DNA from: Termitidicoccus mucosus
GTDB taxonomy: Bacteria > Verrucomicrobiota > Verrucomicrobiia > Opitutales > Opitutaceae
Assembly (NCBI RefSeq): GCF_038725785.1
Contig: NZ_CP109796.1
Coordinates: 2,790,001-2,854,000 of the forward strand
Reading direction: 5' to 3'
DNA: 64,000 nucleotides
Below are positions 1-64,000 of this stretch, one piece after another (position 1 is the stretch's first letter; every line of letters starts with the position of its first letter). The notes below the pieces were generated by a model. It made no database searches, was not told where the DNA came from, and saw only the letters and a list, made by a program, of their open reading frames with translations. The position numbers were made by a program, and so were the translations under genes.

Positions 1-133
1 CTTTTCGCCCTCATTCATGAACGCAAACTCAAAAACAAAAACAGTGGCCAGCCTTCATAATTTTCTTTAACAGCCATGCTTTGGGTATATGCTGCTGCCG
101 GTTAACTCAACCCATAACCCAATCCGAAGTCTC

Positions 134-508
134 ATGAATAAAACTCTGCGCAAGATCCTCGCCCTTTGCTTTGCCGCGACGCTGCTCGCCGCTCCCGCCG
201 TCGTCTCAGCCCAAAGCAGCCCGCCTTCCGCCCCGGCCAAGGCCAAGTCCGAAAAGAAAGCAAAAGCCGCGCCCAAAGTGGACCTCAACACCGCCACGAA
301 GGAGCAGCTTGTCAAACTTCCGGGCATCGACGAGGCCACCGCCGACAAAATTATCGCGGCGCGCCCGTTCACCGGCAAAGGCCAGCTCAAGAGCAAAAAA
401 ATCGTCAGTGACGCGACCTATGAAGCCATCAAGGATCTGACTGTCGCGAAACAACCCAAGACCTCCGGGGCGTCGAAAAAAGAAAACAAAAAGAAAAAAA
501 CCGAATAA
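134..508 (+). CDS. Exported helix-hairpin-helix (ComEA-like) protein
   Basis: The protein is 124 aa. It starts with a clear Sec signal peptide (MNKTLRKILALCF, hydrophobic core, Ala-rich cleavage region ending VSAQ), which is why the inner ATG at 134 is preferred over the one at 89. After a Lys/Ala/Pro linker comes a single HhH module at about residues 50-105 (VDLNTATKEQLVKLPGI, then ADKIIAARPF), the arrangement found in ComEA and other DNA-binding HhH proteins. The C-terminus is very lysine-rich (KKENKKKKTE), which would suit nucleic-acid contact. A periplasmic DNA-binding role, for example in DNA uptake, is inference; no competence pilus genes are near, though a comEC-like gene lies at 31.6 kb. 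A strong terminator follows directly. Confidence 0.8.
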   Translation: MNKTLRKILALCFAATLLAAPAVVSAQSSPPSAPAKAKSEKKAKAAPKVDLNTATKEQLVKLPGIDEATADKIIAARPFTGKGQLKSKKIVSDATYEAIKDLTVAKQPKTSGASKKENKKKKTE

Positions 509-531
509 CCCGCGCACATCTTTCAAAAACA

Positions 532-571
532 GGGCCGCCGCCGGAGATCTCCCGGCGGCGGCCCCGTTTTT
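532..571 (+). terminator. Intrinsic terminator of the HhH gene
   Basis: A 13-bp perfect GC stem (GGGCCGCCGCCGG / CCGGCGGCGGCCC) with a 6-nt loop is followed by GTTTTT, 24 nt after the stop codon. It also separates this gene from the convergent glgA. Confidence 0.85.
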
Positions 572-593
572 GCCTCCTTCGTTCAGCGCGTCC

Positions 594-2039
594 TCACAAT
601 GCCGCCTCATACAATTCCATGTAGGCCCGCGCGGCTTTAGCCCAGCTGAAATCGCGCCGCATGCCGCGTTCGCGCATCGCCGCCAGGGTCGTTTTGTCGG
701 CAAACAACTTCACCGCGCGTTTCAACCCGTCGCGCAGCCCGGCCGCGGTCGGCGGAAACATGATGCCGGTGCCCCCGGCGGGATTCTCGTCGATGTCGGT
801 CACCGTGTCGGCCAGTCCGCCCACACGCGTCACGAGCGGCGGCGTGCCGTAGGCCTGCGAATACATCTGGTTCAACCCGCACGGCTCGAATATCGACGGC
901 ATCACAAAAAAATCGCCGCCCGCCTCGACGAGGTGGCTCATCGCCTCGTCGAGGCGCGCCACGAGCGTGATTTTTCCGGGACGGCTCGCGGCCAGCGCGC
1001 GCATTTCGCCCTCCAGCCGCTTGTCGCCGGAGCCGAGCACCACGAGGCGGCAGTCGTGCTTGAGGAAAAACTCGCGGTTATCGAGCACGAGCTGCACGCC
1101 CTTCTGCTCGGTCAACCGGCACACCATGCCGAAGACGGGGACATCGTCCCCCGCCGGATCGAGCCCCGCCTTTTTGAGCAGCGCCTCGCGGCATACCGCC
1201 TTGCCCGCCATGTCCCCGGCGGAGTAATTCGCCGGCAGATGCGCGTCGGTCGCCGGATTCCACACGGACGGGTCGATCCCGTTGATCAGGCCGGACAAAT
1301 CCTCGGCGCGCGACGCCACCACGCCGTCCAGGCCGCATCCGTATTCCGGCGTCTGGATTTCGCGCGCGTAGCGCGGGCTCACCGTCGTCACGCGGTCGGC
1401 AAACAAAATCCCCCCCTTCATGAAACTCATCTGCCCGTAGTATTCGAGCCCGTCGATGCCCCGCAGCTCGTCGGGCAGGTTCGTGCGGAAAAACGCCCGC
1501 ATCGGGAACAGCCCCTGGAAGGCGATGTTGTGGATGGTGAACACCGTCTTGAGCGCGAGCGTCGCGCCGTGGCGGCTCTCCGCGTGGCGCAGCAGCAGCG
1601 GCATCAACGCCGCCTGCCAGTCATGCGCGTGCACGATGTCGGCCTGCATCTCGAGCAACCGCAGCGCCTCGACCGTGCCCTTGCAGAAAAAAATATAGCG
1701 CAGGTAGTTGTCCTCGTAGTCGCGCTCGCCGTTGCCGTAGGCGCCCTTCCGGTCGAAAAACTCCTCCCGGCACACCGTGAAAATATTCAGGTTGGGACAA
1801 GGCGAAAACACCTTCACGTCGCCGCTTACGAAAGTGTCCCCCATCTCGATTTTCAACCGCAGCACCCGCTCCGCCGCGGCCGCGTCCGGCTGCGCGAAAA
1901 CCGCGCTGTATCCGGGGATGAAGACGGACACCTCATGCCCGTCCCTGGCCAGCGTCGAGGCCAGCGATCCGACTGCATCGGCCAGCCCGCCGGTTTTGAT
2001 GTAGGGGAACAGCTCGCTCGCGACGTGAACGATTTTCAT
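594..2039 (-). CDS. glgA: Glycogen/starch synthase (GT5), ADP-glucose dependent
   Basis: The 481-aa protein has the usual length of bacterial GlgA, which extends alpha-1,4-glucan chains from ADP-glucose in the cytoplasm. The N-terminal KTGGLAD motif that contacts ADP-glucose is at residues 15-21. The C-terminal GT-B domain carries the EPCGLNQMY...GTPPLV(T)RVGGLADTV block from about residue 385, matching the family's conserved retaining-glycosyltransferase loop. The start MKIVHVASELFPYIK is the typical GlgA N-terminus. It is convergent with the HhH gene and divergent from rnr; no other glycogen genes are adjacent. Confidence 0.95.
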   Translation of the reverse strand: MKIVHVASELFPYIKTGGLADAVGSLASTLARDGHEVSVFIPGYSAVFAQPDAAAAERVLRLKIEMGDTFVSGDVKVFSPCPNLNIFTVCREEFFDRKGAYGNGERDYEDNYLRYIFFCKGTVEALRLLEMQADIVHAHDWQAALMPLLLRHAESRHGATLALKTVFTIHNIAFQGLFPMRAFFRTNLPDELRGIDGLEYYGQMSFMKGGILFADRVTTVSPRYAREIQTPEYGCGLDGVVASRAEDLSGLINGIDPSVWNPATDAHLPANYSAGDMAGKAVCREALLKKAGLDPAGDDVPVFGMVCRLTEQKGVQLVLDNREFFLKHDCRLVVLGSGDKRLEGEMRALAASRPGKITLVARLDEAMSHLVEAGGDFFVMPSIFEPCGLNQMYSQAYGTPPLVTRVGGLADTVTDIDENPAGGTGIMFPPTAAGLRDGLKRAVKLFADKTTLAAMRERGMRRDFSWAKAARAYMELYEAAL

Positions 2040-2110
2040 CGCGTCACGTTAGGTGACATCCCGCCGCCATTCCAATCCTGAAAAACGCGCGGCGCTCGTG
2101 GAACCGCGAC

Positions 2111-2215
2111 CTGGGAGCGCAGGCGTGCCACCCACCGGGTCGGGTGGCACGGGCGACCCCGCCCGTGCGACGGCGCTCCGCGCCGCCAAAGCCGGCAGGA
2201 TGCCGGCGCTCCCAG
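2111..2215. repeat. Palindromic intergenic element (family J, related to 43042-43107)
   Basis: The outer arms CTGGGAGCGC and GGCGCTCCCAG enclose an inner hairpin containing GTGCCACC...GGGTGGCAC and GGGCG...CGCCC. The GTGGCACGGGCGA core recurs inside the ABC ATPase gene at 43 kb. Together with the AT-rich repeat at 2256 it fills the 348-bp glgA-rnr gap; no gene was seen there. Confidence 0.75.
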
Positions 2216-2255
2216 TGGGCTGCCGCGCTCACGCAGCCCGCGTGGAACATTGATA

Positions 2256-2315
2256 TTTTGAATTTTGAGATTTCGGGATTTTTTTGGGATTTGGGATTTT
2301 GGGATTTGGGATTTC
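2256..2315 (+). repeat. GGGATTT minisatellite-like tract (family N)
   Basis: Degenerate direct repeats of TTTGGGATT follow a TTTTGAGATTT lead-in, just upstream of rnr. The reverse complement of the tract at 58673-58719 begins the same way. An open frame through it would add an artificial N-terminus to rnr, so it should not be taken as coding. Confidence 0.7.
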
Positions 2316-2387
2316 CCTCCATTTCGATTCCAATCACCCAAAACCACCCGCACCACTTACCCGCCTCACCGCAATCCGCATCACCCA

Positions 2388-4649
2388 ATGAAACTCCGCG
2401 ACCGCATCCTCGCCCATCTCCGCTCGCCCGGCTACGCGCCCGTCGACCTCGCTGGCCTCGCCCGCGCGCTCGGCCTGAACAAAAAAGACCGCCGCTCGCT
2501 CGCCCATGAAGTCCGCCTCGGCCTCTCGCAAGGCGCCCTCGTTTATGTGAAGGGCGACCGCATCGCCCTCGCCGGCGACGACGACCTCGCCATCGGCCGC
2601 CTCATGTTTCGCGCCGGCGGCTCCGCCTACCTCATCCCCGACCCCGTGCCCGGCGCCGCCGAGGACGAGCCCGCCGTGCAAATCGCGCCCGAGGACACCG
2701 GGGTCGCGCTCCACGGCGACCGCGTCGCGGTGAAAGTCCTCGCCCGCATGAGCCGCCCCCGCAACGGCCGCGCGCCCGAGCCCACCGGCCGCGTCGTCCG
2801 CATCGAGGAGCGCGCCAACGAAACCGTCGTCGGCAATCTCCAGCGCATCCGCAACAAATACTACGTCAACGCCGACAATCCCCGCTTCTTCCACGAAATC
2901 GCCGTCGCCGACCCCGCCGCCTCCGGCCTCAAGCCCGTCCCCGCGCCCGGCGACAAAGTCGTGGTCAAACTCGCCGAGTGGACCTCCCGCCACAAAAACC
3001 TCGAGGGCGTCATCATCGAGCGCCTCGGCCAAACCTTCGAGCCCCGCGCCGAACTCGCGGGCATTTACCACAAATACAAGCTCGACCCGTCCTTCCCCGC
3101 CGACGTCGAACGCGAGGTCGCCGCCCTCCCCGACTCCGTCCATCCCCGCGAACTCTCCGGCCGGCTCGACTACCGCGAAGTCCCCACCCTTACCATCGAC
3201 CCCGACGACGCCAAGGACTTCGACGATGCCCTCTCCATCGAGCCCCTCGACGACGGGGACGTCCGCGTCGGCATCCACATCGCCGACGTCGGCAACTACG
3301 TGCGCCCCGGCACCGCCCTCGACCGCGAGGCCAAGCGCCGCGGCAACTCCACCTACCTCGTCGGCACCGTCATCCCCATGCTGCCGCAAAAACTCTCCAA
3401 CGGCCTCTGCTCCCTCGTCGAGGCGCAGGACCGCCTCTGCAAGGCCGTCTTCCTGGTATTCGATAAAAAAATACGCCTCAAGCACGCCTCCTTCGCCAAT
3501 ACCGTCATCCGCTCGCGCAAACGCCTCACCTACCGCCAGGCCTACGCCCTTCTCTTCGAAAACCGCCTCGACAAAATCCGCGCCCTCCCGCTCCCGCCCA
3601 AGCACCAGACCGGCTCCACCGGCCGCGCCCTCTCCGACCTCAGCGACCTCGAACTCGTCGATCTCCAAAGCTGGCTGCGCAAACTCTGGGCCATCGCCTC
3701 GAAACTCCGCCGCGCCCGCATGGCCGCCGGCTCCCTCGACCTCGACATGCCCGAGACCAAGGTCTTCGTCGATGAGCAAGGCTACGCCGACCGCCTCGAA
3801 CTCATCGAGCACGACGAAAGCCACCAGCTCATCGAGGAATTCATGCTTGCCGCCAACGAAGCCGTCGCCCGCCTCACCCGCTCGCACCGCCTGCCGTCGC
3901 TCTACCGCGTGCACGACGAACCCGACGAGGACAAGCTCGATGAACTCCGCAAAACCCTCGCCATCGCCGGCGTCACCACCGGCGATCTCGCCGGCCACGA
4001 GGAAATGGCGAAACTCCTCGAAACCCTCTCCACCCATCCGCAAGGCCACCTGCTGCGCACGCAAATCCTGCGTTCCCTGAAAAAAGCCTGCTACCGCGGC
4101 ACGCCCGACGGGCACTACGGCCTCGCCAAAAAAGACTACACCCACTTTACCTCGCCCATCCGCCGCTACTCCGACCTCGTCGTCCACCGCGTCCTCGACT
4201 ACTACCTCGTCAAACACTCCGGCTACCCGGTGCCCGCCGGCGGACGCCTCCCCGCGCTCACTCCCGGCCAGATGGAATCCCTCGGCGAGCACCTCAGCCT
4301 CACCGAAACCAACTCCCAGGAAGCCGAGCGCGAAAGCGTGAAGATCAAGCAGCTCGAATTTTTCGAGCGTGAGCTCGCGAAGAAAACGAAAACCAAGTTC
4401 GAAGCCGTCATCACCGACATCCGCCAGCACGGTTTCTTCGTGGAGCTGGTCCAGTCGATGACCTTCGGTTTCGTCCCCATGAACACCCTCACCGACGACG
4501 ACTATTACCCGAACAACACCAACACCCTCCTGACCGGAAGAAAAACCAAGCGCCGCCTCGCCACCGGCGGCCACATCGACGTCGTCGTGCACAAGGTCGA
4601 TCGCTTCAAACGCCTCATCGACTTCCGCCTGCCGCCCAAGAAAGCCTGA
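2388..4649 (+). CDS. rnr: Ribonuclease R (RNB/S1 3'-5' exoribonuclease)
   Basis: The protein is 753 aa and degrades structured RNA processively in the cytoplasm. Order of domains: winged-helix-like N-terminus (residues 1-60), cold-shock/OB domains, RNB catalytic domain starting near residue 271 with DPDDAKDFDDAL (metal-binding aspartates), the HFTSPIRRYSDLVVHR motif near residue 586, and a C-terminal S1 domain from about residue 665. The start at MKLRDRIL was chosen because upstream codons come from the GGGATTT repeat. The C-terminus is shorter than that of E. coli RNase R and lacks its long basic tail. Confidence 0.95.
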   Translation: MKLRDRILAHLRSPGYAPVDLAGLARALGLNKKDRRSLAHEVRLGLSQGALVYVKGDRIALAGDDDLAIGRLMFRAGGSAYLIPDPVPGAAEDEPAVQIAPEDTGVALHGDRVAVKVLARMSRPRNGRAPEPTGRVVRIEERANETVVGNLQRIRNKYYVNADNPRFFHEIAVADPAASGLKPVPAPGDKVVVKLAEWTSRHKNLEGVIIERLGQTFEPRAELAGIYHKYKLDPSFPADVEREVAALPDSVHPRELSGRLDYREVPTLTIDPDDAKDFDDALSIEPLDDGDVRVGIHIADVGNYVRPGTALDREAKRRGNSTYLVGTVIPMLPQKLSNGLCSLVEAQDRLCKAVFLVFDKKIRLKHASFANTVIRSRKRLTYRQAYALLFENRLDKIRALPLPPKHQTGSTGRALSDLSDLELVDLQSWLRKLWAIASKLRRARMAAGSLDLDMPETKVFVDEQGYADRLELIEHDESHQLIEEFMLAANEAVARLTRSHRLPSLYRVHDEPDEDKLDELRKTLAIAGVTTGDLAGHEEMAKLLETLSTHPQGHLLRTQILRSLKKACYRGTPDGHYGLAKKDYTHFTSPIRRYSDLVVHRVLDYYLVKHSGYPVPAGGRLPALTPGQMESLGEHLSLTETNSQEAERESVKIKQLEFFERELAKKTKTKFEAVITDIRQHGFFVELVQSMTFGFVPMNTLTDDDYYPNNTNTLLTGRKTKRRLATGGHIDVVVHKVDRFKRLIDFRLPPKKA

Positions 4650-4657
4650 TATTAAAG

Positions 4658-4738
4658 TGGAGGGCCGAGCTCCCGCGAGGCCGTCGCGGTTGGACGCGAC
4701 GTTTTCCGGCGACGGCCTCGCGGGAGCTCGGCCCTCCA
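4658..4738. repeat. Palindromic element, family A copy 1
   Basis: This 81-nt near-perfect inverted repeat starts TGGAGGGCCGAGCTCCCGC and ends with its complement. It sits 9 nt after the rnr stop. A second copy is the core of the composite element at 24438-24578 after dnaJ. Confidence 0.9.
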
Positions 4739-4773
4739 CAAGGATAAATTTCGTTCGGAATTGGGATCACCTG

Positions 4774-4793
4774 CCACTCGATACTTGTCACTT
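4774..4793. repeat. ACTTGATACTTGTCACTT-type short repeat (family K)
   Basis: The sequence CCACTCGATACTTGTCACTT recurs with small changes at 9258-9286 and 52640-52672. The third copy is translated in frame inside another gene. Confidence 0.65.
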
Positions 4794-4837
4794 CTTTGAG
4801 TTGCCGTCTCCAGACCGCGCCTCTTCCATTTTCTCCC

Positions 4838-5167
4838 ATGTCATCCATCCCGACCCAATTCACCGACGTCACCGTGCTGGCCAAGGCCAACACTTATTTC
4901 GACGGCAGCGTCGTCAGCCATACCATCATCCTGGCCGACGGCACCAAAAAAACCCTCGGGCTCATCCGTCCGGGCTCGTATCATTTCGGCACCGACGCCG
5001 CCGAGCGCATGGAACTCGTCGCCGGCTCCTGCCGTGTGACCTTGGACGGCCGGACCGACACCCGCGACCACGCCGCCGGCACCCACTTCGACGTCCCCGC
5101 CAAATCCGGTTTCACCATCGAGGTGAAGGCCGGGCTGGTCGAATACATCTGCTCCTACATTTCGTGA
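4838..5167 (+). CDS. ppnP: Pyrimidine/purine nucleoside phosphorylase (PpnP/YaiE family)
   Basis: The 109-aa protein matches the PpnP family (formerly DUF1255) in length and in its cupin-like beta pattern: ANTYFDGSVVSHTI, KKTLGLIRPGSYHFGT, ERMELVAGSCRV, GTHFDVPAKSGFTIEV and a C-terminal YICSYIS. Family members phosphorolyse several nucleosides to base plus ribose-1-phosphate. The start at 4838 (MSSIPTQFTDV) fits family length; the ATG at 4796 would add 14 non-conserved residues from repeat-rich DNA. It stands alone between repeat blocks. Confidence 0.9.
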   Translation: MSSIPTQFTDVTVLAKANTYFDGSVVSHTIILADGTKKTLGLIRPGSYHFGTDAAERMELVAGSCRVTLDGRTDTRDHAAGTHFDVPAKSGFTIEVKAGLVEYICSYIS

Positions 5168-5199
5168 ACCGGAGCGGCGGGCGCAGTGTTTTTTATTTA

Positions 5200-5471
5200 A
5201 CCACGGAGTTCAGAGGGAGACTTTCTAAAATCAAATTCCCTTTCATTGCTCCGTGTTTCCGTGGATTGAATCCAATGGTTCGTTTTTATTTGACCACGGA
5301 TAACACGGATTATCACGGATAAGAGAAAGAGTGGGAAACCGTTGGTTTTATCTGTGTTCATCCGTGAAATCCGTGGTTAGATTTAGTGGTTCGTTTTTTA
5401 TAGCCACAAAGAGGCACAAAAGGCACAAAATTGAGTGATTGTTTTGTGCTTCTTGTGCATTTTTGTGGCTA
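5200..5471. repeat. Array of three distinct palindromes (family M)
   Basis: Three consecutive inverted repeats fill the ppnP-recQ gap: (1) CCACGGAG...TCCGTGG about 5201-5266; (2) CCACGGATAACACGGATTATC...ATCCGTGG about 5295-5379; (3) AGCCACAAAGAGGCACAAAA...TTTTTGTGGCT about 5402-5470. Each is followed by a similar AATGGTTC(G)TTTT or TAGTGGTTCGTTTT spacer. No gene was seen in this stretch. Confidence 0.8.
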
Positions 5472-5476
5472 ATTTA

Positions 5477-7360
5477 ATGGTTCCTTTCCTCGCGCCTTTT
5501 TCTCCTCGTTCCGCCTTCCACGCCGTGCCCGATCTTCAGCTCACCCTTCACACCACTTTTGGCTATCCGGAATTCCGTCCGCTCCAGCGCGAAATCATCG
5601 AGGCGTCGCTGGCGGGCCGCGACGTCTTCGCGCTGCTGCCGACCGGCGGCGGCAAGTCGATGTGCTACCAGCTGCCCGCGCTGCATCGCCCGGGGCTGAC
5701 CGTGGTCGTGTCGCCGCTGATCGCGTTGATGAAGGACCAGGTTGACCAGCTCCAGGCGGCGGGCGTGGCGGCGACGTTTTTGAACTCGTCACTCGGGTCG
5801 GCGGAGGCGCGCTCGCGGCTCGCGGGGCTGCATCGCGGCGAGTGGCGGCTGCTCTACGTCGCGCCGGAGCGGCTCATGCTCGACGGCTGGCAGGAAAACC
5901 TGCGCGCCTGGAACGTCGCCGCGCTCGCCATCGACGAGGCGCATTGCGTGTCGGAATGGGGCCATGATTTCCGCCCCGAATACCGCCAGCTGGCGGCGCT
6001 GCGCGACCTGCTGCCGGACGTGCCGGTGATGGCGCTCACCGCGACCGCGACCGAGCGCGTGCGCGAGGACATCGTGAAACACCTGCGGCTGCGCGAGCCG
6101 GAGTTGTTCGTCGCGAGCTTCAACCGCCCCAACCTCACCTACCGCGTGCAGCCGAAGGACGGGCCGCTGCAGCAGATCATCGTCTTCCTGAAAAACCGCG
6201 ACGACGAGAGCGGCATCGTGTATTGCGCGACACGGGCGACGACGGAGCGCGTGGCCGAGGCGCTCGCGGCCCGCGGGTTTGCGGCGCGCGCCTACCACGC
6301 CGGCCTGACGGCGGAGGAACGCGCGCGCAACCAGGAGCTGTTTCTCCGCGACGAGGTGAAGATCATCTGCGCGACCATCGCCTTCGGCATGGGCATCAAC
6401 AAACCCAACGTCCGCTGGGTCATTCACTACGACCTGCCGAAAAACATCGAAGGCTACTACCAGGAAACCGGGCGCGCCGGGCGCGACGGCCTGCCGGCGG
6501 ACTGCCTGCTGCTCTTCAGCGGCGGCGACGCGGCGAAGCAGACGCATTTCATCGACGAGATCGCCGACGAGCACGAGCGCAACGTCGCCCGCGCGCAGCT
6601 CCGCCAGATGCTCCACTACGCGGAAAGCGCCGGGTGCCGGCGGCGCGAGTTGCTGGGCTATTTCGGCGAGGGTTTTCCAGCCGCTGGCGGCGGCTGCGGC
6701 GCGTGCGACAATTGCCTCGAACCGCGCGAGACCTACGACGGCACCGTCCTCGCGCAAAAATTCCTGTCCTGCGTTTATCGCGCGCGGCAGGCGAGCCGGT
6801 TCGGCGTGGGGCTGAACCACATCGTGGAAATCCTCACCGGGGCGGACACCGATAAAATCCGCCGCTGGGGCCACGACCGGCTGAGCACGTATGGCATCGG
6901 CCAGGAACTCCCGCGCGCGCAATGGGCGGCGGTGGGCCGCGAGTTGCTGCGGCTCGGCTACGCGGCGCAAAGCGAGGGCGAGTATCCGGTGCTGGAGCTG
7001 ACGGCGGAGGGCCTGGAGTGGCTGCGCTCGCGCAAGCCCCTGATGCTCACGAAACCGATGCTGCTGCCCAAGGCGCGCAAGGTCGCGACCCGGCGCGAGG
7101 GCGACGTGGAATGCGACGAGATCCTCTTCGCGCAACTGCGCGCGCTGCGCAAGGAGCTGGCCGACGAACGCGGCGTGCCGGCGTATGTGATTTTTGGAGA
7201 CAAGACGTTGCGCGAACTCGCGCGCGCCTATCCGGTGAGCGTCGCGGGGATGGAAGGCATCTTCGGCATCGGCGAAAGGAAACGCGAGGAGTTCGGCGAA
7301 ATCTTCGCCCGCGAAATCGCCGGCTATTTGGAAACCAACTCGCGGATGAGCTTCAACTGA
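5477..7360 (+). CDS. recQ: ATP-dependent DNA helicase RecQ
   Basis: The 627-aa protein is a 3'-5' DNA helicase used in recombination and fork repair. Visible landmarks are the FRPLQREII Q-motif region, Walker A LLPTGGGKSMCYQLP near residue 54, DEAH box in AIDEAHCVSEWGHDFRPEYR near residue 151, the ETGRAGRDG motif VI, a zinc-binding RQC segment (CRRRELLGYFGE...CGACDNC, about 386-414) and a C-terminal HRDC domain (about 543-620). The start at MVPFLAPF is uncertain; a GTG at 5526 would give a shorter protein starting near the conserved region. It is preceded by the family M array and followed by a composite repeat. Confidence 0.95.
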   Translation: MVPFLAPFSPRSAFHAVPDLQLTLHTTFGYPEFRPLQREIIEASLAGRDVFALLPTGGGKSMCYQLPALHRPGLTVVVSPLIALMKDQVDQLQAAGVAATFLNSSLGSAEARSRLAGLHRGEWRLLYVAPERLMLDGWQENLRAWNVAALAIDEAHCVSEWGHDFRPEYRQLAALRDLLPDVPVMALTATATERVREDIVKHLRLREPELFVASFNRPNLTYRVQPKDGPLQQIIVFLKNRDDESGIVYCATRATTERVAEALAARGFAARAYHAGLTAEERARNQELFLRDEVKIICATIAFGMGINKPNVRWVIHYDLPKNIEGYYQETGRAGRDGLPADCLLLFSGGDAAKQTHFIDEIADEHERNVARAQLRQMLHYAESAGCRRRELLGYFGEGFPAAGGGCGACDNCLEPRETYDGTVLAQKFLSCVYRARQASRFGVGLNHIVEILTGADTDKIRRWGHDRLSTYGIGQELPRAQWAAVGRELLRLGYAAQSEGEYPVLELTAEGLEWLRSRKPLMLTKPMLLPKARKVATRREGDVECDEILFAQLRALRKELADERGVPAYVIFGDKTLRELARAYPVSVAGMEGIFGIGERKREEFGEIFAREIAGYLETNSRMSFN

Positions 7361-7384
7361 AGTTGAAGAGCGGCCTTCCCCCAA

Positions 7385-7611
7385 TCGTTCTCGTTCTCTT
7401 ACTCGTTCTCGAAACGTTGCGAAAAACAAAAAGAGAACGAGAACGAGTAATACCAATTATGAAAGAAAATCCTACTTTAGAAACCAAGCAATGCAGGGGC
7501 TTCGCTTGCGAAGCCCTTTGCCTTTGGGCAGTTGCCAAACCGGGCGTCGCAAGCGACGCCCCTACAAAAGACTGATTTTTGTTCGCAACTGGTATAAGAG
7601 AACGAGAACGA
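7385..7611. repeat. Family G palindrome with inserted ATACC...GGTAT composite element
   Basis: A palindrome with arms TCGTTCTCGTTCTCTT (7385-7400) and AAGAGAACGAGAACGA (7431-7446) is followed by a 146-nt element at 7450-7595. That element has ends ATACCAATT / AACTGGTAT and an inner hairpin GGGGCTTCGC...GCGTCGCAAGCGACGCCCC. The arm AAGAGAACGAGAACGA then appears again at 7596-7611, so the inner element is flanked by exact 16-bp direct repeats, as after an insertion with target duplication (inference). Confidence 0.75.
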
Positions 7612-7625
7612 TTTCTTGGGACGCC

Positions 7626-8471
7626 TCACCCCAGCGAATCCCGAAAAATTTTTCCCCGTTCAAGACGCGCGCGGACTTCGGGCCAGTCGCCGTGGTCGAT
7701 CGCGGCGCGCAAGCCCGCAAGCCGCGCCTGAAACTGGTCGATGGCGTGCAAAACCTCGTCGCGATTCTGCTGGAAAATCTCGATCCACATGGTCGCGTCG
7801 CTCGCCGCGATGCGCGTGGTGTCGCGCAGACCCGCGCCGGCATGCTCGCGCCAGGCGGGATTTTTTTGCGCGAGCAAATCGCACAAATTCGTCGCGAGCG
7901 CCTGCGGCAGGTGGCTGATGTTGGCCACGATTTCATCATGCTGCGCGGGCGTGACGGAAACCGTCCTGCCGCCAAGCGCGCGCCAGAAATCCGTCACGAT
8001 CCCGGCGGCCTGCGCGTCGGCGCCGTTCTCCGGCGTGACAAAACAGGTGCGCCCGGCGAACAGCTCCGCCGAGCCGTTTTCCCAGCCGGTCTTCTGGCTG
8101 CCGGCCATCGGATGCGAGCCGACGAAACGCGCATGCGGCGGCAGGGCGGCGCGACATTTCCGGCAAAGGCGGTTTTTCACGCTGCCCACGTCGGTGACGA
8201 TCACGCCGTCCGGCAGCGCGGGCGCGATCTGGCGGGCGAGCTCGATGATCTTTTCCACCGGCGCGGCCAGCACGACGAGGTTCGCCGCGCGCACGGCCTC
8301 CTCCGGCGTTTCGGCCACGGCATCGCACCACGGCTGCGAGCGAAGCGCGTCGCGCACTTCCGGCCGGCGCGCCCAGATGACGATGCGCCGCGCCGCGCCG
8401 CGCGCCCGCGCCGCCATGGCGACGGACCCGCCGAGCAGTCCGGGGGCAAGAATGGCAAGTTGTTCAATCAT
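7626..8471 (-). CDS. tyrA: Prephenate dehydrogenase (tyrosine biosynthesis)
   Basis: The 281-aa protein converts prephenate to 4-hydroxyphenylpyruvate with NAD(P)+. The N-terminal Rossmann loop reads LAPGLLGGSV (residues 8-17), with Ala where the first Gly of the usual GxGxxG stands. SHPMAGSQKTGWENG is the conserved substrate-binding block and TPAQHDEIVANISHLPQ the catalytic-histidine region of the TyrA family. Length suits a monofunctional enzyme without chorismate mutase or ACT domain. The start at 8471 (MIEQLAIL) fits the family N-terminus. It lies 23 nt downstream of the EVE gene and is probably cotranscribed with it. Confidence 0.92.
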   Translation of the reverse strand: MIEQLAILAPGLLGGSVAMAARARGAARRIVIWARRPEVRDALRSQPWCDAVAETPEEAVRAANLVVLAAPVEKIIELARQIAPALPDGVIVTDVGSVKNRLCRKCRAALPPHARFVGSHPMAGSQKTGWENGSAELFAGRTCFVTPENGADAQAAGIVTDFWRALGGRTVSVTPAQHDEIVANISHLPQALATNLCDLLAQKNPAWREHAGAGLRDTTRIAASDATMWIEIFQQNRDEVLHAIDQFQARLAGLRAAIDHGDWPEVRARLERGKIFRDSLG

Positions 8472-8494
8472 GGGGAATGTTCCGGTGGCCGGTC

Positions 8495-8902
8495 TCACCG
8501 GCCGAGTTTCACGATGCGATCAAATTCCGCCTTCCCGAGCCGCATCACGGACAGGCGGCTTTGGCGGAGCAGCGCGATGCCGGCAAGCGCGGGCTCGGCC
8601 TTGATCCGGTCGAGCGTCACCGGCCTGGCGAGCGCGCGCACGGCCTTCAACTCGACCGCCGTCCAGTTTTCCCCGGCCCCGGCCGACGGATCTGGAAACG
8701 CCTCCCGGGCCACCTCGGCGATGCCGAGCACGGCCTTGGTCGTGACGCTCGCGTAGAAAAGCACGGCGTCGCCGGCGCGCATGGCGTTGAGATTGTTGCG
8801 GGCCTGGTAATTGCGGACGCCGTCCCACGTGGTGCGTCCGTCCTTCACAAACGTTTCCCACGCGTAGGACTCGGGTTCCTGTTTGACGAGCCAGTGTTGC
8901 AT
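8495..8902 (-). CDS. EVE domain-containing protein
   Basis: The 135-aa protein is a stand-alone EVE (PUA-like) domain. It begins MQHWLVKQEPESYAW and has TTWDGVRNYQARNNL and GDAVLFYAS, signatures of the thymocyte nuclear protein 1/EVE family that is thought to bind modified bases in nucleic acids. It is complete, and the upstream in-frame ATG at 8995 is rejected because it would overlap the divergent small gene and add low-complexity residues. It is likely the first gene of a two-gene operon with tyrA. Confidence 0.9.
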   Translation of the reverse strand: MQHWLVKQEPESYAWETFVKDGRTTWDGVRNYQARNNLNAMRAGDAVLFYASVTTKAVLGIAEVAREAFPDPSAGAGENWTAVELKAVRALARPVTLDRIKAEPALAGIALLRQSRLSVMRLGKAEFDRIVKLGR

Positions 8903-8939
8903 TGCACGAGACAAGTGTTGTTGTGGGCGGCACGCAACC

Positions 8940-9074
8940 ATGGACAACACCCCTCCGCCCCCGCCCGAAGACGAAAAAAAAGCCGCGCGCGCCAAACTCG
9001 TGCTCTACGTCGTCATGGCCGTCTTCATCCTGCTGCCCCTCGCCCTGTATTTTCTGTCCGGCCAAGGGAAATAA
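8940..9074 (+). CDS. Small single-pass membrane protein, hypothetical
   Basis: This 44-aa ORF reads MDNTPPPPPEDEKKAARAK followed by one strong transmembrane helix (LVLYVVMAVFILLPLALYF) and a short SGQGK tail. A proline-rich acidic cytoplasmic head and a basic stretch before the helix suggest an N-in orientation. It is divergent from the EVE gene, 37 nt apart. No function is recognised. It may be a real small protein because composition and topology are coherent. Confidence 0.55.
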   Translation: MDNTPPPPPEDEKKAARAKLVLYVVMAVFILLPLALYFLSGQGK

Positions 9075-9129
9075 CCCGTATCCGTTCTTCAGGACGCGAA
9101 TCAAAGTGGCGCCCCCCCCTCTGCCGGAA

Positions 9130-9213
9130 TCTTTCCTCTTTATTCTTTCTCTTTCCTCTTTCTCCCGGCTCGCTCCTGACGAAAGGGGAAAGAGAAAGAA
9201 TAAAGAAGAAAGA
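9130..9213. repeat. CTTTATTCTTTCTCTTTCC palindrome, family D copy 1
   Basis: The arm TCTTTCCTCTTTATTCTTTC is matched by GAAAGAATAAAGAAGAAAGA at 9194-9213. Related copies are at 33359-33434, 36964-37045 and 38584-38690. Confidence 0.8.
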
Positions 9214-9257
9214 TAGGATGACATCGCTTTGGGCAGCCTTTCCCACTGTTCTTCCTG

Positions 9258-9286
9258 CCACTTGATACTTGTCCCCTTGCCACTTC
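9258..9286. repeat. Family K short repeat, copy 2
   Basis: CCACTTGATACTTGTCCCC followed by TTGCCACTT, close to the copies at 4774 and 52640. It lies between the family D palindrome and the tRNA 3' end. Confidence 0.6.
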
Positions 9287-9310
9287 CCCGCCTTCGGCGG
9301 GGCCCGGTAT

Positions 9311-9386
9311 TGGTGGAGCAGACCGGGATCAAACCGGCGACCTCGTCGTTGCGAACGACGCGCTCTATCAACTGAGCTACTGCCCC
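9311..9386 (-). tRNA. tRNA-Ala (anticodon CGC)
   Basis: Read on the minus strand, the 76-nt sequence folds into a full cloverleaf: acceptor GGGGCAG with CTGCTCC, D-arm GCTC...GAGC, anticodon arm CGTCG-TTCGCAA-CGACG and T-arm GCCGG-TTTGATC-CCGGT. The anticodon CGC reads the alanine codon GCG. The acceptor has the G3:U70 wobble pair that identifies alanine tRNAs. The CCA end is encoded. Confidence 0.95.
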
Positions 9387-9593
9387 ATGCAGGGCCGGAC
9401 GTTGTGATGGAAACGGCGGCGTTAGTAAACACCAATTTTCCGGCGATCGGCTGATTGATGGAAACAGCCACGGCCCGGACCGCTGCAAGGCGATGGCAAC
9501 AACTCCGTGTGAGAAAAACTATTGCGAAAAAATCCAGCGGCTTGATAACTGCTAGGGTCGGGAGAGTTCAAAACTTGGACGGAGACACACACC

Positions 9594-10034
9594 ATGAAGA
9601 AAACGACCAACAAAGCCAAAGCTACCCCAGCGACGCCGGCGCCCGTCCCGGCGAAAAAGGCAGCAAAAAAAACCGTGGCCCCCAAGGCCAAAACCAGTCC
9701 GCGCATCACCGCCGCGGCAGCGAAAGCAGTGGCACCCGTTGCAAAAAAACCGGCGGAAGCCAAACGCCCGGTCGTCACCACCATCGTCGCCAACATCGAC
9801 ATCGGCTTCGGCAACACGCTCTATGTCCGCGGCGAAGGCGGAGGGCTGAACTGGGAAACCGGCGTGGCGCTCGATTGCGTGGCCGACGACAAATGGACGA
9901 TCTCGCTCAGCGACGCCGCCAGCCCCGTGGTCTTCAAGCTCCTCGTCAACGACCTCGTCTGGTCGGTCGGCGAAAACCACACCGTGCCGCCCGGCGGCGA
10001 ACTGGCGGTCTCGCCCGTGTTCCCGAGCTGGTGA
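9594..10034 (+). CDS. Lys/Ala-rich tailed protein with possible carbohydrate-binding (CBM20/48-like) domain
   Basis: The 146-aa protein has two parts. Residues 1-60 are a basic, low-complexity tail of Lys, Ala, Pro and Thr (AKKAAKKTVAPKAK, AAKAVAPVAKKP), similar in character to histone H1-like tails. Residues 61-146 form a compact domain: TTIVANIDIGFGNTLYVRGEGGGLNW, then DDKWTISL, VVFKLLVND, WSVGENHTVPPGG. The order LYVRG-GGLNW / W / FK / W..GEN resembles starch-binding CBM20/CBM48 modules; this is inference from pattern. There is no signal peptide. Function is unknown; glycogen binding would fit the glgA nearby. Confidence 0.75.
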   Translation: MKKTTNKAKATPATPAPVPAKKAAKKTVAPKAKTSPRITAAAAKAVAPVAKKPAEAKRPVVTTIVANIDIGFGNTLYVRGEGGGLNWETGVALDCVADDKWTISLSDAASPVVFKLLVNDLVWSVGENHTVPPGGELAVSPVFPSW

Positions 10035-10059
10035 AGGCGTCCGCGGCGCGCGGCCGGCC

Positions 10060-10971
10060 TCACACCACCGCGCGTTCCGCGGTCCCTGATTCGACACCAT
10101 CGGGGCTGATGGCGAGAAGACGGAGGCGAAGCATACCGGCGGCGCCCGCCTCGCGCGCGCCCAGCTCGCTTGCGGGCACCAGCATGCAGTAAATCCGTAT
10201 CCGTGAAAACGGACGCGGCAGATAAAACCGGTCCCAACTCCGCAGCCGCCAAGCCGACTCGAACGCCTGCCCGAGCAACAGCACGGGCGCTCCCACACGA
10301 CGCGCGACGATGAGGCCGCCGCCCTTGAAATCATGCAGCGGCCCGCGCGGACCGTCAGGCGTGATGCCGATGTCGTGCCCCTCGCGCATCACCCGCACCA
10401 GCGCGCTCACCGAGCCGCGGGGATTGTGCGTGGACGAACCGCGCACGGTCTTGATGCCGACAAAGTCAAAAAATTCCGCCAGCCACGCGCCGTCCTTGCT
10501 TCCGCTCACCAGCCCGTAAATGGAACGCGGGCGGCGATGGCGCTTGTAAATTTCGCCGATGACGAAGAGCCGGTTGTGCCAGAAAATGATCGCGAGCGGC
10601 TCGTCGTTTTTTTCGAGATGGCGGCGCGCCTCCGCCGACAACTCGATGCGCAGCGTGGCCGTCCAAAGCCGGATCACCACGCTGAGCGGCCAGAGGAAAA
10701 AACGCCGCCAGCCCGTGATGCGGTGGACCGCGTCACTCCCCTCGCCTTCGGCATCATCCTGCGGCTGGAGGGCAGGATTCTTCGTAATGGTTGCGTAATG
10801 TTTGTTCAACGGGGCGCAAAGCTGAGACGTTTCGGTCGGAAGGCCAAGCCAGAGGTTTGGGGAAGAAAGCAAAATCCATCCCGTCATCCAAATGCCCCAA
10901 AAAACGATGTTCCCAACGCCAGCGATGCCCTGCGCTACGCGTGCTGCGGCGCGAGACCGTTTCCGCACCAT
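10060..10971 (-). CDS. Lysophospholipid acyltransferase family protein (DUF374)
   Basis: The conserved core contains AIIFWHNRLFV, SIYGLVSGSKDGAWLAEFF, VRGSSTHNPRGSVSALVRVM and GHDIGITPDGPRGP, the pattern of DUF374 acyltransferases related to lipid A/LPLAT enzymes, in which FWHNR replaces the classical HxxxxD box. It probably acts at the inner membrane. The start is uncertain: the frame is open to 11109, but the upstream part overlaps repeat-like DNA (CGTAGCGCAGG). The ATG at 10971 (MVRKRSRAAARV) gives 303 aa, of which about 65 precede the conserved domain and include a hydrophobic stretch. Convergent with the Lys/Ala-rich gene. Confidence 0.8.
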   Translation of the reverse strand: MVRKRSRAAARVAQGIAGVGNIVFWGIWMTGWILLSSPNLWLGLPTETSQLCAPLNKHYATITKNPALQPQDDAEGEGSDAVHRITGWRRFFLWPLSVVIRLWTATLRIELSAEARRHLEKNDEPLAIIFWHNRLFVIGEIYKRHRRPRSIYGLVSGSKDGAWLAEFFDFVGIKTVRGSSTHNPRGSVSALVRVMREGHDIGITPDGPRGPLHDFKGGGLIVARRVGAPVLLLGQAFESAWRLRSWDRFYLPRPFSRIRIYCMLVPASELGAREAGAAGMLRLRLLAISPDGVESGTAERAVV

Positions 10972-11072
10972 TTTCAGGCCTGCCAAGGTAAGGCGAGGCG
11001 TCCCGCCGAGCCTGGCATAGGGCTGGAAAATGCCGCCGCCAGCCAGCCGGAGGCCCTGCCCAATACAACCCT

Positions 11073-11133
11073 GCCCAACACAAACAAGCGAACGGGATGC
11101 CAAGGGCATCCCGTTCGCTTGTTTGTGTTGGGC
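11073..11133. repeat. 61-nt perfect hairpin (29-bp stem, 3-nt loop)
   Basis: Arms beginning GCCCAACACAAACAAGCG pair perfectly over 29 bp around the loop AAG. No T-run follows on either strand. It sits between the divergent DUF374 and DUF983 genes and is preceded by a partial direct repeat CCCTGCCCAATACAAC. Confidence 0.9.
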
Positions 11134-11206
11134 AATTCATCGTAAAAGTGGGATGCAGGCAAACTAACGGCTCGCCGGAGGAACGGCGCGCCGCGAGCGT
11201 CGCACG

Positions 11207-11635
11207 ATGGATGAAACGGCGCGAAAGCTGCGGGTCACGCGGGGCGGACTGCTCGCCCGCGGGTTGACGAACCGATGCCCGAACTGCGGCGGACGGACAT
11301 TGTTCAGGGCGGGACGCGTGTTTGAACTGAACACGGCGTGCCCGCGTTGCGGGCTGGAGCTGGAGCGCGACGAGGGATTTTTTCTTGGGTCGCTGTCGTT
11401 GAACTATGGCGTGACCATTGTCGGCTTTCTCGTGCCGGTGACCGTGCTCTGGCTTTGCGGCGTGCTTTCCGGACGCGCCGCCGCGGTGCTGGCCGTGGCG
11501 GGCGGAGTCTTGTTTCCCGCGCTGTTTTATCGCGCGTCACGCAGTTGGTGGCTGATGTTGTATTATCTGTTTTTGCCGCGGCATCTGCCGGCAAACCGGG
11601 GAGGCGAGCGGCAGGATGGGGATGGGAATGATTGA
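11207..11635 (+). CDS. DUF983 family zinc-ribbon membrane protein
   Basis: The 142-aa protein begins with a zinc ribbon (CPNCGGRTLF at about residues 24-33 and CPRCGLELERDEGFFLG at about 45-61), followed by two transmembrane helices (TIVGFLVPVTVLWLCGVLS and AAAVLAVAGGVLFPALFY) and the SWWLMLYYLF segment. This order matches DUF983 proteins, whose biochemical role is not established. The start MDETARKLRVTRGGLL places the ribbon at the expected distance. Monocistronic by spacing (about 95 nt to the HNH gene, same strand). Confidence 0.85.
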   Translation: MDETARKLRVTRGGLLARGLTNRCPNCGGRTLFRAGRVFELNTACPRCGLELERDEGFFLGSLSLNYGVTIVGFLVPVTVLWLCGVLSGRAAAVLAVAGGVLFPALFYRASRSWWLMLYYLFLPRHLPANRGGERQDGDGND

Positions 11636-11730
11636 GGCCGTACACTGGGCGCGCGGGCACCGTCTCGCGCAAACGTCACACGCCTCCCGCTTGACACTCC
11701 GCTTTCCGGATACTAGCAGAACGTCCCGAC

Positions 11731-12348
11731 ATGGAGGCCGTGCTTGAACAACCGGTGCTGGTCCTCAACCGTCTCTGGCAGGCGGTGAATGTGATCGGTG
11801 CAAAACGCGCCTTCGCGCTCCTCGCGCGAGGACACGCCTCCGTCGTCCATCATCAGGACGATGACTTTCACGTCTTCAGCATGCTGGACTGGCTGGATTT
11901 TTCGCACAACAACCCGCCGGTCGAGACCATGGAGATGGTGCGCACGCCCAGCCGGCTCATCCGCCTGCCGCGCGTGATCCTGCTCACGTTTTTCGACAAG
12001 CTGCCCTGCAAGGAACTGAAGCTCACGCGCAACAATGTCTTCGAGCGCGACAAGAACCAGTGCCAGTATTGCGCGCGCGTTTTCCCGCGCGAGGAGCTGA
12101 ACCTGGACCACGTCATCCCGCGCCATCACGGCGGACGCACCACGTGGGAAAACATCGTCTGCTCCTGCATCCGCTGCAACACCCGCAAGGCCAACCGCCT
12201 CCCGCACGACGCGGGCATGCGCCTCATCCGCAAGCCGGCCAAGCCGAAATGGCGCCCGGTCATCAGCCTCGTGCTCAACACGCACCACCGCGCGATGTGG
12301 AAGGATTTCCTCGATGTCGCCTACTGGAACGTCGAACTGGAAGAGTGA
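11731..12348 (+). CDS. HNH endonuclease family protein
   Basis: The 205-aa protein has a C-terminal HNH module: CQYCARVF (about 111-118), LNLDHVIPRHHGGRTTWEN (about 123-141) and CSCIRCNTRKANR. Two CxxC-type pairs bind zinc and the D-H pair supplies the metal-binding catalytic residues. The N-terminal 100 residues (VLVLNRLWQAVNVIGAKRAFALL) are conserved in a widespread group of stand-alone HNH proteins found outside mobile elements. The true substrate is unknown; no restriction-modification partner is adjacent. Confidence 0.9.
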   Translation: MEAVLEQPVLVLNRLWQAVNVIGAKRAFALLARGHASVVHHQDDDFHVFSMLDWLDFSHNNPPVETMEMVRTPSRLIRLPRVILLTFFDKLPCKELKLTRNNVFERDKNQCQYCARVFPREELNLDHVIPRHHGGRTTWENIVCSCIRCNTRKANRLPHDAGMRLIRKPAKPKWRPVISLVLNTHHRAMWKDFLDVAYWNVELEE

Positions 12349-12432
12349 CCCCAAGATCCGGCTCTCCAGTCGCAAATCCGGTTTTCGAGGGATGCCCGCC
12401 TGAACGGATTCCCGGGACAATCCCTGCGCACA

Positions 12433-12468
12433 CAAAAAAACCGCAACCCGGTGCGGGTCGCGGTTGGA
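12433..12468 (-). terminator. Intrinsic terminator of rpmB
   Basis: On the minus strand AACCGCGACCC, loop GCACC and GGGTTGCGGTT form a stem followed by TTTTT, about 30 nt after the rpmB stop. Confidence 0.8.
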
Positions 12469-12497
12469 AAGGGAGCTTGGCTTGAAGCCGCGCGGAC

Positions 12498-12731
12498 TCA
12501 GACCACTTTCTCGACGAGGCCGGCCTTGATGGCCTTCACCGAGACGAGCACGCGCTTGGTGCCGCCGTTTTCTGTCTTGATGCGAATGCGCTGGAGATTC
12601 GGGCGGAATTTGCGACGGGTGATGCTCGTCACGTGCGTGCCGATGCCTCCGCTCTTCTTGCTTTGTCCCTTGCGGTTGATTCGGTTGCCCGTGACAGGGC
12701 GCTTGCCGGTGATTGCACAAATTCTGGCCAT
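12498..12731 (-). CDS. rpmB: 50S ribosomal protein L28
   Basis: The 77-aa protein begins MARICAITGKRPVTGNRI and continues with THVTSITRRKFRPNLQRIRI and a C-terminal KRVLVSVKAIKAGLVEK, the full L28 pattern. It belongs to the large ribosomal subunit. Length is typical. The only cysteine is C5, so the four-Cys zinc-binding form is absent. The start at 12731 is set by homology; upstream ATGs lie in non-conserved sequence. Monocistronic with its own terminator. Confidence 0.97.
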   Translation of the reverse strand: MARICAITGKRPVTGNRINRKGQSKKSGGIGTHVTSITRRKFRPNLQRIRIKTENGGTKRVLVSVKAIKAGLVEKVV

Positions 12732-13049
12732 GACTTTGAGTTGGTTAAAAGGTGAAAAGGGGCATGAGTAAACGTCCGCGCCTTTGCGATGCAAGGGGAA
12801 TTTTCAAGAATGGCCTGCGGGAAGAGCAAACAGTGATCGGCGAAGGATCGGCAAGCGCGGAAAATATCCGGAGTCGGTCGCCGACGATTTGCCTGCGGAA
12901 ATGACGCTGCATTTGTCGGTCTCGCCAAACCTGCGGCCAAAACAGGGCGGCGCTGGCCAGACTGGGTGTGCCGCCAAAAGGAGGGGATTGTTCGCTTATC
13001 TCCGATAGTCAGCAAATGCAGCTCTGCAAACGGAATGGCGGCAAGCATA
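12732..13049. other. Gap upstream of rpmB, no gene supported
   Basis: This stretch should hold the rpmB promoter region. Short open frames here have no recognisable protein character. It grades into an AT-rich region. Confidence 0.5.
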
Positions 13050-13288
13050 CCCGAGTTACTTGGGCAGCATGCATTGTATTTGATTTATGGATGCAATCGG
13101 AAAAAAGATAGCTAAACACAATGATACTCTATTAAATCATAATTAATTGTTTATAAATAAGATATGATATATTCATATGGAACTATATTATGATTATGAG
13201 ATTCTTTCTCGAAAAATTTATTGACCAAGCATTCTCCCAAGCGCATGAGACCTGATTTCATTTATGGGCTCAATTCTCGCCTTTCCCT
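13050..13288 (+). promoter_or_regulatory. AT-rich upstream region of the TonB receptor gene
   Basis: About 240 bp that are strongly A+T-rich against a GC-rich background. It holds inverted arms ATATGA / TCATAT around TATAT (13162-13178) and several TAATTAATT-like runs. This may be the promoter and operator region of the receptor gene, possibly iron-controlled by analogy with other TonB receptors; no clean Fur box or -35/-10 pair could be assigned. Confidence 0.5.
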
Positions 13289-15562
13289 ATGACCAGCAAT
13301 CATAAATCCATAAAAACGACGCATAATAAATTGAATTGCAGCATGTTCTGTAAAATATTTCCACGCCTGCACCTTCTGACGCCCGCCGCCGTGCTGGCGT
13401 CGTTGATTTTTTCCGGTGCGCATCAGACACTCCCCGCCCAAGCGGTTTCCGATCAGACATCCGTGGCCACGGCCAGCGGCACAGTCTCGCCCGCGGTTCC
13501 GGCAACCTCGAAGGACCGTGCGGACAAACGGCGGGTTCGCCGCGCCCGCGCGGCCCATGAGGAGGCCGCATCAAGGGACAACTTGGTCCAGCTCGACAAA
13601 TTCGTCGTCACTGCGTCGGGTTTCGAGCAAACCCTTGCCAACTCACCTGCCAGCATCTCGGTGGTCAGCAAAGTGGAACTGGAGGCCAGACCTTTTGTGA
13701 CCTTGGTCGATGCGGTCAAAGACATGCCGGGCGTCACCGTCACCAATAGCAAGTCCGGGAACGACATCAGCCTGCGCGGCATGGCCTCCGACTACACGCT
13801 GATCCTTGTGGACGGCAAACGGCAAAACTCGCGCCAGATGCGCCCCAACGGTTTTGGCGAGGCCGAGACCGGTTTTTCCCCCCCGCTCGGCGCGATTGAG
13901 CGGATCGAGCTGGTGCGCGGCCCCATGTCCACGCTCTATGGCTCCGACGCGATGGGCGGCGTGGTCAACATCATCACCCGCAAGGTCGCGAGCGAATGGG
14001 GCGGCTCGCTCGGCGGCAACTACACCGCACAGTTCGACGACCGGCTCGGCGACGAATCCTCCGGCGACATCTATGCAAACGGGCCGCTGCTCCAAAACAA
14101 ACTCGGGCTGGCGGTGTTTGGCCGCTATTACCACCGCGACGAAGACGACCTCGCCGTCGCCGGAAACAGCCCCGGCCGCCGCGGCGCCCGCAAGGCCGAC
14201 ACCAGCACCATCGGCGCGCGCCTCTCCTACACGCCCTCGCCGGCGCACGATATCATCCTGGAGGGCGGCGCCAGCCGCCAGCGCGTCGAGGGCACGCCGG
14301 GCAAGACCGGCACCGTGGGCAGCACCACGACATCGGACAGCCCCTACGACCCCGTGCTGCGCTTCAACCGCGATTACGCCTCGCTCTCGCACACCGGGCG
14401 CTGGGCCATCGGCACCTCGGACATCGCGGTGCACTACGAGGACGCCGAGACACTCGGCCGCAATGTCTCCATCGTGAAATCCGGCACGACCACCAAATAC
14501 ACCGTGCCGCGCACCCTCGAAATCCAAAATCTGGTCGCCGACGCGAAAATGCACATGCCGCTCCCGAAAAACAACCTCACCTTCGGCGGCCAGTATATCG
14601 ACAGCGAGGGCAAGGACGGCGTCGCCTACGATGTCGACCACCCGCGGCCCGACGGCACCTATCCGCTCAAAACCCTTTCCATGCGGCAATTCTCCTTCTT
14701 CGCCGAGGACGAGTTCCGCATCCTCGAATCCCTCGCCCTCACCGGCGGCGTGCGCTACGATCACCACGACTCGTTTGGCGGCCAGGTCAGCCCCCGCGGC
14801 TATCTCGTCTGGAACACCACCAAATACCTCACCCTGAAAGGCGGCGTGAGCACCGGCTTCAAAACCCCCACGCTCACGCAAACCACGGCGGGGCTCTCCG
14901 GCATCGGCGGGCAGGGCACGCTCCCGCTTCTCGGCAACCCCGACCTCAAGCCGGAGACGAGCACGAATTACGAGGCGGGAGTCTCCCTTGTAATCAACCA
15001 CACGCTCAACCTCACGTTCACCGGTTTTTATAACAAGTTTGATGACAAGATCGGCAGCAAGACCGTCCTGCGCGGCTCGGATGAGTTCAATAAATACCTC
15101 GACCCGGACGCATGGAGCAGGGACGGCAGCATGTCCATCAACATCGACACCGCCGAGACCAGGGGCTTCGAAGCCGGCGGCTCATATCGCTTTCTCAAAA
15201 ACTGGAAAATCAGCGGCAATTATACTTTTGTCGAGTCCGAGCAGACCAGCGGAGCGAACAAGGGGAAACCGCTGAATGCCATGCCCAAGCATCATGCAAA
15301 CGGCACCCTGGGCTGGGACGTCACCCCGGATGTCAGCGCGTGGGTGCGCGGCGCCTGGTATGGCACGCAATGGCGGGACGTGGGCGATGATTACAAGGCC
15401 TACGCGCTCTTCGATATCGGGGCGGCCTGGAGCATCAACCCGTGGGTGAAACTCAATGTCGGCATATATAATCTCTTCAACAAGGAGCTTCACGACACCG
15501 ACATCTACAGCACGATTTCCGACAACCGCCGCCTGTGGGCCGGATTGAATATTAATTTCTGA
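13289..15562 (+). CDS. TonB-dependent outer-membrane receptor (CirA/FepA-like)
   Basis: The 757-aa protein has an N-terminal export signal (basic, then LLTPAAVLASLIFSGAHQ); the ATG at 13343 (MFCKIFPRLHLL) is an equally good start. A TonB-box-like stretch NLVQLDKFVVTASG is followed by the plug: SPASISVVSKVELEARPF, GNDISLRGM, YTLILVDGKRQ and IERIELVRGPMSTLYGSDAMGGVVNIIT (about 203-230). The rest is a beta-barrel with a C-terminal aromatic residue (INF). The plug resembles colicin I/catecholate siderophore receptors, so iron-complex uptake is the likeliest role. It differs in type from the two receptors at 40-47 kb. Confidence 0.9.
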   Translation: MTSNHKSIKTTHNKLNCSMFCKIFPRLHLLTPAAVLASLIFSGAHQTLPAQAVSDQTSVATASGTVSPAVPATSKDRADKRRVRRARAAHEEAASRDNLVQLDKFVVTASGFEQTLANSPASISVVSKVELEARPFVTLVDAVKDMPGVTVTNSKSGNDISLRGMASDYTLILVDGKRQNSRQMRPNGFGEAETGFSPPLGAIERIELVRGPMSTLYGSDAMGGVVNIITRKVASEWGGSLGGNYTAQFDDRLGDESSGDIYANGPLLQNKLGLAVFGRYYHRDEDDLAVAGNSPGRRGARKADTSTIGARLSYTPSPAHDIILEGGASRQRVEGTPGKTGTVGSTTTSDSPYDPVLRFNRDYASLSHTGRWAIGTSDIAVHYEDAETLGRNVSIVKSGTTTKYTVPRTLEIQNLVADAKMHMPLPKNNLTFGGQYIDSEGKDGVAYDVDHPRPDGTYPLKTLSMRQFSFFAEDEFRILESLALTGGVRYDHHDSFGGQVSPRGYLVWNTTKYLTLKGGVSTGFKTPTLTQTTAGLSGIGGQGTLPLLGNPDLKPETSTNYEAGVSLVINHTLNLTFTGFYNKFDDKIGSKTVLRGSDEFNKYLDPDAWSRDGSMSINIDTAETRGFEAGGSYRFLKNWKISGNYTFVESEQTSGANKGKPLNAMPKHHANGTLGWDVTPDVSAWVRGAWYGTQWRDVGDDYKAYALFDIGAAWSINPWVKLNVGIYNLFNKELHDTDIYSTISDNRRLWAGLNINF

Positions 15563-15594
15563 CGCGCCGTCCCGCGCGTCGGAGTTGCCATAAT

Positions 15595-15632
15595 GGGCGC
15601 CCGGAAACCACTCCGGGCGCCCCTTCCTTTTT
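15595..15632. terminator. Bidirectional terminator
   Basis: A GGGCGCCCGG / CCGGGCGCCC stem with an 8-nt loop is followed on the plus strand by CTTCCTTTTT. It lies between the convergent receptor and response regulator genes. Confidence 0.75.
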
Positions 15633-16021
15633 CAGGATATGGCCTTGGACTGCCGCGTCGAACGCAAATTGAGCAGATGCCGCACGCGCTCGGTCAGGTC
15701 CCGCGGGCTGAACGGCTTGGTCATGTAATCGAGCGCGCCGAGCTCCAGCCCGAGTTCGCGCGTATCGGTGGTTGACCAGGCCGAGACAATCACGATGGGG
15801 ATCGTCGCCGTGTCCGGCGTGCGGCGCAGGATTTCGCACACGCCGAAACCGTCGATGTCGGGCAGCATGAGATCGAGCAGGATCAAATCCGGCCGGCGCG
15901 CCTGCACGGCATCCAACGCCTCGCGCCCGCTGGCGGCGGTGGTTACTTCGTAGCCGGCGCGGGTGAGATGAAAGCTGACGAGATCGGTGATATCGCTCTC
16001 GTCATCGACGCTGAGAATCAT
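15632..16021 (-). CDS. Receiver-only response regulator
   Basis: The 129-aa protein is a single CheY-like REC domain: acidic pair D6-D7, phospho-acceptor D50 in LILLDLMLPD, Ser80 in the Thr/Ser switch position (VIVSAW) and K102 in MTKPF. There is no output domain, so it probably works through protein contacts or a phosphorelay. The start at MILSVDDESD is fixed by the domain; upstream frame residues do not look like protein. No histidine kinase is encoded nearby. Confidence 0.92.
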   Translation of the reverse strand: MILSVDDESDITDLVSFHLTRAGYEVTTAASGREALDAVQARRPDLILLDLMLPDIDGFGVCEILRRTPDTATIPIVIVSAWSTTDTRELGLELGALDYMTKPFSPRDLTERVRHLLNLRSTRQSKAIS

Positions 16022-16231
16022 GGCGGACACGCTCCTAAGAAACACCCGCCGGATGACGCGCATATGACGTTTGTGTGACGAAGCGGTGAAAACACCGGTG
16101 AGCCCCGATCCGCGCCGCCCGGGATGGCGGGAGCCTTTTTTCATTTTTCTGGCAAGAAGACGGAACCTTTTCTGGCCGTTCATTTCACATCGGATCATTT
16201 TCCCTCCCAACCGTCATTTTCTCCGGCCTCC

Positions 16232-16459
16232 ATGGCTCTCTTTCCTCCACCTCCGCTTCCTCCCGTGCCGCATCCCGTGGGCGATTCCGTGCATGTCGGC
16301 GCCACCAACTCAGGGGACTTGCTGCGCTACACGCAATGGGAGCGCCGCATCTTTCGCGCGCCCGATCTGACCCTGCCCACGCCCGCGCAGTTTGCATCGG
16401 AAGTGCCGTTTACCGTCCAGTTTCGCGGAACCATGCCTGATCGCAAGGGGACCGCCTGA
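16232..16459 (+). CDS. Hypothetical small proline-rich protein
   Basis: This 75-aa ORF begins MALFPPPPLPPVPHP and continues SVHVGATNSGDLLRYTQWERRIFRAPDLTLPTPAQF. It has no signal peptide, membrane helix or known motif. The non-repetitive second half has normal protein composition, which favours a real gene. An in-frame ATG at 16124 would extend it. It is divergent from the response regulator and not assigned to a family. Confidence 0.4.
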   Translation: MALFPPPPLPPVPHPVGDSVHVGATNSGDLLRYTQWERRIFRAPDLTLPTPAQFASEVPFTVQFRGTMPDRKGTA

Positions 16460-16637
16460 ACCAACCCGGCGCCTGCGTGCGCCGACCTGACCTCGACACC
16501 GCTGTCCTTCCGGACCGGTGTCGTTTTATTTGCCTTGGGTTCAGCTTTCTGGAGCTGGGATGGAGCGGCGACGCGCCCTTTCGAGCTGCGGGCTGGCGGG
16601 ACGCCGCCGCTCCGATGACTTGTCCCGCGGTTTCATA

Positions 16638-16879
16638 CCATTTCGCATTCAAACGTATAATAAGGGAGGGACGACCTCCGTGTCGTCCTTTCGCTCCGAA
16701 GCGGACGACACGGAGGTCGTCCCTCCAAAAGCCCATGGTTATAATATTTTCGATTAACATTGGCGCGGCAGTGCGGTAGGGCGAAGCCTCCGGCTGAGCC
16801 GCGGCTCGGCGGGGACGCCTCGCCCTACCATTTGCGCCAATGTTGAGAGAAATACTATATACGTTTGAATGCGAAATGG
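16638..16879. repeat. Nested composite palindrome containing families C and E
   Basis: Exact 22-bp inverted outer arms (16638-16659 and 16858-16879) enclose two separate hairpins. The first, 16665-16726, is family C (GGAGGGACGACCTCCG and complement). The second, 16756-16844, has arms AACATTGGCGC / GCGCCAATGTT around the family E core GGTAGGGCGAAGCC...CGCCCTACC at 16776-16829. The right outer arm ends 2 nt before the stop codon of the next gene. Confidence 0.9.
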
Positions 16880-16881
16880 CC

Positions 16882-17442
16882 TCACATCGTTCGCGCGCCG
16901 GCCGCTTGCTCCGCCTGCAACACATCGCGCCACAGCAGTGCCTCGCCCCTCAGGGCGTGGGTTTCCAGCATGGCAAAAATTTCCGTCTCCGCCGGTTCCT
17001 CGACGACGTGCCGCGGGTCGCCCGGCAGGCGCGGCATGATGGCGCGGGTGATCGCCCAGCAGGCCCAGGCGCGCCAGCGGCGCTGCTCGCGCCGCGGCTC
17101 GTTCATGCGCCCCGCGTAGTGCTGGAAATGCACCCGCGGATTGCCGATGAACACTTCGGGCGGCGCGTGCCGCAGCATCCAGGCGAGCGCCGCGTAGGGC
17201 ACGGGGCTCGCGCGCAGCACCGGTTCATCGCCGCGCAAATCGGCCCCCATCGCGCGGTCGAGGCAGAGGATTGCCCGCGCCGCGAGCCGGCGCCGCCAGA
17301 GATGGTGCGCGTATTTGAGCATCGTGGCGTAGAACAATGGGCCGCGGCCGGAACCGTGCATGGCGAGATCGCGCCAGTCCATTTGTCCGCGCGGTTCGGG
17401 CAGATGCGGGCAGCGCGGCAGCGGCGGGAGGGATGCGGGCAT
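16882..17442 (-). CDS. Conserved-looking hypothetical protein
   Basis: The 186-aa protein is not recognised. It is rich in Arg, Ala, Trp and His. Segments such as GPLFYATMLKYAHHLWRR, AILCLDRAMGADL, YAALAWMLRHAP, FIGNPRVHFQHYAGRM and RRWRAWACWAITRAIMP look like a soluble helical protein with many aromatic residues. There is no signal peptide. The gene is bracketed by two copies of the family E repeat (16776 and 17666), same orientation, about 0.9 kb apart. Function is unknown. Confidence 0.65.
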   Translation of the reverse strand: MPASLPPLPRCPHLPEPRGQMDWRDLAMHGSGRGPLFYATMLKYAHHLWRRRLAARAILCLDRAMGADLRGDEPVLRASPVPYAALAWMLRHAPPEVFIGNPRVHFQHYAGRMNEPRREQRRWRAWACWAITRAIMPRLPGDPRHVVEEPAETEIFAMLETHALRGEALLWRDVLQAEQAAGARTM

Positions 17443-17617
17443 GCGGTTTTCGTTGTCAGGTTATATATATCGCAGCCGGATTGGCCGGTTTAAAATACAC
17501 CGGGCTCTTTCTGGAATGTAACCTATTGGGCTACATTCCACCGTCCGCAGTGCCATGCACGACCGCCCCGCGGGGTTCGTCCCTCCTCCAAAGGCCAATC
17601 CTTTCGAAGCGTCGGCA

Positions 17618-17755
17618 TTGATGATATAATATAGTGTTTTCATTTAATATTGGCGCGGCAGCGCCGGTAGGGCGAAGCCTCCGGCTGAGCCGCGGCTCGG
17701 CGGGGACGCCTCGCCCTACCTTTTGGGACAAGGTTGAGAGAAAATACTATATGCG
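17618..17755. repeat. Family E palindromic element, copy 2
   Basis: The core at 17666-17720 (GGTAGGGCGAAGCC...CGCCCTACC) is nearly identical to 16776-16829. The flanks ATTGGCGCGGCAG and GTTGAGAGAAA(A)TACTATAT also match. A small hairpin GGAATGTA...TACATTCC lies at about 17513-17538. The rest of the 329-bp gap holds no gene. Confidence 0.85.
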
Positions 17756-17771
17756 ATGCGCCCCGCACCCC

Positions 17772-20258
17772 TCACATGCTGTCGAAATCGATCAATATGT
17801 CGCGGGGGCTGGAGCCGTTTTCGGGGCCGACGATGCCGTTTTCCTCCATCTGGTCCATGATGCGGGCGGCGCGGTTGTAGCCGATACGAAGGCGGCGCTG
17901 CAACGTGGAGGTCGAGGCGCGGCGGGTGGTCTTTATTATTTCAAAGGCGCGTTTATATAATTTCTCCTCCTCGCTCAGGCCCTTGTAGTCCTCGCCGTCC
18001 TCGTCGTCCATGTCGGCGGCGGCCTCGTCGTCGATGGTTTCCTGCACGTCCTGCGCGTATTGCGGCGGGCCGTTGCGCTTCAGGTATTCGACGAAGGCGG
18101 CGACTTCCTCGTCGGAGACAAACGCGCCTTGCGCGCGCACGAGGCGCGAGGTGCCGGGGGGCGTGAAGAGCATGTCGCCGCGGCCGATGAGCGTGTCGGC
18201 GCCCTTGCCGTCGAGGATGGTGCGCGAATCGACTTGCGAGGCGACCTGGAAGGCGATGCGCGAGGGGAGATTGGCCTTGATGATGCCGGTGATGACGTTG
18301 ACCGACGGGCGCTGGGTGGCGATGATGAGGTGGATGCCGGCGGCGCGGGCGAGCTGGGCGAGGCGGGCGACGCTGGTTTCGATCTCGGCGGCGGCGACCA
18401 TCATGAGGTCGGCAAGTTCGTCGATGATGATGACGATGTAGGGGAGGTGGTCGGGAATTTCGCCTAGCTCGTCGTCGATGCCCTGGAGTTCGGCCTGGCC
18501 GTCCCCGGCGCCGGGGGCGGAGGGCGCGACGGGAAAATCGGGGGCGGGGGTTTTCTTGCGATGGTTGAAGCCGCTGATGTTGCGCACGCCGACCTTGCCG
18601 AACATTTTGTAGCGTTTCTCCATTTCGGCGAGCAGCCATTTGAGCGCGGAAGGGACTTTCTTCGGCTCGGTGACCACGGGGATGAGCATGTGGGGGAGCG
18701 TGTTGAAAATTTTCAACTCGACCACCTTCGGATCGACCATGATGAGGCGGATGTCCTTGGGGCTCTTGCGATAAACAATGGAGGCGATGATGGAGTTGAT
18801 GCAGACGGACTTGCCCGAGCCGGTGGCGCCGGCGATGAGCAGGTGGGGCATGCGGGTGAGGTCCGAGATGAGGGGGCGCCCGGAGACGTCCTTGCCGAGG
18901 GCGATGGGGATTTCGGCCTTCGCGCCGACCCAATCCACGGATTCGAGGATGTCGCGCATGCCCACGGGCGCGGGCACGCGGTTGGGCATCTCGATGCCGA
19001 CGGCGGCCTTGCCGGGGATGGGCGCGAGGATGCGCACGGACTGGGCGCGGAGGTTGAGGGCGATGTTTTTGTCGAGGTTGGCGATTTTCTCGACGCGCAC
19101 GCCGGGCGCGGGGACGACTTCGTAGCAAGTGATGACGGGGCCGACGTGAATCTCGCCGGCGCTGACGGTGACGCCAAATTCGCCGAGGACGCGCACGAGG
19201 GAGTCCATGTTGTGCTTGTATTCGTCGTCGCTGTCGCCGGTGGTGTCGCTGGAATGATCGACGAGGAGGGTGAGCGGCGGGAACTGGTAGTTTTCCTCGA
19301 CGAGCGGGATGGCCGGGGTCTTGGCCTTTTTGGTTTCCTCGGGTTTGACGATGGCGGGGCCGCCGGGCGCGGGGGTGGCGGGGCCGCGGTTGATCTTTGC
19401 CGGCGCGGGCTTGGCGCCGGCGGCAGCGGCGGCGTCGGCGGGATTGGCGCCGGCGATGGCAGCGGCGGCGCCAGTGGCGTCGGCGGGCGCGGGGGGGCTT
19501 GCGGTGTCCGGGCTTTTCAGGTCGGAAAGCGGATCGGGTTTGCCGGATTTGATGATGACAGGTTTTTGTTTGGCGGCGGCCTCGGCGGCCTTTTTCGCGG
19601 CGCGCTCGGCCTCGGCCGCCTCTTTTGTCTGGCGCCTGAGTTCGGCGCGCTCGGCGGCGGCGATGCGGCGGCGTTCGCGCCACGCGGCGAGGGCGATGGT
19701 GACTTTTTCGAACTCGGCGACGATGTCCTTCGTGAAGATAAAGGTGAGCGAGACGCAGTAGAGCGCGGCCAGCAGCAGGCCCGCGCCGAACACGCCGAGG
19801 CTGCTTTTCAGGAAATCGGTATAGACGAGTTCGCCGACCGCGCCGCCGAGCCGGTAGGGAAAATAGCGGCTCGGCTCCAGCTCCGCCATCGCGGCGATGC
19901 CCGAGCCGGCAAAAATGCAGCACAGCATCGCGATGAAACGCGCGATGGCGAGCAGGCGGGCGTTGCGCACGGAGACCCATGTCATCCAGAAGAGAAACAC
20001 GGGCAGCAGCCACGTGCTCAGGCCGATGTAGGTGAAGGAAAGCGAGGAGATCTCCACGCCGACGGTGCCCACGAGGTTGCGCGGGGCGTAGGCGGTGTTG
20101 TCGCGCTGTTCGGGCGAATAATCGAGGAGCGCGACCGTAAGCAGCACGCCGATGAACAGGCACGCGAAGAACACACCCCAATGACGCGCGCGGCGCGGCG
20201 CGGCGAGGGCGGCGTTTTTGTTGCTGTTGTCGAATTTTACGGGCGCGGACTTGGCCAT
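17772..20258 (-). CDS. ftsK: DNA translocase FtsK
   Basis: The 828-aa protein moves chromosomal DNA during division. The N-terminus has four hydrophobic segments (about residues 28-190), then an Ala/Pro/Lys-rich linker (about 210-330). The motor follows: Walker A GATGSGKSV near residue 474, Walker B IVIIIDELADLM near 606, RIAFQVASQVDSRTILD, and a C-terminal gamma winged helix (STLQRRLRIGYNRAARIMDQME, about 780-805) that reads KOPS-type sites. The start at 20258 (MAKSAPVKFDN) precedes the first membrane segment. It is divergent from manA. Confidence 0.96.
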   Translation of the reverse strand: MAKSAPVKFDNSNKNAALAAPRRARHWGVFFACLFIGVLLTVALLDYSPEQRDNTAYAPRNLVGTVGVEISSLSFTYIGLSTWLLPVFLFWMTWVSVRNARLLAIARFIAMLCCIFAGSGIAAMAELEPSRYFPYRLGGAVGELVYTDFLKSSLGVFGAGLLLAALYCVSLTFIFTKDIVAEFEKVTIALAAWRERRRIAAAERAELRRQTKEAAEAERAAKKAAEAAAKQKPVIIKSGKPDPLSDLKSPDTASPPAPADATGAAAAIAGANPADAAAAAGAKPAPAKINRGPATPAPGGPAIVKPEETKKAKTPAIPLVEENYQFPPLTLLVDHSSDTTGDSDDEYKHNMDSLVRVLGEFGVTVSAGEIHVGPVITCYEVVPAPGVRVEKIANLDKNIALNLRAQSVRILAPIPGKAAVGIEMPNRVPAPVGMRDILESVDWVGAKAEIPIALGKDVSGRPLISDLTRMPHLLIAGATGSGKSVCINSIIASIVYRKSPKDIRLIMVDPKVVELKIFNTLPHMLIPVVTEPKKVPSALKWLLAEMEKRYKMFGKVGVRNISGFNHRKKTPAPDFPVAPSAPGAGDGQAELQGIDDELGEIPDHLPYIVIIIDELADLMMVAAAEIETSVARLAQLARAAGIHLIIATQRPSVNVITGIIKANLPSRIAFQVASQVDSRTILDGKGADTLIGRGDMLFTPPGTSRLVRAQGAFVSDEEVAAFVEYLKRNGPPQYAQDVQETIDDEAAADMDDEDGEDYKGLSEEEKLYKRAFEIIKTTRRASTSTLQRRLRIGYNRAARIMDQMEENGIVGPENGSSPRDILIDFDSM

Positions 20259-20401
20259 TTTGCGAGATTGGGCGGACAGGCGGCGGCTGACCTGGTTCGG
20301 AATTGCGAGCCCGCAAAATCGGGTTCGCGTCCGGGCGCGGTCAACGGCCAAATGCATTTTTCCAGAAATCCAGGCTGGCGGAAAGTTTTTAAGAGAGAAA
20401 C

Positions 20402-21394
20402 ATGATTCAAGTCATGCAACAAGTCCTGCGTTTCCAACCTCTCTACCAAGAACGCGTCTGGGGCGGACGCGTCCTCGAAACCGCGCTCGGCCGCGCGCTC
20501 CCCCCGGCCGCCGCCCCCGGGCAGGCGCCCGCGCCCATCGGTGAAAGTTGGGAAATCGTGGATCGCCCCGAGGCGCAATCCGTCGTCCGCGGCGGCGCGC
20601 TCGACGGCCTCACCCTGCGCCAGGCCATCGAGCGGCACGGCGCGGACATCATGGGCCCGGCGTGGCCGAAAGAGCGGGCGTTTCCCATCCTCGTGAAATG
20701 GCTCGACTGCCGCGAACGCCTCAGCCTGCAAGTCCATCCGCCCGCAGCCGTCGCGCCCGAGCTCAAGGGCGAGCCGAAGACGGAAAATTGGTATATCGCC
20801 GATTGCGCGCCCGGCTCGCACCTCATCGTCGGCCTGAAGCGCGGCGTCACCCGCGATCAATTCGAGCGCGCCCTCGCCGATCTCACGCTGGAAAACTGCG
20901 TGCACCGCTTCCCCGTCGGCCGCGGCGACTCCATCCTCGTGCACAGCGGACAGATCCATGCCATCGACGGCGGCAATCTCATCCTCGAAATCCAGCAGAA
21001 CTCCGACACCACCTACCGCGTTTACGACTGGGGCCGCGTCGGGCTCGACGGCAAGCCGCGCGCCATGCACATCGAGCAATCGCTGCGCTCCATCAAGTGG
21101 GACGACTTCGAGCCCGCTCCGCTGCGCGCCGCCAGCACCGCCGCCGTCATCGCCGACGCCCGCGAGTTCCGCATCCGCCGCGTGCCGCTGGCCGAGGGCG
21201 AGAGCTTCCGCGTCGCCGCCGGCGAACAGGCCCGCATCCTCAGCGTCGCCGAGGGCGCCGTGCGCGAAACACCGTCCGACGCGAACGCCGCCGCCTTCAA
21301 GCGCGGCGACAACGTCGTGCTGCCCCGCGCAGGCGCGTTTGTGTTTGAGGCGACCGAGGCTACAGTGTTGCTCATCACGGAAAACTTCAGCTAA
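20402..21394 (+). CDS. manA: Mannose-6-phosphate isomerase, class I
   Basis: The 330-aa protein interconverts mannose-6-P and fructose-6-P. Zinc-site segments are visible: LSLQVHPP, KTENWYIAD and VHSGQIHAID. The start QPLYQERVWGGRVL and GESWEI blocks match short Bacillus-type ManA proteins. An alternative ATG lies at 20414 (MQQVLRFQPLY). It could receive mannose released by the GH92 enzyme in the 47 kb region, but it is not linked to that cluster. A family G palindrome follows. Confidence 0.92.
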   Translation: MIQVMQQVLRFQPLYQERVWGGRVLETALGRALPPAAAPGQAPAPIGESWEIVDRPEAQSVVRGGALDGLTLRQAIERHGADIMGPAWPKERAFPILVKWLDCRERLSLQVHPPAAVAPELKGEPKTENWYIADCAPGSHLIVGLKRGVTRDQFERALADLTLENCVHRFPVGRGDSILVHSGQIHAIDGGNLILEIQQNSDTTYRVYDWGRVGLDGKPRAMHIEQSLRSIKWDDFEPAPLRAASTAAVIADAREFRIRRVPLAEGESFRVAAGEQARILSVAEGAVRETPSDANAAAFKRGDNVVLPRAGAFVFEATEATVLLITENFS

Positions 21395-21412
21395 TCTGAT
21401 CCGATCCAATCG

Positions 21413-21489
21413 CTCTCGTTCTCTTGCTCTTGCCCGCGCTCTCCGGCTCGTTTTTTCGAAAGAACAAGAACGAGCAAGAGAACGAGAAC
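21413..21489. repeat. CTCGTTCTCTTGCTCTTG palindrome, family G copy 2
   Basis: The arms CTCGTTCTCTTGCTCTTG and CAAGAACGAGCAAGAGAACGAG surround a CCGGCTCG spacer. It is related to the palindrome at 7385. Confidence 0.8.
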
Positions 21490-21522
21490 GGTTAAAACCA
21501 ACCCTCCAACCCACCACCCGCC

Positions 21523-22383
21523 ATGTCCGAAAACGAATCCGTCCAAACCGACGCCACCCCGAAAAACGGCCAGCCTGAAAAGAAGAAAGGCAAATGGCTC
21601 AAACGCATCGGCCTCGCGCTCCTCGGCTGCATCGCCGTCATCGTGATTGTCTGGGTGTTCTTCCTCCCGTCCATTGTCACCGGCGTCCTGCACCGGCGCA
21701 CCGGTTACGACGTCGCGCTCAAGGGCCTCTCGATCAACCCCTTCACGGCCCGCGTCAGCATCGACTCCTTTGTCATCAACAACCCCAAGCCCGACTACGC
21801 CGCGCCCGAGTTCGTCGATCTCCCCGCCTTCAAGGTCGATGCCGGACTCTTCTCGCTCTTCGGCAATCGCATGGTGCTGGAGGACGGCGACCTCAACCTC
21901 TCCTATGTCGCGCTCGTCCAGCCCGCCGGCAAAAACGGCGTCTCAAACGCCCAGCTCTTCGTCGACCGTCTCACCGGCGTCTCCGCGCCGCCCGCCAAGG
22001 ACGGCAAACCCGCCGAACCCAAGCCCGCGCCCGGGAAAACCGAACCCGCCGAATTCCTCATCAAGCGCCTCCACGTCCGCATCGGCAAAGTCATCATGAT
22101 CGACGAGACCAAGAACACCCGCAAGGAACTCGACATAAATTTCGAGCACACCTACGAAAATGTCACCGACGTGAAGCAGTTCATCACCGCCGACCTCGCC
22201 CGCAGCCTCCTCGGGCTCGGCAGCCAGCTCTCCGATCTCATCCCCGGCGAGGCCGGCAAAACCCTCGACGGCGTTTTCAAAAAAGGTGTCGATTTTCTCA
22301 CGCCCGCGGAGGACGGCGCCGGCGTGGGCGGCAAAGTCATCAAAGGACTGCTCGACAAACTTGATTCCAAGAAGAAGGAATAG
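21523..22383 (+). CDS. Membrane-anchored AsmA/DUF748-like protein
   Basis: The 286-aa protein has a basic N-terminus, one transmembrane helix (IGLALLGCIAVIVIVWVFFLP, about 29-49) and a periplasmic part. GYDVALKGLSINPFTARVSIDSFVINNP and LEDGDLNLSYVALVQP match the beta-rich repeats of AsmA-like/DUF748 proteins, which are linked to envelope lipid transport. It is much shorter than classical AsmA. It is probably cotranscribed with grpE, 20 nt downstream. Exact function is not known. Confidence 0.7.
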   Translation: MSENESVQTDATPKNGQPEKKKGKWLKRIGLALLGCIAVIVIVWVFFLPSIVTGVLHRRTGYDVALKGLSINPFTARVSIDSFVINNPKPDYAAPEFVDLPAFKVDAGLFSLFGNRMVLEDGDLNLSYVALVQPAGKNGVSNAQLFVDRLTGVSAPPAKDGKPAEPKPAPGKTEPAEFLIKRLHVRIGKVIMIDETKNTRKELDINFEHTYENVTDVKQFITADLARSLLGLGSQLSDLIPGEAGKTLDGVFKKGVDFLTPAEDGAGVGGKVIKGLLDKLDSKKKE

Positions 22384-22403
22384 TTAACTCGGCGGTTCAT
22401 CTT

Positions 22404-23135
22404 ATGACCGCACCCGAAAACGCTGAACCGCTGAAAAACAACAACACCGCCGCCGATCCCGCCGCGAGCCAGTCCGCGCCCGCGCCGGAACAGCCCGCTG
22501 CTGCTGCCACCCCGGCCCCGGCGCCGAACGACACTGGCTGCCAGCCCGCGAAGGGCGACGCACCGTCGTCGCCTTCATCGGATGACACCGCCGCCGCGTC
22601 CAAAAACCCGGCCTGCCCCGGCAAAACCCAGCCCGCCGACGCCGCCCAAAGCGCCGTCCTCGCCATGGCCGCGGAACTGGCCACGGCCAAAAAGGAGGCC
22701 GCCGACAACTACGACCGCTACGTCCGCGCCGTCGCCGACCATGAAAATTTCCGCCGCCGCGCGCTTCGCGAGAAAGACGAAATCCGCCTCTACGCCGCCA
22801 GCCGCGTGCTTGAGGACCTTTTTCCCATCATCGAGGCCCTCGCCCTCGGCATCAACGCCGCCAAGGCCCCCGGCGCCGACTCCGCCACCCTCGTCAACGG
22901 CATGACCATGGTGCTCGACCAGTTCAAGACCGCCCTCGCCGGCCACGGGCTCAAGGAAATCCATCCCGAAGGCGAAAAGTTCGATCCCAATCACCACGAG
23001 GCCATCGCCACCCAGCCCAGCGCCGATGTCCCCGAGGGCAACATCATCCAAGTCTTTCGCACCGGCTACGCGCTCAACGGCCGCGTCCTCCGCCCCGCCG
23101 CGGTGATCGTTTCATCGGGACCGGCGGCGGCCTGA
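22404..23135 (+). CDS. grpE: Nucleotide exchange factor GrpE
   Basis: The 243-aa protein releases ADP from DnaK. It has an unusually long Ala/Pro-rich N-terminus (about 75 residues), a coiled coil (AAELATAKKEAADNYDRYVR, RAVADHENFRRRALREKDEI) and the C-terminal beta domain ending in GEKFDPNHHEAIATQP, IIQVFRTGYALNGRVLRPA. The fingerprint NPHHHEA-type stretch (here DPNHHEA) is clear. dnaJ follows; dnaK is not in the window. Confidence 0.95.
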   Translation: MTAPENAEPLKNNNTAADPAASQSAPAPEQPAAAATPAPAPNDTGCQPAKGDAPSSPSSDDTAAASKNPACPGKTQPADAAQSAVLAMAAELATAKKEAADNYDRYVRAVADHENFRRRALREKDEIRLYAASRVLEDLFPIIEALALGINAAKAPGADSATLVNGMTMVLDQFKTALAGHGLKEIHPEGEKFDPNHHEAIATQPSADVPEGNIIQVFRTGYALNGRVLRPAAVIVSSGPAAA

Positions 23136-23146
23136 CGGCCTGATGA

Positions 23147-23212
23147 AAAATGCGGAATGCATAACGAACAATAAAAATCGCCCGTCCGGCGCGATCGTTC
23201 CATTCCGCATTT
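23147..23212. repeat. AAATGCGGAATG palindrome, family H copy 1
   Basis: AAATGCGGAATG and CATTCCGCATTT flank a spacer with a CGCCCGTCCGGCGCGATCG core, between grpE and dnaJ. Other copies at 27966-28100 and 43991-44099 supply protein C-termini. Confidence 0.75.
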
Positions 23213-23283
23213 GCCGCCTCTTCACATTATACATTCTTCATTATAAATTATTAAATTAGCCGCGCGGCGCGCGGCGCACACAC

Positions 23284-24438
23284 ATGGCCAAGGAAGACTA
23301 CTACGAACTGCTCGGCGTCGACAAAACCGCCAGCGAGGAAGACCTCAAAAAAGCCTACCGCAAAAAAGCAGTCCAATATCATCCGGACAAAAACCCGGGC
23401 AACAAGGAGGCGGAGGAAATGTTCAAGAAAGTTTCCGAAGCCTACGAAGTGCTGAAAGATCCGCAAAAACGCGCCGCCTACGACCGCTACGGGCACGCCG
23501 CGTTCACCGGCGGGGGCGGCGCGCGCGGTCCCGGCGGAGGCGGCGGCATGGGCGGCTTCCACGACCCCTTCGACATCTTCCGCGAGGTCTTCGGCGGCGG
23601 CGGCGGGGGCGGCGGCATCTTCGATCAATTTTTCGGCGGCGGTGGTGGTGGCGGAGGCGGCGGCCAAGATGGCTCCGATCTCCGCTACGACCTCGAAATC
23701 ACCCTCGAGGAGGCCGCCAGCGGCGTGGAAAAGGAAATCGCCTTCCGCAAAGCCGCCACCTGCGAACGCTGCCACGGCTCCGGTGCCGAGCCCGGCAGCA
23801 AGCGCGTCACCTGCCCCACCTGCCGCGGCTCCGGCCAAGTGCGCCGCTCCGCCGGCATCATCACTTTCACCCAGCCCTGCCCCACTTGCGGCGGCAGCGG
23901 CTCGAAAATAGAAAAACCCTGCACCGCCTGCCGCGGCGAGGGTCGCACGCCGCAAACCGTGAAAATCAACGCCCGCATCCCCGCCGGCGTGGACACCGGC
24001 TCGCGCCTCCGCAAGTCCGGCCTGGGCGAGGCCGGGGTTTCCGGCGGCCAGCCGGGCGATCTCTACATCGTCATCCACGTGAAGGACCACGGCATCTTCG
24101 AGCGCCAGGACGACGACCTCTTCTGCGAGATCCCGATAAAGTTCACCCTCGCCGCCCTCGGCGGTTCCATCGAGGTCCCCACCCTCTTCGGCAAAGGCAC
24201 GCTCAAAATCCCCCCCGGCACGCAAAGCGGCACGACCTTCCGCATCAAAGGCAAAGGCATGCCCAGCCTGCGCGGCCAGCATCAGGGCGACCAGATCGTC
24301 CGCGTGCACGTGGAGGTGCCCGCCAAACTCACCGCCGAGCAACGCAAGGCCCTCGAAGCCTACGCCGCCGCCATGGGCGACCCGCACGACCCGGAGCAGC
24401 CCAAGGGCTTTTTCAAAAACCTCTTCAAGGACGACTGA
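23284..24438 (+). CDS. dnaJ: Chaperone DnaJ
   Basis: The 384-aa protein has the full DnaJ layout: J-domain with HPD at residues 33-35, a long Gly-rich region with poly-Gly runs, four zinc motifs ([32 protein letters not shown]) and the C-terminal substrate-binding domains. It stimulates DnaK ATPase and hands over unfolded clients. It is downstream of grpE with a 148-nt gap that holds a family H palindrome. The stop codon touches the composite repeat. Confidence 0.97.
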
Positions 24439-24578
24439 TACCGTTTGCCTATGATAATCAGCCCCATGGAGGGCCGGGCTCCCGCGAGGCCGTCGCGGTC
24501 AAACGCGACGGTTTTCGGCGGCGGCCTCGCGGGAGCCCGGCCCTCCATCAAAAGTCGGACTTCTTTCGTGAGCGGTAT
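24438..24578. repeat. ATACC...GGTAT composite element with family A core
   Basis: Outer ends ATACCG / CGGTAT enclose the 83-nt family A palindrome 24466-24548 (ATGGAGGGCCGGGCTCCCGC and complement). The right flank (CAAAAG, then TTTCG, then GGTATAA) matches that of the element at 7450-7595, which carries a different hairpin core. Confidence 0.85.
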
Positions 24579-24640
24579 AAACCCTCGCACTTTCACGCTA
24601 GCCCGACCCGGACGCCCCGGTTAGGGTTTGACCAAACCAC

Positions 24641-25135
24641 ATGCTCGCCAACCCCAAGCTCCTCACGCTCCCTGAAGCCGTCGCCGCGCGCGAAAAACTC
24701 CGCGCCGCCGGACGCCGCCTCGTGCTCACCAACGGCGTTTTCGACCTTCTGCACACCGGCCACCTCCACTACCTCCAGCAGGCCCGCGCGCTCGGCGACG
24801 CGCTCTACGTCGCGCTCAACTCCGATGCCAGCGTCCGCCGGCTCAAAGGCCCGCTCCGTCCCGTGCAGGACGAGGAGCAGCGCGCCTACGCCCTCGCCGC
24901 GACATGGTTTGTCGATGGCATCGTCATCTTCCGCGAACCCCGCCTTACCTCCGAAATCCGCGCCCTTCGCCCCGACATCTACACCAAGGCCGGCGATTAC
25001 ACCCTGGAAAAACTCGACCCCGGCGAACGCGCCGCGCTCGAGGAAGCCGGCGCGCAAATCCGGTTCATGCCCTTCCTTCCCGGTTTCAGCACGACCAGCC
25101 TCATCGCCAAAATCAAAGCCGCCGGCGACATCTGA
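24641..25135 (+). CDS. rfaE2: D-glycero-beta-D-manno-heptose 1-phosphate adenylyltransferase (HldE C-terminal type)
   Basis: The 164-aa nucleotidyltransferase has LTNGVFDLLHTGHLHYLQQAR with the HxGH motif near residues 38-41, ALNSDASVRRLKGPLRPV and the C-terminal FLPGFSTTSLIAKI. This is the RfaE2/HldE cytidylyltransferase-like domain as a stand-alone protein, acting in ADP-heptose synthesis for LPS core. The kinase partner (RfaE1) is not in the window. Monocistronic between a repeat and the convergent namZ-like gene. Confidence 0.92.
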   Translation: MLANPKLLTLPEAVAAREKLRAAGRRLVLTNGVFDLLHTGHLHYLQQARALGDALYVALNSDASVRRLKGPLRPVQDEEQRAYALAATWFVDGIVIFREPRLTSEIRALRPDIYTKAGDYTLEKLDPGERAALEEAGAQIRFMPFLPGFSTTSLIAKIKAAGDI

Positions 25136-25177
25136 TCCCATTGCAGGGAAGCGTGCTTTTAAGCCACTGGGGACTTT

Positions 25178-26575
25178 CTAATTATACAACCAGAACTTCC
25201 GGCTCGCCTGCTGGTAGGCGGCGGCTTCGCGCTGCCATTTCTGGACAAAGGAGGCCACGCTCACTTTTGCGCCGTCGCGCTTGAGGGCGTCCCACCACTC
25301 GGGCGAGCCGGTGTGGATGTTGAAACTGCGCGCATCGGCGGGCTTGGCCGCGGCAAAGGGATTGTTGCCGCCGAGCTGGCAGGCGAGGCGCATCAGATAA
25401 AAGCTCAACTCGGTCGGCCGCCAGGCATCCCAGTTGACCACATCGACATAGAGGCCGATGCCTTTCGACGCGCCGCCTTTGGGCGCGGTGAGCGTGACTT
25501 TGCGAAACGCTAGGCCGGACACGCCGAGGGCGTTGAGCTGGCGCAGGAGTTCGTCCACGGAGCGGCCATTATGGGATAGCCCGCGAAACGGATACTGCGT
25601 GCCGATGCCGTGACGAAACCCTCCGATCTGGCAGCCGAGCCCGGTCATCGCGTAGCCCATGACGGCGGAGAAATCCTGCACGTAGGGCGACGTCGCGACA
25701 AAGTTCAGCCCGGTGTCCGGCCAGCGCATCGCGCGCCGCCAGCCGCCCATCGGCACGACCGACAGACGGCCTTTGGCCCGGACGGTTTCCGGCACGTCGA
25801 GCCAGCCGGGCGTGCCGACGGCCATGCGCGCGAGTTCGCCCATCGTCAGGCCGTGGACGTAGGGAATCTGATACGCGCCGACGCCGCTGAAAAGCGAACG
25901 GTCGAGGATGGGGCCGTCCACCTTCAGGCCGCCGAGCGGGTTCGGGCGGTCCAGCACGATGACCTCGACGTTGTTTTCGAAACACGCCTCGATGGCGTAT
26001 TTCATGCAGACGGAAAACGTGTAGGAACGCACGCCGATGTCCTGCAAGTCGATGACCAGCGCGTCGAGGTTCTTGAGTTGCGCGGGGGTGGGCTTGCGGT
26101 TTTTGCCGTAAAGCGAATACGCGGGCAGGCCGGTGCGCGCGTCGGTCGTGTCGGCGATGTTTTGCGAGGCGGGGGCGTTGCCGTAAATGCCGTGCTCGGG
26201 ACCGAACAGCGCGACCAGCCGCGCATTGGGCGCGCGGCGCAGGACGTCGATGGTGCTGATGCCGTTGCGATTCACCCCGGCGGGATGCGAGAGCAGGCCG
26301 ATCTTCTTGCCGGCGACCGCCGTGAAGCCCTGCGCCTCCAGCACATCGACGCCGAGCATGATGGCGCCGGGGCGGGGCGGATAGCCGATGTTGGGCGCCG
26401 CGGGGGCTTGCGCTACGGCGGTTGCGGGCGGGGCGGTCGGCTTGTAGCGGGCGTTGGATGCCGGGGCGGCCTTGCCCGATTTGCCGGAGGAGCAACTCGC
26501 AAGCCCGGCGACAAGGGAAAGAGCAAGGATGGTGGAAAGAAAAATGGCGAGTATCTGGCGATCGCGTCCGTGCAT
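25178..26575 (-). CDS. namZ: DUF1343 lipoprotein, NamZ-type exo-beta-N-acetylmuramidase (GH171)
   Basis: The 465-aa protein has a lipoprotein signal with lipobox LASC (Cys28), then a Ser/Lys/Pro linker. The DUF1343 region starts at VLEAQGFTAVAGKKIGLLSHPAGVNRNG and contains ALFGPEHGIYG, DLQDIGVRSYTF, VIVLDRPNPLGG and YVHGLTMGELARM. DUF1343 proteins include NamZ, which releases terminal MurNAc from peptidoglycan fragments. Membrane anchoring suggests periplasmic cell-wall recycling or scavenging. The assignment to activity is from family knowledge. Confidence 0.88.
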   Translation of the reverse strand: MHGRDRQILAIFLSTILALSLVAGLASCSSGKSGKAAPASNARYKPTAPPATAVAQAPAAPNIGYPPRPGAIMLGVDVLEAQGFTAVAGKKIGLLSHPAGVNRNGISTIDVLRRAPNARLVALFGPEHGIYGNAPASQNIADTTDARTGLPAYSLYGKNRKPTPAQLKNLDALVIDLQDIGVRSYTFSVCMKYAIEACFENNVEVIVLDRPNPLGGLKVDGPILDRSLFSGVGAYQIPYVHGLTMGELARMAVGTPGWLDVPETVRAKGRLSVVPMGGWRRAMRWPDTGLNFVATSPYVQDFSAVMGYAMTGLGCQIGGFRHGIGTQYPFRGLSHNGRSVDELLRQLNALGVSGLAFRKVTLTAPKGGASKGIGLYVDVVNWDAWRPTELSFYLMRLACQLGGNNPFAAAKPADARSFNIHTGSPEWWDALKRDGAKVSVASFVQKWQREAAAYQQASRKFWLYN

Positions 26576-26833
26576 GGCGAGGCACTCACCTTTGCGGGCG
26601 TGCCGGGATGCGTCGAGAGCGAATCGGATGCCGGGCGGTTTTTATGGATGGACGAACAACACAGGGACGTCTGCCGCGGACACACGATTGGCAATAATTT
26701 GGCATGTTGACTTGATTTGTAAAAAAATAACCTAGTGCTGTTCTACTCTGCATCGTCTCCTGGCTGCACGCGTCCAGCTTCGTCTCACATGGAAACACCG
26801 CCTCCGGCCTCCCAGCGTCCTCCGTCCCTCGTC

Positions 26834-28003
26834 ATGAAACCGCGCCTGTTGCTCCCGCTGCTTGTTCTCCTCGGCATCGTCGCCGTGGTGGCGTGGCGGC
26901 TCACCGCCGCGCGCGCCTCGGCCCAGTCCGCCACCGCCGCCGCGGCCGCCGCGCGCGCGCCGCGCTCCGTGCCGGTCGTGATCGCCGATGCCGTCGAACG
27001 CGACGTGCCGGTCTGGCTTTCCGGCATCGGAGCCGTGCAAGCCTACAACACCGTGACCGTCCGCCCGCGCGTGGGCGGCACGCTCGACTCGGTCAATTTC
27101 AGCGAGGGCCAGACCGTCGCGGCCGGCGATGTCATCGCCCAGATCGACCCGCGCCCCTACCGCGCCGCGCTCGACCGCGCCATCGCGCAAAAGGCGCAAT
27201 ACGACGCCCAGCTCAAAAACGCCCGCCTCGAACTCGTCCGCATCCGCTCCCTCGTCGCCAGCAACGCCGAAAGCCGCCAGCTCCTCGAGCAAAACGAGGC
27301 CGCCGTCGCCCAATACGAGGCACTCTCCGCCGGCGCGCAGGCGGCCATCGACGCCGCCCGGCTCGACCTCGACTTCACCACCGTGCGCGCGCCCATCGCC
27401 GGCCGCACCGGCGTGCGCCGCGTCGATGCCGGCAACATCGTGACCGCCGGCCAGCCCGACGGCCTCGTCGTCCTCACGCAAATCCAGCCGGTGTCGGTCG
27501 TGTTCACGCTTCCGCAGCGCCATCTCGCCGCCCTCCGCCCCGGCGCGCAAAAAGCCGCCGCGGACGCCGCGTCGCGCCTCATCGTGCAGGCGCTCGACGA
27601 CCAGGGAGGCGTGCTCGCCGATGGCCGCCTCGACCTCGTGGACAACCAGATCGACGCCGCCACCGGCACGCTCCGCCTGAAAGCCACCTTTCCCAACGCA
27701 AGCCTCGCGCTCTGGCCCGGCCAGTTTGTCTCCGCGCGGGTGCTGGTCGAGACGCGCCCCCATGCCGTCGTCGTTCCGACGCCCGTCGTGCAAAACGGTC
27801 TGGACGGCCCGTTTGCCTACGTCGTGACCGGCTCGAACACCGTCGAGCCGCGCCCTGTGAAACCCGGCCCCGTGCTCGACGGTTACACGCTCATCGAAAG
27901 CGGCCTGCTCCCCGGCGAGCGCGTCGTCGTCGACGGCCACGCCAAGCTGAAACCCGGCTCGCTCGTGAGAAATGCGGAACACGGGGCGCGGAGTGCGGAA
28001 TGA
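26834..28003 (+). CDS. RND efflux periplasmic adaptor (MdtA/AcrA family)
   Basis: The 389-aa protein begins with a signal anchor (MKPRLLLPLLVLLGIVAVVAW). Then follow the barrel-sandwich (SGIGAVQAYNTVTVRPRVGG, VAAGDVIAQIDPRPYRAAL), an alpha-hairpin coil (residues about 95-170), LDFTTVRAPIAGRTGVRRVD and a beta-barrel with FPNASLALWPGQFV. The motifs match MdtA/AcrA adaptors. An alternative start lies at 26789. The last residues, NAEHGARSAE and stop, come from the family H repeat and are probably not ancestral. It pairs with the RND pump downstream. Confidence 0.92.
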   Translation: MKPRLLLPLLVLLGIVAVVAWRLTAARASAQSATAAAAAARAPRSVPVVIADAVERDVPVWLSGIGAVQAYNTVTVRPRVGGTLDSVNFSEGQTVAAGDVIAQIDPRPYRAALDRAIAQKAQYDAQLKNARLELVRIRSLVASNAESRQLLEQNEAAVAQYEALSAGAQAAIDAARLDLDFTTVRAPIAGRTGVRRVDAGNIVTAGQPDGLVVLTQIQPVSVVFTLPQRHLAALRPGAQKAAADAASRLIVQALDDQGGVLADGRLDLVDNQIDAATGTLRLKATFPNASLALWPGQFVSARVLVETRPHAVVVPTPVVQNGLDGPFAYVVTGSNTVEPRPVKPGPVLDGYTLIESGLLPGERVVVDGHAKLKPGSLVRNAEHGARSAE

Positions 28004-28100
28004 AGCAGCTCCGAGAAACAACGCCCTAAACAACCCGTCCGCCAAAACGCCACGCGACTCCGCGACTTCCCATTCCGCATTCCGCATTCCGCATTTCCCG
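27966..28100. repeat. Family H repeat, copy 2, overlapping the adaptor 3' end
   Basis: GAAATGCGGAACACGG and GGAGTGCGGAATGA at the left, and CATTCCGCATTCCGCATTCC at the right, fill the gap between the two RND genes. The left arm encodes the C-terminal tail and stop codon of the adaptor. Confidence 0.8.
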
Positions 28101-31100
28101 ATGTCCCTTTCCGACTCCTTCAGTCCTTCCACCCCGTTCATCAAGCGGCCCGTCGCGACCACGCTGCTCACCATCGCGATTTTCCTCATCGGGATCGTCG
28201 CCTTTCCCCTGCTCCCGGTCGCACCGCTGCCGCAAGTCGAGTTTCCCACCATCCAGGTTTCCGCGGGCCTGCCCGGCGCGAGTCCCGAGACGATGGCCTC
28301 CTCCGTCGCCACGCCGCTTGAAAACCAGCTCGCGCTCATTCCCGGCATCACGCAACTCTCGTCCGCCAGTTCGCTCGGCGGCGTGTCCATCACCATCCAG
28401 TTCGACCTCGACGTGGACATCGACGCGGCCGCGCAGGAAGTCCAGTCCGCCATCAACGCCGCCGGCGGCCAGCTCCCCTCCGAGCTGCCCAGCCCGCCGA
28501 CCTACCGCAAGGTCAATCCCTCCGACGCGCCCATCATGCTCCTCAGCGTCGTGTCGGAAGTGCTCCCGCTCACGGAAGTCAGCGATTACGCCGCCAACGT
28601 CGTCGCGCAGCAACTCTCGCAGCTCCGCGGCGTCGCGCAGGTGGACATCATGGGCGAGCAGAAACCCGCCGTGCGCGTGCAGATCGACCCCGTGAAACTC
28701 GCCTCGCTCGGCCTCAGCCTCGACGACGTGCGCGGCGTCATCGCCTCCGCCACCATCAACTCGCCCAAGGGCAGCATCGACGGCCCGCGCCAGAGTTTCG
28801 CCATCTACGCCAACGACCAGCTCCTCGACGCCGGGCCCTACAACGACCTCATCCTCGCCTACCGCAACGGCGCGCCCGTGCGCGTGCGCGATGTCGGCCG
28901 CGCCGTCGCCGGCCCCGAAAACGTGCGCTCCGCCGCGTTCGTCAACAACCAGCGCGGCGTCGGCGTCATCATCCGCAAGCAGGCCGACGCGAACGTGATC
29001 GAGACCGTGCAGCGCATCCGCGAGCTCATCCCCGAGTTGCAGGCCGCGATGCCGCCCGCGATCACCATCGACGTGCTCAGCGACCGCATGCGCACCATCC
29101 GCGCCTCGGTCGAGGAGGTCGAGTTTCACCTCGTGCTCACCATGGCGCTGGTCACCGGCGTCGTGTTTTTGTTTCTGCGCAACGTCCGCGCCACGCTCAT
29201 CTCCAGCGCCGTCGTGCCCGTGTCCATCGTGGCCACCTTCGCCATCATGCACGCGCTCGGCTTCAGCCTGAACAACCTCTCGCTCATGGCGCTCACCATC
29301 TCGGTCGGCTTCGTCATCGACGACGCCATCGTGATGCTCGAAAACATCTACCGCCACATCGAGGACGGCATGCCGCCCATGCAGGCCGCGCTCAAGGGCG
29401 CGGGCGAGATCGGCTTCACCATCCTCTCCATCAGCATGTCGCTCGTCGCGGTGTTCATCCCCGTGCTGCTGATGGGCGGCATCGTCGGGCGGCTCTTCCG
29501 CGAGTTCGCCGTCACCGTCACCGCCGCCGTGCTCGTGTCGGGTTTCGTGTCGCTCACGTTTGTCCCCATGATGTGCTCGCGCTTCCTCCGCCCGCACGCC
29601 AGGCACCAGCACGGAAACGCGGCGGCGCTGCCGCCCGCCCCGCCCCGCCCCACCCTCCGCGCCCGGCTCGACCGCGTGCTCGAAAAATTCTTCAACGCGC
29701 TCGAAAACACCTACGCCGCCGTGCTCCGCTTCGTGCTCCGCCACCAGCGGGCCACGCTGTTCTCGCTCTTCGCCACGCTCGGCCTCACCGTGTTTGTTTT
29801 CATCAAGATGCCGAAGGGCTTTTTCCCGCAGCAGGACACCGGCTTCATCAACGCCACCGCCGAGGCCGCGCCCGACATCTCCTTCATCGCCATGAGCGAA
29901 ATCGCGCAGCGGATCGGCGGCGTCATCAAGGACGACCCCGGCGTGCTCGCGTTTCAAAGCCGCATCGGCGGCGGGCGTTCCAGCGGCGGCCTCAACAACT
30001 CCCGCTTCTGGATCACGCTCAAGGACCGCGACCAGCGCGATTCCGCCTCCGCCATCATCGCGCGGCTCCGCCGCGCCACCGCCGGCATCCCCGGCGTGAC
30101 CATGTTTTTCTCGGCCCAGCAGGACCTCAATGTCGGCGGACTCTCCAGCAAGACGCAGTTCCAATACACGCTGCGCGACGCCGACATCGACGAGCTCAAC
30201 ACCTGGGCCCCGCGCATCCTCGCGCGGCTCGAAACGCTGCCCGAGTTGCGCGACGTCACCTCCGACCAGCAATCCACCGCGCCCGCGCTCCAGGTCGAGA
30301 TCGACCGCCAGGCCGCCTCGCGTTTCGGCATTCCCGCGCAGGCGATCAACGCCGCGCTCTACAACGCCTTCGGCCAGCGCCAGGTCACGCAATTCTACAC
30401 GCAGGTCAGCCAGTACAAGGTCATCATCGAGGTGCCGCCCGAGTTGCAGGCCGATCCGTCCACCTTCGACAAACTCTTCCTCCGCTCGCCGCTCACCGGC
30501 GGGCAGGTTCCGCTCTCCTCGCTCGTCACCTTCGACCGCAACGGGACCAAGCCGCTTTCGATCAACCATCTCGGCCAGTATCCCGCCGTGACCATTTCCT
30601 TCAACCTCGCCCCCGAGATCGCGCTCGGCGAAGCCGTCACGGCGGTCGAGCGCGCCACCGCCGAGATGGGCGTGCCGCCCACGCTCACCGGCAGCTTCCA
30701 GGGCACTGCGCAAGCCTTCCAGACTTCGCTGAGCTCGCAGCCGCTGCTCATCGCCGCCGCCGTCGTCGCCATCTACATCATCCTCGGCATGCTTTACGAG
30801 AGCTTCATTCATCCGATCACGATTCTCTCCACGCTGCCCTCCGCCGGCCTCGGCGCGCTGCTCACCCTCTGGGTCTTTGGGCACGACATCGGCGTCATCG
30901 CCATCATCGGCATCCTGCTGCTCATCGGCATCGTGAAGAAAAACGCCATCATGCTCATTGACTTCGCCATCGAGGCGGAGCGAATGCGCGGCCTCGCCCC
31001 GCACGACGCCATTTACGAGGCCGGCCTGAAACGCTTCCGCCCGATCCTGATGACCACGATCGCCGCCATGCTCGGCGGCGTCCCGCTCGCGCTGGGGCAC

Positions 31101-31307
31101 GGCGACGGCTCCGAACTCCGCCAGCCCCTGGGCTACGCCATCGTCGGCGGCCTTATCCTCAGCCAGCTCCTCACGCTGCTGACGACGCCGGTCGTCTATC
31201 TCGCGCTGACGCGCCTCGCCGCCAGAAAACCCGCCGTCCAAGCGGCGCCGGCATGGCAGACCGACGCCGGCACGCCCGTGACCGGCGGCGAAGTCACGGC
31301 CAAGTAG
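28101..31307 (+). CDS. RND multidrug efflux transporter (AcrB/MdtB/C family)
   Basis: The 1068-aa inner-membrane proton antiporter starts MSLSDSFSPSTPFIKRPVATTLLTIAIFL, the usual HAE1-type N-terminus. It has VAPLPQVEFPTIQVSAGLPGASPETMASSVATPLE, the transmembrane block ISVGFVIDDAIVMLENIYRH with the proton-relay acidic pair, the second-half KMPKGFFPQQDTGF, and GIVKKNAIMLIDFAIEAE near the C-terminus. The start at 28101 is preferred because the longer frame reads through family H repeat. The upstream adaptor is its partner; no TolC-type outer-membrane gene is adjacent. Confidence 0.95.
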   Translation: MSLSDSFSPSTPFIKRPVATTLLTIAIFLIGIVAFPLLPVAPLPQVEFPTIQVSAGLPGASPETMASSVATPLENQLALIPGITQLSSASSLGGVSITIQFDLDVDIDAAAQEVQSAINAAGGQLPSELPSPPTYRKVNPSDAPIMLLSVVSEVLPLTEVSDYAANVVAQQLSQLRGVAQVDIMGEQKPAVRVQIDPVKLASLGLSLDDVRGVIASATINSPKGSIDGPRQSFAIYANDQLLDAGPYNDLILAYRNGAPVRVRDVGRAVAGPENVRSAAFVNNQRGVGVIIRKQADANVIETVQRIRELIPELQAAMPPAITIDVLSDRMRTIRASVEEVEFHLVLTMALVTGVVFLFLRNVRATLISSAVVPVSIVATFAIMHALGFSLNNLSLMALTISVGFVIDDAIVMLENIYRHIEDGMPPMQAALKGAGEIGFTILSISMSLVAVFIPVLLMGGIVGRLFREFAVTVTAAVLVSGFVSLTFVPMMCSRFLRPHARHQHGNAAALPPAPPRPTLRARLDRVLEKFFNALENTYAAVLRFVLRHQRATLFSLFATLGLTVFVFIKMPKGFFPQQDTGFINATAEAAPDISFIAMSEIAQRIGGVIKDDPGVLAFQSRIGGGRSSGGLNNSRFWITLKDRDQRDSASAIIARLRRATAGIPGVTMFFSAQQDLNVGGLSSKTQFQYTLRDADIDELNTWAPRILARLETLPELRDVTSDQQSTAPALQVEIDRQAASRFGIPAQAINAALYNAFGQRQVTQFYTQVSQYKVIIEVPPELQADPSTFDKLFLRSPLTGGQVPLSSLVTFDRNGTKPLSINHLGQYPAVTISFNLAPEIALGEAVTAVERATAEMGVPPTLTGSFQGTAQAFQTSLSSQPLLIAAAVVAIYIILGMLYESFIHPITILSTLPSAGLGALLTLWVFGHDIGVIAIIGILLLIGIVKKNAIMLIDFAIEAERMRGLAPHDAIYEAGLKRFRPILMTTIAAMLGGVPLALGHGDGSELRQPLGYAIVGGLILSQLLTLLTTPVVYLALTRLAARKPAVQAAPAWQTDAGTPVTGGEVTAK

Positions 31308-31326
31308 CGCAACCCGCTTTTGCAGG

Positions 31327-31472
31327 CGCGGCAGCGCGTAGCGCAGGCATCCTGCCTGCCGTCAAAAAAGAAGGCGCGAAGCGCCGCTGACTCTCTTTTT
31401 AAAAAAGAATGCCGCGCTTCGCGCGATCAAGTATCGACGGCAGGCAGGATGCCTGCGCTACGCGCTGCCGCG
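31327..31472. repeat. GCGTAGCGCAGGCATCCTGC palindrome, family F copy 1
   Basis: The arms CGCGGCAGCGCGTAGCGCAG... and the matching complement ending CTGCCGCG are at 31327-31362 and 31436-31472. The loop holds a second, imperfect palindrome (GGCGCGAAGCGCC...GCGCTTCGCGC). This occupies most of the 316-bp RND-comEC gap. Confidence 0.85.
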
Positions 31473-31623
31473 CAAAGCTGTAATCACGCTAAACAGATAC
31501 GCGAACCGTCCCTCCAAAAAAGTCAAAATATCAGGGAAATCTGGCATTGCTTGCCCGCCCGGTCCCTGCCCCGCGCACAAAAACATTCGCCCGCGCCGCG
31601 TCTTCGTTTTTTAATGCCGGACC

Positions 31624-33300
31624 GTGAGCGAACCCCTTCCTCGATGTTTGCGTTATCGCGCGCCCGTGCTCTGGCTGCTGCTGCCGTGGGCTGCGGGCGT
31701 GGCGTCCGCCAGGATTCTTCCGGGAGCCGTGCCGGTCGGGTGGCTGCTGCCCTGCGCGGCGGCGCTGGCGGGCGTGTCGGTCTGGTGCGCGTTTTCCAGC
31801 CCGGCGCGCACCCTCGTCGCGCGGGGCGGACTGGCGGCGATGGTGACCGCGATGCTGCTGGGCGGCGCGGCGGCTTACGAGATTCATCGCGGGCGCCTGG
31901 CGGTTTGGGAAACGCTGCCGCCGCGCGAAGCCCGGCTGGTGTTGAGCGTGGAGCGGGCTTACACGCCAAACCCCGCCTACAAAACCGTCAGCGGAATCGC
32001 GCGCGTGGTTTCCGCCGACCCGCATCTGCGCGAACTCGCCGGGCAGCGGTTGTATTACTCGCTGCGCCCCGCGGACGGGCGGCAGCGGCTGCTGGCGCGG
32101 ACAACCGAGATCCGCGTCACGGGCGTCCTGCAACCGCTCCCGCGTAATGCCGCGCCGGATACATTTGACGGCTACCTGACCTCCATCGGCGCAAATTTCA
32201 GGCTGACGCGCGGACGCATCCACGAGGAGATGCGCGGGCCGTCGGCCTTCGCGGCGTTTTGCGAGCGGGCGCGGCTGCGTTTCGAGACGCTGCTGGGGCG
32301 CGGCATCGAGGAAAAGCGCCCCGAGCTGGCGGGGGTTTTGCGCGCCATGCTGCTCGGGCAGAAACGCGACATGCAGGAGGAGCAGGTCACGACGTATCTG
32401 CGCACGGGGACGATGCACCTATTCGCCATCAGCGGGCTGCACATCGGCGTGATCGCGCTCGGCATCCACGGCCTGCTGGCGGCGGTGCGGCTGCCGCGAT
32501 GGGTGCAGTTTGGCGCGGGCCTGGCCGCGTTGTGGCTTTTTGTCCAGATAACCGGCGCGACTCCGTCGGCGGTGCGCGCGTTCTGGATGATAGCTCTCCT
32601 GCAACTTTCCTTCAAGCTGCGCGTGCCGGTGAATCCGCTGGCCACGCTGGCGTTCGCGGCGCTGGTTTCGCTCGTGGCGCATCCGCTCCAGTTGTTCAGC
32701 GCGAGTTTCCAGATGTCCTATGGCATCGTGGGCGGGCTGCTGCTGTTCGGCGTGCCGCTGGGCGAGCGCTGGCAGGCGCGCTGGCGGTTGTTTGCGGACC
32801 TGCCCAAGGCATCCTGGGCGTGGTGGCGGCGCTGGGCGGAGAAGGTGCAGCGGGCCCTGCTCGGCGCGCTTGGCATCGGCGTGGCGTCCAGCTTGGTCAG
32901 CGCGATTTGCGGGGTGATTTATTTCGGCCTGTTCACGCCGGGCGCGTTGCTGGCGAACCTCGTGCTGATCCCGCTGGCGTCGGTCGCGATCCTGGGCGGG
33001 TTTCTATCGCTGCTCACCGGGTTGTGCGGGCTGGGCTGGGCGGGCGCGCTCTTCAATCACGCGGCGGCGCTGCTGCTCCTCGGGATGCAAAAGCTGCTGG
33101 AGTGGTTTTTGTTGATACCGGGAATATTCTGGCCGGGAAAATTCGCGCCCGCGTGGACGGGCCACGCCGCGCTGGCGTGCCTGCTGGGGTCGTTCTTGTT
33201 TGGATACGCGCACCGCTGGCGCTGGGGTCGGGGCGGTTTCCTCGCGCCGGTGGCGGTCGTCGGGGTCGCGCTGGCCGCGTGCGTGCAGTTCGGCGGATGA
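31624..33300 (+). CDS. comEC: ComEC/Rec2-family membrane protein lacking the C-terminal nuclease-like domain
   Basis: The 558-aa protein starts at a GTG. It has N-terminal hydrophobic helices, an OB-like segment (about 95-190) and the Competence domain with GVLRAMLLGQKRDM, TGTMHLFAISGLHIGVIA, ITGATPSAVRAFWMIAL and PLQLFSASFQMSYGIVGG. These are ComEC hallmarks for moving single-stranded DNA across the inner membrane. It stops after the membrane part; the metallo-beta-lactamase-like domain of long ComEC proteins is missing, which is common in some lineages. Confidence 0.9.
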   Translation: MSEPLPRCLRYRAPVLWLLLPWAAGVASARILPGAVPVGWLLPCAAALAGVSVWCAFSSPARTLVARGGLAAMVTAMLLGGAAAYEIHRGRLAVWETLPPREARLVLSVERAYTPNPAYKTVSGIARVVSADPHLRELAGQRLYYSLRPADGRQRLLARTTEIRVTGVLQPLPRNAAPDTFDGYLTSIGANFRLTRGRIHEEMRGPSAFAAFCERARLRFETLLGRGIEEKRPELAGVLRAMLLGQKRDMQEEQVTTYLRTGTMHLFAISGLHIGVIALGIHGLLAAVRLPRWVQFGAGLAALWLFVQITGATPSAVRAFWMIALLQLSFKLRVPVNPLATLAFAALVSLVAHPLQLFSASFQMSYGIVGGLLLFGVPLGERWQARWRLFADLPKASWAWWRRWAEKVQRALLGALGIGVASSLVSAICGVIYFGLFTPGALLANLVLIPLASVAILGGFLSLLTGLCGLGWAGALFNHAAALLLLGMQKLLEWFLLIPGIFWPGKFAPAWTGHAALACLLGSFLFGYAHRWRWGRGGFLAPVAVVGVALAACVQFGG

Positions 33301-33334
33301 AAGAACGCGGAGGAGCAAATTTGGATTTTCCAAA

Positions 33335-33462
33335 TGGAGGGACGGCCTCCGTGCCGGTTCTTTCTCTTTCCTCTTTCTCTTCCCCCTCCTTTACTGACGA
33401 AAGAGAAAGATAAAGAGGAAAGAGAAAGAATAAAGCCGGACGGCACGGAGGCCGTCCCTCCA
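33335..33462. repeat. Nested palindrome: family C around family D
   Basis: The outer arms TGGAGGGACGGCCTCCGTGCC (positions 33335 onward) and its complement to 33462 are family C. The loop 33359-33434 is a family D palindrome of CTTTCTCTTTCC / GGAAAGAGAAAG repeats. Confidence 0.85.
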
Positions 33463-33512
33463 AAATTCAAAAATGCCAAGGGGAATCGGTATGATTTCGC
33501 AGTTTCCAAACA

Positions 33513-35264
33513 TCACTCGCCCATCTCCTCTTCCGCCAGCTTGATCTGGCCGCGCAACAAATCATGCGCCGTCAGCAGCCCCCGCAGCCGCTGCTCCTGC
33601 TCATCGCCGACGCAGAGGACGTTTTCCGGCGCCTCGGTGAGCATCCTTTGCACGAGGGCGACCGGCGCGTGACCCGGAATCCACTGGGCCGGACTCAGGT
33701 CCGGCTTGCCGCCGCCTTCCTCGATGAGCCGCTCCGCCTCGCGCCGCGTGAGGATGCCGGCGATGGAGCCGTCCGGCGCGCGCACCGGGAAACGCTCGTA
33801 GGGGTGCGCCGCCAGCAATTCCCGCAGCGCGCCGGGCTCGAGGCTTGCCGCCGCCACCGGCGTCCGCTCCAGCAGCGCGCCGCAGGGAATCTCGCGCCAG
33901 CGGTGGTAGTCGTGCGGCGGCAGCACGCGGTCCGGGTCCTCGCCGTCCTGCCGCATCATGCCCTCATACATGCCCTCGCGGTTCAGGCGGCGGCTCACGA
34001 GCTGGCTCACCACCGTCGCCACCAGCAGCAGCGGTACGATGGCAAACTGGTGCGTCACCTCGAAAATCAGCAGGATGCACGACACCGGTGTGCGGATCAC
34101 CGCGCCCAGGCACGCGCACATGCCCGCCATCACCAGCATCGCCTGGTCGGAATGCGTGAGCGGCATCGCCAGCGCCGCCAGTCCCGCGACGGCCCCGCCG
34201 CACATCGCGCCCACAAACAGATTCGGCGCGAAAATCCCGCCGCAGCATGACGCGCCCACCGCCAGCATCGTGGCCCCGAGCTTCGCCGCGCCCAGCGCCA
34301 GCGCCGACCACCAGACCAGCCCGCCCTGGATGCACGCCGTCACATCCGCGTATCCGACTCCGAATACGCCCACCCGCCCCGTCAGCAGGAACGCGGCGCC
34401 GCCGAGCACCCAGGTCGCCAGCGCGCCGAGCGCCGGGCGCGCCCAGCCGGGGATGCGCCGCTGCGACTTGAAACGTCCGCGCACCGCCAGCGTGCCGCGC
34501 TGAAAACCCACGCCCGCCAGCGCCGCGAGCAGCGCCACCAGCGGACACAGCAGCATGCCGCGCCAGCTCGCGTCGCCCAGCGGCGCGGCCTGGAATGCCG
34601 GCTGCGGCCCGATGAGCGCGTGCGCCACCAGCGCCCCCATGACCGCGGCCACCACGATGCCGCCGATGAACCGGCTGCTCAGGTCCCCGATGATTTCCTC
34701 CAGCACGAACGCGATGGCCGTGAGCGGCGCGTTGAACACCGCCGCCAGCGCCGCCGCCGCGCCCGCCGCCGCATAGGCGCGCCGGCGTCCCGCCGGCACG
34801 CCGAAACGCCCCGCGGCGGCCGACATCGTGGCCGCCCCGATCTGCACTGCCGGCCCCTCCGGCCCCATGCTCACGCCGCTGCCCAGCGTGACGGCCGAGC
34901 CGGCGAATTTCACCCAGGCCGTGCGCAGCCGCATCGCGCCGAAGTTTTTCCAGAACGCCAGTTTCGTCGGCATCACCCCGCCGCCCTCGCACGACGGTTC
35001 GACCGCCCGGACGAGCCACGTCACGACGAGCACCCCCGCCATGACGCACCCCAGCGAGCCCAGCAGGAAGCGGAGTTTCCCGCCGTCCTTGAAATGCACA
35101 AACGTCCACCGCGAGATTTCCTCGACGCTGAAATGAAACAAGACCGCCACCAGCCCCGTGCCCGCGCCGAGCACCGCGAGAGCGAGCGCCTGCCTGAGTT
35201 CCACCGGCATCCGATACCACGGACGCCGCAAGAGACCGGCCATTTTCAAGAAGGACTCCTTCAT
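33513..35264 (-). CDS. ClC-family chloride channel/antiporter with CBS domains
   Basis: The 583-aa protein has about ten membrane helices. Ion-path motifs are visible: GSGVSMGPEGPAVQIGA (gating glutamate in GPEGP), GGIFAPNLFVGA and later CLGAVIRTPVSCILLIFEVT. The C-terminal 150 residues form a CBS pair (YERFPVRAPDGSIAGILTRREA and NVLCVGDEQEQRLRGLLTAHDLL), which may sense nucleotides. The start MKESFLKMAGLL at 35264 is preferred to upstream non-conserved codons. Whether it is a channel or a proton-coupled exchanger cannot be told from here. Confidence 0.93.
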   Translation of the reverse strand: MKESFLKMAGLLRRPWYRMPVELRQALALAVLGAGTGLVAVLFHFSVEEISRWTFVHFKDGGKLRFLLGSLGCVMAGVLVVTWLVRAVEPSCEGGGVMPTKLAFWKNFGAMRLRTAWVKFAGSAVTLGSGVSMGPEGPAVQIGAATMSAAAGRFGVPAGRRRAYAAAGAAAALAAVFNAPLTAIAFVLEEIIGDLSSRFIGGIVVAAVMGALVAHALIGPQPAFQAAPLGDASWRGMLLCPLVALLAALAGVGFQRGTLAVRGRFKSQRRIPGWARPALGALATWVLGGAAFLLTGRVGVFGVGYADVTACIQGGLVWWSALALGAAKLGATMLAVGASCCGGIFAPNLFVGAMCGGAVAGLAALAMPLTHSDQAMLVMAGMCACLGAVIRTPVSCILLIFEVTHQFAIVPLLLVATVVSQLVSRRLNREGMYEGMMRQDGEDPDRVLPPHDYHRWREIPCGALLERTPVAAASLEPGALRELLAAHPYERFPVRAPDGSIAGILTRREAERLIEEGGGKPDLSPAQWIPGHAPVALVQRMLTEAPENVLCVGDEQEQRLRGLLTAHDLLRGQIKLAEEEMGE

Positions 35265-35540
35265 CGAAGCGGTCCATGCTAGCGGGCGAGGCCATCGCCC
35301 GCGATGAGAAAAATCACAAAACGCCTGGCGCGATTTCCGGCGGTGGAATTTTGGCCGGGCTCCAACCAGCCGGGCGGCAATTTGTGCAATTTTCCTGCAT
35401 GGCCGACGGCAACAAGAAGGGGCGAATTTGCACTGAAAGGATTCGCCAACGCAACGGACCATCGAAGCACCGAAACACTCCGGATGATTGCTGATGTCAC
35501 CGCCCGGTCAGTTGCCCCGGAGCGTTTGACCGGCCCGCTC
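35265..35540. other. Gap upstream of the ClC gene, no gene supported
   Basis: Apart from a short inverted repeat GCGGGCGA / TCGCCCGC near 35282-35302 nothing convincing was seen; it presumably holds the ClC promoter. Confidence 0.4.
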
Positions 35541-35667
35541 CGTAGCACAGGCATCCCTGCCTGCCGTCGAAACCGAACGGCGCGCAGCGCCGCTGATCCT
35601 CTTTGTCCCAAACAGCCGCGCTGCGCGCGACCAGTTGAAGACGGCAGGCAAAGATGCCTGCGCTACG
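35541..35667. repeat. Family F palindrome, copy 2
   Basis: CGTAGCACAGGCATCCCTGC and GCCTGCGCTACG arms with an inner CGCGCAGCGCCGCTGATC segment resemble copy 1 at 31327. Confidence 0.85.
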
Positions 35668-35695
35668 CTACGATTGGCGGGCAGAAAGCCTGTGC

Positions 35696-36937
35696 TTACT
35701 TTGCCTCTTTCTTTTCCTTAAAGAACAAGAAGAAGATCACCACGATGACCGCGGCGAAGAGCGCGGGCCACAGCCAGATGTGATACCAGTCTTTCGCGCC
35801 GCCCGCGGCGGTCTGGTCGTAGATGGCAGTGAGCTTCCCGAACAACTGCGCGCCAATGATCATGCCGAGGCCCTGCGTGATGAGCACGTAAAAGCCCTGC
35901 GCCTGGCCGCGGATGGCGGCGGGAGACGCCTTGTCCACGTAAATCTGGCCGGTGACGAAGAAAAAGTCGTAGCACACGCCGTGCAGCGCCACGCCGATGA
36001 GCACCATCCATTTGACCTGGTCGGCGGCGGCCCCGGCAAACAAGCCGTAGCGCGCCACCCATGCGAGCATGCCGACGAGGAGCATCTTTTTCACACCGAG
36101 CCGGACAAAGAGCAGCGGGATGATGAGCATGAAGAAGATTTCGGAAACCTGGCCCCACGACATGGTTTGCGTGGCGTTGGCAAAGGCGGTGGCGTCCACG
36201 TAATTTCTGGCCTGCGCGTAGTAGCCGGCGAGCGGAATGCAGATGAGCAGCGAGCAGAGCACGAACACGAGGTAGCTGCGGTCTTTCAGCAGCGAGAGCG
36301 CGTCGAGGCCGAGCACCTGGCCGACGGTGACTTTTTTCCCGGCGAGCGGAGGCGTGGTGTGCGGCAGGAAAAAGCTGTAGAGGCCGAGCGCGGCGGAGGC
36401 CGCGGCCACCACCCAGAATTGATAGATGGAGGAGTCGCCGCCGGGCAGCGCGCTGATGACGTAGGCCGCGACGATCCAGCCGATGGTGCCGAGCACGCGG
36501 ATGATCGGGAACACTTTTTCGGGGTTGGTGATGTGCTGGAGGGCGACAGTGCTGCTCAGGCCGAGCGTGGGCATGTAGCAGAGCGCGTGGCCGAGGAGCA
36601 GGAGGATGAGCGGATGAAGAATGTTTCTGGGCGTGTCGGGCGAGACGTGCGGCATCACCAGCGGGATGGCGAGCATGAAGGCCGCGCCGAGCAGGTGCAT
36701 GACGCCGAGCACGCGTTGCGAGGCGAAAAAGCGGTCGGCCACCATGCCCAGAAACAGCGGGGAGACGATGGCGGCGATGGGGCAGACGGTGAACACCAGC
36801 GCGGTGAGGTCGCCGAAGCCGGCCTTGTTCAGCCAGCCGGTGACGGGGACATACCATGCGCCCCAGATGAAAAACTGGAGAAACATCATGGCGGACAGCG
36901 CGGTGATGGTCGTCGGGGGTGTTTTGGATGAGGTCAT
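35696..36937 (-). CDS. MFS transporter, nucleoside:H+ symporter type (NupG/XapB-like)
   Basis: The 413-aa protein has twelve predicted helices and starts MTSSKTPPTTITALSAMMFLQFFIWGAWYVPVTGWL, matching nucleoside:H+ symporters. Other family blocks are VADRFFASQRVLG, GLSSTVALQHI, FPIIRVLGTIGWIVA and GVALHGVCYDFFFVTGQIYVDK. It ends with a Lys/Glu-rich tail. As the last gene of the minus-strand cluster it may import a product sugar derivative or nucleoside; related proteins often sit beside Gfo/Idh and sugar isomerase genes in this phylum, which makes a sugar substrate possible. Confidence 0.88.
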   Translation of the reverse strand: MTSSKTPPTTITALSAMMFLQFFIWGAWYVPVTGWLNKAGFGDLTALVFTVCPIAAIVSPLFLGMVADRFFASQRVLGVMHLLGAAFMLAIPLVMPHVSPDTPRNILHPLILLLLGHALCYMPTLGLSSTVALQHITNPEKVFPIIRVLGTIGWIVAAYVISALPGGDSSIYQFWVVAAASAALGLYSFFLPHTTPPLAGKKVTVGQVLGLDALSLLKDRSYLVFVLCSLLICIPLAGYYAQARNYVDATAFANATQTMSWGQVSEIFFMLIIPLLFVRLGVKKMLLVGMLAWVARYGLFAGAAADQVKWMVLIGVALHGVCYDFFFVTGQIYVDKASPAAIRGQAQGFYVLITQGLGMIIGAQLFGKLTAIYDQTAAGGAKDWYHIWLWPALFAAVIVVIFFLFFKEKKEAK

Positions 36938-36963
36938 GGGGGAGTATTGAATGTTTATAATCT

Positions 36964-37045
36964 TCTCTTTATTCTTTATCTTTCCTCTTTCTCGCCTGCC
37001 CAAATTGCGAGGTTTGCGAGGAAAGATAAAGATAAAGAATAAAGA
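36964..37045. repeat. Family D palindrome, copy 3
   Basis: CTCTTTATTCTTTATCTTTCC and the complementary GGAAAGATAAAGATAAAGAATAAAG (through 37045) enclose GCGAGG...; it lies between the MFS gene and the isomerase-DUF1080 gene. Confidence 0.8.
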
Positions 37046-37054
37046 TGAGTTGGG

Positions 37055-38566
37055 TTAAATCGGATCGATGTAAAGATTCCGGAACTCGATCGGGGCGCCG
37101 TGGTATTGCAGGCCGATGCGGCCTTTCGGCGCCATGTCCTTGTAGGCTTTCTTGAACTTGTTCGGCGTGCCGTCGGGGTTCTTGCCGGGCTCCTTCCATT
37201 GGGCGAGGTTCATGCTGACGAGCTGCTCGCCGTCGAGCAGGACCGTGATGCGCGAGCCGCGGGCGGAGATGACGTATTGATGCCATTTGCCGGGTTCGAT
37301 CTCGACCTGACGGGAGGGGGCCAGGCAGTCGAAGATGGCCCCGACAAGCTCGCGCTCGCTTGGGGCATCGCCTTGGAGGATTTGCACCTCGATGGCGTTA
37401 TCGAGCCAGTTTTTGGTGTCGGAGCAGCGCAGGAACACACCGCTGTTGCTTTTCTCGGCGCAGCGGAATTCGAGGCTCAGGTAGAAGTCGCCGTAGCTTT
37501 CCTTGGTCCAGAGGTCGCCGCCGCCCTTGGCGGTGAGCACGCCGTTTTCCCAAGCCCAGGAGCCGGGCTTGCAGTCGGCGTTGGCGAGATCGGGGGCAAA
37601 AAGCGGTTTCGGGCCCTGCCAAGGTTTCGTGCCCGAGGGGGCCTTGGTCGCGGTGACGGCGGTGGCGTCGTGGGTGAAGCCTTTCGGCGGCACGCGGTTG
37701 GCGTCGAGATCGGCGAGCGGGGCCGCATTGGCGCGGTTGAACCAGTCGACGCTGGCCGCGACCTCGTCGGGCAGCGCGGGCGTGCGGTATTCGTATTCGA
37801 TATAAACGACGCCGTCGAATTTCTGGCGGCGCAACTCGGCGATCTGGCCGGCGGCGTTGCCCGCGCCGGAGCCCCACGGAACATCGTGGGCCTTGCGGAC
37901 GAAGTCGGTGAGGTCCTTGAAATGCACGCCGACGAGACGTTCGCGGACCTCGCGCAGCCCGGCGACCGGCTCCCAGCCGGAGCGCGCCCAGTGGCCGGTG
38001 TCGGCAAAGAGGCCGATTTCGGAGCCGTAGGGCTTGAGGCTGGCCATGTATTCGGAGGGGCGGTTGGGATTCGGGTGGTTGTGGATGCCGGCCTTGACGC
38101 CGGTTTCCCGGGCGAGTTTTTCAATGACGGGAAGAATCTCGGGCCACTTGGCCATGCCGGGTTCGATGGCGAGATCGCGCAGGCCCATGGCCTTGGCGAA
38201 GGCGAAGAGCTGGCGGCACTCCTCGTCGGTCTTGGGCGTGTAAACGCCGAAGCTGGCGAGGGTGACATTGTGCTTTTTGAGCAGGGCGAGGACTTTTTCG
38301 CGGGTGGCGGCGTCCATGTCGGGGAGCAATTCGCCCTCGATGCCGCCGCCGATTTTCTGGCCGCGGTAGGCTTGGATGTAGCGGATGCCGAGGGCCGAGG
38401 TGCGTTCGACGGCCTCGGCAAAGGTGAGGGGGGCCTTGAAGGTCCACGCCTGCATGCCGAGCTTGAGGCGGTGGGACTCCGCCGCCGGGTCGTCGGCGGA
38501 GAAGAGTGAAAGGTGAAGCGTGAGAAGCGAAAGAAGGAACGCGGCGAGGCGGGGGAAGTGTTTCAT
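37055..38566 (-). CDS. Exported sugar isomerase/epimerase-DUF1080 (3-keto-glycoside hydrolase-like) fusion
   Basis: The 503-aa protein has a Sec signal (MKHFPRLAAFLLSLLTLHLSLFS). Residues about 30-275 form an AP-endonuclease-2-type TIM barrel (LGMQAWTFKAPLTFAEAVERT, GVKAGIHNHPNPNRPSEYM, GLFADTGHWARSGW), as in xylose-isomerase-like sugar isomerases/epimerases. Residues about 310-503 are DUF1080 (WTKESYGDFYLSLEFRCAEKSNSGVFLRCSD, PGKWHQYVISARGSRITVLLDGEQ, GRIGLQYHGAPIEFRNLYI), a concanavalin-like fold linked to 3-keto-disaccharide cleavage. Both domains would be periplasmic. It follows the Gfo/Idh gene, which could make the 3-keto substrate. Confidence 0.88.
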   Translation of the reverse strand: MKHFPRLAAFLLSLLTLHLSLFSADDPAAESHRLKLGMQAWTFKAPLTFAEAVERTSALGIRYIQAYRGQKIGGGIEGELLPDMDAATREKVLALLKKHNVTLASFGVYTPKTDEECRQLFAFAKAMGLRDLAIEPGMAKWPEILPVIEKLARETGVKAGIHNHPNPNRPSEYMASLKPYGSEIGLFADTGHWARSGWEPVAGLREVRERLVGVHFKDLTDFVRKAHDVPWGSGAGNAAGQIAELRRQKFDGVVYIEYEYRTPALPDEVAASVDWFNRANAAPLADLDANRVPPKGFTHDATAVTATKAPSGTKPWQGPKPLFAPDLANADCKPGSWAWENGVLTAKGGGDLWTKESYGDFYLSLEFRCAEKSNSGVFLRCSDTKNWLDNAIEVQILQGDAPSERELVGAIFDCLAPSRQVEIEPGKWHQYVISARGSRITVLLDGEQLVSMNLAQWKEPGKNPDGTPNKFKKAYKDMAPKGRIGLQYHGAPIEFRNLYIDPI

Positions 38567-38583
38567 GGGAAGGAAGGAGGATA

Positions 38584-38690
38584 TTATCTTTCTCTTTCCT
38601 CTTTATCTTTCTTCTTTCTCTTCCTCGCGAAAGAGCTGGCCATGCGAGGGCGGGAAGAAAGAGGAAAGATAAAGAATGAAGAGGAAAGAA
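38584..38690. repeat. Family D palindrome, copy 4
   Basis: TATCTTTCTCTTTCCTCTTT... at the left pairs with GAAGAAAGAGGAAAGATAAAG... at the right, with an intervening TCCTCGCG spacer, between the isomerase fusion and Gfo/Idh genes. Confidence 0.8.
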
Positions 38691-38698
38691 TCGGGTGG

Positions 38699-40117
38699 TT
38701 AGAACAGGCGGTAGTTCTTGTTGATGTAGCGGTCGAGATCGGGCCTGCCGTCGCAGGAGGCGGTGGCCGGGTTCCACTGGATGGGCTGGCCGGCGCGCAG
38801 GGCGAGGTTGCCGAGAAGGACGACCTCGGTGAGGTCGCAGGCGTGATCGACGAAGTTGGAGCAGGGTGCGATGCCGCTGCCTTTGCAGGCGTTGATCCAT
38901 TCGAGCTTGTTGTCGCTCTTGGGCACGCGCGGGAGGGTTTTCGGGGGACGGGTGAAGGCTTGCGCGCGCTCGGCGGGGAGGATGCGCGGCGCGCCGCCGT
39001 AGTCGCTGGTATCGTAGAGTTTTCCCTTGTCGCCGATGTAAATGGAGCCGCCTTTTGAGAGTTGGGCGTCGGGGCCGAGCTCCTCGGGGACGGGCGGCCT
39101 CCGGGCGCCGTCCTTCTCGTCGCCGTCATACCAGACATACTTGACCGGCGGGAGCGCGCCGCGCGCGGGGAACTCGTAGGTGATGACGGACCATTTCGGC
39201 GCGGCGACGGCGGAGCCGCCCTCGCTTTCGCTGCTCACGCGCACGGGGCCGCGGAGGTCGAGCGCGTAGAAGGGGGCGTCCATGATGTGGCAACCCATGT
39301 CGCCGAGCGCGCCGCAACCGTAGTCCCAGAGTCCGCGCCAGTTGAAGGGGAGGATGCGCTTGTCGTATTCGCGCTCGGGGGCGACGCCGAGCCAGAGATT
39401 CCAGTCGAGCGTGCCGGGGACGGGCCCGGCGGTTTTCTTGTCGCGCGGATCGGGCGCGGGAAACTCGATGCCCTGCGGCCAGACGGGGCGGTTGGTCCAG
39501 GAATGCACCTCACGGACGGGGCCGATGACGCCGGCCTCGATCCATTCCTTGATCAAGCGGCAGCCTTCGCCCGCGTGCCCTTGGTTGCCCATTTGCGTGA
39601 CCACGCCGTGCTTGATGGCGGCGGCCTTCAGGATGCGGGCCTCGCCAATGGTGTGGGTCATCGGTTTTTCGACATAAACGTGCTTGCCGCGCTCGATGGC
39701 CATGAGTGCGGGCGGAAAGTGCATGTGGTCGGGCGTGGAGATGACGACGGCGTCGATACGGTCGCCCATTTCGTCGAACATCTGCCGGTAGTCGCGATAG
39801 CGCGGCACATGCGGGTAGAGCGCGAAGCTCTTGCGGGCGCGGTCGAAATCGACGTCGCACATCGCGACGAGTTCCTCGGCCGCGCAATGCGCGAGGTGCG
39901 CCGAGCCGCGTCCGCCGACGCCGATGGCGGCGATGCGCAGCTTGCGGCCGGAGGTGACGAGGTTCTTGAAACGCGCGGCGGGGGCGTCGGCGGCGCGCAG
40001 GCGGCCGAGCGGGAGCGTGGCGGCGAGAGCAGCCAGCGTGGAGGTCTGCAAAAAACGCCGCCGGGTGAAGGCGGCGGCGTCACGCAGGGAGGATGGAGGG
40101 GTGTCGGATTTTTTCAT
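38699..40117 (-). CDS. Tat-exported Gfo/Idh/MocA family oxidoreductase
   Basis: The 472-aa protein has a twin-arginine signal (FTRRRFLQTSTLAALAATLPLG), so it is folded with its NAD(P) cofactor before export. The Rossmann part has IAAIGVGGRGSAHLAHC, VAMCDVDFDRA and VVISTPDHMHFPPALMAIERGKHVYVEKPMTHTIGEA, where EKP is the catalytic lysine motif. The C-terminal domain has WDYGCGALGDMGCHIMD and ends WNPATASCDGRPDLDRYI. This is the common exported Gfo/Idh type of Verrucomicrobia and Planctomycetes. It may oxidise a sugar at C3 for the DUF1080 protein encoded next. Confidence 0.92.
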   Translation of the reverse strand: MKKSDTPPSSLRDAAAFTRRRFLQTSTLAALAATLPLGRLRAADAPAARFKNLVTSGRKLRIAAIGVGGRGSAHLAHCAAEELVAMCDVDFDRARKSFALYPHVPRYRDYRQMFDEMGDRIDAVVISTPDHMHFPPALMAIERGKHVYVEKPMTHTIGEARILKAAAIKHGVVTQMGNQGHAGEGCRLIKEWIEAGVIGPVREVHSWTNRPVWPQGIEFPAPDPRDKKTAGPVPGTLDWNLWLGVAPEREYDKRILPFNWRGLWDYGCGALGDMGCHIMDAPFYALDLRGPVRVSSESEGGSAVAAPKWSVITYEFPARGALPPVKYVWYDGDEKDGARRPPVPEELGPDAQLSKGGSIYIGDKGKLYDTSDYGGAPRILPAERAQAFTRPPKTLPRVPKSDNKLEWINACKGSGIAPCSNFVDHACDLTEVVLLGNLALRAGQPIQWNPATASCDGRPDLDRYINKNYRLF

Positions 40118-40314
40118 GTGGAGAAAGAGGGGGCCAATCAGCGGAAAGTGATTTGCGGAAGCCGGGAATGCTGGCCCGGATGCCGGCGATTGGAAAGAAT
40201 GTTTTGGCAATCAGAGGGTAATTTTAATTCATAAGAGAAAAGCAGTGCGGGTATTCTCCACTTTGGCTATCCGACGTTTTTCGACATTCCGTGACAGATT
40301 TTACGTGGCATCGG

Positions 40315-42639
40315 TCAATAGGACAAGGTGTAGGTGAGACTCGCCTCGCGGCCCTTGGCGAGGTAGGAGATGGATGACCAGTATTCCTTGTCGAACAGGT
40401 TGGTGACGTTGAGGCGCAGGGAATTTTGCCATTTGCCTTTTTTCCATGCGTAACTGGCGAAACAACCGGCGAGGATGGTCGAGGGCTCGGCCATGCGGAG
40501 CCTGCTGCCCGACACCCGGCCCACCAGCCGGTCGCCCTGATGGGTGATGCTCCCGCCCAGGCCGAGCCCCTTAAGCACGCCGTTCTTGAAATTGTAGACC
40601 GTCGTGGCGTAGGCATTCACACGTGGAATGTTGATCATGCGGTCGGTCATGGGGGTGATGGCGCGGCTGTAGGTCGTGGGCTCCATGTAGGCACCGCCGA
40701 CGGTGAGGGTCAGGCCGGAGGACGGCTTCCATTTTATTTCTCCGTCGAAGCCTTTTGAGCGATCAATGCCGTCGCCCAAAAACTGAGGTATGTCCGGGTT
40801 GGCGCCAATGCTGCTGTTCCATAGGTCGTTGGTGACCGGCACCCCTTTCTTTTTTATATTATAGGCTGATAACGTATATATAAAGCGGTCGCCCAGAAAG
40901 CTGCCTTTGAACCCGATCTCCACACCCCGACTCGTGATGTTGGGCATGAAGTTGCCGTTGCCTTGGTCGTAGGTGTTGGAAATGGTGAAACCCGTGCCGT
41001 AGTTGGCATAGAACACCAAGGCGTCACCGAAAAGTTTCAGGTTTGCGCCCACCGAGAAGGTGGTGGCCTCGTCTTTCTCGTCGAGGGTCTTGCGGGACGC
41101 GACCGAGAAGCCACTTGTGGGAATCCCCTCCGGGAGTTCGCCGGTGCTTTGCCAGTGGGCATAGATTCCGTCCTGCGTGCCGGACTGGGGGTAGATGCGG
41201 CTGGCGCCGACGTTTTGATAAAAATTATAATAAGGGCGCCTGACCTTGTCGTGGCGGAGGCTTGCCATTGTGATCAAGCGGTTGCGGAAAAAGAAGGCGC
41301 GGTGGCTCAGGAGCAGGCCGTAGGACTCGGTTTTCCGGCGGGTGCGTTGATATACCTGGGTGATATTATACGGGTCGAGCGGAAGCCAGATCGGATTATG
41401 GGGATTGATACGGGTGAGGGAGCGGTCGCCGGGCTGGGCGTAGATGGACTCGTCCACCTTGCTTAGATGATAATCGCCAACCAACAGGAAGGAGTGCCAG
41501 ACCCCGCCGATTTGTTTCCGCCAGTTCATGTCGAAACCGACGTGCTTGGCATCGCTGTCCTGATCCTGGGCTCGGGGTTCGACATTATAGGTGAGCGCGG
41601 TCTCGTTTATATAGGCTGTGTCCAGACGATAGTTTACCTGGTCGAATTGCTTGTCGTAAGTTTGCAGGTTGGCTCGGATGATGAGGTTTGGGCTGAACCG
41701 GTGCTCGATGAGCAGGTTGACGCATTCGAAATCGCGTTTGAGGTGGTTGTAGGGACCTTGCGCGTTAAAGTGTTCCAAGCCCCCCGGTGCCCGCCCGGTA
41801 AGGTAGTTCGTCCCGCCGATTCTTTGCTGGTAAAGGAGGACGGCGGCGCCTTGGTTGGAATGTTCCGGTTGTTTTTCCAAGGCGAGCGTCAGGAGTGTGC
41901 GCGGAGTGAGGTAATAGGTCAGGGCCAGGGCAAAGACGCGTCCCCGCCGGTAGAAATAGTCCAGCGGATTTTCCGTGTAATTGTAGGAAAAGTTGGAAAG
42001 GTAAAACAACTTGCCGGGGAGCAGAGGACCGCTGGCGGTCAGGGTGAGCGACTGGCTATTGTAATTGGGGGCATAGGAGCCCCTGACCAGATATTTGGGA
42101 CGGCGGACAGGGCGCTTGGAAACATAGTTGACGATGCCGCCCGGCTCGGCCTGGCCGAAAAGGGCGGAGGCGGGGCCGCGGATAATTTCCACGCGATCAA
42201 TGAGCGAGTTGTGAGGCGGGCTGGCCTCGGAGAAACCGTCGCGCAGGACCACGGGGTTGAAGCCGCGGATGGCCTTGCCGTTATTGGCGCCGGTGTCTGA
42301 AGCGCCGGGGAAGCCTCCAGCGACAAAGTTGAGCTGGTCGGCGAGTTCGTAGAGCATGAAGTCGTTGATAAACTCGGAGGTGAGCGACTGGATGGAGTAG
42401 GGCGTCTCGGTAAGCCGTGCAGCGGTGCGGACGCCGATGGTGTCGGTGGCGATGTAGTTGTCGCTGTCGGTAGTGCTCCTGACCTGAAACTCTTCGAGAA
42501 CGATGACCTCCTCGTCTGTTCTGGCATCGTTGTCTGGCGGCGTTTGCTGGGCCGGCAGGACCGGCGCGAATGCGAGCAGCAGAGTGGCGACAGTCGGGAT
42601 GGGGAGGCGGGTATGCATACTTGGGGAGTGGGGAGTCAT
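40315..42639 (-). CDS. TonB-dependent receptor (FhuA/FpvA-type plug)
   Basis: The 774-aa protein begins MTPHSPSMHTRLPIPTVATLLLAFAPVLPAQQ (signal peptide); another ATG lies 21 nt downstream. An acidic stretch and EEVIVLEEFQVRST precede the plug: RLTETPYSIQSLTSEFINDF, ADQLNFVAGG, GKAIRGFNPVVLRDGF, IDRVEIIRGPASALFGQAEPGGIVNYVSKRP. The barrel ends GREASLTYTLSY with a terminal aromatic. It is paralogous to the receptor at 44815-47091. Its place in a glycan cluster suggests uptake of oligosaccharides or another cluster substrate, though the plug type resembles siderophore receptors. Confidence 0.92.
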   Translation of the reverse strand: MTPHSPSMHTRLPIPTVATLLLAFAPVLPAQQTPPDNDARTDEEVIVLEEFQVRSTTDSDNYIATDTIGVRTAARLTETPYSIQSLTSEFINDFMLYELADQLNFVAGGFPGASDTGANNGKAIRGFNPVVLRDGFSEASPPHNSLIDRVEIIRGPASALFGQAEPGGIVNYVSKRPVRRPKYLVRGSYAPNYNSQSLTLTASGPLLPGKLFYLSNFSYNYTENPLDYFYRRGRVFALALTYYLTPRTLLTLALEKQPEHSNQGAAVLLYQQRIGGTNYLTGRAPGGLEHFNAQGPYNHLKRDFECVNLLIEHRFSPNLIIRANLQTYDKQFDQVNYRLDTAYINETALTYNVEPRAQDQDSDAKHVGFDMNWRKQIGGVWHSFLLVGDYHLSKVDESIYAQPGDRSLTRINPHNPIWLPLDPYNITQVYQRTRRKTESYGLLLSHRAFFFRNRLITMASLRHDKVRRPYYNFYQNVGASRIYPQSGTQDGIYAHWQSTGELPEGIPTSGFSVASRKTLDEKDEATTFSVGANLKLFGDALVFYANYGTGFTISNTYDQGNGNFMPNITSRGVEIGFKGSFLGDRFIYTLSAYNIKKKGVPVTNDLWNSSIGANPDIPQFLGDGIDRSKGFDGEIKWKPSSGLTLTVGGAYMEPTTYSRAITPMTDRMINIPRVNAYATTVYNFKNGVLKGLGLGGSITHQGDRLVGRVSGSRLRMAEPSTILAGCFASYAWKKGKWQNSLRLNVTNLFDKEYWSSISYLAKGREASLTYTLSY

Positions 42640-42720
42640 AACGTGAATTTTTCCGGGGGATGAAAGTGGAGCGGGGAAAGCAGACTTCATTGCGGAAGCC
42701 CGGGCGCGACGGGCAGGGCG

Positions 42721-43989
<1,269 letters not shown>

Positions 43990-43990
43990 G

Positions 43991-44099
43991 GGGAAGAATG
44001 CGGAATTCGGAATGCGGGGCGGGGAAATGCGCGTGATTTTCGCTGGTGGTCGGAACAGCTGGATTTCATTCCGAAATCCGCATTCCGAATTCCGCATTT
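43991..44099. repeat. Family H repeat, copy 3
   Basis: GAATGCGGAATTCGGAATGCGG at the left and CCGCATTCCGAATTCCGCATTT at the right enclose a GCGTGATTTTCGC spacer. The right arm supplies the last codons and stop of the SGNH hydrolase gene. Confidence 0.8.
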
Positions 44100-44776
44100 A
44101 TTCCGAGGGTTTTCAGGATATTGGGGAGGACGATTTGCCGCCATCCATCGTTGTTTGGGTGCACGCCGTCGGGGACGAGCTTGAGGAAGCCGGCCTCGCC
44201 TTTTTCGGCGAGGAGCTTCTGCCAGGACGGCGCGTTGTCGATGAGGAGCAGGCCGCGCTCCTTGGCGAGGTCGCGGTAGATTTGCTCGTAGGCGGGCTGG
44301 TCAACGCGCTCGCTTTTGTCGCCTTTGGGCTTGCCGACGACGGGGTTGGTGATCTGGAGGATGATCTCGCAATCGGGCAGCGCCTGCCGGATGCGGTCGA
44401 TCATCGTGGTCATGTTTTGACGCGACTGGTCGGCGGAGATTTTCATGCGCGGGACGCAGTCGTTGATGGCAAACTCGATGAAGACGCAGTCGGGTTTGTG
44501 CGCGAGGACGTTGGTTTCGAGGACTTGCAGGCCCCACGCGGAATTGCGGCCGCTGCCGGCGCCGTTGAAGTGCGTGACTTGTCCGGGAAACTCCCGGTCG
44601 AGGATTTCCTGCAACGGCGCGAACCAGCGATTTCCCTTGGTGAGGCTGGTCCCGAAGGTGACGACGGTTTGTTTTTTCCCGGCGCGGAGGTTCGTCAGCA
44701 ACTGGCTCGTGGCGAAGAGCGAGGAATGAAGAGTGAAGAGTGCGAGGATAAGAGCGAAGCGCGCAGCGTGTTTCAT
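44066..44776 (-). CDS. Exported SGNH/GDSL hydrolase
   Basis: The 236-aa protein has a signal peptide ([21 protein letters not shown]). SGNH blocks are present: [14 protein letters not shown] (Ser in GTS), [22 protein letters not shown] and [10 protein letters not shown] with the catalytic Asp-His. These enzymes remove acyl groups from carbohydrates or lipids, so deacetylation of glycans taken up by the neighbouring receptors is plausible. The C-terminal [10 protein letters not shown] and stop codon come from the family H repeat; the ancestral end was probably near LKTLGI. Confidence 0.88.
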
Positions 44777-44814
44777 GGTGGTTATGGAAAGAGAAGGCTA
44801 TGGTTTAGTGGCTC

Positions 44815-47091
44815 TTAGTAGCTCAGCGTATAGGTGAGGCGTACTTCCCGACCGCGGGCCAGACGGTAGGTGTCTTGCAGGTAATATTTGTCGAATATGT
44901 TCAACACGTTGAGCGTCACACTGTGGCGCAGGCGTGTCGGCGACTTGGTGGCAAAGCTGTAACCTGCGAAGGCGTCGTAGAGGGCGACACTGGGATTGAC
45001 CTGGCGGAAACGGGTGACAACGCCGGTGTTGGTGTTCACCGAGCCGGCATGATGGAGGTAGCTGCCTGTATAGGTGGCTTTGGCGCCGAGCTTGAATCCC
45101 TTGAGCGAGCCCGTCCGGAAGACATAGCGGGTGGCGAGGTAGCCGTTGGTGCGCGGTGCCTTGATGAGGCGATCGCGTTTGTTTTCAGGTTCGGTGACCT
45201 TGGAATCGACATATGCACCGCCGGCTTGGATAAAAAACGCATCGGTGACATTCCAGCGCAGGTCGAGCTCGACTCCTTTTGCCTCCTCCTTGCCGATATA
45301 ATAAACCGGGATTCCGTTGGCGCCGGCACCAGCGAGCCCTGTTTCTATATTGGCGTCGCGTTTTTCGACGGAGAACAGTGAAAGCGTATAGCCGAGTTGG
45401 TCGGCGAAGAGGGAGCCTTTGAGGCCGGTTTCGAAACCAAAGGATGTTTCGTTGGGCATGACCTGGCCTGTGCCCCGGTCAACAAAGACGGTCGGCTCGA
45501 ATCCCGTGCTGTGGTTGAAATAAAACACCGTCCGGTCATCGCCGAACAGCTTCCAATTGAACCCAAGCGAATAGGTGATGTCGTCCGCCGTGGTGCCGCT
45601 GCGATCGGTGCTCCGGGCCGGGCTTTGATAATCCGTGAAGAGCATCAGTCCTTGGTCGACTCGATCATAACGCACACCGGCGAGTGTCACGAGCTGGTCA
45701 CTGAACAGGAACATGCGCCAACTGAGCAGCGCGCCGTAGTTGTCGGTATTCCGGTCGGTATCCTGCCATGTTTTGTTCAGCTCGGAAAGCGGGGGCGGTT
45801 TTATCCAGACCGGGTTCCATGGGTTGACCTCGAAAAAGCCGAAACCATTGCCGGCGCCACCGAACTCGGCGCCGTTTTGCACTGAAAAAAGCTGGCGATG
45901 ATCAGTGGTGGAGTAATCGCCCGCCAGAAGAAACATGTGTCGCACGGGGCCGGTTTGGAGTTTATAAAGCACGTCGGCTTGGGCGAGATAGGCATATTCG
46001 TCTTGTTTGAGACGGGTGAACTGGCCCCTGCTCGGCGTGTCCTCGACGAATGAATTGCTGCCGCTACCGGGGCCGAGGCGGATTTTGTTTTGGTCAAAAG
46101 TCTTTTCGTAATACTGAAGGTTCAACCGGGCGGTGAGATTGCCGGTAAAACGATGCTCGAAGAGGATGTTGGCGCTGTCGAAATCGCGGTGAAGTTTTGA
46201 GTGGGGGCCGAAGAGATTGAAATGAGCGAGATCCCAATAGGTATCCACAAAGACGTTGCCGACTCTGAGCATGGGGATCGTGTCGGCTTGGTTTGAGCTG
46301 ATGCGCTGGCTTTCCCAGGAAATCGTGAGGAGAGTGGTGGGGGCGATATTCCAAGTGAGCCCGCCAGCATAGAGGTTCTTCTCGTTGTAAAAATACTCGG
46401 TGTCGCTTTCGTTGTAATTGTAGGAGTAATTGAGATAATAAAAAAGTTTGTTTCTCACGATGGGCCCGGTGGCATCGAGGGCGACCCGTTTGAAATCATA
46501 ATCGGGGCCATACGTGGCCGAGAGGGAATAGGCGGGTTTCTTTTTCGCACGCTTGGAAATATAATTGATCAGGCCGCCCGGGCTGGACTGGCCGTAGAGC
46601 ATTGACACGGGGCCGCGGATTATCTCAACGCGGTCGACGACGCTGCGGTCCGGCGGATTGGCCCGGGAGAAACCGTCGCGCAAAACCATGGGCTGGAAAC
46701 CGCGAATGCGTTTCCCGTTGTTGGCCCCGGTATCCTCGGCACCGGCAAACGCGCCGCTGACCATGCGAAGCTGGTCGGCGGTTTCGAAGAGCTGGAAATC
46801 ATTGATGAATTCCGAGGTCATCACCTGCACGGAATAGGGGGTCTCGGTGGCCTTGGCGGCGACACGCGCAGCGCTCGCCACATCGCTTGTCATGTAGGTG
46901 TCGCGCGACGAGGTGGATTCCACTTTGAACTCGTCGAGGATGATTACTTCCTCGCCGGACTCGTCGAGAAAGGTGGATGGATCGGTGGCGCTTGCGGTGG
47001 TTTGCGCGCCGAGGGATGAGGAGAGAGCGGCTGGAAGCAGGCAGGAAAGAACGAGACGGAGCAATGTGTTTATGGGGAGGGTGCGGGGCAT
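44815..47091 (-). CDS. TonB-dependent receptor, paralogue of the 40-42 kb receptor
   Basis: The 758-aa protein has a signal peptide (MPRTLPINTLLRLVLSCLLPAALSSS), then ESGEEVIILDEFKVEST and the plug: KATETPYSVQVMTSEFINDF, ADQLRMVSGAFAGAEDTGANNGKRIRGF, VDRVEIIRGPVSMLYGQSSPGG and a barrel ending GREVRLTYTLSY. The same order of motifs and the same end are in the receptor at 40315-42639, so they arose by duplication or share a subfamily. It lies between GH92 and SGNH genes and probably imports products of the outer-membrane-level enzymes. Confidence 0.92.
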   Translation of the reverse strand: MPRTLPINTLLRLVLSCLLPAALSSSLGAQTTASATDPSTFLDESGEEVIILDEFKVESTSSRDTYMTSDVASAARVAAKATETPYSVQVMTSEFINDFQLFETADQLRMVSGAFAGAEDTGANNGKRIRGFQPMVLRDGFSRANPPDRSVVDRVEIIRGPVSMLYGQSSPGGLINYISKRAKKKPAYSLSATYGPDYDFKRVALDATGPIVRNKLFYYLNYSYNYNESDTEYFYNEKNLYAGGLTWNIAPTTLLTISWESQRISSNQADTIPMLRVGNVFVDTYWDLAHFNLFGPHSKLHRDFDSANILFEHRFTGNLTARLNLQYYEKTFDQNKIRLGPGSGSNSFVEDTPSRGQFTRLKQDEYAYLAQADVLYKLQTGPVRHMFLLAGDYSTTDHRQLFSVQNGAEFGGAGNGFGFFEVNPWNPVWIKPPPLSELNKTWQDTDRNTDNYGALLSWRMFLFSDQLVTLAGVRYDRVDQGLMLFTDYQSPARSTDRSGTTADDITYSLGFNWKLFGDDRTVFYFNHSTGFEPTVFVDRGTGQVMPNETSFGFETGLKGSLFADQLGYTLSLFSVEKRDANIETGLAGAGANGIPVYYIGKEEAKGVELDLRWNVTDAFFIQAGGAYVDSKVTEPENKRDRLIKAPRTNGYLATRYVFRTGSLKGFKLGAKATYTGSYLHHAGSVNTNTGVVTRFRQVNPSVALYDAFAGYSFATKSPTRLRHSVTLNVLNIFDKYYLQDTYRLARGREVRLTYTLSY

Positions 47092-47140
47092 GATATTAAA
47101 AAGGCTGAAGGTTGTTTGTTTTATTCCCGTTCTCGGTGAT

Positions 47141-47171
47141 CCGTCCTCCAGATTGGTTTTCTGAAGGACGG
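47141..47171 (-). other. Small hairpin between GH92 and receptor genes
   Basis: CCGTCCT and AGGACGG arms are 17 nt apart, with no T-run. It could be a processing or attenuation site between cotranscribed genes. Confidence 0.3.
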
Positions 47172-47203
47172 AGAGGACGAAGAAGATGGGAATGTGCGGT
47201 TGG

Positions 47204-49495
47204 TTACATGTGGGTTGAGAGCGAGAATGGGCGTTTGAGTTTACCGCGGGCGGCGGCTTGCTTTGCGTCCGGCGTCATGGCGAATGCCAGCTCGCCTCCG
47301 GCGGCGAGGACGGCGTGCGGGATTTCGAGCGAGCGATGAGGCCGGCCGTTGAAGGTCACATCGGCAACGTAGGGCGCGTCGGGGGACGCGTTTTCGGCGG
47401 TGATGACGAGCGGGCCGGCGGGGAGGTCAATCGTGACGCGCGGGAAGCGCGGCGCGCCGAGCACGTAGGCGGGATGGCCGACGGTGAGCGGAAAAATGCC
47501 GAGGGTGGAAAGGACATACCACGCGGACATTTCGCCGTTGTCCTCGTCGCCGGGGAAACGCTCGGGCGTGTAGAGTTCGTCCACGACACGGCGCACCCAG
47601 TGCTGCGTGCGGTCGGGGCGGCCGGCGGCGGTATAGAGCCAGAGCACGTGGTGCACCGGCTGATTGGAATGCGCGTATTGGCCGAAATTGGCGGCGGCCA
47701 TCTCGGTCATCTCGTGGATTTCGAAGCCGTAATGGCCGGTTTCGAAATGCGGCGGCTGCCCGAGCATGCGGTCGAGCCGGGCCGTGAATTTCTTGTCGCC
47801 GCCCATGAGCTTGATCAGGCCGGCGGCGTCGTGAGGCACGGCCCAGGTGTGCTGCCACGGGCCGCCCTCGATGTAGTCGCTCGACCAGGAAAACTCGGAG
47901 AACGGCGTCCGCCATTTGCCGTTGGCAAGGCGCCCGCGCAGGAAGCCGGTTTTCGCGTCGTAGAGACGGCGATAGCTGGTGGCGCGCGCCAGAAGACGCC
48001 CGGCCTCGGCGTCGCGGCCGAGCGCGCGGGCGAACTGCGCGATGGCGAAATCGCAGTGCGCGTAGTCGCAGGTGCGGGCGACGGAGTGCGAGGCGTGGTC
48101 GGACGGAACGTATCCCAGTTTCTGATACATGGTGACGCCGGTGCGGCCGTAGGCCGGTGTGGGCGGCTCGGTGGTGGCGTCCTTGAGCATGGCCGCGAGC
48201 GCGGTCTCGGGATCGAAGTTGCGGATGCCCTTCAGCCACGCGTCGGCGATGACGGCGGAGCCGTGCGAGCCGATCATGCACTCGCGGTAGCCGGGGCTGG
48301 CCCAGCTCGGGAGCCAGCGGCCCTCGCGGTAAACGTTGAGCCAGCCCTCGATCATGTCGCCGAGCAGGTCGGGCGCGATGAGCGAGAGCAGGGGAAGGAG
48401 CGTGCGGTAAACGTCCCAGAAGCCGCAGTCGGTGTAGAAGGGGCCGTCGTAGGTGCGGCCGTCGAACGGGCTGAAGTGTATCCGTTTTCCGGATGCGTCG
48501 TATTCGTGCCACTGGCGCGGGAAAAGCATCGTGCGGTAGAGGCAGCCGTAGAAGGTGCGGCGCCGGTCCTCGCCCGCGCCCTCGATCCGGATGACGCCGA
48601 GGCGCTTCTGCCACGCGGCGGCGGCGGCGGCGAGCGTGGTGTCGAAGCGGTCGCGCCCGAGTTCGCGGCGGAGGTTGAGAAGCGCCTGGTCGGAGTTGAT
48701 GAACGAGGTGGCGACCTTGACCGTGACCGCGCCGCCAGCGGGGCGCTTGAGGCGCAGCCACATGCCGGTGGCCATCGCGCCGGCGCCGGGCGCGGTGGTG
48801 GAGGCCTCGAAGCGCTCGGCGGCAACGATGGGCGCGCCGATCTCGGCGACGAAGTGGCAGCGGAAATTTCCCGGCACACCGCCCTGGTGCGCGGTGGAGA
48901 CGCCGATGACGAGGCGGCGCTCGCGGTCAACGCGCATCACCTCGCCCTGCGCGGGCTTGAAGGCGATCCAGGTGTTTGCGCCGCGCGTGTAGGTGAAACG
49001 GAAACTCGCGCCGCGCTCGGTGGGCGTCATCTCGGCGATGATGCCGTGGCGTTCGAGCGTGGTGCGGAAATAGTGCGGGCGCGCGATGGTGGCGGCGGGC
49101 GAGTAATAGGATTCGGCGGCGGCGAGCGAATCGAGCGGGTTTCCGTCGCTGGCGACCATGATGAGGAACTGGCCGTAGTCGGCGATCCACGGGCTGGGCT
49201 GGTGCGTGCCGCGGAAGCCCTGGATTTTCGGCGAGCGGCGGTCGAAGACCCAGCGGCCTTCGTCGGTCTGCGGCGCCCAGCCGATCATGCCGTGCGGCAT
49301 GGTGGTGAGCGGGATGGTGTTGCCGGTGGAAAACGCGAAGGAGGAATCGGTGCCCTGGCGGGTGTCCACCAACTCCGGCAAGGATGCCGGAGTCGGAATT
49401 CTCGATTTTGGATTCTCGATTTTCGATTGGGGCGCTCCCGCGCCGTTGCGGGCGGCGGGTTGGCGTGGTTGGGAAGTGATTGTCTTGGCGGACAT
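47204..49495 (-). CDS. GH92 family alpha-mannosidase
   Basis: The 763-aa protein matches GH92: LVDTRQGTDSSFAFSTGNTIPLTTMPHGMIGWAP near the N-terminus, QGFRGTHQPSPWIADYG, TFYGCLYRTMLFPR, GPFYTDCGFWDVYRTLLPLLSLI, EGGPWQHTWAVPHD and the catalytic GDEDNGEMSAWYVLSTLGIFP near residue 650. These are calcium-dependent, inverting exo-alpha-mannosidases. Unusually, no signal peptide is present; the N-terminus MSAKTITSQPRQPAARNGAGAPQ leads straight into repeat-encoded residues (QSKIENPKSRIPT). The start codon lies between two inverted repeat copies, so an original export signal may have been lost or the enzyme is cytoplasmic. Confidence 0.93.
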   Translation of the reverse strand: MSAKTITSQPRQPAARNGAGAPQSKIENPKSRIPTPASLPELVDTRQGTDSSFAFSTGNTIPLTTMPHGMIGWAPQTDEGRWVFDRRSPKIQGFRGTHQPSPWIADYGQFLIMVASDGNPLDSLAAAESYYSPAATIARPHYFRTTLERHGIIAEMTPTERGASFRFTYTRGANTWIAFKPAQGEVMRVDRERRLVIGVSTAHQGGVPGNFRCHFVAEIGAPIVAAERFEASTTAPGAGAMATGMWLRLKRPAGGAVTVKVATSFINSDQALLNLRRELGRDRFDTTLAAAAAAWQKRLGVIRIEGAGEDRRRTFYGCLYRTMLFPRQWHEYDASGKRIHFSPFDGRTYDGPFYTDCGFWDVYRTLLPLLSLIAPDLLGDMIEGWLNVYREGRWLPSWASPGYRECMIGSHGSAVIADAWLKGIRNFDPETALAAMLKDATTEPPTPAYGRTGVTMYQKLGYVPSDHASHSVARTCDYAHCDFAIAQFARALGRDAEAGRLLARATSYRRLYDAKTGFLRGRLANGKWRTPFSEFSWSSDYIEGGPWQHTWAVPHDAAGLIKLMGGDKKFTARLDRMLGQPPHFETGHYGFEIHEMTEMAAANFGQYAHSNQPVHHVLWLYTAAGRPDRTQHWVRRVVDELYTPERFPGDEDNGEMSAWYVLSTLGIFPLTVGHPAYVLGAPRFPRVTIDLPAGPLVITAENASPDAPYVADVTFNGRPHRSLEIPHAVLAAGGELAFAMTPDAKQAAARGKLKRPFSLSTHM

Positions 49496-49588
49496 GAAAA
49501 GCGGTCGAAAAATTTGTCGTGCGGTTGATTGTTTTCGGCGCGGGAGCGCCCCAATCGAAAATCGAGAATCCAAAATCGAAAATCTCAC
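49396..49588. repeat. Inverted pair of family L repeats around the GH92 start
   Basis: The copy at 49396-49444 (ATTCTCGATTTTGGATTCTC, then CGATTGGGGCGCTCCCGCGCCG) and the inverted copy at 49533-49588 (CGGCGCGGGAGCGCCCCAATCG, then AAAATCGAGAATCC) enclose about 90 bp with the GH92 start codon. The first is translated; the second begins directly at the stop of the FAD oxidoreductase. Confidence 0.88.
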
Positions 49589-51804
49589 GGCCCGATCCAC
49601 AGCCAGCGGACCTCGTCGATGGTGACGCGGCCGCTCACGCCTTCGGTGGTGATGAAGACCTCGGCGGGTTTGCCGGCCTCGAAGCGGAATTCGCCGAGCG
49701 GGCGAAAGGCGAAGGGCGTGCCGCGTTCGCGCTCGTTGACGATCACTGTGTCGGCGCCGCCGGCATGCGTGATCTTCACCGGCACGGCGGTCGCGCAATC
49801 CGGCCCCTGCTCGAAGGCGAAGGCCACGCGGTAGCGGCCGGTGCGCGGAAGCGTGGCGGCGAAGGTCGCGGTTTTCGGGTTCCTGTCGATGTCCATCGCG
49901 TGGTGGTTCACGCGACCCCGGCCCTCCATCGTGCGCGAGAAGCCGCGATCCCAGCGCCCGGTGAGCTTCGCGCCCTCGACCGTCACGCTGGCGTCGGGCT
50001 CGACGTCCTCGCCGATGACGACGGTCTGCTGCTCGACGAGCGAGTGCGTGCCGTCGGCATCGACGGCCTTGAGGCTGACGGTGTAGCGTTTCGGCGTGGT
50101 GAAGGTGAACACGGGCGCGGGGTCGGTGCTCTGCACTTCGCCGGAGCCGTCGAAGTTCCAGTAATAGCTGAGCGGGGACCGGACGTGGACGCCGCGTGCG
50201 GCGAACTGCACGGGCTCGCCGGCGACCGCCCGGCCGCCGGCGGGGCCGACGATGGCGACGACGGGGCGGAACGGGGCCTTGAGCGGGATGCCGGCGCCGG
50301 CGAGCGCGACTTGTAGTTTTTCAATGGATACATCCTGCACGGCGATGGCTTCGCGGCGCGCGATCCGCGCGGCGAAGCCGGCGGCCTGGCCGATCATCAT
50401 GAAGACCGGCTCCATGCGCAGGCTGCCGTAGGCGATGTGCGTGGCGGAGACGGCGCAGGTGACGAGGAGGTTGTCCGGCGCGATGGGCGTGATGCTGCGG
50501 TAGGGAATCTCGTAGGCATCGACGCCGGAGATGAGGAAGCCCTCCTTTGTCAGGCCGCCCGGCGTCTGCACGAAGGAGACGTCATGCGAGTCGATGTTGT
50601 AGCTGCCCATGCAGATGGTGTCGGGTTTCCAGCGGTCGCGCTCGAGGTCGTTTTGCGTGAGCAGGTGGCGGCCGAGCATGCGGCGGGCCTCGCGCACGTA
50701 GATTTGCGGGGTGATGTTTCCGCTCTCGACAAACTCGTCTTTTGGCAGGCCCCACTTGCGCGCGCTTTGTTTGAACTCGTCGGGGAGCGCGGGGTCGTTT
50801 TGCAGCATCCACCACATGCTCGCCCAGTAGTCGCGGACGCGCCCGACGATGAAGGCGCGCATCTCGTAGTCGGCCTCGGCGTAGGCATAGTTGGCGCCGG
50901 GATAATCGGCCTTGTTGGGGTCGCTCTTGCCGTTGACCGGGCCCCAGAGCGGCGCGTCGTGGAAGAGTTCCTCGAAGGTGCGGATGTTGTGCTTGTTGAC
51001 GTAGTCGATGAAGTGGCGGTGCGGTTCCGGCGTGTAGGTGCGGGGCTTGGGAACGGGCACGCGGATGTCGTCGCGGTTGGTGAGGGTGGAGCGGATGTTG
51101 TAGGACTGCACGCGGTGGTCGCCGGCGCCGCGATACTGCGCGGGCGCGTGGGTGCGGCCGGCGAGGGATTCGTTGTATTCGACGCGGGCCTCGCGGCCCA
51201 CGCGGTAGGGGACATGGGCCGAGGCCATGAGGTCGCCCTCGTAGGTGGCGTCGATGAACACGCGGGCGCGCACGGTCGTCTCCGCGCCGGTCTCGTAGTG
51301 TTTTGTAGTTATGGAACGGATACGGTTATTTTCCGTGACGGTGGCAAGGGGCGCGAGGCGCTCCTTGCGCAGCACGGTGACGCCGGCCTCGCGGAGCATG
51401 TCGGAGAAAATGCGGTCGGCGACGGAGGGCTCGAAGAAGAGGCCGTTTTTGCATTCCTTCACCTGGGCAGAGTCGGGACCGTAGGTTTCGGCGTAGTATT
51501 TCTTGACGCGGGCGAAAAACTCGAAGGAAAGGCCGCCGACGGTTTCGCGGCGCCCGATGTCGGTCTTGGTGAGGCCGCCGGACATCATGCCGCCGACGAG
51601 GTAGCTGGGTTCGAGCAGGATGACTTTCTCGCCGGAGCGGGCGGCGGAGACGGCAGCCATGATGCCGGCGGGTGTCGCGCCGAAGACGGCGATGTCGCAG
51701 CGTTTTTCCGCCGGCGCGGGCTGTGCCGCGGCGCTGGCGGAGCCGGGAGCAACGATGGTCATGGCGGGAAGGGCGAAGAGGGAGAGGAGGCGGAGTTTTT
51801 TCAT
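49585..51804 (-). CDS. Exported FAD-dependent oxidoreductase with C-terminal PKD-like and carbohydrate-associated domains
   Basis: The 739-aa protein has a signal peptide (MKKLRLLSLFALPAMTIVAPGSASA). CDIAVFGATPAGIMAAVSAARSGEKVILLEP is the FAD-binding dinucleotide fold of the FAD_oxidored family, followed by YLVGGMMSGGLTKTDIG, VFIDATYEGDLMA and SYNIDSHDV. The C-terminal third has a PKD-like segment (GVHVRSPLSYYWNFDGSGEVQSTDPAPVFTF) and a golvesin/xanthan-lyase-like beta domain. It is paralogous to the protein at 56430-58646. Redox target is unknown; oxidation of polysaccharide-derived sugars would fit. Confidence 0.88.
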   Translation of the reverse strand: MKKLRLLSLFALPAMTIVAPGSASAAAQPAPAEKRCDIAVFGATPAGIMAAVSAARSGEKVILLEPSYLVGGMMSGGLTKTDIGRRETVGGLSFEFFARVKKYYAETYGPDSAQVKECKNGLFFEPSVADRIFSDMLREAGVTVLRKERLAPLATVTENNRIRSITTKHYETGAETTVRARVFIDATYEGDLMASAHVPYRVGREARVEYNESLAGRTHAPAQYRGAGDHRVQSYNIRSTLTNRDDIRVPVPKPRTYTPEPHRHFIDYVNKHNIRTFEELFHDAPLWGPVNGKSDPNKADYPGANYAYAEADYEMRAFIVGRVRDYWASMWWMLQNDPALPDEFKQSARKWGLPKDEFVESGNITPQIYVREARRMLGRHLLTQNDLERDRWKPDTICMGSYNIDSHDVSFVQTPGGLTKEGFLISGVDAYEIPYRSITPIAPDNLLVTCAVSATHIAYGSLRMEPVFMMIGQAAGFAARIARREAIAVQDVSIEKLQVALAGAGIPLKAPFRPVVAIVGPAGGRAVAGEPVQFAARGVHVRSPLSYYWNFDGSGEVQSTDPAPVFTFTTPKRYTVSLKAVDADGTHSLVEQQTVVIGEDVEPDASVTVEGAKLTGRWDRGFSRTMEGRGRVNHHAMDIDRNPKTATFAATLPRTGRYRVAFAFEQGPDCATAVPVKITHAGGADTVIVNERERGTPFAFRPLGEFRFEAGKPAEVFITTEGVSGRVTIDEVRWLWIGP

Positions 51805-51859
51805 GTGAAAGTTTTAGGAGTTTTTTTAACCGCGAAGGATGCGAAGGGAGGCGTTTTTT

Positions 51860-52040
51860 TGACACAGAGGTCACGGAGCTCGGACACAGAGGCCACGGAG
51901 GCCGGGTTGGTATTTATGGCTTTGCAGGCTTGGCGGATGGTTTTTGTTTTTATTTTGAAAGGAGTTTCGGGTGCGGGGAAAAAGCGAAGTCTTGCGGGCC
52001 TCCGTGCCCTCTGTGTCGGAGCTTTGTGTTCTCTGTGTCT
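51860..52040. repeat. GACACAGAGGCCACGGAG palindromic element (family M-like)
   Basis: GACACAGAGGTCACGGAGCTCGG and ACACAGAGGCCACGGAGGCC pair with GGCCTCCGTGCCCTCTGTGTC and GTTCTCTGTGTC about 95-130 nt away. It fills the gap between the FAD oxidoreductase and GxGYxYP genes. Confidence 0.75.
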
Positions 52041-53901
52041 ATTGATTATTTCCCAAGTTGGCTTGGACGCGGCGGAAAAACTCGTCGGGCGCGACGACCT
52101 CGACGCCCGGGTCGAGGCGGGCGGCGAGCGCGGCGACGTCGGCGACGGTGTGGGTCCAGACGTGGACGACCACGAGTGAGTATCCTTTTTCCGAATACGG
52201 ATCGCGCGGGGCCCGGTTGAGGCGGGCGGCGACGGCGTCGGGAGAGTTGCGCGAGGGTTTTGCGGGCGTGGATGCGTGATGGCCCGAGCCCCATAGCTGC
52301 ATGGCGGCGGAGACCACGGGCTTGCCGCGCGCCCAGACGATGCGGCCGCGGTATTTGTCGTAGGGCGCGTAGTCGAAGTAGATGAGGCCGTCGATGTTGG
52401 GCTGCGAGAGATAGGCGTCCCAGAGGTCGGTGCGCTCGAAGGCGTCGTTGTCGATGATCTGCACGAGGCGCAGGTCGGAGAGGCCCATGAGGCGGTTCAA
52501 CTCCGCGCAGTGGGCGGCGAGCGCGCCGGGAGGCATGAGGCTGGGATAAAAGTATCCGTTGCCGGAGGGACCGACGATGAAGTGGTCGCGGGGCAATGCG
52601 GAATGAAGGGACATGGTCGCCGGGTGCGCGCTGGAGTCTCTTGTTACTTGATACTTGTCACTTTCCACTTCCGCGACCGCGGTCGCGGCCTGGTCGTAAT
52701 ACCACTGCATCACGCCGGGCGCGAACTCGGCCAGCGCGGGGGCCATGCCCCAGCCGAGCGGCACCTGGCCGCGGGCGGGACTGGCGAACCAGCGGTCGTT
52801 CACCGGGCAGTCGAAGAGCAGCCAGCTCATGTTGTCGCCGTCGGAGAGGACGAAGGTGACGGTGTGTTTCTTGGCGGGCTTTTGGGTGGATTTCGCCGTG
52901 CGCGTGGCGGAGCCTTTTTGTTTCAGGCCTCCGTCCGGCACCGGCAGGCTGCTGAGCACGGAGAGGTTTCGCGCGTGGTCGGAGGGGATGAGCGGAAGGC
53001 CGAGGCGCGACACACGGCCGATGAAAGTCTGCTCGTCCTCTTTTTCGCCGTCGCCCCAGCCGAGGATGAACGGCAGCGCACCGGCGCGGGTGGGCTGGCG
53101 CGCGCGCGCGGCAAGGCGTGTCTCGGATTCGTCGGCGGGATTGCCCTTGCCGCTGGCGGGGGCGGGAACGACTTGCGCGTTGGCGAGCACGGCGTAGTCG
53201 CGGGCCTGCCAGACTTGGCCGGGGGGCTGGGAGACGATGATATCGGGGGTGGTTGCGGCGTGTAGGGCGCGACCTTGCGTCGCGCCGGGATTGGAAGGGC
53301 ACGCGGACAGCCTGGGACATTCGCGGCCTGACGCGAGGTCAGGCCCTACGTTGGCGGTGCCGGCGTTCGCCTCCGCGAGCGCGCGGTCGAGCCAGGCGTA
53401 GTCCTTTTCGCGGGTGTCGTGGAGTTGTTGCCAACCGAGCGAATCGGCCAGCGACTGGAGCGGTTCGTCGATGATGATTCCGCGCAACGGCCCGGCGAGC
53501 GTGCCCGCGAGGGCGAGCGAGCGCTGGTCGGCGGCGCGGCAGAGCAGATAACCGGCGGGCGCTTTGGCAAAATGGGCCAGCAGCGCGCGGCAGGACGCCG
53601 CGTCCTCGACCTGCGTGCCATGGGTGGTTTTCAGGATTTCGAGCCAGTGTTTGTAACCGGCCGAGCCGTCATCGAGGTAGAGGTTTTCCGCGCTGTCCTT
53701 GGCGAGGATGCCTTGGAGGGAGGTGAGCGCGATAAGCTCGGGTTTGGAGAGACGCGTGTGCGCGATGCGAAACAATTTCGCGGGCGGCGTGCCTTTCGGG
53801 GGTGTGGCCGCGGAGACAAAAGCGAATGTGTTCATGAAAAAAATGACCACAAAAACGAGACTGGCGGCGATGCGGCATCGGGCGCCGAAAGCGACTTTCA
53901 T
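52039..53901 (-). CDS. GxGYxYP domain putative glycoside hydrolase with two in-frame repeat inserts
   Basis: The 620-aa exported protein starts MKVAFGARCRIAASLVFVVIFFMNTFAFVSA. The middle has TVTFVLSDGDNMSWLL, RGQVPLGWGMAPALAEFAPGVM and the eponymous GPSGNGYFYPSLMP, which define the GxGYxYP family of putative glycoside hydrolases. Residues about 185-213 (VGPDLASGRE...GATQGRALH) are translated family I repeat and about 410-420 (SDKYQVTRDSS) translated family K repeat; neither belongs to the family. The enzyme's substrate is unknown. It is the first gene of the minus-strand cluster, divergent from cstA. Confidence 0.87.
   Translation of the reverse strand: MKVAFGARCRIAASLVFVVIFFMNTFAFVSAATPPKGTPPAKLFRIAHTRLSKPELIALTSLQGILAKDSAENLYLDDGSAGYKHWLEILKTTHGTQVEDAASCRALLAHFAKAPAGYLLCRAADQRSLALAGTLAGPLRGIIIDEPLQSLADSLGWQQLHDTREKDYAWLDRALAEANAGTANVGPDLASGRECPRLSACPSNPGATQGRALHAATTPDIIVSQPPGQVWQARDYAVLANAQVVPAPASGKGNPADESETRLAARARQPTRAGALPFILGWGDGEKEDEQTFIGRVSRLGLPLIPSDHARNLSVLSSLPVPDGGLKQKGSATRTAKSTQKPAKKHTVTFVLSDGDNMSWLLFDCPVNDRWFASPARGQVPLGWGMAPALAEFAPGVMQWYYDQAATAVAEVESDKYQVTRDSSAHPATMSLHSALPRDHFIVGPSGNGYFYPSLMPPGALAAHCAELNRLMGLSDLRLVQIIDNDAFERTDLWDAYLSQPNIDGLIYFDYAPYDKYRGRIVWARGKPVVSAAMQLWGSGHHASTPAKPSRNSPDAVAARLNRAPRDPYSEKGYSLVVVHVWTHTVADVAALAARLDPGVEVVAPDEFFRRVQANLGNNQ
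52640..52672. repeat. Family K repeat, copy 3, translated in frame
   Basis: CTTGTTACTTGATACTTGTC, then ACTTTCCACTTCC, related to copies at 4774 and 9258. On the minus strand it encodes ESDKYQVTR within the GxGYxYP protein. Confidence 0.75.
53262..53349. repeat. Family I palindrome, copy 2, translated in frame
   Basis: An 88-nt element with ends GTAGGGCGCGACC and GGTCAGGCCCTAC, flanked on both sides by GT. It is similar to 43110-43200 and is read in the same frame, as VGPDLASGRE...GATQGRALH. Confidence 0.9.
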
Positions 53902-54136
53902 GCGTGGAGAAAAAGAGGTGATGCGTGAGTAAGGCATGAAGGGGATTCCGGGTAAAGCGACTGACATAGGTCGGAATATTTTCACTTTGTCAAAGTTTTT
54001 CTGAGAAAAAGCATATTCCCGGCTGGAGACAGGCATGGGCAATCCTTGATTGATCAATATCTGAACGAAAATTGGTGAGAATAGCGGCTATTTCGGAGGA
54101 TTCATGGAGCGTCGGCATCCCCGCTGCCCTTGCTTT

Positions 54137-54152
54137 ATAGTGAGCTCACTAT
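54137..54152. promoter_or_regulatory. Perfect 16-bp palindromic operator candidate
   Basis: ATAGTGAGCTCACTAT is its own reverse complement and lies 20 bp upstream of the TTGACA box. Position and symmetry suit a dimeric regulator binding site in the divergent region between the GxGYxYP cluster and cstA. No regulator gene is adjacent. Confidence 0.6.
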
Positions 54153-54172
54153 TCGAGCTCGGAAAATTTCTA

Positions 54173-54201
54173 TTGACAAACATATTCTGATATAGGTTAG
54201 T
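54173..54201 (+). promoter_or_regulatory. Probable cstA promoter
   Basis: A consensus -35 TTGACA at 54173-54178. The -10 is not clean: GTTAGT stands at the standard 17-nt spacing (54196-54201) and TATAGG begins 12 nt downstream. The minus strand carries a comparable TTGACAAA with ATATTCCGA near 53975-53995, a possible promoter for the divergent gene. Confidence 0.5.
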
Positions 54202-54218
54202 TAGTCCTGCTTTACCCT

Positions 54219-56309
54219 ATGACTACACCCGAATCCACCCAGAGAGTTGCCGCGCGTCCGCGGCTGAAGCCGTTGGCGCTAGTAGTGTGGGCGGTGGTGG
54301 CGGCGCTGCTGGGGGTCTCGGCGGCGATCATCGCGCTGTCGCGGGGCGAGCCGGTCAACGCCATCTGGGTGGTGGTCGCCTCGGTGTGCGTCTTCGCGCT
54401 GGCCTACCGCTTTCATTCCGCCTGGCTGATGGCAAAGGTGCTCACCCTCGACGAGACCCGGGCCACCCCGGCGGTGGCCTTCGAGGACGGCAAGGACTTT
54501 GTGAAGACGCACCGCTGGGTGGTCTTCGGGCACCATTTCGCGGCCATCGCGGGGCCCGGACCGCTGGTCGGGCCGGTGCTCGCCGCGCAGTTCGGCTACC
54601 TGCCCGGGTTGCTGTGGATTCTCGTCGGCGCGACCCTCGGCGGGGCGGTGCACGACTCGATTGTCCTGTTCTGCTCGATCCGGCGGCGGGGCAAGTCGCT
54701 CGGGCAGATGGTGCGCGAGGAGGTCGGGCCCTTCGCCGGCGCGGTCGCGCTGCTCGGCACGGTGGCGATTCTGGTCATCATCATCGCGGTGCTGGCGCTG
54801 GTGGTGGTGCGGGCCTTGGCGGAGAGTCCCTGGGGGCTGTTCACCATCCTGGCCACCGTGCCCATCGCCATGCTCATGGGCGTGGGGCTCAAGTCGGGCA
54901 AGGTGCACGTGGGGCTGGTCAGCGCCTTCGGCGTGGTCATGCTGCTTTTGTCGGTGGTGGCAGGCAAATGGATCCAGGGCACCGCGCTGGAGGGCTGGCT
55001 GACGCTGGAGGGCCGGCCGCTGGCCTGGGGCATCATGGGCTACGGGCTGCTGGCCAGCGTGCTGCCGGTCTGGCTGCTGCTCGCCCCAAGGGATTACCTG
55101 AGCACGTTCATGAAGATCGGCGCGGTGGCGCTCTTGGGCGTGGCGATCATTTTTCTGGCGCCGACCCTGCACATGCCCGCGCTGACGCGCTTCGTCGACG
55201 GGACCGGGCCGGTGTTCGCCGGGAAGGTCTTTCCGTTTTGTTTCATCACCATCGCGTGCGCGGCGGTCTCGGGCTTCCATGCGTTGATCGCGTCGGGGAC
55301 CACGCCGAAGCTGCTGGCGAAAGAGAAGGACATCCGGGTGGTGGGCTACGGGGCGATGATCACGGAGATGCTGGTGGGGGTGATGGCGCTGATCGCGGCG
55401 TGCGCCATGCAGCCCGGCGAGTATTTTGCCATCAACATGGCCGGGACGCCCGCGGAGGTGACCGCGCAGGTGACGGAGCTGGGCTTTCCGGTGAGCGAGG
55501 CGCAGATGGAAAAACTCGCCTCCGACGTGGGCGAGAAGACCATGATCGGACGCACGGGGGGAGCCCCGACCTTTGCGGTGGGCATGGCGCGGATGTTTTC
55601 GAGCGTGCTGAAAAACCCCACGGCGATGGCCCTGTGGTATCACTTCGCAATCATGTTCGAGGCGCTGTTCATCCTCACCACGATCGACGCGGGCACGCGG
55701 GTGGGGCGCTTCCTGGTGCAGGATTTGTTGGGCGGGATATGGCGGCCGCTGGGCAACACGCGCTCGACCGCGGCGAGCTGGGCGGCGAGCGTGCTGTTCG
55801 TGGCGGCCTGGGGCTGGTTTTTATATCAGGGCGTGGTCGATCCCCACGGGGGCATCAACTCGCTGTGGCCGATCTTCGGGGTGGCCAACCAGCTGCTGGC
55901 CGTGATCGCCCTGTCGCTGGGCGCGACGGTGCTCATCAAGATGGGCCGGGCGCGCTACGCGTGGGTGGCGTGGCTGCCGCTGGCCTGGCTGCTGGCGGTG
56001 ACGATGAGCGCGGGCTGGCAGAAAATCTTCGCGGCCGACCCACGGCTGGGCTTCCTGAGCGCGGCGCGCAGCCTGGCCGAAAGAATCGACGCGGGCGCGG
56101 CCTCGGGCGCGCCGCCCGCGCAGCTCGCGCAGTGGCGGCATCTCCTGCTCAACCAGTACGTGAACACCGCGGTGACCGCGAGCTTCCTCATCCTGGTCCT
56201 GCTCATCCTCGCCGCCTCCGCACGCTCCTGGTGGCTCATGCTCGCCAGCAGGCAATCCATCCCCCTCCGCGAGGAACCGCGCACCGACATCCTCGCAACA
56301 GCGAAGTAG
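54219..56309 (+). CDS. cstA: CstA family carbon-starvation/pyruvate or peptide transporter
   Basis: The 696-aa protein has many membrane helices and is close in length to E. coli CstA. Family blocks include DFVKTHRWVVFGHHFAAIAGPGPLVGPVLAAQFGYLPG, GATLGGAVHDSIVLFCSIRRRGKSLGQM, SGFHALIASGTTPKLL and MWYHFAIMFEALFILTTIDAGTRVGRF-like sequence near the C-terminus. CstA/BtsT proteins import peptides or pyruvate during carbon limitation. It is preceded by a palindromic operator candidate and followed, same strand, by the second FAD oxidoreductase. Confidence 0.93.
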   Translation: MTTPESTQRVAARPRLKPLALVVWAVVAALLGVSAAIIALSRGEPVNAIWVVVASVCVFALAYRFHSAWLMAKVLTLDETRATPAVAFEDGKDFVKTHRWVVFGHHFAAIAGPGPLVGPVLAAQFGYLPGLLWILVGATLGGAVHDSIVLFCSIRRRGKSLGQMVREEVGPFAGAVALLGTVAILVIIIAVLALVVVRALAESPWGLFTILATVPIAMLMGVGLKSGKVHVGLVSAFGVVMLLLSVVAGKWIQGTALEGWLTLEGRPLAWGIMGYGLLASVLPVWLLLAPRDYLSTFMKIGAVALLGVAIIFLAPTLHMPALTRFVDGTGPVFAGKVFPFCFITIACAAVSGFHALIASGTTPKLLAKEKDIRVVGYGAMITEMLVGVMALIAACAMQPGEYFAINMAGTPAEVTAQVTELGFPVSEAQMEKLASDVGEKTMIGRTGGAPTFAVGMARMFSSVLKNPTAMALWYHFAIMFEALFILTTIDAGTRVGRFLVQDLLGGIWRPLGNTRSTAASWAASVLFVAAWGWFLYQGVVDPHGGINSLWPIFGVANQLLAVIALSLGATVLIKMGRARYAWVAWLPLAWLLAVTMSAGWQKIFAADPRLGFLSAARSLAERIDAGAASGAPPAQLAQWRHLLLNQYVNTAVTASFLILVLLILAASARSWWLMLASRQSIPLREEPRTDILATAK

Positions 56310-56429
56310 CGACAAAGCAGCGGTCGAAAACCACAAATTGCAAAAGCAACCAATCCCAAAAATCGAAAAACCAATCATCAACACCCAAAAGAAAAACAAC
56401 CCGCCCATCCTGCTCCTGAATCACCTGTC

Positions 56430-58646
56430 ATGAAAAAGATCCCCTTCGTTTTGCTTGTCCTCCTTTTAACGTCCCTTCTGTCCGGCCAGTCCGCGAACGA
56501 CCTGCCCGTCAACCGCGACTACGATATCGTCGTGTTCGGCGCGACTTCGGCGGGCGTGACCGCGGCCGTCGCTGCCGGACGCGCGGGCGAGAAAGTCCTC
56601 CTGCTCGAGTCCGGCTACCTCGTCGGCGGCATGATGACCGGCGGCCTCACCAAGACCGACATCGGCAAACGCGAGACCATCGGCGGGCTCTCCGAGGAGT
56701 TTTTCAACCGGGTGCGAGAGCATAACAAAAAAGCCTACGGGGAAACCTCCGAGCAGGCGAAGGCCGCGGGCGCCGCGCTCATCTTCGAGCCCAAGGTCGC
56801 CGGCGCCGTCTTCATGCAAATGCTCACCGGGGCCGGCGTGACCGTGCGCACGCACGAGCAGCTCGTGAAATCCCATGTATCCAATGGCGTGATACAAAAG
56901 ATCGTCACCCGCGACTACCGCACCGGTGAAAAATTCGCCTACGCCGCGCCCGTGTTCATCGACGGGACCTACGAGGGTGACCTCATGGCCGCCTCCGGCG
57001 TGCTCTACCGCGTGGGCCGCGAGGCGCGCTCGGAATACAACGAACCCCTCGCCGGCATCACCAAGGGGCCCGCCGAGTATCTGGGCAAAAGCGACCACCG
57101 CCTCCAGTCCTACAACATCCGCGGCACGCTCACCAACCGCGACGACATCCGCGTGCCCATCCCGAAACCGGCGAACTATGACCCCGAGCCGTTCGAGTAT
57201 TTCGTGCGCGTCGTCCGCGAGCACGACATCAAGGAATTCACCGTCCTCTTCGACGACTACCAGCGCTGGGGCATGATCAACGGCAAGTGCGACCCGAACA
57301 AGGCCGACATGCTCGACATCAACATGGCGTATCCCGAGGCCGACTACGAGGCCCGCGCCCGTATCGTGCAGCGCGTGCAGGACCACTGGCTCAGCCTCTG
57401 GTGGATGCTGCAAAACGACCCGCGCCTGTCCGAGGAGTTCAAGGCCAGCGCGCGCAAGTGGGGCCTGCCCTCCGACGAATACGTCGAGAGCGGCCATGTC
57501 ACCCCGCAGCTCTACATCCGCGTCGCCCGCCGCATGATGGGCCGCTATTTCCTCACCCAGCGCGACTGCGAATACGACCGCTTCAAGCCCGACGCCATCT
57601 GCATGGGCAGCTACAACATGGACAGCCACTCCACGCAGCATATCTGGACCGACGCCAGACGCGTCGAGGAAGGTCACTTCAACCAGTCCACCGATCCCTA
57701 CGAGATTCCCTACCGCAGCATCACGCCCCACGGAGTGAAAAACCTGCTCGTCGTCGCGGCCGTCTCCGCGAGCCACGTCGCGTATTCCAGCCTGCGCATG
57801 GAGCCCGTCTTCATGATGCTCGGCGAGGCCGGCGGCACCGCCGCGCATCTCGCCCGCCGCGCGAACAGCAGCGTGTGGGACGTATCCGTTGAAAAACTAC
57901 AGTCTGCGCTCCGCAAAAGCGGCGTGCCGCTCGCCGCTCCCTACCGCCCGGTCGCCGGCATCCGCGTGAAAACGCCCCCACCCTACGCGCCCGGCCAGGC
58001 CGTCGAGCTTGAGGCGGTTGAGGAAGTCGCCCGCACGCCGCTCACCCGGTTCTCCTGGAACTTCGACGGCAGCGGCGCGGTGCAGGCCGCGGGCCGGCAG
58101 GTCAAGTGGACCATCCCGCGCGAAGGCGTTTACAAGATCATGCTCATCGCTCAGGACGGGAAACACACCGCGCTGCCCGCCACCGCGGTCATTCAGGCGG
58201 GCGAGTCGAAAAAACCCGCGGCCATCGAGGTGCACTATGAAAAGGCGCAGCTCAAGGGCCGCTGGAAACGCACGCGCGGCACCGACATCGAATACCGCCA
58301 GCGCGTGGGTCTCGTGGACGAGGCCGAGGGCGACGGCTCCTGCATGGCGCGATTCGCCGCGAAGCTGCCGCAGTCGGGCCGCTACCAGGTTTCCGTTGCC
58401 TGGCCGGTCTCAGGCAACCGGGCGATGAATGTTCCCGTGACCATCCAGCACGCCGGAGGCGAAACGAAGCTCATGGTCAACCAGCGCAAGCGCAAGGACG
58501 GCCCCTTCACCTTCGTCCCGCTGGGCGAGTATGAGTTCAAGGCCGGCGAGGACGCCGTCGTGACGATCTCCAACGCCGGCGCGAAAGGTTACGTGGCCAT
58601 CGACGCGGTGCGCTTTGTCCCCGCCGCCGGTGACAAGGCGAAGTAG
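56430..58646 (+). CDS. Exported FAD-dependent oxidoreductase, paralogue of 49585-51804
   Basis: The 738-aa protein has a signal peptide (MKKIPFVLLVLLLTSLLSGQS) and YDIVVFGATSAGVTAAVAAGRAGEKVLLLES, YLVGGMMTGGLTKTDIGKRETIGGL, FIDGTYEGDLMAASGV and SYNMDSHSTQHIW. The C-terminal third carries the same PKD-like (RFSWNFDGSGAVQAAG) and beta-domain (GRYQVSVAWPVSGNRAMNVPV) tail as its paralogue. The two genes flank the GxGYxYP-cstA divergent region on opposite strands. It is probably cotranscribed with cstA (120-nt gap). Confidence 0.88.
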   Translation: MKKIPFVLLVLLLTSLLSGQSANDLPVNRDYDIVVFGATSAGVTAAVAAGRAGEKVLLLESGYLVGGMMTGGLTKTDIGKRETIGGLSEEFFNRVREHNKKAYGETSEQAKAAGAALIFEPKVAGAVFMQMLTGAGVTVRTHEQLVKSHVSNGVIQKIVTRDYRTGEKFAYAAPVFIDGTYEGDLMAASGVLYRVGREARSEYNEPLAGITKGPAEYLGKSDHRLQSYNIRGTLTNRDDIRVPIPKPANYDPEPFEYFVRVVREHDIKEFTVLFDDYQRWGMINGKCDPNKADMLDINMAYPEADYEARARIVQRVQDHWLSLWWMLQNDPRLSEEFKASARKWGLPSDEYVESGHVTPQLYIRVARRMMGRYFLTQRDCEYDRFKPDAICMGSYNMDSHSTQHIWTDARRVEEGHFNQSTDPYEIPYRSITPHGVKNLLVVAAVSASHVAYSSLRMEPVFMMLGEAGGTAAHLARRANSSVWDVSVEKLQSALRKSGVPLAAPYRPVAGIRVKTPPPYAPGQAVELEAVEEVARTPLTRFSWNFDGSGAVQAAGRQVKWTIPREGVYKIMLIAQDGKHTALPATAVIQAGESKKPAAIEVHYEKAQLKGRWKRTRGTDIEYRQRVGLVDEAEGDGSCMARFAAKLPQSGRYQVSVAWPVSGNRAMNVPVTIQHAGGETKLMVNQRKRKDGPFTFVPLGEYEFKAGEDAVVTISNAGAKGYVAIDAVRFVPAAGDKAK

Positions 58647-58672
58647 CAAGTGGCAAGGCTCGCCGCGCTCGC

Positions 58673-58719
58673 AAATTCCAAATCCCCAAAAAATTCCCAA
58701 TCCCAAAATCTCAAAAACC
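58673..58719 (-). repeat. Family N tract upstream of the autotransporter gene
   Basis: AAATCCCCAAAAAATTCCCAATCCCAAAATCTCAAAAACC is the reverse-strand form of the GGGATTT tract at 2256 (given here as positions 58680-58719). A looser tract lies at about 56340-56390, before the FAD oxidoreductase gene. Confidence 0.6.
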
Positions 58720-58728
58720 ATACCCGCC

Positions 58729-61700
58729 ATGCCCATGAAAACAAAAACCGCCACCGTTGCGCCCGCCGCGTCGTTGCGTGAGCAAATCTCCGTCGCCGTC
58801 CTTTTCTTTGCCGCATTCGCCCTCCTCGCCGCACCAGCCCGCGCCGACATCCACCAAGTCGAGCCCGCCACCACCATCAACTCGACCGTGACCGGCTCCT
58901 GGGCCTCCAGCGACACCATTGTATTCAAGGGCGACGTCCAGCTCGGCTACAGCCCGGGCTACAACGACAGATCGCTCGTCTTCCAGTCCGACATCGCCGG
59001 CGTCACGCGCGTCATCGATGCCGCCGGGTTCCGTTTCGCCGCCCTGAACAGCGGCGTCGCCATGACGCTCAGCGACATTGAAATCAAAAACTCGGTTTAT
59101 TCCAACAACGGCGGCGCGTTCACCATCAGCGGTGGCGACACCACCGGCACCACCTCGCTTCTCGGCAGCTTTGCCATCACCAGCGCCACCGCCCTCAACA
59201 GCGGTGGTGCGATTCACGCCGCCAATGGCAGCCTCCTGCTCGGCAGCGCGGGCGGTTTGGTCACGTTCGCCGGCAACATGTCCGGCACCGCCATCGGCGC
59301 CAACGGTGGCGCGGTAAACATAAGCACCGCCGGTGCCACCCTCACCGTCGCCGGCTCCTCCATCTTCAATGACAACATTGCGGGCGGCGGCGGTGGCGCC
59401 GTAAACATCGGCACCGGAGACCTCGTCTTCAAGGGCAACGCCTCTTTCTCCCGCAACATCGCCGGCAACGGCGGCGCCGCCATCAAGGCCGCCGGCTCCA
59501 TTCTCTTTGAAAAGGACGCCTTCTTCGCCTCCAACACCATGACCGGCACCGCCAACAGCCTCGGCGGCGCCATTCATGCCGCCAACGGCCTCACCATCCT
59601 CGGCAACGCCACCTTCCAGGACAACCGCAGCGAAGCCGGCCAGCGCGGTGGCGGTGCCATCTATGTCGTCGCCGGCAACCTCTCCATCTCCGGCACCTCC
59701 CTCTTCTCCAACAACTACTCGCGGATAAACGGCGGCGCGATTTATTATTTCCCCGCCGGCACGATCACCTTCGGCTCCTACGTCACCGCCACCGGCAACA
59801 CCGCCGGCACCGGCGGCGGCGCCATCCACTCGCAGAGCGGCGACATTTACCTCCTCGCCGGCGGCAATTTCTCCCGCAACAACGCCCTCGCCGGCTCGGG
59901 CGGCGCGCTCCACCTCAACACCGCCGGCCACGTGATTGATGTCACCGGCTACACCGTCATTTCCTCCAACACCGCCGTGCAAAACGGCGGCGGCATTTAC
60001 GCTGCCAGCCCCGTCACCTTCCGCGACGGCGTGGAGATGCGCGACAACACCGTCACCGGCGGCCCCGGCGGCGCGATCCGCCACAACAACGCCGCCTCCG
60101 CCGTCACCATCACCGGCCCGTTCGCCTTCACGGGCAACACCGCCTCGCTCCAAGGCGGCGCGATCGCCACCATCGGCAGCCTTTCCCTCATCGGCAGCGG
60201 CAGCTTCACCGGCAACCGCGCCGGCACCACCGCCGGCTCCGTGCTCGAAGGCGGCGCGATCATCCTCGAGGCCACCACCGCCGCCGCCTTCACCGCCACG
60301 CTCGCCGCCACCACCGGCGACATCGTTTTCCGCGACAACCGCCATCGCGTCAGCGACGACGGTTCCGGCGTGCCCAACGCAATTTACCTCAAAAACATCA
60401 CCACCGGCGCCGGCATCGCGCTGAATTTGGAGGCGACGGAAGGCAACTCCATTAACTTTTATGACCCCATCGCGTCGGCGGTTGACGCCACCGCCAAGTT
60501 CGCCATCGCAGTCACCAAGACCGGCGCAGGCTCCGTGCTTTTCGACCAATACCAATCCGCCATCGTCGCCGACACCGCCGTCGCCGCCGGCGCGTTCAAG
60601 CTCACCGGCGGCGCGATCTACGGGGCGGACAGCGGCACCGGCTCGTTCACCGTCGCGTCCGGCGCCACGCTCGCGGGCAACGGCATTGTCCGGGCCAATG
60701 CCATCACCATCGCCAATGGCGCGACGCTGGAGGCGCTCGAGGGCGGTTCCCTCGCCTTCGACTCCGCTGGCACGCCCGTCATCGGCACCGGCCTGACGCT
60801 CGCCGGGTCCGGCACGATCGCGATTCCGCAGGCGCTCGATGCCGCCGCCGTCCGCGTCGGCGAGGCCGGCGCAACCGCCGCGCAGACCCTCTCGCTCACC
60901 GGCAACCTCACGCTGGCCGACGGCGCGGTGCTGCGGCACGATCTGTATGCGGGCGGCGCCGCCGACCTCCTCGCCGCGCTCGGCGATTTCGCGCTCACCG
61001 GCACCGCCACCATCGACCTGGGCGCGGTGGACTCCGGCACGTTCACCCTCATGTCTTGGGCCGGCTCCGGCCTCGCGGCTTCCGACACGACAAAGTTCGC
61101 CATCACCGCCAACGGCGCCGAACTCACCGCGCGCAACCATGCCTCGATTGACATCGACGACGGCGCGAAAACACTCTCCCTCACCAATCAGGTCGTCAGC
61201 CTCGGCCTCACGTGGACGGGCTCGGAAAACGCCGTCTGGACCAGCGCCCCCGGCTCCACTGCGAACTGGACCGACGGAGCGGCCAACGCCGAAAACTACT
61301 TCCGCGACGGCGACAGCGTGTTGTTCGACGGCGACGGCTCCGCCGCTGGCCGCACGGTCACGCTCGCGGACGCCCTGACCGCCTCGCAGGTGCGCGTCAT
61401 CGGCGGCGGCACGCACACCTTCACCGGCACGGGCGGCCTCACGACCGACGCGGCCTCCGTGCTCGACGGCTCCGCCGTCGCCACCGGCACCAGCGGCAAG
61501 CTGGTCAAGGAGGGCGCGGGCGAGCTCGTCTTTGAAAACACCGGCCCGAACACCTTCACCGCCGGCATCGACCACTCCGGCGGCGTCATCTCCTTCACCG
61601 ACGCCGCGCAAATCGCCACCGGTCCCGGCGCGGCCATCACGCTCAGCAACAGCGCCGCGCTCCGCGCCGCCGCCGGCATTGCGGACCTCGCGAACAGCCT

Positions 61701-64000
61701 CACCGTCACCGCCGCCGCCGACACCGGCGTGTTTGACACGGGCACCTTTGCCGTCGGTTATTCCGGGCAGCTTTCCGGCGCGGGCACCTTGGTGAAGACC
61801 GGCTCCGGCGCGCTCACCTTCGCCGGCAACGCCAGCGCGGCCTTCGCCGGCACGACACGGGTTGACCAGGGCGCGCTCCTCCTTGCGTCCGCCGCGACGC
61901 TGGGCGGCGACGTCACCGCCACGGCCTCCGGCGCCATCGTCGGCGGCGCGGGCGCCTTCTCGGGCAACGTTTCTGTATCCAATGTGACACTACGCGTCGG
62001 CGGACTCTCAACCTCAAGCACGCTCATCATCGGCGGCACGCTCGCGCTGCACGACGCCACGCTCACCTTCGGCCTCTTCACCGGCACGCTCAGCGATGTC
62101 CTCACCATCGACGCCGGCGGCACCCTCGCGGTCAGCGGCTCAAACACCATCGACATCAACGCCCCCGAAATCGGCGTTTACACCCTCGGCAACATCGCCG
62201 AACTCGACGGCGCGACCGTCACCATTGACGGCCAGACGCAAGTCGCCGGCGGCCGCCAGCAGGCCGTGCTCTCCAGCACGACCGGAAACCTCCTGCTCCT
62301 TACCTATAATGCCGACCAGTCGCGCAACCTCGTCTGGACCGGCTCGACCGGCGGCGCGTGGAACAACGCTGACAGCAACTGGGACGGCTCGGTGAGCAAG
62401 TTTGCCGCGGGCGACAGCGTGACGTTCACCGGCAGCCTCGCCGCCAGCCACACCATCGCCATCGCGGGCGGCGGCGCGAGGGTCTCCGATTTGTTTGTCG
62501 AGGGTGCGGACGACTTCACCTTCACCGGCGCGGGCATCACCGGCGATTCCGCCTCCCTCGTGCTCGACAGCGGCACCTCCGAGGTGACCGGCGCGCAGGG
62601 CCGCCTCGTCAAGACCGGCGCCGGCACGCTCACCCTGGCCAACGCGGTCAACACCTTCCTCGGCGGCATCGACCTGTCCGGCGGCGCGATTGCGTTTTCC
62701 ACTGCCGCCCAGCTCGGCACCGGCACCGCCGCCATCACCTTCTCCGGCGAAGCCATCCTTCGCGCCAACGCCGGCAACATCATCCTCTCCAACACCCTCG
62801 CCATCGCCGACGGCGTCACCGCCTCGATCGACACCGGCGCGCACACGCTCACGCTTGCGGGCGCGGTGACCGGCACGGCGGGCACGCTGGCCAAGCTCGG
62901 CGACGGCACGCTCGTCTATTCCGGCACCGCCGCGCTCGGCCACGCCGCCACGCGCATCGACGCCGGCGTGGTCGCGCTGCGCAACATCATCGCGACCGAC
63001 GCGCCCTCCGTTGCGCACGCCTTCACCTTCAACGGCGGCTGGCTCGACCTCTCCGACACCACCTACGTCAGCGACGGCTCGGCCGCCAACGATTGGAGCC
63101 TGCTCGCATTCTCGGGCAGCCTCGGCGGCGTCATCGGCAGCAACGACAAGATCACCCTCGGCGCGGGCGACCACGCCTTTGCCATCGGCCACGCCACCGA
63201 CCTCGCAAAGCAGGGCGTGTTTGTCGTGGTCGATGCGGGCGCGGGTGTCGCCACCATGACCGGCGCGAACAACTATGCCGGCTACACGCTGCTCAAAAGC
63301 GGCACACTGCGCGTCACCGCCGACAGCCAGCTCGGCCTCGCCAGCCTGAACCGCGAGATCGTTTTCGACGGAGCCGGCGCCGCGCTCGAACTGGGCGACG
63401 GCTTCGCCAGCGCGCGCGCGCTTGAACTGCGCCAGAACGGCGAAGTGAGCGTCGCCGCCGCCGCGACCGCCACGCTGTCCGGCGCGATCACCGGCTCATC
63501 CAGCACGCTCACCAAGACCGGCGACGGCACCCTCGTGCTCACCGGCGCCGCCGCCGCAACCGCGCCCGGCTTCTCCATCGCCGCCGGCACGCTCCAGGGC
63601 AACACCGACAGCCTGCGGGGCAACATCGCCAACGCCGGCACGCTCGTTTTCGACCAGGCCTCGGACGGCGCCTACGCGGGCGTCGTCACCGGCGCCGGGG
63701 TGTTTGAGAAACGCGGCGCGGGCGTGCTCACCCTCTCGCAGGCCAGCGCCTACACCGGGGCGACCCGGGTGCTCGCGGGCACGCTCAAGGCCGGCGCGGC
63801 CGGCGTCCTCAACGCCGCCTCCGCCCACAGTGTATCCGGCGGGGCGATACTCGACCTCGGCGGCTTCGACCAGACGGTCGCGGGTCTTGCGGCCGACGGC
63901 TCCGTCATCCTCGACGCCACCTTCAACCCCGACGCCGGGCTCATCGGCCGCAACAACAAACTCACCGTCAGCGGCGCGCTCACCGGCAGCGGCACGATGC
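58729..64000 (+). CDS. Giant autotransporter-type adhesin with Pmp-like GGA/FxxN and PATR repeats (3' end outside window)
   Basis: At least 1757 aa, open to the window edge. MPMKTKTATVAPAASLREQ is followed by a hydrophobic signal region ending APARA. Residues about 110-530 hold about 14 GGA(I/V/L/F/A) motifs alternating with FxxN motifs (FNDN, FSRN, FASN, FQDN, FSNN, FTGN, FRDN), the hallmark of chlamydial polymorphic membrane proteins. From about residue 800 come autotransporter-associated beta-strand repeats, for example LVKTGSGALTFAGNASAAF, LVKTGAGTLTLANAVNTF and LTKTGDGTLVLTG. A beta-helical, surface-exposed passenger is expected; a C-terminal barrel or anchor would lie beyond 64000. The start at 58735 is equally possible. 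Confidence 0.88.
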   Translation, partial: MPMKTKTATVAPAASLREQISVAVLFFAAFALLAAPARADIHQVEPATTINSTVTGSWASSDTIVFKGDVQLGYSPGYNDRSLVFQSDIAGVTRVIDAAGFRFAALNSGVAMTLSDIEIKNSVYSNNGGAFTISGGDTTGTTSLLGSFAITSATALNSGGAIHAANGSLLLGSAGGLVTFAGNMSGTAIGANGGAVNISTAGATLTVAGSSIFNDNIAGGGGGAVNIGTGDLVFKGNASFSRNIAGNGGAAIKAAGSILFEKDAFFASNTMTGTANSLGGAIHAANGLTILGNATFQDNRSEAGQRGGGAIYVVAGNLSISGTSLFSNNYSRINGGAIYYFPAGTITFGSYVTATGNTAGTGGGAIHSQSGDIYLLAGGNFSRNNALAGSGGALHLNTAGHVIDVTGYTVISSNTAVQNGGGIYAASPVTFRDGVEMRDNTVTGGPGGAIRHNNAASAVTITGPFAFTGNTASLQGGAIATIGSLSLIGSGSFTGNRAGTTAGSVLEGGAIILEATTAAAFTATLAATTGDIVFRDNRHRVSDDGSGVPNAIYLKNITTGAGIALNLEATEGNSINFYDPIASAVDATAKFAIAVTKTGAGSVLFDQYQSAIVADTAVAAGAFKLTGGAIYGADSGTGSFTVASGATLAGNGIVRANAITIANGATLEALEGGSLAFDSAGTPVIGTGLTLAGSGTIAIPQALDAAAVRVGEAGATAAQTLSLTGNLTLADGAVLRHDLYAGGAADLLAALGDFALTGTATIDLGAVDSGTFTLMSWAGSGLAASDTTKFAITANGAELTARNHASIDIDDGAKTLSLTNQVVSLGLTWTGSENAVWTSAPGSTANWTDGAANAENYFRDGDSVLFDGDGSAAGRTVTLADALTASQVRVIGGGTHTFTGTGGLTTDAASVLDGSAVATGTSGKLVKEGAGELVFENTGPNTFTAGIDHSGGVISFTDAAQIATGPGAAITLSNSAALRAAAGIADLANSLTVTAAADTGVFDTGTFAVGYSGQLSGAGTLVKTGSGALTFAGNASAAFAGTTRVDQGALLLASAATLGGDVTATASGAIVGGAGAFSGNVSVSNVTLRVGGLSTSSTLIIGGTLALHDATLTFGLFTGTLSDVLTIDAGGTLAVSGSNTIDINAPEIGVYTLGNIAELDGATVTIDGQTQVAGGRQQAVLSSTTGNLLLLTYNADQSRNLVWTGSTGGAWNNADSNWDGSVSKFAAGDSVTFTGSLAASHTIAIAGGGARVSDLFVEGADDFTFTGAGITGDSASLVLDSGTSEVTGAQGRLVKTGAGTLTLANAVNTFLGGIDLSGGAIAFSTAAQLGTGTAAITFSGEAILRANAGNIILSNTLAIADGVTASIDTGAHTLTLAGAVTGTAGTLAKLGDGTLVYSGTAALGHAATRIDAGVVALRNIIATDAPSVAHAFTFNGGWLDLSDTTYVSDGSAANDWSLLAFSGSLGGVIGSNDKITLGAGDHAFAIGHATDLAKQGVFVVVDAGAGVATMTGANNYAGYTLLKSGTLRVTADSQLGLASLNREIVFDGAGAALELGDGFASARALELRQNGEVSVAAAATATLSGAITGSSSTLTKTGDGTLVLTGAAAATAPGFSIAAGTLQGNTDSLRGNIANAGTLVFDQASDGAYAGVVTGAGVFEKRGAGVLTLSQASAYTGATRVLAGTLKAGAAGVLNAASAHSVSGGAILDLGGFDQTVAGLAADGSVILDATFNPDAGLIGRNNKLTVSGALTGSGTM

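Follow-up and report, generated by a model that had tools for sequence, protein, structure and literature searches.

An 88-nt element at positions 53262-53349 of the window analysed lies in frame in a gene for a putative glycoside hydrolase of Termitidicoccus mucosus. It is very probably a REPIN, a non-autonomous mobile element inserted in frame and probably spread by the RAYT encoded at G000:C1:275578-276210 (G000:C1 being the chromosome under study). Elements of its kind, built of two hairpins with covarying stems, are dispersed in this chromosome; the RAYT gene has REPs of this type on either side, and the closest homologues of the host protein lack the insert. The window is a stretch of 64,000 nt, positions 2,790,001-2,854,000 of the forward strand of NZ_CP109796.1 (assembly GCF_038725785.1), from a member of the Opitutaceae (Verrucomicrobiota; Verrucomicrobiia; Opitutales).

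Structure of the element

The element, read on the plus strand, is a head-to-head dimer of GTAG-REPs. Matches to the arm pattern delimit a REP of subtype GC at 53262-53286 (plus strand; GTAG and the hairpin GGCGCGAC-CTTGC-GTCGCGCC) and one of subtype CT at 53325-53349 (minus strand; GTAG and the hairpin GGCCTGAC-CTCGC-GTCAGGCC), with a spacer at 53287-53324 separating them; the arms correspond to G000:C1:2843262-2843286 and 2843325-2843349. In general form an arm consists of GTAG and, after it, a hairpin with an 8-bp stem and a 5-nt loop, GGCNNGAC-CTNGN-GTCNNGCC, whose NN stem pairs vary jointly (GC/GC, CT/AG, TC/GA, CC/GG).

The REP copies of the genome were analysed as loci (given L-numbers), among them 44 dimers of inverted, head-to-head REPs with a short spacer and GTAG outermost at either end; 35 are heterodimers. 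GTAG stands 5′ of the short hairpin, and 697 of 704 stem cells are paired, counting G-U. Stem pairs 8-22 and 9-21 alternate among C-G, G-C and T-A over the 44 dimers, and their variable bases find a partner in their own arm in 173 of 176 cells, whereas pairing between arms would be possible in only 88 of 176. Because stem bases covary within arms and not between them, the conserved structure is two hairpins, and a single long palindrome is ruled out. A sequence-only reading of this DNA had described a "family I" palindrome in frame in the GxGYxYP gene: the in-frame element is there, the single palindrome is not. Rfam gave no match across the 42.5-54.5 kb portion of the window.

Copies in the genome and a candidate transposase

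With a pattern for one arm, allowing up to two mismatches, we found 107 REP units in the chromosome and 0 with the reversed pattern as control; the 88-mer itself has 50 matches there at E<=0.001. Chance is excluded by these numbers, as is the absence of other genomic copies, which the sequence-only reading had named as a finding that would count against it. A genome of the same genus, G001, holds very few copies. The largest number among 150 genomes belongs to G115 (genus g3 of the family), whose 449 exact matches to the REP pattern lie far above any other.

The RAYT (TnpA-REP, a Y1/HUH single-strand transposase) has 211 aa, scores above the NCBIfam cut-off of NF047646 (REP-associated tyrosine transposase), and shows by eye a DHAHLL (HUH) motif. 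REPs of the element's type flank it on either side (275491-275569 and 276199-276259). Beyond the genus the most similar homologue, that of G018 (58% identity), ends 13 nt away from such REPs. The genome has seven Y1_Tnp matches; the enzyme at this locus is the presumed active one among them, by which the REPINs are probably spread, and it would mobilise them as single-stranded DNA.

Some REPINs lie within a larger, MITE-like palindrome, TAGAGCATTTCCTATTTATTCTGTCGCA...TGCGACAGAATAAATAGGAAATGCTCTA, with TA at either end (G000:C1:237906-238037, 1806684-1806820 and about eight more; loci L068, L078, L089, L091, L098, L100, L111, L114, L116 and L121), which points to another mobile element as a carrier of REPINs. 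A search for empty copies of these carriers found no clean one lacking a REPIN. A second larger palindrome, ACTGATGTTACGCG...CGCGTAACATCAGT, contains REPINs of 83-85 nt (G000:C1:1783288, 2486633, 2895309, 5252984 and 5261383; loci L077, L086, L087, L109 and L110). At the RAYT locus one flank comes from each of these two larger repeats. The window also holds another GTAG...CTAC palindrome of 53 nt, in two copies 891 nt apart with similar flanks (16776-16828 and 17667-17719), and a further family of 81-nt palindromes, TGGAGGGCC...GGCCCTCCA, at 4658-4738 and 24467-24547 (90% alike).

Ends of the mobile unit

The 53-kb copy has GT at 53260-53261 and again at 53350-53351, as the sequence-only reading had noted and ascribed to a 2-bp target duplication. 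Among 45 dimers, only two have identical flanking dinucleotides, where about 3.3 are expected by chance, and none has a repeat of 3 nt or more; GT/GT is therefore best read as chance, and the duplication falls away. The same counts bear on the idea of an ordinary MITE that depends on a DDE transposase and duplicates 2 bp of its target on insertion. The GT pair would suit it, as would the REPINs inside larger palindromic repeats with TA ends, but the short terminal direct repeat that it calls for is not seen in the dimers at large, and the 43-kb copy is flanked by AT and GG. Moreover single REPs occur alone, in frame too, and pairing of the variable stem bases is internal to each arm rather than across the two; we give such a MITE hardly any credence.

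For a RAYT-mobilised REPIN, the end bases and lengths suggest another boundary. Of 101 units, 95 have a pyrimidine before GTAG, and in this chromosome A often follows CTAC. The in-frame dimers come in many lengths, ten of the 11 being 1 mod 3 (the exception has 72 nt), compared with 17 of 34 other dimers, a moderate excess (Fisher P=0.016). From the pyrimidine and the in-frame lengths, the transferred unit probably takes in one base per side, making it 90 nt here and 93 nt at 43 kb. On these grounds, and with no target duplication, the putative mobile unit Y-GTAG...CTAC-R would span 53261-53350, and such units would be transferred without duplicating the target. The net insertion would be of 30 codons; the 672-aa reading frame stays open, bearing out the earlier statement that insertion preserves the frame.

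We searched for empty sites with joined flanks, using 16 sites of T. mucosus (mostly in frame) against relatives and 16 more in G001 and G002, together with sites of G002 against T. mucosus and G001, and of G109 against its genus. Relatives either lack the insert or have other sequence at the same linkers, which are hypervariable. G001 is without insert at site 289182 and G013 is without a REPIN at the GxGYxYP linker, neither with a readable exact junction, while the G001 contig with the orthologous GxGYxYP gene begins beside the insertion point. None of these searches of relatives gave a junction precise enough to fix the boundary. The comparison that the sequence-only reading had proposed for defining the insertion thus found empty or differently filled alleles and, in hypervariable linkers, no exact boundary.

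Host genes

The host reading frame of the 53-kb copy (52039-54057, minus strand) encodes a putative GxGYxYP glycoside hydrolase of 672 aa, in whose frame the element is stop-free and reads as 30 residues (237-266) of the type VGPDLASGR...GATQGRAL. These fall between the Pfam domains GxGYxYP_N_2nd (169-223) and GxGYxYP_N_3rd (273-370), in a region (residues 226-280) of pLDDT <50 in an AlphaFold2 model made from 20 sequences. In the orthologue of the nearest relative (L158:1-480, G001:C376), the linkers carry long Ala/Asn/Thr/Gly insertions of low complexity.

The second copy in the window, 91 nt at 43110-43200 (plus strand), lies in a UgpC/MalK-type ABC ATPase of 458 aa (42721-44097, minus strand), close to where the OB_MalK fold starts. 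It is read in the same frame, as 31 residues, and the peptides of the two copies are indeed nearly alike, as had been claimed. Gene duplication as origin of the common peptide was rejected: the other matches of the GxGYxYP protein in its own genome are REP-derived stretches only. A GTGG-type inverted repeat at 43043-43106, assigned by eye only to a different family, lies next to the 43-kb REPIN in one ORF; it too is in frame, with the peptide GTGVPPV...GRVARAT, and similar neighbours occur at G000:C1:2133596 and 3600229. Both window copies are intragenic, not extragenic as the name REP has it; this is no bar to membership, since the name gives the usual place, and Di Nocera et al. (2013; PMC3733652) accept intragenic units as belonging to the family.

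Protein genes of T. mucosus carry 16 in-frame copies, 11 dimers and five singles, counting both window copies; the dimers and four of the singles were assigned to genes with a codon-usage model trained on the genes of these loci. The hosts named are UgpC, YjeF, MFS, GH2/LacZ, HrpA, M16 peptidase, GltB (glutamate synthase), GxGYxYP, lipoyl E2, GH106, a GDSL/heparinase protein, autotransporters and UvrA, the last with the fifth single; G002 adds a case in RecD2. Most inserts lie between domains or at domain edges, usually in linkers. Three genes of autotransporter type have REPINs with differing spacers at one linker before the beta-domain (L101, L105 and L120; G000:C1:4481504, 4821962 and 7745665); with these three paralogues among the 11 dimers, counts over in-frame dimers are not fully independent.

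Most likely the in-frame REPIN is tolerated rather than useful, and inserts would survive in genes only where a flexible linker receives them, the frame is kept and the peptide is mild. Domestication would instead make the peptide or RNA hairpin functional in the host gene, as linker, translation pause or mRNA stabiliser. The hairpin has a strong predicted fold in the host mRNA (about -45 kcal/mol), and the in-frame REP of UvrA is common to two species, the G002 orthologue reading AGPDLASGR. Yet the host proteins are unrelated, orthologues have no insert or other sequence at that linker, and G001, of the same genus, has very few copies, so that we regard domestication as very unlikely.

Reading-frame preference

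We denote frames by orientation (A where the sense strand meets the CT-type REP first, B where the order is reversed) and phase (digit). The sequence-only reading had supposed a single stop-free frame and proposed testing all six; the check finds three open, A0, B0 and B2. Nine of the 11 dimers in frame take A0, the reading VGPDLASGR...GATQGRAL, for which P=0.005 if an element's open frames were all used equally often; all five in-frame singles take it as well. The other two dimers, of one 76-nt subfamily and in two other genes, use B2. Frame choice is accordingly non-random, as the sequence-only reading had suspected; the selection to which it was attributed is plausible and unproven.

Over five elements the peptide charge is 0 to +2 in A0, +3 to +7 in B0 and +1 to +6 in B2. 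The lower charge of A0 makes selection on the peptide plausible, and the strong over-representation of A0 is most likely due to B0 and B2 readings usually being more basic.

The preference might instead arise from insertion-site bias without protein selection: the pyrimidine before GTAG would favour sites after third codon positions, where GC-rich genomes often have C; the flanks on the CT and GC sides also differ. Besides the frequency of that pyrimidine, CT/GC dimers outside the MITE-like carriers are in keeping with it, the base on the CT side being C in 10 of 13 and that on the GC side A in 8 of 13. However, MITE-borne and intergenic copies share those flanks, which may therefore belong to the element, and placing L nucleotides between target bases would keep the frame only for L=0 mod 3, whereas L=1 mod 3 holds for 10 of 11. 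Bias as the whole explanation seems to us rather doubtful, although a target-base preference at third codon positions may contribute in part to the frame preference.

A bolder proposal, which we think unlikely, is that the lineage has evolved to be protein-compatible, with stems, spacer length and end bases tuned so that L+2 is divisible by 3 and one orientation gives a stop-free, near-neutral linker peptide. If it were true, genes would be open to a RAYT element as places to land. In the portions of the literature consulted, among them portions of Di Nocera et al. (2013), neither frame-preference nor L+2 statistics turned up.

Relation to known systems

Rickettsia too has palindromes that persist in frame in protein-coding genes unrelated to one another, the Rickettsia palindromic elements (RPE), and by this description the T. 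mucosus elements resemble them. The T. mucosus elements differ in carrying a GTAG tag and having a RAYT in their genome, whereas the 2013 survey classes RPE-4 and RPE-6 of R. conorii with CGTC repeats, for which no dedicated transposase is known (PMC3733652).

In that survey GTAG REPs inside ORFs were described as encoding 20-30 aa, and Opitutus terrae as having the most intragenic GTAG repeats, both uvrA genes included (Di Nocera et al., 2013). Our elements share with these GTAG-REPs the tag, short hairpin, head-to-head heterodimers with a spacer, dispersal, a RAYT nearby and intragenic units; the genome is different, and the likeness drawn to the 24 families is one of anatomy. Bertels and Rainey (2011; PMC3116915) recognized the REP doublet as a replicating unit that forms hairpins and proposed that a RAYT acts in trans; the T. 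mucosus elements are likewise REP doublets with hairpins, but that evidence came from Pseudomonas fluorescens SBW25, and in T. mucosus many units lie inside genes. Other TnpA-REP enzymes cleave at CT or CA beside REPs in vitro (PMC8266576). As in that REPtron, T. mucosus has a Y1/HUH enzyme with cognate GTAG-REPs, and the pyrimidine before GTAG and the A often found after CTAC are alike, although its RAYT cleavage sites, unlike those determined biochemically, are inferred only.

In-frame intragenic GTAG REPs are thus already known as a kind, of which the T. mucosus element is a further member. It offers a RAYT-linked case outside Rickettsia in which small mobile DNA has repeatedly lengthened proteins at linkers, with a frame preference that can be measured. 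Peptides such as VGPDLASGR or GATQGRAL in proteins of the Opitutaceae should be taken as translations of a mobile element, not as conserved motifs.
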